Below, piece after piece: positions 1-41,988 of a stretch of 41,988 nucleotides of DNA. Each line of letters starts with the position of its first letter. Positions within the stretch are counted from its first letter, which is position 1. Below the pieces are notes generated by a model. The model searched no databases, was not told where the DNA came from, and saw nothing but the letters and a program-made list of their open reading frames with translations. Made by a program: the position numbers and the translations under genes. The DNA is from an uncultured Pseudomonadota bacterium. Its GTDB lineage: Bacteria; Pseudomonadota; Alphaproteobacteria; UBA9219. Location: NCBI GenBank assembly GCA_903919315.1, contig CAIXHP010000047.1:1-41988 (forward strand), in the 5' to 3' direction.

Positions 1-1
1 C

Positions 2-76
2 CGCTATTCCAAAGCAACCTACGCCGCCAAGTTCTCCTCCATCGCGGGCATCGTCAATCTCATCGCCGGTTTCTGA
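2..76 (+). CDS. C-terminal end of an unidentified protein (partial)
   Basis: The window opens inside an open frame that gives 24 residues and ends in TGA. The visible tail mixes a short basic stretch (RYSKATYAAKF) with a hydrophobic end (SSIAGIVNLIAGF), which could be a last membrane helix or an amphipathic tail. Too little is present to name a family. The following 233 bases up to the end of ackA carry no convincing gene. Confidence 0.35.
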   Translation, partial: RYSKATYAAKFSSIAGIVNLIAGF

Positions 77-209
77 ACCCAGCTCATCCGCCCAAGCCCG
101 CTCCGCGCCCAAATCCCTCCGACTTTCGCAACAGGTCTATTGGGAACGCAGGTGAGAGCTCCCCATAGGCCACGCCAGCAAGAGACTAAGACTACCAAGT
201 TTGCGCGAT

Positions 210-295
210 AAGACTATCCGACAGTCTTCGTTGACGGTTGACCGCGTCAAGAACCGGTCAAAGCCCTATCCCCCCCCTCCCGCATGGCGAGGGGG
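210..295. other. Two stem-loops downstream of ackA
   Basis: AAGACT (210-215) pairs with AGTCTT (223-228). A second hairpin pairs CCCCCTC (273-279) with GAGGGGG (289-295) over a 9-base loop. The second lies 15 bases past the ackA stop on the minus strand and may help end the pta-ackA transcript. It lacks a clear U tract, so a processing or Rho-assisted role is as likely as intrinsic termination. Nothing else was seen in 77-309. Confidence 0.35.
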
Positions 296-309
296 CAGAT
301 TGGTTGGGA

Positions 310-1440
310 TCAGGCGGCTTTTGCTTTATCGTTCAAGCAGGTGAGCGCTTGCATGGCCATGATGCATTCTTCGTTGGCTGGGATAACCAGCACGGGGATT
401 TTGCCGAGGAAGGCCAAACGCTCCATGACCGAATCGCGCAACGGTTCGACGTTCTCGCCGATGCCGCCGGTAAAGACGATGCCGTCCACGCCGCCGATTG
501 AAACCGCCATCATGGCGATGTACTGGGCGACCTTGAGCTGGAAATACTCCAGCGCAAAAATGGCTTTCGGATCGACGCTGGCCAGCAGTTGCTTAACGTC
601 GTTCGTCAGGCCGGACAGGCCCTTGAGGCCGGATTTTTGATACAGGACGCGCTCGACATCGTCGGCGGACATGCCGAGATCACGGAGCATGAACAAAACG
701 GCTCCGGCATCGATCGCACCGCAACGTGTTCCCATCGGCAAGCCATCGAGGGCGGTCATGCCCATGCTGGAGTCGATGCTGACTCCGTTCTGCATGGCGC
801 AAAGGCTGGCTCCGTTGCCGAGGTGAGCCACGATGACGCGACCCTTGACGAGTTCGGGATAGTCCTTGCGCATCACATGCGCGATCCAATCATAGGACAG
901 GCCGTGAAAGCCGTAACGCCGCACGCCCTTGTCGGTCAAATCCTGCGGCAAGGCAAAGTAAGAGAACAACGGCTCGTGCATCGCGTGGAAGGCCGTGTCA
1001 AAGCAAGCGATCTGCGGCACGTTCGGCAGCAACCGTTCGACGATGCCGAGCGCGGAGAGGTTGTGCTTTTGGTGCAAGGGCGCCAAGGGACACAAGGCCA
1101 TGAGCTTGGCAAAGATTTCTTCCGTGACGCGCACAGGGCCTTTGAAATCAAGGCCGCCATGGACAACGCGGTGCGCCGCTGCAGTAACGTGCCACCCCGC
1201 CTTATGGTTGCGCACCCAGTCGATGATCACGCCCAGCGAGTCTTGATGGGTCGCGTTAGGGGCCAGAACTATCTTGTCATCGCCGGAGGAATCTTGCTCC
1301 CCCTTGGCCAGAAAGTCCGGTGCGCCGCCGATGTCCGAAACCCGCCCGCTGGCAAGCAACGGCATGCCGCGTCCAGTTGAAAAAAGACGGAATTTGACGC
1401 TGGACGAACCGGCGTTGAGAACGAGAATGGTATCAATCAT
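310..1440 (-). CDS. ackA: Acetate kinase
   Basis: Cytoplasmic enzyme that interconverts acetate + ATP and acetyl phosphate + ADP; with phosphate acetyltransferase it links acetyl-CoA to acetate. The 376-residue protein shows family signatures: the N-terminal phosphate-binding VLNAGSSSVKF (residues 7-17), AHRVVHGG, the FDTAFH segment with the catalytic Asp, YGFHGLS, the HLGNGAS loop, GTRCGAID and the C-terminal TGGIGEN. It is slightly shorter than the roughly 400 residues usual for the family, with no motif lost. Its ATG overlaps the stop of the upstream maoC-pta gene by four bases (ATGA), so the two are almost certainly co-transcribed and translationally coupled. Identification is secure. Confidence 0.97.
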   Translation of the reverse strand: MIDTILVLNAGSSSVKFRLFSTGRGMPLLASGRVSDIGGAPDFLAKGEQDSSGDDKIVLAPNATHQDSLGVIIDWVRNHKAGWHVTAAAHRVVHGGLDFKGPVRVTEEIFAKLMALCPLAPLHQKHNLSALGIVERLLPNVPQIACFDTAFHAMHEPLFSYFALPQDLTDKGVRRYGFHGLSYDWIAHVMRKDYPELVKGRVIVAHLGNGASLCAMQNGVSIDSSMGMTALDGLPMGTRCGAIDAGAVLFMLRDLGMSADDVERVLYQKSGLKGLSGLTNDVKQLLASVDPKAIFALEYFQLKVAQYIAMMAVSIGGVDGIVFTGGIGENVEPLRDSVMERLAFLGKIPVLVIPANEECIMAMQALTCLNDKAKAA

Positions 1441-2855
1441 TTCACTTTACCTTTCCGACGAGCATCAACCAACAACGTAGCCATGGCGCACGACAACAGC
1501 TTGGCACGGACGCTGTCGGCGCGGCTGTTAAGGATGATCGGCACGCGCGCACCAAGGACGATGCCCGCGCCATCGGCGTGGCTTAGGAAGGACAACTGTT
1601 TGACAAGGATGTTGCCGGATTCAATTCCCGGCACGACGAGGATGTCGGGATCGCCAGCGACCTTGGAGACGATGCCTTTTTCCGCCGCCGCCTTTTTGCT
1701 GATCGCGTTATCGAACGCAAGCGGGCCGTCGATGATGCCTCCGGTGATCTGTCCGCGATCCGCCATCTTGCACAAAGCGGCGGCATCAAGCGTCGAAGGC
1801 ATCTTCGCGTTGATCGTTTCGACGGCGGCGAGAATAGCCACCTTCGGCTCTCTATCCTCCGGCGACACGGCGCGCCAGAAGTTGATCGCGTTGCGGCAAA
1901 TGTCGGCCTTGCCCGCGAGGTCAGGGGCGATGTTCACGCCAGCGTCGGTGACAAAGAGCAGCTTGTGATAGGTGGGAACATCCATCACGAAGACATGCGA
2001 AAGACGCATTTCGGTACGCAGCCCTGATGTCGCGGCCACAATCGGCGACAACAACTCATCCGTATGCAGCGAGCCTTTCATGATGGCCTGAACTTTTTCG
2101 CTGGCCGCCAGTTCAACCGCTCTCACGGCGGCGGCGTGGCTGTGCTCGACGTCCATCATCTCCCACGTCGAAATATCGACCCCGGCTTCTTTGGCGGCGG
2201 CTTCGATACGCGCGCGCGGGCCGATCAGGATCGGGGAGATCAGATCGTTGTTCACGGCATCGGAGCAAGCCTTAATGCCATCGGCGGAAACCGGATGGAC
2301 AAAGGCTGTGCGAACGGGAGCCAGATTCTTGCACGACTGGATGATCGCGTCATAACGATCATGGCGGCGAATATCGACATCCGGCAACTCAGGCCGCAGT
2401 TGGCGGATTTTCTCCACCGAGGCCAAGACGGTCGCCGTGCCCTCGATCACCGTTTCGCCGTTCTGGTTCGTGCCGAGGCAATCGAACACGACGGCAGGCT
2501 TACGGCCATAGGGCTTCTCGCGCACCGTCACCGTGATGGTGATGCTGTCGTCCACCCTCACCTGCTTGCGGAATTTGATGTCCTGCTCAAGATAGACCGT
2601 TCCCGGCCCCGGCAGCGTGTTGCCCAAAACCGCCGAAATCAGCGAACCCGACCACATGCCATGGCCGACAATCCCCTGAAACATATCGCTTTTGGCATAG
2701 GCTTCGTCGAGATGCGACGGGTTGAGGTCGCCCGACACGGTGGCAAAAAGGCTAATATCTTCCTTGGTCAGCGTGCGGGTCATGCTCGCCTTGCGACCGA
2801 TGGTCAGCTCATCATAGGTCACATTTTCAAGAAACGAGGGGGCTTGAGTGCTCAT
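1437..2855 (-). CDS. MaoC-like hydratase / phosphate acetyltransferase fusion
   Basis: Two-domain protein of about 472 residues. Residues 1-150 form a MaoC-like hot-dog domain (segments TREDISLFATVSGDLNPSH and GIVGHGMWSGSLISAVLG are typical of R-specific enoyl-CoA hydratases). Residues about 165-470 are a phosphate acetyl/butyryltransferase domain (MKGSLHTDELLSPI, DAGVNIAPDL, ITGGIIDGPLAFDNA, VPGIESGNILVKQL). The PTA half would make acetyl phosphate or another acyl phosphate for the overlapping ackA product. The fusion is known in Alphaproteobacteria; the substrate of the hydratase half is not evident. I prefer the ATG at 2855 because AAGGA sits 11 bases upstream; the ATG at 2867, four codons earlier, has its purine run directly abutting the start. 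ATGA overlap with ackA follows. Confidence 0.9.
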   Translation of the reverse strand: MSTQAPSFLENVTYDELTIGRKASMTRTLTKEDISLFATVSGDLNPSHLDEAYAKSDMFQGIVGHGMWSGSLISAVLGNTLPGPGTVYLEQDIKFRKQVRVDDSITITVTVREKPYGRKPAVVFDCLGTNQNGETVIEGTATVLASVEKIRQLRPELPDVDIRRHDRYDAIIQSCKNLAPVRTAFVHPVSADGIKACSDAVNNDLISPILIGPRARIEAAAKEAGVDISTWEMMDVEHSHAAAVRAVELAASEKVQAIMKGSLHTDELLSPIVAATSGLRTEMRLSHVFVMDVPTYHKLLFVTDAGVNIAPDLAGKADICRNAINFWRAVSPEDREPKVAILAAVETINAKMPSTLDAAALCKMADRGQITGGIIDGPLAFDNAISKKAAAEKGIVSKVAGDPDILVVPGIESGNILVKQLSFLSHADGAGIVLGARVPIILNSRADSVRAKLLSCAMATLLVDARRKGKVK

Positions 2856-2972
2856 AGTGGCCTGCATCCTTCTTCGGTTTACCTTAAGACGGCTTGGGAA
2901 ATGGACGGGACAGGGCGCATCCCTGAAAACGGACCGACCTTTGAACGCCAGCGGCCCTTTTCGTCAGGAGCG

Positions 2973-2988
2973 AATCAGAACTCTGATT
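2973..2988. promoter_or_regulatory. Inverted repeat upstream of maoC-pta
   Basis: AATCAGA-AC-TCTGATT is a perfect inverted repeat with a 2-base centre, about 118 bases upstream of the pta start in an otherwise gene-free 238-base gap. It could be an operator for the minus-strand pta-ackA operon. No well-formed -35/-10 pair was found next to it, so the role is a guess. Confidence 0.3.
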
Positions 2989-3105
2989 TTGTATATCCGC
3001 AGCGCGAGCCGGGCGCAATTGCCGACGGCATCACAGAGGCCCGCCCCCGTGTGAAATCGGCAACGTGCGTCCGTTTTGCATCACTTGGTTGCATCCGCCC
3101 ATATG

Positions 3106-5463
3106 TCAGTATTCGCCGGGATCCGGCAGCCACGAGCCCTTCCCCGCCACTTGATAGGTCGCGCGAGTCAATTCCTTGTGGCCCCAGGCAGAACGGACGA
3201 TGAGTGTGAGCCCATAAGGGTGGCGTTTCGGATTCTCCGGCACACGAACGGCAAAGACGGGGTTCTTGTCCCAGTCCCGTTTAAAGACGACCGTTTCGCC
3301 GTCCCTCAACTCGTAACAGAACTCCAGATTGTCTTGCTCATCCAGCCCCGCCATGTCCTTGTCCATCAGGATAAAGTGCTGGTCGTTTTGCGATTGAACG
3401 CTCACATGCGGGATGATGTAGTTGGATTCGTCCGGCCAGCGCTGATCAACGCCGTTCCCCGACGCAAAGATCGCTTCGCGCCCAATCGCCCGGATCGTGC
3501 CGAGATAGGTCATGCCCGGAGTCGCCTTGCCGGGGATTTTCAGCGGCATAAACCCAAACTCATACTCGCTGGATGCCGGATAGATTTGCAAGACGGTTCC
3601 CGACTCCGGCAACTCCTTCATCGGATAGGGGCTGTAATAGCGGGCATTAGGGTGCCAGTGCATGTAGGCAAAATAGGGTGTCTTTTCGTGGGTGAGAACG
3701 ATGCGGGCCCGGTCAGCGCGGCGAATCTCGTCAATAATCCGCTGATCGAACAAATCCCAGTCGTAGGGCCAAACCCGCGCGTAAAACAGGTCGGGGATAG
3801 CGCGAAAACCGCTGTACATCACCAGATTGAAACTGATGAGCAGGCTGGTAAGCGCCACCAACACGACCACCACCCAGCGCAGTTCATTCAACATATGTCG
3901 GCGGATCGGCGCAAAGGCGAACACGGCCGCCGGAGCCGCGCAAACCAGATAATAGGTGAAATAGGTCGCCGTTCCTTCCATATAAAGCGTGCTGAAGGAC
4001 CATAGCACCAGCCAAAGGGGCGGCGTGATGGCCAAAAGGAAAAACAGGGGACGCATCGGAAACTTTTGCCGCAACGCCAAAGCCCCCTGCCACGGCCAGA
4101 GCAGCCATATGAAAGCCGACCACAGGCTGAACTCAACAAAGCGAACGGACACCGGCAAGGTGATGCCGACAAAACGATAGGAGAAGTGATAAAAGGACTG
4201 ATCCGTGTCCAACAGAGGCTTAATGAGGGGGTCAAAGATGCTGTTGAGCACCGCGTTAAAATGCTGGCGATCATTCGCCACCGGCCAAAAATTCATATCG
4301 GCAATCGGCGAAAGCGTCATCTGCGCCGTATAGATCAGGAGATTTTGCAGCGATCCGCGCAGACTGGCGCGCAGATTGAACACGTCGCCCGCAAAGTCGC
4401 CGAGATTGTAGAAGCGCCCGGTCGAAAAGTAGTTGTAGATCAGAAACGGCGTAAACATCAGGATCATGGAGAGGAGGCTCAAAAGCCCCGTCTTCCAGCC
4501 GATGGCCTTGAGCCATGTACCCAACAAAGTCGGCTTCTTGCGCACCTGCCAAAGCGCGATGGCGATGGCCGCCGCGATGATCGGCGTGAGAAAAACAATG
4601 TGCAGCTTGGTGCCGACGCTGAGTCCCACGGCGGTTGCCGCCAGTAAGAAATAGCTGCGCTGGCCCGACACCAGCCAACGCCACCCCATATAGAGTCCGA
4701 TCAGCAGCACCACGGAGGTCAGAATCTCGTCGTTGGTCGAAATGGATTGAGCCAAGATGCTCGGAGTCAATCCGACCATCCACGCGGCAAGCAAAGCGAT
4801 CAGCCTCTCCGCCCCCAAAGCGCGGGCAAAACGATAAACCGTGTAAACCAGCATCGCCCACGCCAGCTGCGACGGGTAGCTGTGCATCGTCCCCGGCAGA
4901 TTGTAAATCACCAGCGGCACATAAAGCGCGATCCCATCGAGCGGGTAGAAGGTGATGCGTTTGTCGAGGGAGTCGAACGGATGCATAAAGCTGCCGTTGC
5001 TGACGTACCAAAAGGCACGCGGCAGGCGATAGATCATAGAGTCGGCGTTATCAGGATAAACGCTGTTGCCCAAGACGATGACAACCAGCGTGAACACAGC
5101 CAGCGTTCCGATAAGAAAAGCATACAGGAATTTGCGCGTTTTAAGGTGGGTCAGCGCGGCGAATTCCAGTTGCGGCGGTATCATCAGCGGCACGGCGGGG
5201 GCTAGCCGATGCACATACCCCCACGCTCCGATCACAATGGCCATAACGCCATAGGAAACCGGAACATAGACATCCAGCCGCCCCATGGATTGGGACAATC
5301 CCGCGACGTGCGCCGTCAAAACAAGATCGACCCAAAGCAGGACGACCGTCACATAGGGCCAGTCGCGCCACGGCACGCCCCACCGATGACAGGCAAAGAC
5401 AACCGCGCCCGCCAACGACAGGATATGAAGAAAAGCCAGCGGTGTCAGAACCCAGTCAAACAT
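3106..5463 (-). CDS. Large polytopic membrane protein, GT-C glycosyltransferase-like
   Basis: A 785-residue protein. The first ~560 residues are a series of about a dozen hydrophobic segments; the last ~220 (after a helix near LRWVVVVLVALTSLLISFNLV) are soluble and probably periplasmic. After the third or fourth helix come acidic loop residues (YPDNADSMIYRLPRA) and later STNDEIL followed by GLSVGTKLH, a layout like GT-C enzymes of the ArnT/PMT type, which take sugars from polyprenyl-phosphate donors. That suggests glycan or lipid decoration outside the inner membrane, but the acceptor is unknown and overall family membership is inferred. It stands alone: 242 bases separate it from maoC-pta and it faces the same way. 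Neither neighbour helps with function. Confidence 0.6.
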   Translation of the reverse strand: MFDWVLTPLAFLHILSLAGAVVFACHRWGVPWRDWPYVTVVLLWVDLVLTAHVAGLSQSMGRLDVYVPVSYGVMAIVIGAWGYVHRLAPAVPLMIPPQLEFAALTHLKTRKFLYAFLIGTLAVFTLVVIVLGNSVYPDNADSMIYRLPRAFWYVSNGSFMHPFDSLDKRITFYPLDGIALYVPLVIYNLPGTMHSYPSQLAWAMLVYTVYRFARALGAERLIALLAAWMVGLTPSILAQSISTNDEILTSVVLLIGLYMGWRWLVSGQRSYFLLAATAVGLSVGTKLHIVFLTPIIAAAIAIALWQVRKKPTLLGTWLKAIGWKTGLLSLLSMILMFTPFLIYNYFSTGRFYNLGDFAGDVFNLRASLRGSLQNLLIYTAQMTLSPIADMNFWPVANDRQHFNAVLNSIFDPLIKPLLDTDQSFYHFSYRFVGITLPVSVRFVEFSLWSAFIWLLWPWQGALALRQKFPMRPLFFLLAITPPLWLVLWSFSTLYMEGTATYFTYYLVCAAPAAVFAFAPIRRHMLNELRWVVVVLVALTSLLISFNLVMYSGFRAIPDLFYARVWPYDWDLFDQRIIDEIRRADRARIVLTHEKTPYFAYMHWHPNARYYSPYPMKELPESGTVLQIYPASSEYEFGFMPLKIPGKATPGMTYLGTIRAIGREAIFASGNGVDQRWPDESNYIIPHVSVQSQNDQHFILMDKDMAGLDEQDNLEFCYELRDGETVVFKRDWDKNPVFAVRVPENPKRHPYGLTLIVRSAWGHKELTRATYQVAGKGSWLPDPGEY

Positions 5464-5532
5464 CAGTCGACCTCATTAGTGTCTGTCCAGAGACTTGTCG
5501 TACGTTCACAACGATTTATTAAAAGAGCGGTC

Positions 5533-5552
5533 ATCCCCGCGAAGGCGGGGAT
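5533..5552 (+). repeat. REP-like palindrome, copy 1
   Basis: ATCCCCGC-GAAG-GCGGGGAT, a perfect 8-bp-arm palindrome inside the context GTCATccccgc...ggggatCCA. This type of extragenic palindrome is scattered through many proteobacterial genomes. It pairs with the inverted copy at 5621-5640; both lie past the 3' end of pdxH. Confidence 0.75.
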
Positions 5553-5620
5553 CCATCACCCGCTGATAGGATTGAGCCCCCTTTTTCCTTACCGGCGTAT
5601 ATTCATTCTACAGGAGATGG

Positions 5621-5640
5621 ATCCCCGCCTTCGCGGGGAT
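5621..5640 (-). repeat. REP-like palindrome, copy 2 (inverted relative to copy 1)
   Basis: ATCCCCGC-CTTC-GCGGGGAT followed by GACTG: the reverse complement of copy 1 including its GTCAT flank. The two copies face each other 68 bases apart and can form either two small hairpins or one long one. They could stop or stabilise the pdxH transcript. Confidence 0.75.
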
Positions 5641-5749
5641 GACTGTTTTTGAGGTTGTTTTCTGCTTTTTGAGTTTCCGGACGGACTCTCAGAGGCGTTC
5701 GTCACGGCCTTCGACGAAGGTTTGGCGGCCAAGGTTTCGAACTCGCGCA

Positions 5750-6358
5750 TCAGGGATACAATCTACCAATGCTCCACGCGCCTGCCGCCTTGTCACGACG
5801 ATAAACAATGCGATCATGAAGACGGAAGGGCCGCTCTTGCCAGAACTCAATCCGATGCGGTGTGAGGTGATAACCGCCCCAATGCGCGGGGCGCGGCACG
5901 TCTTTTCCTTCGTAACGCTGTTCGACCTCCCTCACCCGCGCTTCCAGGGCTTCCCGACTGGCCAAAGGCTCGGACTGGAGCGATGCCCAAGCGCCGATCT
6001 GGCTGCCGCGCGGGCGGGTGGCGAAATAGGCATCCGACTCCGCATCGCTGACAGGTTCGACCGCGCCGTCGATCCGAACTTGCCGCCGCAGGGACTTCCA
6101 ATGAAAGCACAGCGAAGCCTTGGGATGCTGTTGCAGCTCCCGCCCCTTGGCGCTGTGCCGGTTGGTGTAAAAGGTGAAACCGTTCGGATCGTAGTCTTTG
6201 AGCAACAAAACACGCGCCGCAGGATAGCCGTCTTCGTCCAGAGTCGCCACGGTCATGGCGTTGTGATTGTCCGGCTCGTGCCGTTCGGCAAGCTGGAACC
6301 ACGCCGTGAACAGCGCGTAGGGATCGGCAGGCGGCGTAAAGTCGGCATTTTCAATCAC
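5750..6358 (-). CDS. pdxH: Pyridoxamine/pyridoxine 5'-phosphate oxidase
   Basis: FMN-dependent cytoplasmic enzyme that oxidises PNP or PMP to pyridoxal 5'-phosphate, the last step of vitamin B6 synthesis and salvage. The 202-residue length fits. Family segments in order: ADPYALFTAWFQLAERHEP near the start, AMTVATLDEDGYPAARVLLLK, FTFYTNRHSAKGRELQQHPKA (FMN phosphate site), RRQVRIDGAVEPVSDAESDAYF, SRPRGSQIGAWAS-like TRPRGSQIGAWASLQSE, then PAHWGGYHLTPHRIEFWQ and RLHDR. The C-terminus ends in RLYP, matching the usual RLxP. Start is GTG at 6358, with AAGG about eight bases upstream. It is divergent from the lipoprotein gene at 6474, with a 115-base shared promoter region. Confidence 0.95.
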   Translation of the reverse strand: MIENADFTPPADPYALFTAWFQLAERHEPDNHNAMTVATLDEDGYPAARVLLLKDYDPNGFTFYTNRHSAKGRELQQHPKASLCFHWKSLRRQVRIDGAVEPVSDAESDAYFATRPRGSQIGAWASLQSEPLASREALEARVREVEQRYEGKDVPRPAHWGGYHLTPHRIEFWQERPFRLHDRIVYRRDKAAGAWSIGRLYP

Positions 6359-6473
6359 GGCAGTACCTTAAAGCAGGAGGGTAAAGATTGCGGCAGGCGG
6401 TTTGGACACAGTTGCGCCAAGATCGCCTCTTAGGCTAGGCTTCATAGATAACGCAACATGAACGGGGTTCAAC

Positions 6474-6947
6474 ATGATTCGCAAATCTCTTTTGACCGCA
6501 ATGGCGATGCTCCTGCTGTTGCCCGCCTGCCAGTCCGACCGTATGGGGACGAAAGAAGGCGTTGGGACTCTGGGCGGCGCGGCGCTGGGCGGTCTTTTGG
6601 GCAGCCAGTTCGGCAAAGGAACGGGCCAACTCGTGACGACCGGCGCGGGCGTTTTGCTCGGCGGTTGGCTCGGCAACGAGATCGGCGCGTCGCTCGACAA
6701 AGCGGATCGTTCGTACGCCTACAGCGCGGAACAACGCGCTTATGCCGCTCCGGTCGGCCAGCAGATTACTTGGAACAACCCTCAGTCCGGCAATTCAGGC
6801 GTGATCGTTCCGACGCGCGATGGCTATGACTCCTACGGAGCCTATTGCCGCGAGTTCCAGCAGACCATCACGGTCGGCGGCCAAAGGCAGCAGGGCTATG
6901 GCAAGGCTTGCCAGCAGCCGGACGGCTCGTGGAAGATCGTTCAGTAA
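6474..6947 (+). CDS. Glycine-zipper outer-membrane lipoprotein, 17 kDa surface-antigen type
   Basis: A 157-residue protein with a lipoprotein signal: basic start MIRK, hydrophobic core, lipobox LPAC with Cys at about residue 19. Residues 30-75 are a glycine zipper ([28 protein letters not shown]), a membrane-inserting hairpin as in Rickettsia 17 kDa antigen and related envelope proteins. The C-terminal part (YCREFQQTITVGGQ, YGKACQQPDGSWKIVQ) is the conserved soluble tail. A clear paralogue lies at 21809-22354. Likely anchored to the outer membrane facing the periplasm; exact role in the family is unsettled. Confidence 0.85.
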   Translation: MIRKSLLTAMAMLLLLPACQSDRMGTKEGVGTLGGAALGGLLGSQFGKGTGQLVTTGAGVLLGGWLGNEIGASLDKADRSYAYSAEQRAYAAPVGQQITWNNPQSGNSGVIVPTRDGYDSYGAYCREFQQTITVGGQRQQGYGKACQQPDGSWKIVQ

Positions 6948-7019
6948 AACAACCGTTCAGGAGCGAGAATCGGCCTTTGAGGTTGCGTGCAATCTCGAAC
7001 GCCGGTTCTTGAAGTCCGT

Positions 7020-7949
7020 ATGCCCGACCCCTATCAAACCCTCGGTGTCACGAAGTCTGCCAGCGCGGACGAGCTGAAAAGCGCTTACCGCAAGCTGGCG
7101 AAGAAACTGCATCCGGATGTCAACCCCGGTCGCAAGGACATTGAGCAAAAGTTTAAAGAAGTCACGGCGGCCTACGACCTGCTGTCGGATCCGGCCAAGC
7201 GTGCCCGCTATGATCGCGGTGAGATTGACGGGATGGGCAACGAGCGCGGCTATTCCCGCGCCGGAGCCGATCCTTTTGGCGGCGCACAAGGCCGGAGCCG
7301 CAGTTATGCGGGCGGCGGTCATCCCTTTTCCGGCATGGGCGCGGACGATTTCTTTGCGGAATTCTTTGGCGCTCAGGGCCAAGCGCGTCGCAACGCAGGA
7401 AGTCATCGCGCACCGGAGCGCGGACAGGACATCACCTATAAACTGTCGATTCCTTTTGTCGAAGCCTGTCTTGGCGAACGCAAACGCGTCACGCTTTCCG
7501 ACCACAAGACGGTCGATGTCAATATTCCGCCCGGCACGGAAGACGGACACAAGCTCCGCCTGCGCGGGCTGGGGTCACCCGGCGGAACACAGCCCGGAGA
7601 TGCCATTATCGAGCTTCAGGTCGAGCCACATCCGCACTTTGTTCGCAAGGACGATGAAATCCACCTCGAAGTTCCCATCAGCCTTCCTGAGGCCATCGGC
7701 GGTGCCAGCATCAAAGTGCCGACGCTGAGCGGCCATGTGTCGGTCAAGGTGCCAAAGGGGGCGAATTCCGGGACTGTCCTACGCCTCAAAGGTAAAGGGA
7801 TACCCAAGCCTCATGGTGAACACGGAGATATGTTCGTGAAGCTGAAAATCATGCTTCCGGAGCCTCTGCCCGACGATTTAGTGAACGTGATCGAGAAATG
7901 GGCTAAAAAGAACGCCTACAACCCACGCGCCAAGCTCGGCTGGCTGTAG
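7020..7949 (+). CDS. DnaJ-type co-chaperone (CbpA-like, no zinc finger)
   Basis: 309 residues. The N-terminal J domain (residues about 3-68) has the HPD tripeptide in KKLHPDVNPG and the usual EQKFKEVTAAYDLLSDPAKRARYD helix. A Gly/Phe/Ser-rich linker (GRSRSYAGGGHPFSGMG) follows, then two C-terminal substrate-binding beta domains (DITYKLSIPFVEAC..., VEPHPHFVRKDDEIHLEVPISLPEA). The CXXCXGXG zinc-finger repeats of true DnaJ are absent, so this is a CbpA/type II Hsp40 that stimulates DnaK ATPase. I take ATG at 7020 because the J domain starts directly after it; a GTG at 6987 would add 11 residues with no family match. A terminator follows. Confidence 0.9.
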   Translation: MPDPYQTLGVTKSASADELKSAYRKLAKKLHPDVNPGRKDIEQKFKEVTAAYDLLSDPAKRARYDRGEIDGMGNERGYSRAGADPFGGAQGRSRSYAGGGHPFSGMGADDFFAEFFGAQGQARRNAGSHRAPERGQDITYKLSIPFVEACLGERKRVTLSDHKTVDVNIPPGTEDGHKLRLRGLGSPGGTQPGDAIIELQVEPHPHFVRKDDEIHLEVPISLPEAIGGASIKVPTLSGHVSVKVPKGANSGTVLRLKGKGIPKPHGEHGDMFVKLKIMLPEPLPDDLVNVIEKWAKKNAYNPRAKLGWL

Positions 7950-7977
7950 CGCCCTTCTTGGGAAGAAAGCCCAACAA

Positions 7978-8004
7978 AAACCGCGATTAACAGCGGTTTC
8001 TTTT
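7978..8004 (+). terminator. Rho-independent terminator after the DnaJ-type gene
   Basis: AAACCGC (7978-7984) pairs with GCGGTTT (7993-7999) over an 8-base loop, followed by CTTTT. It begins 29 bases after the stop codon. Confidence 0.7.
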
Positions 8005-8091
8005 CTAGCGCAGTTGTTCGTTAAGACTTGTTTATCAGCTTGTGACCTAAACTATAGGCATAGGCTCTCTTGACAGCATTCGAGGTGCGCC

Positions 8092-8310
8092 ATGACCAAG
8101 CTGGAACATCTCAAACGAACGCTTTCGCTCAAAGATCTCGGCGCTCTCGGCGTTGAGGATGTGGCCTATGTTAAGCCGGTGATCGTGGAAGGCCAGCGCT
8201 TTCACGCCATCCATGCCGCCGACGGAACGCCGCTCACCATGGTGCCGGATCGCGAGGTGGCCTTTGCCACCGTGCGCCAACACGAAATGGAACCCGCCAG
8301 CGTTCACTGA
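8092..8310 (+). CDS. DUF1150 family protein
   Basis: A 72-residue protein that matches the small alphaproteobacterial DUF1150 family along its whole length: LKDLGALGVEDVAYVKPV, FHAIHAADGTPL, and the C-terminal REVAFATVRQHEMEPASVH. No biochemical role is established. In many relatives the gene sits beside a small heat-shock protein gene; here a DnaJ-type chaperone gene lies just upstream, separated by a terminator. The start is supported by GAGG seven bases before the ATG. It converges with the gene at 8333-8683, leaving 22 bases between the stop codons. Confidence 0.9.
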   Translation: MTKLEHLKRTLSLKDLGALGVEDVAYVKPVIVEGQRFHAIHAADGTPLTMVPDREVAFATVRQHEMEPASVH

Positions 8311-8332
8311 CCGGCCGTCGCGTTCCGCTTTT

Positions 8333-8683
8333 TTATCTATGATTGTTCTGCGAGGCAGGGACTTGATCCACGAGGTGGCGGATCGCTTCGTCGTAATCCT
8401 TCATCGGCAGGCACTTCACGTTGGGAATGCTGAACCGGTCGGCCAAATTGCGCTCCACGCCGAATTCGCTCTGGCCCGTCGCATAGGCGACATGAGCAAT
8501 GAGCGCCGACAGCGATGTCAGTTCGTTGGTCGAAACGGGTTCGGACGCGATGGGATCGTGGTGCATCCAATTTTTAACCATGGATTTCACGGCGGAAATA
8601 CCCCCACGCATCGGAGTCCCTCTGGAACCAGACAGGACTCGTGAGACCGGGGAAACGGACGATGCATGGGGGCGCTTTTTCAT
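8333..8683 (-). CDS. Hypothetical protein, unknown function
   Basis: 116 residues, not recognised. The first ~30 residues are basic and rich in Ser/Pro/Gly (KKRPHASSVSPVSRV) and probably disordered; the rest looks folded, with a helix-forming stretch ELTSLSALIAHVAYATGQSEFGV and an end MKDYDEAIRHLVDQVP. No signal peptide or membrane segment. The start is well supported by AGGAAGG a few bases upstream of the ATG. A perfect 20-bp palindrome lies 23 bases in front of the start, hinting at dedicated control. Confidence 0.6.
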   Translation of the reverse strand: MKKRPHASSVSPVSRVLSGSRGTPMRGGISAVKSMVKNWMHHDPIASEPVSTNELTSLSALIAHVAYATGQSEFGVERNLADRFSIPNVKCLPMKDYDEAIRHLVDQVPASQNNHR

Positions 8684-8705
8684 AGTCTTCCTTCCTAAGC
8701 CTTCT

Positions 8706-8725
8706 ATCAGAATACGTATTCTGAT
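8706..8725. promoter_or_regulatory. Perfect 20-bp palindrome, probable operator
   Basis: ATCAGAATACGTATTCTGAT is self-complementary over all 20 bases. It is placed 23 bases upstream of the minus-strand start at 8683 and about 110 bases before the -35 proposed for the plus-strand cassette, so a dimeric repressor or activator bound here could act on the minus-strand gene or on both. The regulator at 8999 is an obvious but untested candidate. Confidence 0.5.
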
Positions 8726-8834
8726 CTAGCGTTTACGGAGCCGAAGCCATCTGGTCGTGACTCCCGCCTATTGCGACTTTCGCGGTCCGCATTGAGCTTA
8801 TACATCCCTTCTCGAGGTAACTAAATAACAAAAT

Positions 8835-8863
8835 TAGTTTCATGGTAAATTTTGTGCTATAGT
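8835..8863 (+). promoter_or_regulatory. Putative sigma-70 promoter of the regulator/dehydrogenase cassette
   Basis: TAGTTT (8835-8840), a 17-base spacer, then TATAGT (8858-8863) in an AT-rich stretch. The -10 is good and the -35 weak. It lies 27 bases ahead of the small ORF at 8890 and 136 ahead of the regulator. Confidence 0.4.
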
Positions 8864-8889
8864 CTCCCCTCCATACCGTAGGGAGAACG

Positions 8890-8991
8890 ATGCCGCCTAA
8901 CGGCGAAAAAATGACGCGAAACAAATCAAAGGCTTGTGCTGGATACCCAAAAAAGAGTAAGCCTTTGTCATTAAAGAACAGCGAGGTTTGA
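8890..8991 (+). CDS. Possible 33-residue leader peptide
   Basis: ATG at 8890 follows a well-placed GGGAG (8881-8885) and a plausible promoter. It reads 33 codons of a very basic, Lys/Ser/Pro-rich peptide with one Cys (motifs NKSKACAGYPKKSK, LSLKN) to TGA at 8989. The stop lies 7 bases before the ATG of the regulator, which has no good ribosome binding site of its own (GAGG is 13 bases away), so translation of this ORF may feed the regulator. No family is recognised. It may be a true small gene, a leader, or chance. Confidence 0.4.
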   Translation: MPPNGEKMTRNKSKACAGYPKKSKPLSLKNSEV

Positions 8992-8998
8992 TATTGTT

Positions 8999-9658
8999 AT
9001 GATCACGGCTGCCCAATTGAGAGCTGCTCGCGGCTTGCTGGACTGGACTCGCGCCGATTTGGCGAAAGCCGCAGGCGTGTCGCCCGAGACCATCAAGAAC
9101 ATCGAACACGGTACGTTCCGCCCACAGGAATCGACGGCAGATGCCATTGTGCGCGCCTTCAAATCGCACGATGTCGAATTCACCGAAAACGAAGGCGTGC
9201 GCCGCGCCAAGGAAACGATCACGGTTCTGGAAGGCAAAGAAGGCTTTAAGACTTTTATGGACGACCTCTATCTGGTAGCACAGCTTCCTACCTCGATAAA
9301 TGGCGAGAAAGAGTTGTGCACCTACAACGTCGACAACGACATGTTTCGGTCTATTCTCGGCGACTACGCGCAACTTCATGTCACGCGCATGTCGCGGATC
9401 AAGAATCTTAAAATCAAAATTATCACGCCCAATCATGTGGAACCGCAAGACGGCACCAATTACCGAATCTATCGTCAACTCCCTAAATCCGGCGTGGATG
9501 TTCCGTTCTATGTTTACGACGATAAATTTGCTATCATCAACTTCGATGTTGAGAATCCGCCGCGTATCGTCATTATTTCATCGGCGGTCGTTGCTCAGTC
9601 GTACAGAGATCAATTTAACATGATGTGGCAGATAGCGACCGAGAGTGCTGGGACATGA
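8999..9658 (+). CDS. XRE-type transcriptional regulator with TrmB-like C-terminal domain
   Basis: 219 residues. Residues 3-60 are a classical Cro/C1 helix-turn-helix: QLRAARGLLDWTRADLAKAAGVSP then the recognition helix around ETIKNIEHGTFRPQ. Residues about 85-215 are a second, alpha/beta domain (FKTFMDDLYLVAQ, ELCTYNVDNDMFRSIL, PFYVYDDKFAIINFD, RIVIISSAVVAQSYRDQFNMMWQIA). Its strand-and-final-helix pattern resembles the effector-binding half of TrmB-type regulators or PLD-like domains; this comparison is from memory of the pattern. It probably controls the dehydrogenase genes behind it: 43 bases separate its stop from the start at 9702. Base composition is AT-richer than flanking housekeeping genes, suggesting transfer. 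Confidence 0.75.
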   Translation: MITAAQLRAARGLLDWTRADLAKAAGVSPETIKNIEHGTFRPQESTADAIVRAFKSHDVEFTENEGVRRAKETITVLEGKEGFKTFMDDLYLVAQLPTSINGEKELCTYNVDNDMFRSILGDYAQLHVTRMSRIKNLKIKIITPNHVEPQDGTNYRIYRQLPKSGVDVPFYVYDDKFAIINFDVENPPRIVIISSAVVAQSYRDQFNMMWQIATESAGT

Positions 9659-9701
9659 GTTTGTTTTTTGCCCGATCCATAGAGATTTAAAGAGTTCGCC
9701 G

Positions 9702-10829
9702 ATGACAAAGCCAAATCTTATCGCTCTAGACATAGGCACCTTCGATCCATTTCTCGGCAAAACAGCCGAGTTGGAACGACTTGTGGGAAAATACGTCTCT
9801 TTTGACAAAACCGAACCGGATCAAATTGCCGCGCGAGTGAAAAAGGCGAGAGCAGAAATTGTTGTGATTAGCACAAGCCAACTCACAGAGGAGGTTGTTC
9901 ATACACTTCCCGGTTCCGTAAAACTCGTTTGTACTACATCGACGGGCATCGAGCATATAGCCCTTAACGCAGCGACAGAACAACGCATTATGGTTGCGAA
10001 TGCACCGGGGTTTGCCACTGAAGCTGTGGCAAACACGGTCACCTTATGGCTTTTACAAGCGGCGCGAGGCGACACTAGCTTGCCGAATGCTTTGGTGCAT
10101 TCCGGTGAGTGGGAACTGGCGCGCACTGTTGGCACACGTACGCCGGGAACGGGGTTGGTAGGTAAGACTTTAGGAATTGTCGGCTTGGGCAACATCGGCC
10201 AAGCAGTCGCACATCGTGCTGTTGCCTTTGGCATGAAATTGGCCGTAAACACTCCTCACAGAAAAAATATTCCAAAGCTCGAAGAAATTGAGTATTGCGA
10301 TGCAGACAGAATTTTTGAACTCTCAAACTTTCTTTGTCTAACATGTGCACTCACACCTGAAACCACAGCTTTCGTCACAGCGGCACGGCTCGCGACAATG
10401 CCCAAAGGATCAGTTGTAATTAACGTGTCACGTGGCCCGGTCGTTGTTGAAGATGCGCTTGCTGCTGCGCTTGATAACGGACAGATCGCTCGCGCTTACA
10501 CCGATGTGTTGGATAGGGAGAAGGATATTGCCGCAGGCAGATGGAAAAGCCCGTTAATGAGACGTGATAACTGCATAATTTCGCCACATCTCGCATGGAA
10601 TTCAATTGAGTCTCTTAACAATCTCAGAGTAGCAGTCATTAGTAATGTTAAACATTATGTTGAACATGGAACCCCTCTACACCCTGTGTCATCGGACATG
10701 CCACTACCGACGAGTTGCACAGATACCCCACCCGTTATCATAACAAAGCCCGGACGACGTCAACAAAGTGCTGCGATTGGAGTACAGGCTACCGTAGCAA
10801 GAGAACACCCACTCGCAGCACCACAATAA
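9702..10829 (+). CDS. D-2-hydroxyacid dehydrogenase (NAD-dependent), intact
   Basis: 375 residues with the D-isomer 2-hydroxyacid dehydrogenase fold. The central Rossmann domain shows TLGIVGLGNIGQAVA (glycine motif at 161-166). All three catalytic positions are visible: Arg244 in INVSRGPVV, Glu273 in DVLDREKD, and His296 in ISPHLAWNS. It should reduce a 2-keto acid to a D-2-hydroxy acid or the reverse; substrate cannot be read. After the usual end (HYVEHGTPLHPV, about 328) is an unusual ~47-residue tail rich in Pro, Thr, Gln and Arg. I chose ATG 9702 because family similarity starts there; the longer frame overlaps the regulator gene. A perfect terminator follows. Confidence 0.85.
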   Translation: MTKPNLIALDIGTFDPFLGKTAELERLVGKYVSFDKTEPDQIAARVKKARAEIVVISTSQLTEEVVHTLPGSVKLVCTTSTGIEHIALNAATEQRIMVANAPGFATEAVANTVTLWLLQAARGDTSLPNALVHSGEWELARTVGTRTPGTGLVGKTLGIVGLGNIGQAVAHRAVAFGMKLAVNTPHRKNIPKLEEIEYCDADRIFELSNFLCLTCALTPETTAFVTAARLATMPKGSVVINVSRGPVVVEDALAAALDNGQIARAYTDVLDREKDIAAGRWKSPLMRRDNCIISPHLAWNSIESLNNLRVAVISNVKHYVEHGTPLHPVSSDMPLPTSCTDTPPVIITKPGRRQQSAAIGVQATVAREHPLAAPQ

Positions 10830-10850
10830 TCCCCTCCAATATCCCCAAAA

Positions 10851-10880
10851 ATCCCGCACCACTCCGGTGCGGGATTTTTT
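10851..10880 (+). terminator. Strong Rho-independent terminator
   Basis: ATCCCGCACC (10851-10860), loop ACTCC, GGTGCGGGAT (10866-10875), then five T. A perfect 10-bp stem, placed 21 bases after the first dehydrogenase stop. It separates that gene from the second dehydrogenase, which must therefore have its own promoter or rely on read-through. Confidence 0.9.
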
Positions 10881-11004
10881 CTTGCAACTAATTCGAATCA
10901 ATAGATTGGCTTTGTCCATTTGATATACCATGATGTGAGTACGGTGATTTGTTACGCTGAAAATTGCCGCGACTTTGAAACGGAAGCACATTGGGGCGTT
11001 CATT

Positions 11005-12048
11005 ATGTATGTCGTTGTTTTGGATGCTGCTGTTTATGGAAGGCACGAGGCTTGGGATCTGTTGAGTAAGGGACAGAGCTGCGCTCTGTACGAAAATACG
11101 GATCAGGGACAGATAGCCAGACGAGCGACGCTGCCAAATGGCACAACGGGACCGATTTGTCTTGTCTCTTGCTCAACGCCGCTTACCGCCGATACCATTC
11201 AGGCCCTAAGCCCCGACGTTCGACACATTATCGCGGCGGCGGGAGATACAAATCACATTGAGGTTGCTGCTGCGAAAGCGAGAAACATTACCGTAACGAG
11301 CGCAGCTGGTTTCGATGCAACCGCCGTCGCGCAAAGTGTCCTGCACATGATGCTAAATTTAGAGCACAACGCAACCAATCTAAACGGTATGGCCCACGAC
11401 GGCGAATGCGCGCTGGCGCGCACAATCTCTAATTACATTGGTTTTAACGAATTGTCTTCTCGGACTATTGGCATCATTGGCATGGGGACAAGTGGCACTG
11501 CTGTTGCACGTATGGCCCATTCTCTTGGCATGAATACACTCGTCCACACCAGCGGCCCCACCAGTATAGATAACCTCACTGTCGGATTCCGCTCACTTAC
11601 AGAGCTATTGGCACAATCCGATTTTGTTTCGCTACACTGTAAACACACAGGGGCAGCGGCGCACTATCTCACGAGTGAACTCCTGGGCCTTATGAAGCCT
11701 AGCGCATTCCTTATCAACACGACGGGCAACTCTCGTCTTGTTGATGAAACAGCCCTCGCCCAAATGCTTAACAATAAAAAATTGAGAGGCGCAGGGGTTA
11801 CAACTCTGCACAATGAAAACAGGTCAACTTTCGGTAAAAAAGCAAGCCCACTACAAGGCATAGCTAGCTGCTTAATATATCCACAAAGGGCCGGCGGGTC
11901 TCGTCAGGCACTCGATCATCTTGTTTGTCGAGTCAGTGAAATAATTGATAAAATTAAGGATAAAGCCCCATCGGACACCGCTGACTCGACCGCAACAACA
12001 CCCCAAAGACGAGTCGCACAATCCAGTTGGAACGCCGCCCCACGCTAA
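11005..12048 (+). CDS. Degenerate D-2-hydroxyacid dehydrogenase paralogue
   Basis: 347 residues, same fold as the gene before it: cofactor loop TIGIIGMGTSGTAVA (glycines at 159-164), then KPSAFLINTTGN and LVDETALAQML. The catalytic positions are altered. Where the family has Arg-Gly after INxx, this protein has Gly241-Asn242, with an Arg only at 244; the Pro-His of the active site is Pro-Gln (IYPQRAGGS, Gln294). A Glu at 271 may remain. It can probably bind a dinucleotide but is unlikely to carry out normal hydride transfer; a regulatory or partner-subunit role is inferred. The frame is open with no frameshift. Its C-terminal tail (TPQRRVAQSSWNAAPR) is again Gln/Arg/Pro-rich. ATG 11005 is preferred over a TTG at 10975. 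Confidence 0.7.
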   Translation: MYVVVLDAAVYGRHEAWDLLSKGQSCALYENTDQGQIARRATLPNGTTGPICLVSCSTPLTADTIQALSPDVRHIIAAAGDTNHIEVAAAKARNITVTSAAGFDATAVAQSVLHMMLNLEHNATNLNGMAHDGECALARTISNYIGFNELSSRTIGIIGMGTSGTAVARMAHSLGMNTLVHTSGPTSIDNLTVGFRSLTELLAQSDFVSLHCKHTGAAAHYLTSELLGLMKPSAFLINTTGNSRLVDETALAQMLNNKKLRGAGVTTLHNENRSTFGKKASPLQGIASCLIYPQRAGGSRQALDHLVCRVSEIIDKIKDKAPSDTADSTATTPQRRVAQSSWNAAPR

Positions 12049-12075
12049 CAAACGCCAAGCCGCCTTACCCGTGGC

Positions 12076-12948
12076 TCATCCGACCATCTTCTTCAACGCT
12101 TCGCGCACACGAGCGCCCATTTCAGGATGGGCCAGGGCAAAGGCGACGTTGGCTTCAATGAAGCCCAGTTTATCGCCGCAATCGTAGCGCGTACCCGTGT
12201 AACGCACACCATGGAAGGGCTGACGGCCAATCAGACGTGCCATACTGTCAGTGAGCTGAATCTCGCCGCCCGCACCGGGGCTTTTGGATTCCAGTTCTTC
12301 GAAAATCTGGGGCTGAAGGATATAACGCCCGATGATCGAGAGCGTGGACGGCGCTTGCGCGGGATCAGGCTTTTCGACCAGCCCCCGCACTTTGGCGAGA
12401 TGACCATTGTCGCTCTCGACATCTAGAATGCCATAGCGGTTGGTCTGTTCGCGGGGAACATCCACAACGCCGACGACGTTGCCGCCGACTTCCTCATAGG
12501 CTTCCATCATTTGCTTGAGGCAGGGTTTCTCAGCCAGCACAACGTCGTCGGCCAGCAAGACCGCAAACGGCTCGTTGCCCACGAGATGACGGGCGCACCA
12601 CACGGCGTGGCCCAGTCCCAACGGTTCGCGCTGGCGCGTGAACAGCAGTTGACCGGAGTCGATGTCGGTGGTTTGCAGCAGCGCCAGTTCGCGCATTTTG
12701 TTACGGCGCTCAAGCGTGCGCTTTAACTCGTCGTTGCGGTCAAAATGGTCTTCGAGAGCGCCCTTACCCCGACTGGTCACGAAGATGAACTGTTCGATCC
12801 CGGCAGCGCGGGCTTCGTCGACCGCATGTTGGATCAACGGACGATCCACCAGTGTCAGCATCTCCTTAGGCATCGCCTTTGTGGCTGGCAGGAAGCGCGT
12901 GCCTAGTCCGGCGACGGGGAAGATGGCCTTACGAATGGGCTGTCTCAT
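12076..12948 (-). CDS. galU: UTP-glucose-1-phosphate uridylyltransferase
   Basis: Makes UDP-glucose from UTP and glucose 1-phosphate for envelope polysaccharides and trehalose-type sugars. 290 residues. The nucleotide-binding signature AIFPVAGLGTRFLPATKAMPKEML starts about residue 8; DRPLIQHAVDEA, FVTSRGKGALEDHFD, LGLGHAVWCAR and the metal-site LLADDV follow, then VVDVPREQTNRYGI and GEIQLTD. I start at ATG 12948, with AGAGGA upstream; the frame opens 9 codons earlier with no family match. It converges with the second dehydrogenase at a 27-base gap. Return to GC-rich, core-like sequence begins here. Confidence 0.95.
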   Translation of the reverse strand: MRQPIRKAIFPVAGLGTRFLPATKAMPKEMLTLVDRPLIQHAVDEARAAGIEQFIFVTSRGKGALEDHFDRNDELKRTLERRNKMRELALLQTTDIDSGQLLFTRQREPLGLGHAVWCARHLVGNEPFAVLLADDVVLAEKPCLKQMMEAYEEVGGNVVGVVDVPREQTNRYGILDVESDNGHLAKVRGLVEKPDPAQAPSTLSIIGRYILQPQIFEELESKSPGAGGEIQLTDSMARLIGRQPFHGVRYTGTRYDCGDKLGFIEANVAFALAHPEMGARVREALKKMVG

Positions 12949-13014
12949 GAAAAATCCTCTTTGCTTCAAGGGCAAAACAGACGCTGTCTGATCTAGGGGA
13001 AACGGACGAGCGTT

Positions 13015-13422
13015 TTACACCGTCCCCGGCGGCAACGCCAGAGCCTCCTTCACCGCGTCGCAGATTTCCTCAAGGGAAAAGGGCTTGGCGATGATCCGAT
13101 GCACCAGCGCGTCAAGGTTGTGCGCCCTCATACGTTCCTGCGCGTAGCCGGAAATCATAACAATCCGCAAGTCGGGAAACAGGCGGATAGCTTTCAGCGC
13201 CAGCGCGATGCCATCCACGTTCGGCATGACGATGTCCGTGACCAGAACATCAAATTTTTCCCGCGCCAACACATCAAGAGCCTGTTGGCCATCGATGACG
13301 GAGGCCACGCCATAGCCGACCGACTGCAACGACCGCACGATGAACTCGCGCACGGCGGGGTTGTCTTCAACGACAAGCGTCCGTATGACGCTTTCGCCCT
13401 GAGGTTCACTTTTCGGAGTCAT
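13015..13422 (-). CDS. Single-domain response regulator (CpdR-like)
   Basis: 135 residues, essentially only a receiver domain. The acidic pocket is VVEDN near residue 18, the phospho-acceptor Asp lies in FDVLVTDIVMPNVDG, the switch Ser/Thr in IVMISGYAQ and the conserved Lys in IIAKPFS. There is no output domain. The TDIVMP segment and the short length resemble CpdR, which in Caulobacter directs ClpXP proteolysis in the cell cycle, but many receiver-only proteins look like this, so the name is tentative. The start overlaps the end of the upstream zinc-ribbon gene by 17 bases, indicating one transcript. Confidence 0.8.
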   Translation of the reverse strand: MTPKSEPQGESVIRTLVVEDNPAVREFIVRSLQSVGYGVASVIDGQQALDVLAREKFDVLVTDIVMPNVDGIALALKAIRLFPDLRIVMISGYAQERMRAHNLDALVHRIIAKPFSLEEICDAVKEALALPPGTV

Positions 13423-14161
13423 GGCTCAACTCGGCGAAACTCAGTTTAACCTCAACCACCGTTCCCGGCGGGGTTCTGGTTACAGTCTCAAAGCGCGCAA
13501 CCTCGCCCGGACGCAGTTTAGGCGTAGGCGCGTCGATGCGCCAGCTCCGCATCACGCTGCCGTCAGGCCCAATGGCCAAGGCCAGAATATCAGGAACGTC
13601 TTGGTCGGAGGCGGTGTCATTGTGGATTTCGCCCTCCACCGAAAGCCCCACGGAGCCACCTTCGTAGCGGCGCTCGGAGTGAATCTGTTGCAGGCTCAAC
13701 CCTTGACCGCCGTGCGTGATGCCCATGCCGAGAGCGTTGTAATAAGGCTCAAGGAAAGGCCAGCGTAGCGCCGCCATCTGCCGTCCCTGCACAAGCGCGA
13801 CGATCACGCCCAACACCAGAAGAAACAGAAAGACCAAAAGCCACAGACGTACCCTGTGCCACCGCGACTCTGCACACACGGCAGGCAGGTTCGAGCCGGG
13901 CGGAATCGGTGTCGTCGCCGCAGGAGGCTCGGTCAAAGGAGGAAGCTTGGGTGCAACCGCAGGCGCAGCGACCTTCTCCGACGACAGGGCATCGGTCGTC
14001 TCGGCTTGCACCTCCGCCAACATCGCCGCGACGTTGGCGGGCAAATCGGCTTGCCATGTGTGGGAACAACGGGCGCAGCGAACCTGTCGCGGCCCCGACG
14101 CGAACACGGTGGCCGCCACGAGATAACGGGCGTTGCAATTGGGACAAATCAGAATCATCAC
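13406..14161 (-). CDS. Zinc-ribbon (MJ0042-type) membrane protein with DUF3426
   Basis: 251 residues. An N-terminal zinc ribbon has two Cys pairs (C6-x2-C9 in ICPNCNARY and C29-x2-C32 in VRCARCSHTW). A Pro/Ala-rich linker follows, then one membrane helix near residues 105-127 (LWLLVFLFLLVLGVIVALV), then a C-terminal DUF3426 domain (LSVEGEIHNDTASDQDVPDILALAIGPDG) resembling extracytoplasmic beta sandwiches. The arrangement puts the ribbon in the cytoplasm and DUF3426 in the periplasm. This protein is commonly found next to ftsEX in Alphaproteobacteria, as here; its role is unknown. Two tandem ATGs start the frame; either could be used. Confidence 0.85.
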   Translation of the reverse strand: MMILICPNCNARYLVAATVFASGPRQVRCARCSHTWQADLPANVAAMLAEVQAETTDALSSEKVAAPAVAPKLPPLTEPPAATTPIPPGSNLPAVCAESRWHRVRLWLLVFLFLLVLGVIVALVQGRQMAALRWPFLEPYYNALGMGITHGGQGLSLQQIHSERRYEGGSVGLSVEGEIHNDTASDQDVPDILALAIGPDGSVMRSWRIDAPTPKLRPGEVARFETVTRTPPGTVVEVKLSFAELSHDSEK

Positions 14162-14289
14162 CTATGTTATAGGAATTCGCGCCCTCCGAAGCAACCACAG
14201 GCATGCTTGCGTTCCACTTTGGCTGGGGACAAAATGGGCGCGTTAAATTCCCTTGCTTTCAACCGCATTGTTAACCTTATATCCCCTCT

Positions 14290-14967
14290 ATGCTCGTCGC
14301 CTTCAACCACGTCCATCTGCGTTACGGTCAAGACCGCCCCGTGCTGACGGATATTCATCTTTCCGTCGCGCCGGGGTCGTTCCATTTCCTGACCGGCCCC
14401 AGCGGGGCGGGCAAATCGTCATTGTTGCGCCTGATTTACGGCTCAGAGCGCCCTAGCGAAGGCCATGTGACCCTGTTTGGGCAAGATATGGCCCGTTTGC
14501 ACCGAAGCGAGCTTCCGGCGATGCGGCGGCGGCTTGGCATCGTTTTTCAGGATTTCCGCCTGATCCCTCACATGACGGCGCTGGAAAACGCCGCCCTGCC
14601 TTTGCGCTTGGCGGGGGCTGAGGAGAATCAGGTGCGCGCGCATGTGGCCGAACTGCTCGATTGGGTCGGATTAGGAAACCGGGCGCAAGCCCTGCCCTCC
14701 GAGCTTTCCGGCGGCGAACAGCAGCGCGTGGCCATTGCCCGCGCCGTGATTAACAAGCCGCGCCTGCTCTTGGCCGACGAGCCGACCGGCAATGTGGACG
14801 ATGAATCGGCGCTCAAGCTGCTCCATCTCTTCCTCGAATTGAACAAGATGGGAACGGCGGTACTCCTCGCCACGCATCAGCAGGTTTTGGTGGATCGCTT
14901 GGGCAAACCGGAATTGCGGCTCAGGCAGGGCCGTCTGATTTCTACCACCGTGGCGGAGGCGGCCTGA
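14290..14967 (+). CDS. ftsE: Cell division ABC transporter ATP-binding protein FtsE
   Basis: 225 residues, a single ABC ATPase domain. Walker A is GPSGAGKSS (residues 36-44), Q-loop FQDFRLIP, signature LSGGEQQR, Walker [11 protein letters not shown]-loop ATHQQ. With FtsX it forms the divisome-linked complex that controls peptidoglycan hydrolases. ftsX begins one base after this stop (TGATATG), so the pair is coupled. No clear ribosome binding site precedes ATG 14290. TTAACCTT, one base from the CtrA half-site TTAACCAT, lies about 20 bases upstream; this is suggestive only. Confidence 0.95.
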
Positions 14968-14968
14968 T

Positions 14969-15865
14969 ATGACCGTACCGTCGAATCTATTTGTTATGGC
15001 CTTTCGCCAGCAACGGCTCGGCCTGATGTTCACGGTCATCATGGCCATTATGGTCTATCTGGCGACTCTGGCCATGTCGGCGCAAGCGTCGCTGTCGTCC
15101 GTCGCGACGGCGTGGGGCCATAGCCGCGAGGGCCGCCTGACCATCGAAATTCCACCGCCCGACGAGAAAGCGAATGTAGCGCAGTCCGAACGCGTACGTC
15201 AGGTCATAGCGGCGCTCCGCGCCATGCCCGAAGTGGGAATGGTTGAGTCGGGATCGGATGCCGAAACGGCCCGCTTGCTCAAGCCTTGGATCAACGACGC
15301 CGCTTTGTTGCGCAGCCTCCCCCTCCCCGCCCTGATCGATGTGAAGGCGGCTTCAGGTTGGACGCTGGAGGCCGAGACGTTGCGCAAGACTCTAGCGGGC
15401 ACAATCGAGAATGTGCGCGTGGACGATCATGCGGATTGGATGGCCGCGTTGCTGCGTTTGCTGCGCGGGTTGAGCCTGATTGCGGGACTGACGATCCTGC
15501 TGGCGGGACTGACGATGGTGATCGCCATCAGCTTGATTTGCCGCACCGCAATGGCCGTTCAGCACGAAACGATTGAGTTGCTCCATTTGATGGGCGCCAC
15601 CGATGCCGATATTGCGCGGCAGTTTCAGCATCACGCGCGGCGCCTGTCGTTCCCAGCCGCGCTTGCGGGCTTTGGCCTTGCAGCCGTGACCTTTGCGGTT
15701 CTGGCCCTTCTGCTGGGGCATTTTGTTGAACATCCCCTGTTGTCGCTGGGCGGCTCGTGGCTCCGGCTTATCCTGATGAGCCTATCCGTGCCGCTGATCG
15801 CCGTAGCGGGGGCCATGATCACGGCGCGTTTCTCCGTCCTCAGCCTGTTACGGCGGTTGCCATGA
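14969..15865 (+). CDS. ftsX: Cell division protein FtsX
   Basis: 298 residues with the FtsX plan: a short cytoplasmic start, TM1 at about 17-38 (GLMFTVIMAIMVYLATLAM), a periplasmic domain to about residue 155, then three more helices (SLIAGLTILLAGLTMVIAI, FPAALAGFGLAAVTFAVLALLLGH, LSVPLIAVAGAMITA). The cytoplasmic ELLHLMGATDADIARQFQ is a recognised FtsX segment. It is the membrane partner of FtsE and relays ATP hydrolysis to cell-wall hydrolases. Its stop overlaps the next start by four bases (ATGA). Confidence 0.92.
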   Translation: MTVPSNLFVMAFRQQRLGLMFTVIMAIMVYLATLAMSAQASLSSVATAWGHSREGRLTIEIPPPDEKANVAQSERVRQVIAALRAMPEVGMVESGSDAETARLLKPWINDAALLRSLPLPALIDVKAASGWTLEAETLRKTLAGTIENVRVDDHADWMAALLRLLRGLSLIAGLTILLAGLTMVIAISLICRTAMAVQHETIELLHLMGATDADIARQFQHHARRLSFPAALAGFGLAAVTFAVLALLLGHFVEHPLLSLGGSWLRLILMSLSVPLIAVAGAMITARFSVLSLLRRLP

Positions 15866-16470
15866 GAAAGGGGCGGATTTTCCTCTATCTGATCGTCGCG
15901 GTCGGGCTTTCGGCGGCGGCATGGATGGCGGGATTGCTTTTGTTCGTCGGCACAGTGGCCCACCTGAACGAACCCTCGGTCGATGCCGACTTGCAGCCAA
16001 CGGAGGCCATCGTCGTTTTGACCGGCGGCAGCGAGCGGCTGTCCAGCGGGCTGGAGCTGCTGATCGCGGGCAAAGGGAAAAAGCTTTTGGTGTCGGGCGT
16101 GCATCAAGGGCTGACGCTGGAACGGCTTTTGGCCAATCAGCAGGTTCCGGCCGAGCTTCGCGCCTGTTGCATCGCCCTCGACTATGCGGCGGACAACACC
16201 ATCGGCAACGCGGAAGAGACCGCACGCTGGATGAAGGCGGAGGGCTTTTCGTCCCTCCGGCTCGTCACCGCGCACTACCACATGCCGCGCAGCCTGATCG
16301 TATTTCGCGACCTTATGCCGGATATCGCCATCGTCCCCTACCCCGTCGCGCCGGAGAGCGTTCATCTGGCCGATTGGTGGAGCCGTTCCGGCACAGCGAA
16401 TCTTTTGGTGACTGAGTACAACAAATTTCTACTCGTCGCGCTCCGCGACCGGATGGGAGGATTGCTATGA
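15862..16470 (+). CDS. YdcF family (DUF218) membrane-anchored protein
   Basis: 202 residues. One N-terminal membrane helix (residues 5-27, IFLYLIVAVGLSAAAWMAGLLLF) is followed by a periplasmic DUF218 domain: EAIVVLTGGSERLSSGLELL, then ADNTIGNAEETARWM and LRLVTAHYHMPRSLIVFRDL. YdcF/ElyC/SanA proteins are linked to envelope and peptidoglycan or lipid-carrier homeostasis; the reaction is unsettled. ATGA overlaps on both sides place it in the ftsE-ftsX-ydcF-plsC operon. I start at 15862, where the hydrophobic anchor begins; the longer frame runs back into ftsX. Confidence 0.85.
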   Translation: MRKGRIFLYLIVAVGLSAAAWMAGLLLFVGTVAHLNEPSVDADLQPTEAIVVLTGGSERLSSGLELLIAGKGKKLLVSGVHQGLTLERLLANQQVPAELRACCIALDYAADNTIGNAEETARWMKAEGFSSLRLVTAHYHMPRSLIVFRDLMPDIAIVPYPVAPESVHLADWWSRSGTANLLVTEYNKFLLVALRDRMGGLL

Positions 16471-17192
16471 AAAACGCGGTGTTGTGGGTGCGTTCGCTCG
16501 TTTTCGTCGTATTGTTTTTCGGCTGGACGTTCATTCTCCAAATCGCCTTGCTCTGGACTTTGGTGATGCCCAAGAAGGTTTTGTTCTGGTGTATCCATAG
16601 GTGGCAAACGCAGCTGGGCTGGCTGGAGCGGAATATCGTCGGCATCGACTATCGCGTGATCGGGCGCGGGAATATTCCCGAAGGCGCTTGCATCATCGCC
16701 GCCAAGCATGAATCGGCTTGGGAGACGTGCAAATTGCACGTTCTGTTCGGCAATCCCGCCATTGTGCTTAAGGAAGAGCTGGAGCGGGTGCCGATTTGGG
16801 GCTGGTACGGCAAGGCTACGGGCGTGATCCCGATTGATCGCGGCAGCGGCGGTAAAGCGCTCGTGAAGATGAAGAAGGCGGCGCAGGAACGGGCCGCCGA
16901 AGGCCGCAAGATCGTCATCTTCCCGCAAGGCACACGGCTTTTGCCGGGCGTGCGCAAACCCTACAAGGTCGGCGTAGCGGCTTTGTATCAGGAACTGAAT
17001 CTTCCGGTCGTGCCGATGGCACTGAACTCCGGCCTATTCTGGCCCAAGACGCGATTCATCAAAACTCCCGGCACCATCACCATCGAATTCCTCCCCCCCA
17101 TTCCTCCCGGCCTAACGCGGTCAGAGATGATGCGCGAACTGGAAACGCGGTTGGAGGCGGCAAGCGATCGTCTGGCGGGTATAACGGCTTAA
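16467..17192 (+). CDS. plsC: 1-acyl-sn-glycerol-3-phosphate acyltransferase
   Basis: 241 residues. It acylates lysophosphatidic acid to phosphatidic acid, the second step of phospholipid synthesis, at the inner membrane. An N-terminal membrane helix (VFVVLFFGWTFILQIALLWTLV) precedes the catalytic block: AAKHESAWETC is the HX4D motif with Glu in place of the Asp, VIPIDRGSGG follows, and the glycerol-phosphate site is IFPQGTR. The Asp-to-Glu change is seen in some relatives and need not abolish activity. The start overlaps the ydcF stop (ATGA), last gene of the ftsE operon. It converges on dut with six bases between stops. Confidence 0.92.
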   Translation: MKNAVLWVRSLVFVVLFFGWTFILQIALLWTLVMPKKVLFWCIHRWQTQLGWLERNIVGIDYRVIGRGNIPEGACIIAAKHESAWETCKLHVLFGNPAIVLKEELERVPIWGWYGKATGVIPIDRGSGGKALVKMKKAAQERAAEGRKIVIFPQGTRLLPGVRKPYKVGVAALYQELNLPVVPMALNSGLFWPKTRFIKTPGTITIEFLPPIPPGLTRSEMMRELETRLEAASDRLAGITA

Positions 17193-17198
17193 CGACGA

Positions 17199-17660
17199 TT
17201 AGGCCGACTTCGACAATCCGGTCGAACCGAATCCGCCCGTGCCGCGCCCGGACTCCGGCAAGGCATCCACCGTTTGCCATCCCACGCGGGCGTAGGATGC
17301 CACCACCATTTGCGCGATGCGCATGCCGCGCGTGATGGTGAAAGGCTCCGCGCCAAGGTTGGCGAGGATAACTTGCACCTCGCCGCGATAGTCCGCATCG
17401 ATGGTACCGGGGCTATTCAATACCGTGACTCCATGTTTGAACGCTAGGCCGGAGCGCGGACGAACCTGCGCCTCATAGCCTTCCGGCAAAGCGATGGACA
17501 GCCCTGTCGGTACCAGTACGCGCGCGCCGGGAGCCACAACCACATCGTCCGTCACAGCAGCGCACAAATCCATTCCGGCGGAATGCAGGGTTGCGTAGGC
17601 GGGAAGATCAAGTCCGGCGGCGTGAGGCAACGCAGTGATAGCGACGGTGATGGAGGTCAT
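17199..17660 (-). CDS. dut: dUTP diphosphatase
   Basis: Hydrolyses dUTP to dUMP and pyrophosphate, keeping uracil out of DNA and feeding thymidylate synthesis. 153 residues, a trimeric all-beta enzyme. Motifs: 1 HSAGMDLCA, 2 [11 protein letters not shown], 3 [17 protein letters not shown], 4 RIAQMVV, and the C-terminal arm [12 protein letters not shown] start at ATG 17660 with AAGGAA just upstream; the frame extends further back into coaBC without family match. It is the last gene of a minus-strand run with coaBC, the SH3 protein, tgt and queA. Confidence 0.95.
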
Positions 17661-17701
17661 GAGGCGGTTCCTTGTTGTTTCAATAGACGGAGAGGAATCT
17701 G

Positions 17702-18925
17702 TTACGGTGAATGGTTGAAGAATGCGACGACTTCTTCCGTTAAGCGGCGAGCTACGTCGGTCTTGCTTTGGCTGGGCCAAGGGTCGGCTGTTACTTCGTC
17801 TTGCGCGTTACGGCGCAGGAGCGTGACTTGGTTGTCGTCTTTGCCGAAGACTTTGTCCGTTCCCACCTGATTGGCGACAAGCCAGTCGCAACCTTTGCGT
17901 TGGAGCTTGCTCTTCGCATTGTCGTGGACACTCTCGGTCTCGGCGGCAAAGCCTATCACCAAGCGCGGGCGGCGCGGGCAGGATTGCGCAAGGGTGGCGA
18001 GAATGTCGGGATTCTCGACGAGGTCAAGGCGCGGCGCACCCGTGCCTTTTTTCAATTTGCCGGAAGCCGTATCCGCTGCGCGCCAGTCGGCCACCGCCGC
18101 CGCGCACACGGCGATGTCGCAGGGCAAGGCGGCTTCGCAAGCCGCCAACATTTCGCGCGCGGATTCGACGTGAATGGTGCGAACGCCGGAAACATCGGGC
18201 AAAGCAACAGGGCCGGTAACCAAAATCGTCTCGGCCCCGCTCAGCGCCAAGGCAGCGGCAATCGCATGGCCTTGCTTGCCGGAGGATCGATTGCCCAGAA
18301 ACCGCACAGGATCGAGCGGTTCGTAGGTTGGGCCGCTGGTGACCAAGACGCGCTTTCCGGCGAGCGGGCCGGACACAGCGAAATGCGCGGTGACCGCTTC
18401 GACAATCGCGGCGACTTCGACCATCCGGCCCTCGCCTTCCTCGCCACAAGCCATCAGACCTTTGCCCGGGCCAATCACGGCTACTCCGCGCTGGCGCAAC
18501 GTCGCGACATTGGCTTGCACCGCCGGGTGGCTCCACATCGCTCCGTTCATCGCGGGTGCGATCATAAGCGGTTTGTCGTTGGCGAGCAGGACGGCGCTAG
18601 CCAGATCGTCCGCCAGTCCATGCGCCATTTTGCCAATCAGATTCGCGGTAGCAGGCGCGACCAGAACGAGATCGGACTCGCGCGATAGGCGAATGTGCGC
18701 CATCGCCTGCCCATCGGATAGCGCAAAAAGGTCGGTGAACACCGGCTCTTCCGACAGTGCGGCGACCGACAAAGGCGTGACGAATTCGGCACCGGCTTGA
18801 GTCAAAACACAGCGCACCCGCGCTCCCACCTCGCGCAGACGGCGGATGAGGTCGAGGCTTTTGTAGGCGGCTATCCCACCAGAAATGATCAGCAGGATTG
18901 TGCGGCCATGGAGGCTGTTTGTCAT
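17702..18925 (-). CDS. coaBC: Bifunctional phosphopantothenoylcysteine decarboxylase / phosphopantothenate-cysteine ligase
   Basis: Two steps of coenzyme A synthesis in one cytoplasmic protein of 407 residues. The N-terminal flavoprotein half (CoaC) shows [28 protein letters not shown] and the substrate loop PAMNGAMW. The C-terminal half (CoaB) begins near [21 protein letters not shown], followed by [22 protein letters not shown] and LVIGFAAET with the [10 protein letters not shown] end region. Full length and motifs are intact. dut follows 41 bases downstream, a frequent pairing in Alphaproteobacteria. Confidence 0.95.
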
Positions 18926-18951
18926 CGGGATTTCCTCGCCAAAGCGGAAGA

Positions 18952-19473
18952 TCAGTCAAAGACCTCGTTCGGGTACACGCCCCATATTTCGGTTTTGCGC
19001 AAATAGCCCTTCACATCGTCGAATTTCATACGGCACCATTCGGGAGCGCAGGATAGGAGCTGGCCGATAGCGCCCGGCTCAAGATGCGCCACGACGGGGG
19101 ATGCCAGATCTTCGGCACGGTACAGATCGCGCAAGGTTTTATCGTTGGGAGGAGCCACCACGATGGCGGCACGTTTGCCGGACAGCGCGGTTTTGTGGAC
19201 CCAGCCTTCCGCGCCGTCGGAATCGCGGACGCGCCGCCAGATTTCATACTCCGCCGTGATTTCGACCGGCAGCCCCTGCTTCACAAACACCCATTCAATG
19301 GGGTAGCGCGTTCCCGGCCCTGTGCGAAGATTGACCTCGTTCGTACGCAGCGCAGCATAGCGCGGCAACGGCAAGCCCGTCGTGCCTTTGGCCTCGTCCT
19401 CCTTGTCGCCGTCAGCGGCCCAAGCAGGGACGCAAAGCGCAAGAAGCATTATCAAACTCAGCAATCTTTTCAT
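18952..19473 (-). CDS. Secreted SH3-domain protein
   Basis: 173 residues. A Sec signal peptide (MKRLLSLIMLLALCVPAWA, cleavage after AWA) leads to a mature periplasmic protein with bacterial SH3-like repeats: first NEVNLRTGPGTRYPIEWVFVK with IWRRVRDSDGAEGWVHKTALSG, then a second, weaker repeat (APEWCRMKFDDVKGYLRK). Such domains bind peptidoglycan or protein partners; no enzyme part is present. It sits between tgt (nine bases away) and coaBC, a placement without evident functional link. Confidence 0.85.
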   Translation of the reverse strand: MKRLLSLIMLLALCVPAWAADGDKEDEAKGTTGLPLPRYAALRTNEVNLRTGPGTRYPIEWVFVKQGLPVEITAEYEIWRRVRDSDGAEGWVHKTALSGKRAAIVVAPPNDKTLRDLYRAEDLASPVVAHLEPGAIGQLLSCAPEWCRMKFDDVKGYLRKTEIWGVYPNEVFD

Positions 19474-19482
19474 TCGATTATC

Positions 19483-21686
<2,204 letters not shown>

Positions 21687-21746
21687 GTGCCAAGCTATAG
21701 CCGTGCGGGAACGTCCGGCAAAGCCTCAATTGCCCGAATTGAGCAT

Positions 21747-21784
21747 AAAAAATCCCGGAGTGCGTACATCCGGCACCCCGGGAC
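21747..21784 (-). terminator. Rho-independent terminator of the glycine-zipper gene
   Basis: On the minus strand TCCCGGGGTGCC pairs, with one bulge, with GCACTCCGGGA around a short loop, followed by six T (21747-21752). It starts 25 bases after the stop at 21809 and insulates queA from that gene. Confidence 0.8.
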
Positions 21785-21808
21785 TTCTCTCGCTATGAGA
21801 TGGCGTAA

Positions 21809-22354
21809 TTATTGGCGAACTTGCCAGCTTCCGTCAGGCTGAAGGCAGGCGGTACCGTAGCTTTCCTCGATCCGGTCGCCGATGCGCACCTGCTGCGTAT
21901 ACTCGCGGCAATAGCTCGTCGAACGGCTGCCGACATAGCTTTGCTGGACATAAACCGGCGCTCTCGTGCGGTAATCGTCCTCTTCCTGCACATAAACGGC
22001 CCGAACCGGCGGCGCAGGCGGCGCGACATAGGTGGGTTGATAATAACTGTAACTCTCGGCGTAGTAGGACGGGCCGGGTGCATAGTAGCCATAGCCGCTA
22101 TAGCCCCGCCCGGCATAACCCGCGTTGGCGCGATCCATCGATTGGCCCATCTGGTTGCCGACCACTCCACCCATAAACACGCCCAGCCCCGTCGTGGCCA
22201 AGCGGCCATCGCCCTTGCCGAATTGGCTGCCAAGCAATCCGCCCAACGCCGCGCCGATACCGGTACCCCACACTGCGCTCTCGCCCGCATGGGCCGGAGC
22301 GGCGGCCCCAACCGTCATCGCGATAACTCCCAACGTCATCAGAAGCTTGCGCAT
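21809..22354 (-). CDS. Glycine-zipper surface-antigen-like protein, second paralogue
   Basis: 181 residues. A Sec signal peptide ([23 protein letters not shown]) without lipobox Cys distinguishes it from the lipoprotein at 6474. The glycine zipper ([34 protein letters not shown]) and the C-terminal tail ([30 protein letters not shown]) are closely alike. Between them is an inserted Tyr/Pro/Ser-rich stretch ([21 protein letters not shown]) of low complexity, typical of envelope proteins. Probably outer-membrane-associated. A clean terminator follows. Confidence 0.8.
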
Positions 22355-22503
22355 TTTGATCTTTTCTCCCCCTGCCGTCCGCTTTCATAGGCAATCCGCC
22401 CAATGAACCGACTCTGACGCTAACGGCAAGGTATGGCAAGACTTGGGCAAATCGGAAGCAAAACGATGAATTTAGGATTTTAAAATTACCAAGGACGGCT
22501 CCA

Positions 22504-22560
22504 TTGACAAACGTAGGCGTTAAAGCGCCTATAACTTTGCCAGCCGTTAATGGTTAACGG
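22504..22560 (+). promoter_or_regulatory. Promoter-like region with two inverted repeats ahead of the PfkB kinase
   Basis: TTGACA (22504-22509) and TATAAC (22530-22535) lie 20 bases apart, too long for an ideal promoter. Between them AGGCG-N6-CGCCT (22515-22530) is an inverted repeat, and just downstream CCGTTAA-TGG-TTAACGG (22544-22560) is a perfect 7-bp-arm repeat that also contains ATGGTTAA, the complement of the CtrA half-site TTAACCAT. The layout suggests activator or repressor control of the gene at 22594. Confidence 0.45.
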
Positions 22561-22593
22561 GATGATTCCCTCCTTCTTTGCGAGATTCCACCC

Positions 22594-23607
22594 ATGCCTC
22601 AGCCCACTTTCGACGTCTGCGCCATCGGCAACGCCATCGTGGACATTATCGCCGAGGCCGATGACGCGTTCCTGCGAACGCACAAAATCGACAAGGGCGT
22701 GATGACGTTGATCGACGCGAAACGCGCCGATTTTCTCTATGACAAGATCGGCCCTGCGATTGAAACGTCCGGCGGCTCGGTGGCGAATTCGGTGGCGGGT
22801 ATCGCCGCTTTGGGCGGAAAACCGGCCTATATTGGCAAAGTCAAAGACGACCAATTGGGAAAGATTTTCGGCCACGACCTGCGCTCAACAGGTGTGCATT
22901 TCGCGACTCCCGCCTTGTCCGCCGACCCGACGCTGAACGCGCCCCCCACGGCGCGTTGCATGATCCTTGTCACGCCGGACGCGCAGCGCAGCATGAACAC
23001 CTATCTCGGCGCGAGCGTCGAGCTGACCGCCGCCGACATCGACCCGGAATTGATCCATCAGGCGCAGATCACCTATCTGGAAGGCTATCTGTTCGACAAA
23101 CCGACAGCGCAAGCGGCGTTTCGGCTCGCGGCGCAGGTGGCTCATGCGGGCGGGAAAAAACTGGCACTGACGCTCTCCGACCCTTTCTGCGTCGAACGCC
23201 ATCGCGAGGCGTTTCTCGACCTGATCCGCAACGATGTCGATATTTTGTTCGCGAACGAACACGAGCTTATGGCGCTGTTTCGGTCTATTTCCTTTGAGTC
23301 CGCGCTGGCGACAGCGCGCACGCTGTGTGAAACGGTTGTCGGCACCCGCAGCGACAAAGGCGCGGTGATTGCCTGTGGCGACGCGACGGCGACGATTGCG
23401 GCAGAGCCGGTGGCCGAGGTGGTGGACACGACCGGCGCAGGCGATCTGTTCGCCGCCGGAATGCTGTTCGGTCTGACGCATGGCCACAGCACCGAAGAAA
23501 GCGGCCGCCTCGGCGCAATCGCCGCCGCCGAAATCATCAGCCACTACGGGCCGCGCCCCCAACATTCCCTCAAGGAACTGGCGCGGGCAAAGGGGATCAG
23601 GGTTTAA
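22594..23607 (+). CDS. PfkB-family sugar kinase, probable adenosine kinase
   Basis: 337 residues, ribokinase fold. Signature 1 is SGGSVANSVAGIAALGGKPAYIGKV; signature 2, with catalytic Asp, is VVDTTGAGDLFAAGMLFG. The N-terminus (FDVCAIGNAIVDIIAEADDAFL) and MNTYLGAS follow the pattern of alphaproteobacterial adenosine kinases, which phosphorylate adenosine to AMP for purine salvage. Substrate is inferred from overall resemblance; ribokinase-like sugar activity is the alternative. Monocistronic: a strong hairpin follows 12 bases after the stop, then a convergent gene. Confidence 0.85.
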   Translation: MPQPTFDVCAIGNAIVDIIAEADDAFLRTHKIDKGVMTLIDAKRADFLYDKIGPAIETSGGSVANSVAGIAALGGKPAYIGKVKDDQLGKIFGHDLRSTGVHFATPALSADPTLNAPPTARCMILVTPDAQRSMNTYLGASVELTAADIDPELIHQAQITYLEGYLFDKPTAQAAFRLAAQVAHAGGKKLALTLSDPFCVERHREAFLDLIRNDVDILFANEHELMALFRSISFESALATARTLCETVVGTRSDKGAVIACGDATATIAAEPVAEVVDTTGAGDLFAAGMLFGLTHGHSTEESGRLGAIAAAEIISHYGPRPQHSLKELARAKGIRV

Positions 23608-23619
23608 ACGGGGAAAGCG

Positions 23620-23642
23620 GCCCCCTTCCGGCGGAAGGGGGC
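23620..23642. terminator. Hairpin between two convergent genes
   Basis: GCCCCCTTCC (23620-23629) and GGAAGGGGGC (23633-23642) form a perfect 10-bp stem with a 3-base loop, midway between convergent stops at 23607 and 23650. There is no T run on either strand, so it may be a bidirectional terminator that needs Rho, or a 3' stabilising hairpin. Confidence 0.5.
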
Positions 23643-23649
23643 GTTGCGC

Positions 23650-24216
23650 TTAAGCGGCTTGCTGGTCTTCGAGAGGTGCGGCTTCGTTGAACAAATTGAG
23701 GGCAGCCTCGACCCAAGCGGCCACGTCTGAGCCATCGGAGGTCAGCACGGGGCCGTCCTGATGCTGAACATCGGCCACGACATCGGCCTTGGCCGCCTTT
23801 AGCTCGTCATGAAACGCCGCCGCCGCCGTTACGCTCAGACCTTCGCATTTGGACGAAAGAGCCAGAAGGGCTACGCCCGCGCCGATAGCGGCGATGGGTT
23901 TGCGCGCTTCGAGGAAGTGATTGACGATGCGCCGCGCGTGCGGGTTGGTCTTGAGCTTGGCCACGCCGCGTTCACCGCCGACCAGCACCAGAGCGTCATA
24001 ATCCGAGCCAAGCGCCGAACCGATGGGGGCATCGACGGGAAAATAATGGCCCCAGGCGTTGTCCTGCCAGCCGTTCACAAGGCCTTGCTCAGGCGCGATG
24101 ATTTTATAAGGAGCCTTGATCTTGGTCAGGGCGCGTTGCATTTCCGTAATGTTGTTTTCGTCAAAGCCGTTGGCGGCGAGAATAGCAATGGTCTTTTCAA
24201 CTAGCGGTGCAGTCAT
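23650..24216 (-). CDS. DJ-1/PfpI family protein lacking the nucleophilic Cys
   Basis: 188 residues. The class I glutamine amidotransferase-like fold is seen in TIAILAANGFDENNITEM, YDALVLVGGERGVAKLK and KPIAAIGAGVALLALSS. In active members this last block reads AAICHG, with Cys as nucleophile; here Gly-Ala replaces Cys-His. Protease, deglycase or glyoxalase activity through that Cys is thus unlikely, and a structural or binding role, or a different chemistry, is inferred. ATG 24216 is chosen for the AGGAG upstream; the frame opens 33 codons earlier with no similarity. Divergent from the EAL-like gene across 258 bases, in which I saw no gene. Confidence 0.75.
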   Translation of the reverse strand: MTAPLVEKTIAILAANGFDENNITEMQRALTKIKAPYKIIAPEQGLVNGWQDNAWGHYFPVDAPIGSALGSDYDALVLVGGERGVAKLKTNPHARRIVNHFLEARKPIAAIGAGVALLALSSKCEGLSVTAAAAFHDELKAAKADVVADVQHQDGPVLTSDGSDVAAWVEAALNLFNEAAPLEDQQAA

Positions 24217-24474
24217 AGGGCTTTTTCTCCTGAAGTTCTGAGGTAATGCGTTTCGCGCCTGAAAAACCGGCATCGGGATTGGGTCACAATTTTGCGATGC
24301 CGCACTATGCCACAAATGTTAACGCTTTGGAAACCCTGATTTTACTTTCCTGCTTATCAGGAGAAACCGGTGTTGCCGGAAAGCTGCAGCCCTTTTTCGC
24401 GAAAATCGTGCTGAAAATCGCCTCAGGCGAGTATTTTAAGTTAAAATTAGCGCCGACGATGGTAAATCTCGGTC

Positions 24475-25686
24475 ATGAGAACATGGGAAGTCGAAGACAA
24501 CAAGGCCATCCCTTCCGATCTGGTGCGCGAGCAGGATTTTACCATGCGCATCCGGCGGCTGCATCGGCTTAACGTTCCGCAAGTGGTTGCCAACGTCGCG
24601 CTGAACACCATCGACGCGGCCACGGGAGGACGCGGCTCGTTGGAGGACGCACAGCGACGATTGCAGGACTTTGCCAAAACCACCCGTGGTGACTATGTCG
24701 AAATGACGAACGGGGACGCGTTCTTGCTCTGGCCCACGGCAAACGCGCCACGCACCCTCCCCGCCGCGCTTGAAAAAGTTGCCATCCCCCTGAACTCGGG
24801 GACAGAGGGGCGCGACGGGCTGGTGAAGCTTTTTCAACTGCCCGCCGATTATGCGGCGCTGCGCGAACGCATCAATCACTACATCGAAAAGGAACGCACT
24901 GCAGCCATCTCAGGCCAGACCGCGACACCAACGCGGAGTTTGCACAGCGAGGCCGCGCGCGGCCCGCTCACCGCGTGGAGCGTTAGCCAGATCGAAAAGA
25001 GGCTTAACGAAATCGACCTTCAAGGCTACCTTCGTACACAAACGATCTTTGAGAGACAGCGCGACGGCGCATGGTCGGGACTGGCGGAGGAATGGTACGT
25101 CGGATTCGACGAATTGCGCCGCGCCGAATTCCCCCACGTCGAACTTGCCGCGTCGGAACATTTGTTCATGGCGCTGTGCCATGTCCTTGATCGCCGTTTG
25201 CTGGCAGATTTGGCGCAAAACATTGAAACGCTGACCGGACGGCGGATTCACATCAATCTTTCCGTCGCCTCGATTATGGATCCGGCCTTTGCCCGTTTCG
25301 CCCACGGCGTGCCACGGGCGGATCGCGGCGCTATCGGGTTTGAACTGCATTGCGGCGATCTCTTGCAAGATTTCGCGCTCACACTCAACGCGACGACGCT
25401 CCTCCACCGCGAGGGTTTTAAGGTCGCCATCGACGGGATCACGCCGGATATGCTGCGCTATGTCAATTTCGGCGCATTCGAGGTTGATTACATCAAGATC
25501 AATGTGTCGCAGGATCATTTTGCCGCTTTGGACGAGCCTTTGACCCAACGGGCTTTGCGACAGATTCCGCCGGAAAAGATTATCTTTTTCCGTTGCGACA
25601 ATCCGTCGGGCCTCGAACGCGGCATCACCGACGGCGTGACGAAATTTCAGGGCTGGCTGATCGACGCGCGGACACGCGGAGACTGA
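24475..25686 (+). CDS. Degenerate EAL-domain protein
   Basis: 403 residues. The first ~170 residues are of unknown fold (LEDAQRRLQDFAKTTRGDYVEM). The C-terminal ~230 resemble an EAL barrel: PHVELAASEHLFMALCHVLDRRLL, INLSVASIMDPAFARFA, then GFELHCGDLLQD at the EAL position, VAIDGITPDMLRYVNF where active enzymes have a DDFG loop, and VDYIKINVS. The EAL tripeptide is FEL and the DDFG acidic pair is reduced, so hydrolysis of c-di-GMP is improbable. It may bind the dinucleotide or act by protein contact. Start ATG 24475 has no strong ribosome binding site. Confidence 0.65.
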   Translation: MRTWEVEDNKAIPSDLVREQDFTMRIRRLHRLNVPQVVANVALNTIDAATGGRGSLEDAQRRLQDFAKTTRGDYVEMTNGDAFLLWPTANAPRTLPAALEKVAIPLNSGTEGRDGLVKLFQLPADYAALRERINHYIEKERTAAISGQTATPTRSLHSEAARGPLTAWSVSQIEKRLNEIDLQGYLRTQTIFERQRDGAWSGLAEEWYVGFDELRRAEFPHVELAASEHLFMALCHVLDRRLLADLAQNIETLTGRRIHINLSVASIMDPAFARFAHGVPRADRGAIGFELHCGDLLQDFALTLNATTLLHREGFKVAIDGITPDMLRYVNFGAFEVDYIKINVSQDHFAALDEPLTQRALRQIPPEKIIFFRCDNPSGLERGITDGVTKFQGWLIDARTRGD

Positions 25687-25760
25687 CTTTTCGCTTTCGC
25701 CTTTCTGGCGCGTGGCGTAGATTCGCCCACATAGGCCCAACCTATTTTCTAGGATTGCCA

Positions 25761-26582
25761 ATGTCTTCGGTCGAATTATCGCTTTTCGCTTTTGCCTTAC
25801 TCGCGTCCGGATTGGGCATGGGGCTAGCGGCTGGATTGTTCGGCATCGGAGGCGGGGTCATTCTTGTTCCGGTTCTTTCGCTGTTGTTCAGGCTCGATGG
25901 CGCGTCGCCCGATACGGCCATTCATATGGCCATAGGAACTTCGCTGGCCGCGATCATTCCGACATCCATTGCTTCGTTCATTGCCCACGCCCGGCATGGA
26001 GCGGTGGACAAAGAGCTGTTGCGTCTGTGGGCTCCCACTATTGTCGTCGGCTCGGCGCTGGGGAGCTTGGTCGCGCATGTCGTCGGGGGGCAGTTTCTTA
26101 GCCTGCTATTTGGCGCGTTCGCCCTGACCGTCGCGTTTCAAATGGCGCGACCGCCCAAGAAGGAAGAGACAACCACGGTGCGATTGCCGAGCGGCCCGTG
26201 GCAGCGCTTGCTGGCTGGCGCGATCGGATTCCTGTCGTCGTTATTAGGCATCGGCGGCGGTTCGCTTTCGGTGCCGACCATGGTGATGTTTGGCATGCCC
26301 CTTCGCAACGCGATCGGAACTTCGCCGATCATCGGGCTTCTCATATCCCTACCCGCCACGATTATATTCATGCTGGCCCCTGCGCCGACGGGGCATCTGC
26401 CTCCCGGCAGCTTCGGGCATATCAATTTGTTGGCCTTCACGTTGCTGGCGCCATCCAGCATGTTGATGGCTCCCCATGGCGCAGACCTTGCCCACAAATG
26501 GCCGCCACGGACATTACAAAAGGTCTTCGCCGCGATCCTTCTGCTGATCGCCGCCAAAATGATCGTCCCGCTCTTTTTGTAA
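25761..26582 (+). CDS. TauE/SafE-family membrane exporter
   Basis: 273 residues, about eight membrane helices in two similar halves. Each half opens with a glycine-rich segment: GLAAGLFGIGGGVILVPVL in the first and FLSSLLGIGGGSLSVPTMV in the second, the hallmark of the family. Relatives move sulfite, sulfoacetate or other small organic anions across the inner membrane; the substrate cannot be read here. ATG 25761 is taken because the first helix follows directly; the frame runs back into the EAL-like gene. No obvious pathway partners nearby. Confidence 0.85.
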   Translation: MSSVELSLFAFALLASGLGMGLAAGLFGIGGGVILVPVLSLLFRLDGASPDTAIHMAIGTSLAAIIPTSIASFIAHARHGAVDKELLRLWAPTIVVGSALGSLVAHVVGGQFLSLLFGAFALTVAFQMARPPKKEETTTVRLPSGPWQRLLAGAIGFLSSLLGIGGGSLSVPTMVMFGMPLRNAIGTSPIIGLLISLPATIIFMLAPAPTGHLPPGSFGHINLLAFTLLAPSSMLMAPHGADLAHKWPPRTLQKVFAAILLLIAAKMIVPLFL

Positions 26583-26601
26583 GCGTTCGCTTGCCGAAGG
26601 T

Positions 26602-27198
26602 TCAGGCGAAATAATCGAAAACGTTGGTGATCGATGTCGAAGAGCCATCGGACTGAGAAGTAAGCAGCGTTCCGAGGGTAGCGCTGATGTTATAGCCAGT
26701 GCTTTGCCCTGACATTAGTTGGTTTTGGATCGTGTCCGCCGAAGCCAGCGTTTTGTATTTGGCGGTAAAAGTGTCGCCTGAGGTAAGGGTCACGTCAAAA
26801 TTGAGGCCACGGCTTTTCGATGTGCCGACATCGTAGGTAACTTTCAGGACATAGTTCGTGTTCTTTAGCTTAAGCCCTTCCGAGGACTTCAATTTCGCAT
26901 AGGCGGCTTTTAAGGTGCTGTTCGTCCCGCCGCTGTCGGCGAGAAGGCGTGAACCGCTTTGGTCGTAGAGCTGGACGCGGGTGCCTCGGTTGTTATTCGT
27001 CGCAAGCTTAACGCTATCGCCCTTGCGGAAAGAAAATTTGTAATAGCCGACGGGATCTTGCTGGGTGATGGTGCCTCGAACTTCGAGCGCGGTCTTGTTG
27101 GCATCAAGATAGCCGACATGCGCGGCATCCGCCACGGTGCCGTTGATCTTGTTGACCACCGACTGCTGGTAGAGCATCTGGCGAACAGCCAATGTCAT
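26602..27198 (-). CDS. Hypothetical protein with a pre-peptidase-C-like beta domain
   Basis: 198 residues, not firmly recognised. Residues about 35-140 read like a beta-sandwich of the bacterial pre-peptidase C type: VRGTITQQDPVGYYKFSFRKGDSVKLATNN, TRVQLYDQSGSRLLADSGGTN, NTNYVLKVTY. The rest is Ser/Thr-rich and ends hydrophobic (ITNVFDYFA). There is no Sec signal, but the Ser/Thr/Asn/Gly-rich composition and short aromatic end suggest export, perhaps by type I secretion. The start is supported by GGGAGG before the ATG. Confidence 0.5.
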   Translation of the reverse strand: MTLAVRQMLYQQSVVNKINGTVADAAHVGYLDANKTALEVRGTITQQDPVGYYKFSFRKGDSVKLATNNNRGTRVQLYDQSGSRLLADSGGTNSTLKAAYAKLKSSEGLKLKNTNYVLKVTYDVGTSKSRGLNFDVTLTSGDTFTAKYKTLASADTIQNQLMSGQSTGYNISATLGTLLTSQSDGSSTSITNVFDYFA

Positions 27199-27259
27199 CG
27201 CGGCCTCCCGTTAAGCACCAACGTCTTTAGACTCTAAGCCCGAAGTGGTTAAAGACGCA

Positions 27260-27946
27260 TTAAGGATTTAGAGACTCACGCCCTGAGTCGCTAACTCCAT
27301 ACATAAGACGATGCAGCAAAAATGCAACCAAAAGCATCAGAACGGCAGCATAGAGCACGTCGCTGAGGAAATGCGCCCCCATCACGACACGCGCTCCACC
27401 GAACAGACACCCCAGCCCCATACCGCTCCAGAAAACCCGACGACGGCGAGCCGGAGCCACGACATAGGCAAAGCTCGGCAAGAAAAAGCCAAAGGCTCCG
27501 TCGCCGGAGACAAAGGAACAATTGGTGTCGCATGCCTTGCTCAAAACCCATGGCGGGGTGTAGGTCGCTGTGCCGCCGAAAGCCTCGACCGTGTGCGGCC
27601 GCGCCCTGCCCCAGTTGTCCTTAAAGATGACGTTGGCCACCAGCCCCGGCCCCAACAGCAGCCCCAAAAGCAGGAACAGCCAAGCCTTGGCGGGCAGCCT
27701 TAGCCATGGCCTGCGGCGGATCAGAGCGATGATGGCCCCGAGAGCAAACAGCGCCCCCAAAGCTCGCGCCCCGTAATAGGCCGTATCGGTTAAAGCCCTC
27801 AGCGCCCACAGATCAGGTCCGATAAAGCCTTGCTCCGGAACATAAAACAGACCGGACACCACCAGATCAAGTTCGGGCCAGACCGAAAACGCGGCCAGAA
27901 CCAAAAACACGACAGCGGCAAGGCCAATGGAATAAGGAGTACGCAA
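27260..27946 (-). CDS. PAP2-family membrane phosphatase
   Basis: 228 residues with about six helices. The three-part active site is present: KDNWGRARP (motif 1, K-x6-RP), CSFVSGDGAFG (motif 2, with SGDG where many members have SGHS/T), and ARVVMGAHFLSDV (motif 3, R-x5-H-x3-D). Such enzymes remove phosphate from lipid phosphates such as undecaprenyl pyrophosphate, phosphatidate or lipid A; the substrate is not evident. The His of motif 2 is replaced by Asp, a variation found in some lipid A phosphatase-like groups, so activity is plausible but unproven. Confidence 0.85.
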   Translation of the reverse strand: MRTPYSIGLAAVVFLVLAAFSVWPELDLVVSGLFYVPEQGFIGPDLWALRALTDTAYYGARALGALFALGAIIALIRRRPWLRLPAKAWLFLLLGLLLGPGLVANVIFKDNWGRARPHTVEAFGGTATYTPPWVLSKACDTNCSFVSGDGAFGFFLPSFAYVVAPARRRRVFWSGMGLGCLFGGARVVMGAHFLSDVLYAAVLMLLVAFLLHRLMYGVSDSGRESLNP

Positions 27947-28048
27947 ACAGAACCTCGCTCCGGTGCGGGGCCATCCCCGCTTGTCCGTTTTACGTTCGGA
28001 TTCTTGAGCCTATAGCCCAGATCAGATTAAGAGATTTAAAAAAATGGG

Positions 28049-28068
28049 ATGCCCGCCTTCGCGGGCAT
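28049..28068 (-). repeat. REP-like palindrome, copy 3 (variant)
   Basis: ATGCCCGC-CTTC-GCGGGCAT followed by GACGG. It differs from the other copies by a compensated C-to-G change in both arms, so pairing is kept. That compensation argues that the stem itself matters. Confidence 0.75.
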
Positions 28069-28104
28069 GACGGAGTTTGTGTTTGAATTTCATCCACGGT
28101 CGTC

Positions 28105-28124
28105 ATCCCCGCGAAGGCGGGGAT
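28105..28124 (+). repeat. REP-like palindrome, copy 4
   Basis: ATCCCCGC-GAAG-GCGGGGAT preceded by GTC and followed by CCA, same orientation as copy 1. With copy 3 it forms a second inverted pair, 36 bases apart, past the 3' end of the ompW-like gene. Confidence 0.75.
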
Positions 28125-28153
28125 CCCATTTGGTTTCTTCTTTCGATCCCTAT

Positions 28154-28801
28154 TTAGAAACGATAACCGATGCCAAGGCCGACGATGGTCGGGTCGATAT
28201 GAACATCCGCCTTGATCGCTCCGCCGTTCATCTTCACATCCGTGTTCAGGAAAATGTGCTTTACATCGAGGTTGGCGTACCACGGCCCATCGATATGAAC
28301 GTCCGCACCCGCCTGCAGGGCGAGGCCGAAGGCGTTTTCGTAATGGATCTTGGTCACAGTGCCTTCCGACGCGTCCTGATTGTAGAACAACGTATAGTTG
28401 ATGCCCGCGCCGAGGTAGGGACTGATGCGGCTGTCGGTCAAAAAGTGATACTGCGCCGTGACGGTCGGGGGCAGCAGCGAAACCTTGCCGAGATTAACAT
28501 CCGCACCGGCGGGATTCAGCCATGTGACGTGGTGGCGGGTGGTTGCGCCGATGGCCTCGACCGCGATATTGGGCGTGATGTAATAGGTGAAGTCGATTTC
28601 CGGCGCTTCGGCCTTGGAAATGTTAACATCGCCGCCGATCGTCGTGGTGCTGGTGACCGTCGGCAGAACACTGAGGCCGCGCAGGCGCACCATCATGTTG
28701 CCCTTTGCCGCGCCGTCGTCCGCCATGGCCGAGCCGCACGCCATAAGGGCAATAAGACCACCCAGACCAACGCAACGCGCCATTTTTTGAAACTTGACCA
28801 T
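28154..28801 (-). CDS. OmpW-family outer-membrane beta-barrel protein
   Basis: 215 residues. A signal peptide (VGLGGLIALMACGSAMADD, cleavage after AMA) precedes an eight-stranded barrel: MMVRLRGLSVLPT, DFTYYITPNIAVEAIGA, VSLLPPTVTAQYHF, SPYLGAGINYTLFYN, FGLALQAGADVHID, WYANLDVKHIFLNTDVK, and the C-terminal aromatic GLGIGYRF needed for assembly. OmpW proteins make narrow hydrophobic channels; the ligand is unknown. ATG 28801 is chosen because AAGGAG lies upstream and the signal peptide begins there. An inverted pair of REP-like palindromes follows the stop. Confidence 0.9.
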   Translation of the reverse strand: MVKFQKMARCVGLGGLIALMACGSAMADDGAAKGNMMVRLRGLSVLPTVTSTTTIGGDVNISKAEAPEIDFTYYITPNIAVEAIGATTRHHVTWLNPAGADVNLGKVSLLPPTVTAQYHFLTDSRISPYLGAGINYTLFYNQDASEGTVTKIHYENAFGLALQAGADVHIDGPWYANLDVKHIFLNTDVKMNGGAIKADVHIDPTIVGLGIGYRF

Positions 28802-28944
28802 AAAGATTCTCCTTGTCCGAAAGCTCACCGCCCCGCTGGCCGTGGGATCATCGCGATAAGTTAGAAAATTTGAAATAAAGCCACAAACCCATTCGACACC
28901 GGGGATGCAGTTCGGCGCTGTGTGTGACATGATTGCCGAGAGAG

Positions 28945-28977
28945 TTATCCCCATCATTCACAGGCAAGTTATCCACA
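28945..28977 (+). promoter_or_regulatory. Two DnaA boxes in front of dnaB
   Basis: TTATCCACA (28969-28977) matches the DnaA-box consensus exactly and TTATCCCCA (28945-28953) differs at one base. Both face the same way, 24 bases apart, and end 72 bases before the dnaB ATG. They suggest DnaA control of the helicase gene; two boxes and no AT-rich unwinding region do not make an origin. Confidence 0.6.
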
Positions 28978-29049
28978 GTTCATTTCCGGCAGGTGGGTGA
29001 TTCGTGCGGCAGAGTTTGCTAAGCTGCACTTTCACCGTCGAGGACTTTG

Positions 29050-30555
29050 ATGTCTGAACTGAAATCCTTTTCCGCCCCCGCCCTGCGCGCCGTCGCTTCG
29101 ACGGAGTTGGCGCAAGCGCGTACGCCGCCGCATAACCTTGAGGCGGAACAGGCGTTGCTCGGCTCCATCCTCGTCAACAACAACGCCTATGAGCGCGTGG
29201 GCGACTTTTTGAAGCCTGAGCATTTCTACGATCCGGTGCATGAGCGCATTTTTGCCGCTATCTGCACGCTCATCAACCGTGGGCAGATCGCCGATCCCAA
29301 GACTTTGCGCGGTTTGTTTGAGAATGATCCGGCTCTGGCAGCGGTGGGCGGAGCGCAATACCTCGGCGACCTCGCGGCCAGCGTCATTACCATTATCAAC
29401 GTCGTCGATTACGGCCAGCTTGTCCACGATTTGCATTTGCGCCGTCAGCTTATCGTTTTGGGCGAAGATGTCGTCAACGACGCGTACCGGCACGATCTCG
29501 AAGTTCCGGCGGCCAAGCAAATCGAGGGGGCCGAGCAACGCCTGTTTGAACTGGCGCAAACGGGCGAACTGGATCGCGGCTTTACCAAGCTGGACAAATC
29601 GCTCACGGTATCTCTGAGACTGGCCGAGGAAGCCTACAAGCGCGACAGCCATATAACCGGCGTGACGACAGGGTTGCGCGATCTGGATCGCAAGATGGGC
29701 GGCTTGCAGAAGTCCGACCTCATCATTCTCGCAGGCCGCCCCTCCATGGGCAAAACCGCGCTGGCCACCAACATCGCCTTTAACGCCGCCCACGCCGCGC
29801 ATGAACAACCGGCGGAAGGCGCGGCAGTCGCGTTCTTCTCACTCGAAATGTCGAGCGAACAACTCGCCACGCGTCTTCTCGGCGAACACTCGCAGGTGCC
29901 TTCGGACAAAATCCGGCGCGGCGAGATCAAGGCTGAAGATTTTTCCAAATTTCTCGAAGCCACCAAGATTCTATCGCGCGCGCCGCTTTATATCGACGAC
30001 ACGCCGGGGCTTTCCGTGGCGGCTCTGCGCACGCGTTCGCGCCGGTTAAAGCGGTTGGTGCCGAACCTCGGTCTGATCGTCATCGACTATTTGCAGCTGC
30101 TGCACGGCAGCGTAAAGAACGGCGACAACCGCGTGCAGGAAGTCTCGGAAATCACACGCGGTCTCAAAGGTCTGGCGAAGGAGCTTCAGGTTCCCGTGGT
30201 GGCTTTGTCCCAGCTCTCCCGCGCCGTGGAAAATCGCGAGGACAAGCGGCCCATGCTGTCCGATTTGCGCGAATCAGGCTCCATCGAACAGGATGCCGAC
30301 GTGGTCATGTTCGTTTACCGCGAGGAATATTACCACGCCCGCTCAGAGCCTACGCGCCGCGCCGACGAGGGCGAGGATAAGTTCAACCAGCGCCACCAGC
30401 GTTGGATGGAGCGCGGCGAGGAAGTCCGCAACATCGCCGAAGTCCTGATCGCCAAGCAACGCCACGGCCCCATCGGCACCGTGCCGCTCCACTTCGACGG
30501 CCAGTTCACGCGCTTTAGCAATCTCGAGCGGCATTACGAGACAATCGGCGAGTGA
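29050..30555 (+). CDS. dnaB: Replicative DNA helicase
   Basis: 501 residues, the ring helicase that unwinds DNA ahead of the replisome. The N-terminal domain opens with PPHNLEAEQALLGSIL; the RecA-like motor has Walker A in GRPSMGKTALA, then AVAFFSLEMSSEQLATRLL, Walker B LIVIDYLQLL, VVALSQLSRAVE and DLRESGSIEQDADVVMF. Complete and typical, without intein. ATG 29050 has GAGGA upstream; the TTG before it is unlikely. It is divergent from the ompW-like gene and preceded by two DnaA boxes. Confidence 0.97.
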   Translation: MSELKSFSAPALRAVASTELAQARTPPHNLEAEQALLGSILVNNNAYERVGDFLKPEHFYDPVHERIFAAICTLINRGQIADPKTLRGLFENDPALAAVGGAQYLGDLAASVITIINVVDYGQLVHDLHLRRQLIVLGEDVVNDAYRHDLEVPAAKQIEGAEQRLFELAQTGELDRGFTKLDKSLTVSLRLAEEAYKRDSHITGVTTGLRDLDRKMGGLQKSDLIILAGRPSMGKTALATNIAFNAAHAAHEQPAEGAAVAFFSLEMSSEQLATRLLGEHSQVPSDKIRRGEIKAEDFSKFLEATKILSRAPLYIDDTPGLSVAALRTRSRRLKRLVPNLGLIVIDYLQLLHGSVKNGDNRVQEVSEITRGLKGLAKELQVPVVALSQLSRAVENREDKRPMLSDLRESGSIEQDADVVMFVYREEYYHARSEPTRRADEGEDKFNQRHQRWMERGEEVRNIAEVLIAKQRHGPIGTVPLHFDGQFTRFSNLERHYETIGE

Positions 30556-30572
30556 TTTTCTCGCGCACGGCG

Positions 30573-30601
30573 TTGACACCCTCCCGACCGTTGGGTACGG
30601 T
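30573..30601 (+). promoter_or_regulatory. Putative promoter for the mlaEF pair
   Basis: TTGACA (30573-30578), 17-base spacer, TACGGT (30596-30601). The -35 is perfect, the -10 weak. It lies 17 bases after the dnaB stop and 162 before mlaE. Confidence 0.4.
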
Positions 30602-30762
30602 GCGAACATCGCCTCGCGTGTAAGAATCGCGGGCGAGTCGAATTCTCGGTTGCGCGGGCTGTTATCCATGGGATTGATCATGACGGATGTCACGGATACG
30701 CCCCAAGCGACGGGCGGCTCTTGCCTGCTCGCAGCTCGCTGCTCTTTCGGACTCGGGGCTCC

Positions 30763-31539
30763 ATGAACTTTCTCGCACCCATTGGCCGGACGTTCCTGAA
30801 CTTTCTGGCTTCAACCGGACATCTGGCCTATTTCACCAGCCGGTCTGTAAGCCATTGTTTCCGACGTCCGCTGTATTTCGGCGCGATCCTGCGTCAGATG
30901 GTCGATATTGGCTATTATTCGCTGCCGGTCGTGGGTTTGACGGCTTTGTTCACGGGCATGGTTCTGGCGCTTCAGAGCCACTCCGGCTTTTCGCGCTTTG
31001 ATGCCGAGAGCGCCATTCCCACCGTTGTCGTCCTGTCCATCACCCGCGAGCTGGGGCCGGTGATGGCGGGATTGATGGTCGCGGGGCGTATCGGCGCGGC
31101 CATCGCCGCCGAGCTGGGCACCATGCGCGTGACCGAGCAGATAGACGCTCTGACCACGCTTTCGACCAATCCCTATAAGTACCTGATCGTGCCGCGTCTG
31201 TTGGCGGGAACGCTGACGTTGCCGCTGTTGGTTCTGGTCGCCGACATCGTGGGCGTGTTTGGTGGCTTTTTGGTCTGCGTTTATCGGCTGAAATTCAACG
31301 CCGCCAACTTTATATCGCAAAGCTGGCAGTATCTGGAATGGCGCGACGTGTCGTCCGGCCTGTGGAAGGCGGCGGCGTTCGGCTTTATCGTGGCGCTGAT
31401 GGGCTGCTACAACGGGTTCAATTCAAAGGGCGGCGCTCAAGGCGTGGGCGCGGCGACGACCAACGCCGTCGTGTCGGCCTCGATCATGATACTCATCACC
31501 AACTATTTGCTGACGGGGATTCTCTTTGCTGGAAAATAG
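30763..31539 (+). CDS. mlaE: MlaE-family ABC transporter permease
   Basis: 258 residues, the membrane part of a lipid-transport system that keeps outer-membrane lipid asymmetry. Family blocks: GYYSLPVVGLTALFTGMVLALQS, the long conserved ITRELGPVMAGLMVAGRIGAAIAAELGTM, VTEQIDALTTLSTNPYKYLIVPR and the end helix VVSASIMILITNYLLTGILF. No N-terminal STAS extension is present. I start at ATG 30763; the frame could open at 30721. It overlaps mlaF by 14 bases. The periplasmic MCE subunit (mlaD) is not in the window, so it is encoded elsewhere or missing. Confidence 0.92.
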   Translation: MNFLAPIGRTFLNFLASTGHLAYFTSRSVSHCFRRPLYFGAILRQMVDIGYYSLPVVGLTALFTGMVLALQSHSGFSRFDAESAIPTVVVLSITRELGPVMAGLMVAGRIGAAIAAELGTMRVTEQIDALTTLSTNPYKYLIVPRLLAGTLTLPLLVLVADIVGVFGGFLVCVYRLKFNAANFISQSWQYLEWRDVSSGLWKAAAFGFIVALMGCYNGFNSKGGAQGVGAATTNAVVSASIMILITNYLLTGILFAGK

Positions 31540-32308
31540 CCCCCCGAAAATCGAACTGACCGCCGTCACAAAGTCTTTTGGCGAAAAGGAAGTGTTGCGC
31601 GGCATCGATCTCAAAATCGGCAAGGCCGAATCCGTCGTCGTGATCGGCGGGTCAGGCACGGGCAAGTCCGTACTTTTGAAGTCGATCCTCAGCATCATGC
31701 AGCCCGAATCCGGCTCGATCAAAATCGACGGCGAGGAAACCATCGGGCTATCAGGACAAAAACGCGACGTTCACCTCAACAAATTCGGCATGCTGTTTCA
31801 GGGCGCGGCGTTGTTCGACTCCCTGCCCGTCTGGCAAAATGTGGCCTTTAAGCTGCTCCGCGCCCATCAAGTACCGCGCAAGGAAGCCAAGGATCGAGCC
31901 ATGGCCACGCTCGCTTCGGTCGGACTAAGCGCGGATGTGGGCGAGCTTTTCCCGGCTGAGTTGTCCGGCGGCATGCAAAAGCGTGTCGGTCTGGCCCGCG
32001 CCATCGCGGCGCGGCCCGAAATCATCTTCTTCGACGAGCCGACCACGGGACTCGACCCCATCATGGCCGATGTCATCAACGAACTGATCGTTAAGTGCGT
32101 GCGTGAACTAGGCGCGACGACGCTCTCCATCACCCACGACATGGCCAGCGCTCGCAAGATCGCCGACCGCATCGCGATGCTGCACGAAGGCCACATCATT
32201 TGGGAAGGCCCCAAAAGCGATGTCGATCACTCCGGCAATCCCTATGTCGACCAGTTCATCCACGGTCGGGCCGACGGGCCGATTAAGATGCAGGTACGCA
32301 AGATCTAG
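31526..32308 (+). CDS. mlaF: MlaF-family ABC transporter ATP-binding protein
   Basis: 260 residues, the ATPase that drives MlaE. Walker A GGSGTGKSV, Q-loop FGMLFQGAALFDSLPVW (the FDSL/xV stretch is typical of MlaF), signature LSGGMQKRVGLARA, Walker B IIFFDEPTTGLDP and the H-loop ITHDM are all present. Starts at TTG 31526, inside the last codons of mlaE (14-base overlap), so translation is coupled. The C-terminal end (DQFIHGRADGPIKMQVR) is the usual MlaF tail. Confidence 0.92.
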   Translation: MLENSPPKIELTAVTKSFGEKEVLRGIDLKIGKAESVVVIGGSGTGKSVLLKSILSIMQPESGSIKIDGEETIGLSGQKRDVHLNKFGMLFQGAALFDSLPVWQNVAFKLLRAHQVPRKEAKDRAMATLASVGLSADVGELFPAELSGGMQKRVGLARAIAARPEIIFFDEPTTGLDPIMADVINELIVKCVRELGATTLSITHDMASARKIADRIAMLHEGHIIWEGPKSDVDHSGNPYVDQFIHGRADGPIKMQVRKI

Positions 32309-32432
32309 CGCCAAAGCGCCCAGCCTCCCCCAGCATCACATTATTCCCTACCTTTTTGTGCGGTGCTCACAAATCGTGCCGTTGGCCATCTCTTTAATTG
32401 TTCCTGATCGCGTCTTCCGGTAGAAACAGCGG

Positions 32433-35400
32433 ATGCATGATTCACGGAGCGTTTCTTCGTTATTGTCCCCCAAGCGTCGTCCTCCCATCTCGCCCAAACG
32501 CCCCGCCTATCGCATGCGGGTGCCTCAGACGATTTGGCTGGTGCCGCTGGCTTTGTTGATCGGATTCGGCACGGTTTTTTGCTATGTCGTTTCGCGCGAA
32601 ATGGAGACTTCCAATCTTCAAGCCGAGTATCTGACGCAGCTGACGAGCGATATACGGTTCGAACTGGATGATGGTGCCAACCCCGACATGCGCTTTCCCA
32701 CCTTTGGCCCCTACAATCAGAGGCTCGGTTATAGCTATCTCCCGTTTTTCATCAAAGCCCTCAATGGCAACGACTATACGATAGCGCAGCAAATGCGCGC
32801 TTCACCACGCTATCAGCAGTTGGTGGACAAGGGGTTTTACCCGATCTATCACGCCAAGACCGTCGCTGGTCTGAATGTTCTCGACCGCGAAGGGCAACCT
32901 TTGTACGGCTCCAGTTATCCAACGCACATCTTTGGCGATTTTCGTTCGATCCCGCCTTTGCTCGTCAACACCCTGCTGTTCATCGAGAATCGCGAGTTGC
33001 TGCAGCCCGGCACCGTCACACGCAATCCCGTCATCGAATGGGATCGCTTTTTGTTCGCCGCCGTGGGCCGGGTCATTCAAAATTTTGCGCCCGGCTTCAA
33101 CACCGGCGGCGGAAGTACGCTGGCGACGCAGATTGAAAAATTCCGTTACTCGCCCGGCGGCCAAACAAACGGCTCGATGGAAAAACTGCGGCAAGTCGCT
33201 TCAGCCTCCCTGCGCGTCTATCTGGACGGCCCCGATACACGCGCCGCGCGTGAACGCATCGTTCTCGACTATCTGAACAGCACGCCGCTCAGCGCCCGTC
33301 CCGGATTCGGCGAGGTCAACAGCATCGGCGACGGGTTGTGGGCATGGTTCGGCCACAACCTAAGCGATGTGACGACCGCCCTCAACCTGCCGGAGACGGA
33401 CAGGGATTCTCTCCGTGTCAAGGCCATAGTCTATCGCGAAATTGTAGGACTAATTTTGGCGCAACGACGGCCGACAAGTTATTTGCTGACCGACCGCGAA
33501 GCGCTCGACGAACTCACCGCCGCAACACTCGACCGTTTGGCAATGGCGGGGATCATTTCGCGCAACTTACGCGACGCAACAAAGGCCGCCCGCTTCAAGT
33601 TTCTGGCCGACATCCCCCCCATGGCGACATCATCGTTTTTAGAACAAAAAGCCAGCACCGCCCTGCGCAACCATTTGCTGTCGATGCTAAGACTTAAAAA
33701 TCTTTACGAATTAGACCGTATCGACCTCGACGCAACCAGTACGCTGGATCAAAACACGCAAAAGCAGGTTATCGAATTCCTAAAGCGCATGGACGATCCG
33801 GCGTTCTTAAACGCCATCGGCTTATACGGTTTCCGCCTTTTGAACCCCAGCAACGACCCCAGCAAGATCAAATGGAGCGTTGTACTTTATGAACGCGCGC
33901 AAGACGGGAATCGTTTGCGTGTCCAAGCCGATAACATCGACGGGCCGTTCGACATGAACGACGGCGTAAAGCTCGACCTCGGCTCGACCGCAAAGCTCCG
34001 CACGCTCGTAACCTATCTTGAAATTGTCTGCGAACTGCACCGCCGCTATGCGGGTCTGGCCGCAGAAGACCTGCGTGATCTGGCAGCCGAAGCCCCCGAC
34101 GCTCTGACGGCTTGGGCCACCACACGGCTGGCCGCCGCGCCGGACGCAACGCTGGACGAAATGCTGGAGGCGGCAATGAACCGCCAATATTCCGGCAATC
34201 CCAACGAAACATTCTTTACCGGTGGCGGAGCGCATCACTTCGTCAACTTTGAGCATAGCGAAGACAAATCCGCGATGGATTTGCACGAAGCCATGCGCAA
34301 TTCCGTCAATCTGGTTTTCATCCGGCTCATGCGCGATATCGTTAATTATACAATCGCTCAGGGCCAGATGACTCGACAAGAGCTGATGGAGGATCCGGAT
34401 CACCCGGCGCGCAAGGCCTATTTGGAACGTTATGCGGAGCGCGAAGGCTCGGTGTTTCTAGGGCGTTACATCAGCGATTACGCCCAACTGTCGATGGACG
34501 ACGCGCTCGATAAAGCGGCGTCGCACGCGCACAAGGGCGCGACGGCCCTCACCATCCTGTTCCGCTCGGTCCGCCCCAAGGCGGACTTTGCGGACTATGC
34601 CGCTTGGATGCGCCGCCACGTCACCACCGAATTGGGTCCGGAACGGCTGCGTAAACTCTACACCGACTATCCGTCCGAACGTTACAATCTGTCGGATCGC
34701 GGCTATATCGCGGGACTTAATCCGCTCGAACTCTGGTTGATCAGTTACAGGCAGTCCAATCCCAAAGCGTCGCGTAGCGCTATCTTGGCCGTCAGCAAAC
34801 CTATATTGATCGAGAGCTACGCTTGGCTCTTTCATCCGCATTTGAAGGGGGCGCAGGATACGCGCATACGCATATTGCTGGAGGCGGACGCCTTCGCCCA
34901 TATTCAGCAACGCTGGGAGCGGCTTGGTTATCCGTTCGGCAGACTTGTTCCCAGCTTTGCCACGGCCATCGGCAGCTCCGCCGACCGGCCCGGCGCGCTG
35001 GCCGAATTGGTCGGCATTCTTTTGAATGATGGCGTGAAAAAACCAATGCTGCGCTTTGAAAAGCTGCGTTTTGCTGCCGACACGCCCTATGAAACCACCA
35101 TGATCCCCGGAGGCAACACGCAAGCACAGGTGCTTTCACCCTCTGTCGCCCGCGTCGTCCGCGCCGCCATGACCGAAGTGGTCGCAAACGGTACCGCCAA
35201 GCGACTGTACGGCGCCTATGTCGACAAGGACGGACAGCCCCTTGCCGTCGGCGGAAAGACGGGTACGGGCGACCATCGTTTCGACGAATTCGGCAAGGGA
35301 GGAAAACTGATCTCCTCGCGCGTCGTCAACCGCACCGGCACCATCGCCTTTTTCATAGGCGACCGTTTCTTTGGCACCATCACGGCGCATGTCGCCGGCG

Positions 35401-35645
35401 AAGGCGCCGCCGACTATAAATTTACAAGCGCGCTTTCGGCGCAGATGCTGCGCTCGATGCAGCCAGTCCTTCAGCCCCTCATCAACGGCACGCCCCAGAC
35501 GGTCACCGTGGCCGATCTGGCAAAGAAGGGCATGTTGCCCAAACCACCCCCCGCCGACATTCACGAGGTTAACGAAGGCAACAAGGAGGCGGATGAAGAC
35601 ACGAACAACAACGATGCTCCGGACGCGGCGCGACAAGCCCAATAG
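32433..35645 (+). CDS. Very long class A penicillin-binding protein (transglycosylase/transpeptidase)
   Basis: 1070 residues. One membrane anchor near 34-53 (IWLVPLALLIGFGTVFCYVV). The glycosyltransferase 51 region has FIENREL with Glu185 (catalytic, in EDRxF position), GGGSTLATQIEK (225-236) and IVLDYLNSTPL. The transpeptidase part has Ser518-Thr-Ala-Lys521 (SxxK), Ser624-Val-Asn626 (SxN) and Lys942-Thr-Gly-Thr (KTGT). All active-site motifs remain, so it should polymerise and cross-link peptidoglycan in the periplasm. Odd: 316 residues separate SxN from KTG, far more than the usual one to two hundred, with an inserted, helix-rich segment (about 650-880). The ATG at 32433 is the first in frame; no good ribosome binding site is visible. 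Confidence 0.82.
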   Translation: MHDSRSVSSLLSPKRRPPISPKRPAYRMRVPQTIWLVPLALLIGFGTVFCYVVSREMETSNLQAEYLTQLTSDIRFELDDGANPDMRFPTFGPYNQRLGYSYLPFFIKALNGNDYTIAQQMRASPRYQQLVDKGFYPIYHAKTVAGLNVLDREGQPLYGSSYPTHIFGDFRSIPPLLVNTLLFIENRELLQPGTVTRNPVIEWDRFLFAAVGRVIQNFAPGFNTGGGSTLATQIEKFRYSPGGQTNGSMEKLRQVASASLRVYLDGPDTRAARERIVLDYLNSTPLSARPGFGEVNSIGDGLWAWFGHNLSDVTTALNLPETDRDSLRVKAIVYREIVGLILAQRRPTSYLLTDREALDELTAATLDRLAMAGIISRNLRDATKAARFKFLADIPPMATSSFLEQKASTALRNHLLSMLRLKNLYELDRIDLDATSTLDQNTQKQVIEFLKRMDDPAFLNAIGLYGFRLLNPSNDPSKIKWSVVLYERAQDGNRLRVQADNIDGPFDMNDGVKLDLGSTAKLRTLVTYLEIVCELHRRYAGLAAEDLRDLAAEAPDALTAWATTRLAAAPDATLDEMLEAAMNRQYSGNPNETFFTGGGAHHFVNFEHSEDKSAMDLHEAMRNSVNLVFIRLMRDIVNYTIAQGQMTRQELMEDPDHPARKAYLERYAEREGSVFLGRYISDYAQLSMDDALDKAASHAHKGATALTILFRSVRPKADFADYAAWMRRHVTTELGPERLRKLYTDYPSERYNLSDRGYIAGLNPLELWLISYRQSNPKASRSAILAVSKPILIESYAWLFHPHLKGAQDTRIRILLEADAFAHIQQRWERLGYPFGRLVPSFATAIGSSADRPGALAELVGILLNDGVKKPMLRFEKLRFAADTPYETTMIPGGNTQAQVLSPSVARVVRAAMTEVVANGTAKRLYGAYVDKDGQPLAVGGKTGTGDHRFDEFGKGGKLISSRVVNRTGTIAFFIGDRFFGTITAHVAGEGAADYKFTSALSAQMLRSMQPVLQPLINGTPQTVTVADLAKKGMLPKPPPADIHEVNEGNKEADEDTNNNDAPDAARQAQ

Positions 35646-35677
35646 ACAGCCGCCCCCGTTTCTCTTACTTTAAGAAC

Positions 35678-36289
35678 ATGCGATTCGAGCCTCGTTTCAT
35701 CCTGCTGTCCGTTCTGCTTGCCCTCGGCTTACCGTGCGCTTCCGCAAGGGCGGCCGAACCATCTTCCGTGGGAAAATTCGGATTCTGGACCGCCTATGTC
35801 GTGCGGGAACACGATCAACCGGTCTGCTACATGTCCATCACCTCGCGCGTCCCACCAACCAAGACACCCGGCAAGAAAGACATTCGACGCGGCGAAATCG
35901 CCCTCATGGTCACACACCGCCCCGCCGAAAACAGCTCGGATGTCATCAGCTATACCGCCGGCATGAAGTTTAAGCCCGCCAGCGAGGTCATGATCAATAT
36001 CGGAAAAAAGAAATTCAGTCTATTTACGCAAGGCGATACGGCGTGGTCGCGTGATTCCGCCACCGACCACGCCCTAGCCACCGCCATGCGCGGGAGCGCC
36101 AGCATGACCGTGACGGGCGTTTCGGCCAAAGGGATGAAACTAGCCGAAACCGTCTTTTTAAAGGGCGCCGACTCGGCCTATCACGCCATCGGAAAAGCGT
36201 GTGGGTTGCCTGTCACAGAACTTCCCAAAGCGGCAGCCCCGCGCACGAAAACCACGCCCAAGAAACCCGCGCCACAAAAACACAAGTGA
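35678..36289 (+). CDS. IalB-family (invasion-associated locus B) periplasmic protein
   Basis: 203 residues. Signal peptide with cleavage near ARA-AEP (residue 26). The mature part follows the IalB pattern: GFWTAYVVREHDQPVCYMSI, GEIALMVTHRPAENSSDVISY, FSLFTQGDTAWSRDSATDHALATAMRGSASMTVTG and HAIGKACG. A Lys/Pro/Thr-rich tail (TKTTPKKPAPQKHK) ends it. The name comes from Bartonella, but the family is widespread in free-living Alphaproteobacteria, so no pathogenic role is implied. It follows the PBP by 32 bases and may share its transcript. Confidence 0.85.
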   Translation: MRFEPRFILLSVLLALGLPCASARAAEPSSVGKFGFWTAYVVREHDQPVCYMSITSRVPPTKTPGKKDIRRGEIALMVTHRPAENSSDVISYTAGMKFKPASEVMINIGKKKFSLFTQGDTAWSRDSATDHALATAMRGSASMTVTGVSAKGMKLAETVFLKGADSAYHAIGKACGLPVTELPKAAAPRTKTTPKKPAPQKHK

Positions 36290-36301
36290 GTCAGATGGAT
36301 G

Positions 36302-36634
36302 TTATTTGCCGGGCTTGTCGCTGAACATGGCCGGATACTTGTTCGGTGTATCCTTCCATGCGTCTGCGTCGGCCGGAGCTTCTTTCTTGCGTGTAATGTT
36401 GGGCCATTTGGCCGCGTACTCGCGGTTTAGCTCCAACCATTTTTCGGCCTGCTTGTCGGTATCGGAAATAATGGCCTCGGCCGGGCATTCCGGCTCGCAG
36501 ACACCGCAGTCGATGCATTCGTCAGGGCTGATCACAAGCATATTCTCGCCCTCATAGAAGCAATCCACGGGGCAAACTTCGACGCAATCCATGTATTTAC
36601 AACGGATGCAGGCTTCGGTGACAACATACGGCAT
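36302..36634 (-). CDS. fdxA: 7Fe ferredoxin (3Fe-4S/4Fe-4S)
   Basis: 110 residues, a low-potential electron carrier. The first cluster region reads [22 protein letters not shown] and the second [18 protein letters not shown]; this Cys spacing is that of Azotobacter ferredoxin I with one 3Fe-4S and one 4Fe-4S cluster. The C-terminal part ([17 protein letters not shown]) also matches. It is convergent with the IalB gene (12 bases) and divergent from the Fur-family gene at 36808, which fits iron-related co-regulation, though no Fur box was confirmed. Confidence 0.95.
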
Positions 36635-36807
36635 TGAGCGTTCTCCGGCGCGATCAGGGCGTGGTTAGGAATCTTCCTTTAATGCGGCTTGGCCCCTCGC
36701 GCCAGACAAATTTTTCGTGTCCGGCCACACAGGGCACAGCGGGTCTTAAATCAGCAACCGGATTAGTCTATAACAAGCCCCAAATGGGCACAACAGGAGT
36801 ACGGGGC

Positions 36808-37230
36808 ATGACATCAAGGCTGGAGGATTTGTGCCAGAACCGGGGTCTGAAAATGACCGGACAGAGGCGCGTCATCAGCCGTGTTCTCTCCGATGCCGCC
36901 GACCATCCGGATGTCGAGGAGGTCTTTCGTCGCGCCTCGGCCATCGATCCACGCATCAGCCTCGCCACCGTTTACCGCACCATGCGCCTGTTCGAGGATG
37001 CCAACGTCATCAGCCGCCTCGACATAGGCGATGGCCGCGCACGCTATGAAGGCGCCCCCAACGAACACCACCACCATCTGATCGACCTGAATTCCGGCAA
37101 AGTGATCGAATTTAAAAACAAGGAAATCGAACTTCTCAAAGAAAAAATCGCCGCCGAGCTAGGCTACGACTTAGTAGGCCACAGACTGGAACTCTATGGC
37201 GTTAAACGCAAAAAGAAGGACAAACATTAA
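36808..37230 (+). CDS. Fur-family metalloregulator
   Basis: 140 residues. The winged helix domain shows LKMTGQRRVISRVLSDAADHPDVEEVFRRA and ISLATVYRTMRLFEDANVISRLD. The metal-sensing dimerisation half has APNEHHHHLIDLNSGKVIEFKN. It lacks the CxxC zinc-binding pair of E. coli Fur. The HHHH-LIDL stretch and length fit alphaproteobacterial Fur; Irr or Mur are alternatives that cannot be separated by eye. Start ATG 36808 is backed by AGGAG nine bases upstream; an upstream ATG at 36784 is less well supported. Confidence 0.85.
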   Translation: MTSRLEDLCQNRGLKMTGQRRVISRVLSDAADHPDVEEVFRRASAIDPRISLATVYRTMRLFEDANVISRLDIGDGRARYEGAPNEHHHHLIDLNSGKVIEFKNKEIELLKEKIAAELGYDLVGHRLELYGVKRKKKDKH

Positions 37231-37399
37231 CAGCTAGCCCCCTCCTCCACACTCGTTTTTCAGAAATCATACGCCTCAAGAGCGATAAAACGACTTCGGC
37301 ATTGGGTTTTTTCGAATTGAGCTTGCATAATCCCGCAGCAAGCCCTAGAACAGCCACTTCCTGTCACGAGGCGGCCCCAAGCCCCCTCGCACTTGGTGA

Positions 37400-37476
<77 letters not shown>

Positions 37477-37501
37477 ATTTTACCAAACATATCAAAGCGT
37501 T

Positions 37502-37528
37502 ATACGGTTAATTTTCAACCGTATTTTC
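37502..37528 (+). terminator. Terminator downstream of tRNA-fMet
   Basis: ATACGGTT (37502-37509) pairs perfectly with AACCGTAT (37517-37524) around a 7-base loop, followed by TTT. It is 25 bases past the tRNA end. Because the stem is AT-balanced and nearly symmetric, it could also serve transcripts arriving from the other strand. Confidence 0.6.
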
Positions 37529-37541
37529 GCTTGTCCGCTTC

Positions 37542-37569
37542 ATAATCGACATTTGGAAGCACTGTGGAA
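37542..37569 (+). repeat. Imperfect direct repeat, left copy
   Basis: ATAATCGA-CATTTGGAAGCAC-TGTGGAAG. The 13-base core CATTTGGAAGCAC (37550-37562) recurs exactly at 39504-39516, with similar flanks (one 1-base gap, a few mismatches). A complementary GCTTCCAAA (37587-37595) lies close by. The two copies bracket the DUF2786-like and HEPN/Toprim genes. Confidence 0.55.
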
Positions 37570-37667
37570 GCAAGAGGGCGAAAGTCGCTTCCAAATTCTG
37601 GCGGCTGGCGGGTATATTTTTGAAGCGATTTTTGTGCCTCCAACTGTTTTTCGATTTCTGCATCATC

Positions 37668-38141
37668 ATGACTTCTCCCCTCGACGAAACTCTCCTTCAG
37701 GAAAAACTCCGCAAGATCGAAGCCCTGTTCGCAGGTGCCGCGACGGCGGGCGAGAAAGCTGCTGCCGGAGCCGCCGCCGAGCGGATCAAGGCGCGGCTGC
37801 GCGAGACGGGAAGGCGCGAGCAAGCCGAAGAGCTGAAGGTCAGCATCAGCGACCCGTGGTCGCGGCGTTTGTTCGTGGCGCTCTGTCGTCGCTATGACCT
37901 GCGCCCCTACCGCTATCCCCGCATGCATCGGCAGAGCCTGATCGTGAAAATGCCACGCTCGTTCTTCGACGATGTGCTGTGGCCTGAATTCAAACAGATC
38001 AACGAAGCCCTGACCGAGCATCTTGCCTCAATCACCGACCGCATTATCAAAGACTCTGTGTTCAGCGATGTCGGCGAAGCTGAAGAGAAAGCGGAGCCAC
38101 GCGCATTAACTGGCTTACCAGTCAAAGCACGCCTAGCTTGA
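37668..38141 (+). CDS. DUF2786-like protein
   Basis: 157 residues. The N-terminal segment QEKLRKIEALFAGAATAGEKAAAGAAAERIKARL has the helix pattern of DUF2786 domains (KIraLLakA...EAaaA..kAqrL). The middle (PWSRRLFVALCRRYDLRPYRY, IVKMPRSFFDDVLWPEFKQI) is unrecognised. The C-terminus carries EHLASITDRIIKDSVFSDV, repeated almost unchanged in the small ORF at 41343. Function unknown; DUF2786 proteins often occur in phages and mobile elements. Its last nine bases overlap the end of the convergent HEPN/Toprim gene. ATG 37668 has no clear ribosome binding site; the frame opens at 37620. Confidence 0.6.
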   Translation: MTSPLDETLLQEKLRKIEALFAGAATAGEKAAAGAAAERIKARLRETGRREQAEELKVSISDPWSRRLFVALCRRYDLRPYRYPRMHRQSLIVKMPRSFFDDVLWPEFKQINEALTEHLASITDRIIKDSVFSDVGEAEEKAEPRALTGLPVKARLA

Positions 38142-39428
38142 GCCTAAATCAGCCAATGCTTTTTCTGCTATTGAAGTGCACTCTGTGACCAGCGCATCCA
38201 AAACCTTGCGGATTTTGCTTGTGTCATACTCGCCAGTCTCGATGCTCTTAGGGGTTTGTCTTAAAAACACTTTTGTGTAGGCCTCCTTATCGGCCAGCGC
38301 CCCATGATAGCGATCAAGGTCTTTTTTATAATTCGTCCAGGTCACTAAAGGGGATGCCCCTTCTACAGATGCCATATCTAAATAGCATTCAATAGCCGCA
38401 GCGCATCCATTGATGTCCGCATCGGATATTCCTTGCGGGCCACGGGTGGAAAATGTACGAAACTGTTTCAGTTCCGGAAGTGTGGTGGCTCGCATGTTTG
38501 GTGGCAACGAAATCTTGTTTATGCGTCGGAAAGCGTCGCAACCTTCCGCATCGTTATCGAACAGAAAAACGACCTGATTGTGCACGTCAATTTTAGCGAG
38601 TCCTTCTGCAAATTTTACCAAGCTTCCTGCTCCTGAGAATGGGTGGCTCTCTTCCACATCAATGAAGCGAAAAAAGTCATTTATTTCTGGGCGCAGAATT
38701 GAAATTGCGTGTTTAAGAATGTGCACGTCTGAACTGCCCTCGGTGGCAATGAGGAATGTCTGCGGTCGTCTGGCGTGTGGGACAAACTCAGTTTCTTTGG
38801 CCCAGCCGTTCTCCACCAATGGGCCGTATTGCCACACAACATCAGCCTCTTTGTTTTGTTTGTTTTCGGCAAGCAAGCGCAAGACGGAATACGGATGAAG
38901 AAAGCCCAAAAGATTCCCAAAATAACTACGTTCAGAGTAACCGTTAGCTTGCTCATATAACGAAGGGTGGGGAATCCGCTGTATGGATCTGTCACCAGAA
39001 AATCGTCCTTTAATCTGCTCGTCGCTCTTCTCGCCATCGTAGACATTGTCCAATGTTTCGACAGGCTGTGATGTGACAAAGGCACAAAATTCCTCGAAGC
39101 TCATTATGTCTTGTGGCGTCACCGTATCGTCATCACGATCTTCCTCCTTACATATCTCGACCGCTCTCAGATATTCCAGCTTGGCTTGATCTCGCGTGAA
39201 TCCAAGCAGATCCAACCGAGGCAAGACGTTCTTAAGTTTTCGGACAAACCCCATTTCCATTGATGCGGGATCTTCGTTGTTCTCCTCGAAATACTCATAA
39301 TTGAATTGGTCAGAATGAATGCGTTTTCGGTCCGCGTACTGAAATAGTGCGCCGTGATCTGCTCCTCTGGAATTTTTACTCCAGTCAAGGGTCATTCCAG
39401 CAATTTCAAGCGTTATTTCGGTTCCCAT
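38133..39428 (-). CDS. HEPN/Toprim-domain protein, probable defence effector
   Basis: 431 residues. The N-terminus (EITLEIAGMTLDWSKNSRG, ALFQYADR) fits the HEPN/Toprim-associated N-terminal domain. A Toprim fold follows: Glu230-Gly-x2-Asp234 in LIATEGSSDVHIL and the metal-binding Asp291-Asn-Asp293 in VVFLFDNDAEG. Toprim domains of this kind act as nucleases or topoisomerase-like enzymes and this architecture is associated with bacterial defence loci. Between them is a charged linker (EICKEEDRDDDTVTP). ATG 39428 is preferred to the frame opening at 39506 because similarity begins there. AT-richer than the core genome. It lies 126 bases behind hipA on the same strand and could share its transcript. 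Confidence 0.7.
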   Translation of the reverse strand: MGTEITLEIAGMTLDWSKNSRGADHGALFQYADRKRIHSDQFNYEYFEENNEDPASMEMGFVRKLKNVLPRLDLLGFTRDQAKLEYLRAVEICKEEDRDDDTVTPQDIMSFEEFCAFVTSQPVETLDNVYDGEKSDEQIKGRFSGDRSIQRIPHPSLYEQANGYSERSYFGNLLGFLHPYSVLRLLAENKQNKEADVVWQYGPLVENGWAKETEFVPHARRPQTFLIATEGSSDVHILKHAISILRPEINDFFRFIDVEESHPFSGAGSLVKFAEGLAKIDVHNQVVFLFDNDAEGCDAFRRINKISLPPNMRATTLPELKQFRTFSTRGPQGISDADINGCAAAIECYLDMASVEGASPLVTWTNYKKDLDRYHGALADKEAYTKVFLRQTPKSIETGEYDTSKIRKVLDALVTECTSIAEKALADLGSS

Positions 39429-39496
39429 ATGAGCCGCCTTTTGATTAGCTAAACAAGGACGCCTATTTCTGGCGGACAAATCGCTCATTTCCCCCG

Positions 39497-39523
39497 ATGA
39501 TCGCATTTGGAAGCACCGAGGAA
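39497..39523 (+). repeat. Imperfect direct repeat, right copy
   Basis: ATGATCG-CATTTGGAAGCAC-CGAGGAAT, the partner of 37542-37569, in the gap between hipA and the HEPN/Toprim gene. Confidence 0.55.
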
Positions 39524-39554
39524 TCGCTGGCGCTTGCGTCTGCGAAAATCACGA

Positions 39555-40829
39555 TCAACGATCTTCTATTCTGAACCCCTCATAAACAAAAGCTCCGGCA
39601 ATGGCTGCACAATCGCGCTCGGAAACGCCTTCGGCGCGGGCGGTTTTATACCACGCGGTTTTGATCATGTTTTCCATCGTGTCGATGATCGCCGTCGCTT
39701 CGTCTTGGTTGAGGAGAAACCGTGCGCTTTGAGACAGCAGATTATGGGCGTTGGCAAATCGTCCCTCATCGCCGCAGCTCATCGCCAGATCGCGCCGTTC
39801 AAGGCTGATCGGCACCGATGGCGTTAAATCGTAGGCGGGAGAAAGTTGCCAATCCTTGGCTCTGGCGATGATCGCGTGGTTGCGCGGATGATCGTCCGTG
39901 TTGGAAATCAGCGCGTTGAAAACCATGCGCTGGAAAAGTTCAGCGGCGTCTCGCTCAGGATCCGCGCTGACGCGACGCAGGTCTTCGGCAAGCGCGACAT
40001 ACGACCATTTCTCGCGCGAACGATGCGTGTCTTCGGCGCGCAGCAGCGTCAGCGCGCTGACCATGCGCGCGCGGCGGTAGCCCCCCTCCACTTTCTCGCG
40101 GTCAAAGCGTTTGACCAGAAGAACATCCTTGCCGCCCACATCGACCACTTTGCTTTCCGCCGCGACAAGACCGCAGGCGCGCGCCAGAACCAGCATGGCA
40201 TGTTCTATCCGCGCATTGTTCCAGGGATCGTCGGCACGGTTGAATTTGGCGATCCAAAGACCGCCCTCATCTTCGACCACAGCCTTGGGCCTCGCGCCAC
40301 CCATGGATGTGCCGATCAACAGCAAGTCTTTGATCTGCCTGTGGCTGGCGGTTGCGGGCAAATCTTCCTCGCGCATCATCGCCTCGGCAACCTGCTGAAG
40401 CTTTGCCAGATCAAGTGTGCGGTTGAAGTCACGTTTTGGCGCGGGCGGCGTTTGATGAAGGCCAAAACCAAGCGCACCGGCGCGGTCATCCGGCGCGTAG
40501 AGCAGATAGTCGAGTTCGCTGAGTTTTGGCTTACCCGCATGGCGTTCGATCACGCGCCTTCCCCAATAATCGGGGCTGGAGTCGCGTAACGCGCCGAACA
40601 CGCCGCCCAAAGCGGTGGTCTCGAAAGTGCCTGTTGCCAGTTTGAGTTCGACGGGATCAAGCGCCACCGCATCTCGACGCTCCAGATAGCTTTTGCCATA
40701 GACAAAGCGACCCAGCGCGATGCCGTGACGATCTTCCGTCATCGCAAACCGCCCCGCCGTCACCGGCTCCAGATGATCCGTCAATGTGATGTAGACATAG
40801 GCTTCGTGCGGTTGCGGCTTAGAAATCAT
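39555..40829 (-). CDS. hipA: HipA-family serine/threonine kinase toxin
   Basis: 424 residues. The kinase fold shows the glycine-rich GTSMGGARPKAVVE (173-186), LWIAKFNR with the ATP-binding Lys (195), LLVKRFDR, the catalytic loop SNTDDHPRNHAI (Asp312 as base, Asn317 for Mg) and the metal loop SPAYDLTPS (Asp334). The N-terminal HipA subdomain (GRFVYGKSYLERRDAVALDP, LGGVFGALRDSSPDYWGRRVIE) is present. HipA toxins phosphorylate targets such as glutamyl-tRNA synthetase and induce dormancy. It overlaps the antitoxin gene by 11 bases. Confidence 0.92.
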   Translation of the reverse strand: MISKPQPHEAYVYITLTDHLEPVTAGRFAMTEDRHGIALGRFVYGKSYLERRDAVALDPVELKLATGTFETTALGGVFGALRDSSPDYWGRRVIERHAGKPKLSELDYLLYAPDDRAGALGFGLHQTPPAPKRDFNRTLDLAKLQQVAEAMMREEDLPATASHRQIKDLLLIGTSMGGARPKAVVEDEGGLWIAKFNRADDPWNNARIEHAMLVLARACGLVAAESKVVDVGGKDVLLVKRFDREKVEGGYRRARMVSALTLLRAEDTHRSREKWSYVALAEDLRRVSADPERDAAELFQRMVFNALISNTDDHPRNHAIIARAKDWQLSPAYDLTPSVPISLERRDLAMSCGDEGRFANAHNLLSQSARFLLNQDEATAIIDTMENMIKTAWYKTARAEGVSERDCAAIAGAFVYEGFRIEDR

Positions 40830-41160
40830 TGTCGAGGCCTCCCACCGGATGCGCGCGTTCGCGGCCCTTAATCAGCGAAAGCGCCATGCCTTCCTTATCC
40901 TTGGCGGGATCCGCAACGTCATCCAACTGCGCCAACAAATCAACGGCCCACAACAAGGCGGCATAGGTGCCGATGCCTGTCGCTAGCTTGCCCTTTTCGG
41001 CATCGGCTATCGCGCGTGGGCCCGTGCCGATCTTCGCGGCCACGTCCTGAATGGTCAGATTGCGCCGCAGCCTGGCTGTGCGCAGGTTCGTCCCCAATCG
41101 CTTCAACGCCTGTTCCACAGCGTAAGGAGGCGTTTCCAAGAGTTTGTTTTTGCGCGCCAT
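40819..41160 (-). CDS. hipB: HipB-like XRE antitoxin
   Basis: 113 residues. The helix-turn-helix spans about 20-75: LGTNLRTARLRRNLTIQDVAAKIGTGPRAIADAEKGK. A short N-terminal extension and a C-terminal tail (ALSLIKGRERAHPVGGLDNDF) frame it; such tails in HipB carry the degradation or toxin-contact signal. It neutralises HipA and represses its own promoter, where three palindromes are visible. AAGG sits eight bases before ATG 41160; its last 11 bases overlap hipA. Confidence 0.88.
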   Translation of the reverse strand: MARKNKLLETPPYAVEQALKRLGTNLRTARLRRNLTIQDVAAKIGTGPRAIADAEKGKLATGIGTYAALLWAVDLLAQLDDVADPAKDKEGMALSLIKGRERAHPVGGLDNDF

Positions 41161-41195
41161 GACATGCCTTAAAAAGCTGGTTGCAGTTCATGATG

Positions 41196-41277
41196 TGCTT
41201 TATAAAGCAGAATCGTCGAATTGTCAAGAAAAATGCTATTTAAAGCGCATTAAGTAGCTGTACGCTTTATAAAGCGT
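41196..41277 (-). promoter_or_regulatory. Autoregulated hipBA promoter with three operators
   Basis: On the minus strand TTGACA (41227-41222), a 17-base spacer and TATAAA (41204-41199) form a near-perfect sigma-70 promoter. Operator 1, TGCTTTATAAAGCA (41196-41209), is a perfect palindrome covering the -10. Operator 3, ACGCTTTATAAAGCGT (41262-41277), is a perfect 16-base palindrome upstream. Between them GCTATTTAAAGC (41235-41246) is an imperfect copy. HipB is the obvious binder; occupancy of operator 1 would block polymerase. Confidence 0.85.
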
Positions 41278-41342
41278 TTCTATTGGATGATTTTGCCATA
41301 TAAATCAACGAGCATACTTTTCTCCTCCTTCAAGGGAGTGTT

Positions 41343-41546
41343 GTGACCGGAATCAAACAAGGCAACAAAGCGCTGATCGAGCATCTCGCCTCAATCACTG
41401 ATCGGATCATCAAGGATTCCGTTTTCAGCGATGTTGAGGAAGACGAGGAAAAAAGCGGAACCGCTTGCCATGACCAGGACGGGCTAATCGACATAAACCT
41501 AAAATCTTGCCCCAAACAATCCGCCGGTTTCATCTTCGTCAGTTAA
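41343..41546 (+). CDS. Small protein sharing the C-terminal motif of the DUF2786-like gene
   Basis: 67 residues from GTG 41343, with AAGGGAG a few bases upstream. Residues 10-36 (ALIEHLASITDRIIKDSV and FSDVEEDEEK) repeat the end of the protein at 37668; 19 residues in a row are identical. The rest (CHDQDGLIDINLKSCPKQ) is unrelated and its last bases run antisense to the DUF2326-like remnant, so the true functional part may be just the motif. Either a trimmed paralogue or a real small protein; synonymous divergence favours the latter. Confidence 0.45.
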   Translation: MTGIKQGNKALIEHLASITDRIIKDSVFSDVEEDEEKSGTACHDQDGLIDINLKSCPKQSAGFIFVS

Positions 41547-41696
41547 TCTGACGGGGAGAATGTGTTTCTTCAGATCGAACTCTTCTTGGAAACCTTCTTT
41601 AGGCACAGAATCTGAATTCATCGTCACAAGATACTGAAACCCCATTTTTTCACTGCACGCAGCTCCAATCTGTAATCTCTTGGTAGTTTGGGATCG
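41499..41696 (-). pseudogene. C-terminal remnant of a DUF2326-type protein
   Basis: The minus strand holds a 65-codon frame ending at TAG 41499, with an in-frame stop just upstream (41697-41699) and no start. It reads RLQIGAACSEKMGF, QYLVTMNSDSVP, then ILPVRLTDEDETGGLFGARF. The NSD segment and the closing TGGLFG-RF are, from memory, the end of DUF2326 proteins, SMC-like partners in ABC-three-component defence systems. The rest of the gene is missing, so this is a truncated relic. The remaining bases to 41904 hold nothing I can support. Confidence 0.5.
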
Positions 41697-41904
41697 TCAT
41701 GCTGACCGTGGGGGAAAATAGACTGAACACCGCTATGATTATGCACATGCACATCAGAATGGATAGGTCCGACGAGAAATCGCACAAATCCAACCACGCA
41801 CCCCCCAGATTAACCAATCGGAATTGTTAATAAAAACACTTAATCAGTAGACTCGTTGCGAAAGAGGCATTGAATCTTTGTTAACCGGCTTGTGATTCAA
41901 GGGT

Positions 41905-41927
41905 GGAGAGGCGTTGGAGGCCTCTCC
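41905..41927 (+). promoter_or_regulatory. Hairpin masking the transposase ribosome binding site
   Basis: GGAGAGGC (41905-41912) pairs with GCCTCTCC (41920-41927) around a 7-base loop; the likely Shine-Dalgarno GGAGG (41916-41920) is in the loop and stem. Structures like this limit transposase translation from outside transcripts. Confidence 0.5.
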
Positions 41928-41928
41928 G

Positions 41929-41988
41929 ATGGCAAAGTTTAATAGCGCGGCGCTTTTACGCAAGCGGCAATTTCAGCGCCTGACGGGC
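41929..41988 (+). mobile_element. 5' end of a probable DDE transposase (partial)
   Basis: ATG 41929 opens a frame that runs off the window after 20 codons. The visible residues include AALLRKRQFQRLTG; a short basic start followed by a FxxLTG block is typical of the N-terminal helix-turn-helix of IS5-like/DDE_Tnp_4 transposases. GGAGG lies nine bases upstream. Possible terminal inverted repeat sequence (ACTCGTTGCGAAA near 41852) could not be confirmed without the right end. Confidence 0.4.

Follow-up and report, generated by a model that had tools for sequence, protein, structure and literature searches.

A probable relic of an ABC-three-component ATPase gene in a tRNA-linked region of an uncultured alphaproteobacterium

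We analyzed a 41,988-nucleotide stretch of DNA from an uncultured Pseudomonadota bacterium (contig CAIXHP010000047.1 of assembly GCA_903919315.1, positions 1 to 41,988; hereafter "the window"). Toward its right end, the window carries a plus-strand tRNA-Met (CAT) gene (37400–37476) and an uncharacterised plus-strand gene (37665–38141) for which no Pfam or NCBIfam family was found. Three minus-strand genes follow, encoding a HEPN_Toprim_N domain protein (38133–39506; Pfam), a HipA family toxin (39555–40829; Pfam HipA_C, and PADLOC candidate PDC-M03A with E 2.8e-11 over residues 174–359), and an HTH antitoxin-like, HipB-like protein (40819–41160; Pfam and NCBIfam). The HEPN_Toprim_N protein shows no PADLOC match at E ≤ 0.01 and is uncommon, with matches in 3 of the 385 genomes of the class sample, its own included and one only in part. 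Repeat comparison revealed a truncated second copy of the 37665–38141 gene, consisting of its tail only, on the plus strand at 41344–41474. The two tails form a direct repeat of 101 bp (37990–38090 and 41353–41453; 78% identity) that encloses the HEPN/Toprim and HipBA genes. Convergent with the truncated copy lies the minus-strand gene remnant considered here (41499–41690), followed by 157 bp of other DNA (41691–41847) and by the left end of a multi-copy insertion sequence (IS) on the plus strand (41848–41988), which includes the start of a transposase frame and runs to the end of the contig.

The remnant lies in an open minus-strand frame of 65 codons (41696–41502), bounded by TGA at 41699–41697 and TAG at 41501–41499; a plus-strand reading from 41499 contains stops. 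In hmmscan, residues 3–65 of the translated frame match DUF2326 (PF10088) with 46.3 bits against a curated cut-off of 28.7 (E 4.3e-12), though the match covers only positions 77–141 of the 141-position profile. A sequence-only reading of this DNA, which named no strand, had proposed a DUF2326 relic of which only the gene's 3′ end is left, and had named a translated search against PF10088 as its check; both the proposal and the check are borne out, and the TGGLFGARF ending that it pointed to is seen in the minus-strand translation (...DETGGLFGARF) before the TAG. Its count of 65 remaining codons holds for the open frame, of which 63 codons (41690–41502) are homologous to the family. A whole-genome scan recovered the same place (E 6.3e-11) and no second DUF2326 match at E ≤ 0.001 elsewhere in the assembly (2.40 Mb, 70 contigs). 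In PADLOC, the remnant matches candidate PDC-M68B at positions 520–581 of 581 (E 4e-16), and NCBIfam gives it no family. That it is what remains of a gene from a known candidate defence family is well supported.

The closest relative of the remnant is a 585-amino-acid ABC-three-component (ABC-3C) ATPase from Phaeobacter inhibens plasmid pP54_d (WP_102877869.1; PADLOC PDC-M68B), with 62% identity over residues 523–585. This ATPase matches DUF2326, CTD10 and, below the cut-off, AAA_23 in Pfam, and genes for MC6 and a CTD10 protein lie upstream of its own gene. The order in intact relatives is CTD10 protein, MC6, ATPase, and the first two genes adjoin the ATPase gene in all six loci compared (L033–L038), one of which (L033) is the source of the query proteins. 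NCBIfam gave no family for any of the three P. inhibens proteins, no solved structure showed a sequence match to the remnant or to the full 585-residue ATPase, and "PDC-M68" does not appear in any of the eight papers that a literature search brought up. A review (PMC10586767) places ABC-3C in one superfamily with Lamassu. A tblastn search with the remnant returned 35 plasmid records, 34 of which include a place that covers 80% or more of the query. Among the best 20 of these 35 records, the gene at the match is annotated "ABC-three component system protein" in 15 and "DUF2326 domain-containing protein" in three, and two matches lie under no gene; gene lengths were seen for three of these 18 annotated genes. 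The remnant has matches in 7 of the 385 genomes sampled from the class, its own genome among them.

By our reading of its motifs, the P. inhibens ATPase carries Walker A at residue 39 and Walker B at residue 508, with a signature-like stretch at 479 between them; all three are N-terminal to the retained residues 523–585. Because Walker A and Walker B fall outside the retained part, the remnant, as far as its sequence predicts, cannot be a working ATPase. When the full 585-residue ATPase served as query against the assembly, with matches accepted up to E 1, only 41502–41693 was found. The CTD10 partner had no match in the genome, in a search that lacked a positive control there, and a search at E up to 1 of the window and of 58 short, partly overlapping loci from the same genome found neither it nor MC6. 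Thus, of the features that mark an ABC-3C/PDC-M68 system, neither an ATPase with both Walker motifs nor a CTD10 partner and MC6 in an operon is found here. Against a relic counts that neither a stop nor a frameshift interrupts the 63 codons, which thus show no strong decay. Identity to the P. inhibens gene at the three codon positions is 40, 52 and 20 of 63, and the sequence has therefore diverged as coding DNA.

ATPase homology ends at 41690, which places the break point at 41690/41691. By eye, a continuation of the ATPase upstream of this point in a shifted frame had seemed possible. We rejected this continuation by frameshift-tolerant alignment of 41847–41691 with the 118 residues that precede the retained part in three relatives: the scores were 22, 21 and 23, reached by 40, 47 and 30 of 60 shuffles, compared with 223, 207 and 193 for the true remnant. 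No full-length relative continues on the minus strand into these 157 bp, two plasmid DNA matches cover only query bases 15–83, that is, the remnant itself, and the 157 bp have no other match in the genome.

The IS left end that follows has 22 further copies in the assembly, with 96–100% identity over 135–145 bp. The window opens with the right end of the same IS, positions 1–141 and 41848–41988 being copies of one element. In each of the 22 left flanks examined, a single three-base target copy, ANT, stands beside the IS (another two strong left ends, on contigs C22 and C15, lie outside this set); this target copy may point to the ISL2 group of IS5. The copy at the right end of the window has AGT, which matches none of the 22 right ends found; these have ATT (12, including contig C37 and the window's own left end), AAT (8) or ACT (2), in a search that allowed one mismatch and could miss other flanks. 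Contig C37 also opens with the right end of this IS. A simple single IS insertion joining the right end of the window to C37 is not supported, because the target copies disagree (AGT versus ATT). With homology already over at 41690 and the IS beginning only at 41848, the IS does not lie at the break point and probably represents a separate event.

Beyond its IS end, C37 carries phage-type terminase, primase-like and integrase genes. About 1 kb from the integrase gene, the last 45 nucleotides of the tRNA-Met recur (L039, 9395–9439), and a paralogue of the 37665–38141 gene with 89% identity comes next; Rfam found nothing in the first 14 kb of C37. The repeated tRNA-Met 3′ piece is likely the attachment site of a prophage-like element, and the region resembles a mobile-element hotspot linked to a tRNA, in which cargo has accreted and broken. 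We also considered the 37665–38141 gene as a regular end gene of tRNA-linked elements and rejected this idea: none of its 28 relatives has a tRNA within 500 bp, and two have one anywhere in the stretch, according to ARAGORN, which would miss tRNA pieces. Queries for the ATPase, HipA, HEPN/Toprim, integrase and terminase found nothing in the 28 stretches around these relatives, many of which are short. In a further reading, which seems distinctly improbable, cargo docks serially at the tRNA-Met site and is exchanged through recombination within the repeated tail of the 37665–38141 gene, with defence modules (ABC-3C, and HEPN/Toprim with HipBA) replacing each other and the relic as discarded cargo. 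The defence island suggested by the sequence-only reading is partly supported: the adjoining HipA, HipB-like HTH and HEPN_Toprim_N genes strengthen it modestly, but the tRNA-Met and the IS copies typify mobile-element hotspots in general, and an island is not proven.

Overall, the stretch is very probably a non-functional relic comprising the last 63 codons, about a tenth, of a Rad50/SMC-like ATPase gene from an ABC-3C system of the PDC-M68B type. Recombination or deletion would have fused the 3′ end of this gene at 41690/41691 with unrelated DNA, and the element that now ends the contig would stem from a separate insertion of the IS at 41848. We infer the deletion itself, since neither an intact nor an empty version of the site was found. 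The earlier proposal that a defence-type gene stood here and was cut away accordingly stands as regards the candidate defence family (PDC-M68B, and ABC-3C within the Lamassu superfamily); for a complete gene at this site no intact-site relative was found, and the former presence of the whole system here is partly supported. It is possible, though on balance unlikely, that the fragment arrived already truncated, as a recombination passenger at the tRNA-Met hotspot, and that the complete system was never here. The remnant directly adjoins the truncated copy of another gene's tail in a region that is a patchwork of fragments, as such a passenger might, but no truncated donor was found: phage records gave no match, and none of 19 candidate stretches in viral contigs was confirmed. 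Moreover, the matches in the six other class genomes lie inside stop-to-stop frames of 611–701 codons, and 18 of the 20 plasmid matches listed fall under an annotated gene.

The remaining alternatives to a relic left by recombination or deletion fare worse. An assembly error at 41690 is very unlikely: the junction is close to the contig end, but a second assembly (G006, contig C236) of the same family, with a listed contamination of 9%, matches the window at 100% identity over 39852–41762, across the junction. This identity argues only weakly against an error, because the two assemblies may share a sample or organism. Slightly less credible still is an ATPase gene split by the IS, with its front part surviving on another contig. 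The contig does end inside the IS, and 19 of the 22 further left-end copies also reach the end of their contig; yet homology stops 157 bp short of the IS without resuming in another frame, and the full-length ATPase query recovered no front part in the assembly with E values of up to 1. The least credible alternative, a working small protein encoded by the 65-codon frame, could draw on the lack of an internal stop and on residue conservation: of 38 residues invariant among six close relatives the remnant retains 30, and of 10 invariant among eight (the relative in L031 being left out) it retains 9. Against it, the fragment represents just the final part of an ATPase, and under leave-one-out comparison the six relatives each retain 38 of 39–40 invariant residues and the remnant 30–31. 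These residue losses would fit a more distant ortholog, relaxed selection, or both.

We regard the remnant as the fossil of a candidate defence system, which the sequence-only reading recognised correctly; it is ordinary and of a family already known, and leaves the understanding of that family unchanged. To a modest degree it speaks for a passage of defence-type genes through this tRNA-linked region, followed by their loss. In intact Lamassu and ABC-3C systems, according to the same review (PMC10586767), the ATPase senses foreign DNA and trips an effector; by analogy, an intact version of the present system would do the same. The full-length P. inhibens relative matches a Lamassu LmuB profile weakly (E 8.4e-15 in PADLOC), whereas the remnant itself has no LmuB match at E ≤ 0.01. 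The P. inhibens ATPase differs from the remnant in being intact at 585 residues and in having a CTD10 protein, MC6 and a resolvase-type recombinase as neighbours; the two have in common the ending GGLFGxRF and the identity noted above over their last 63 residues.
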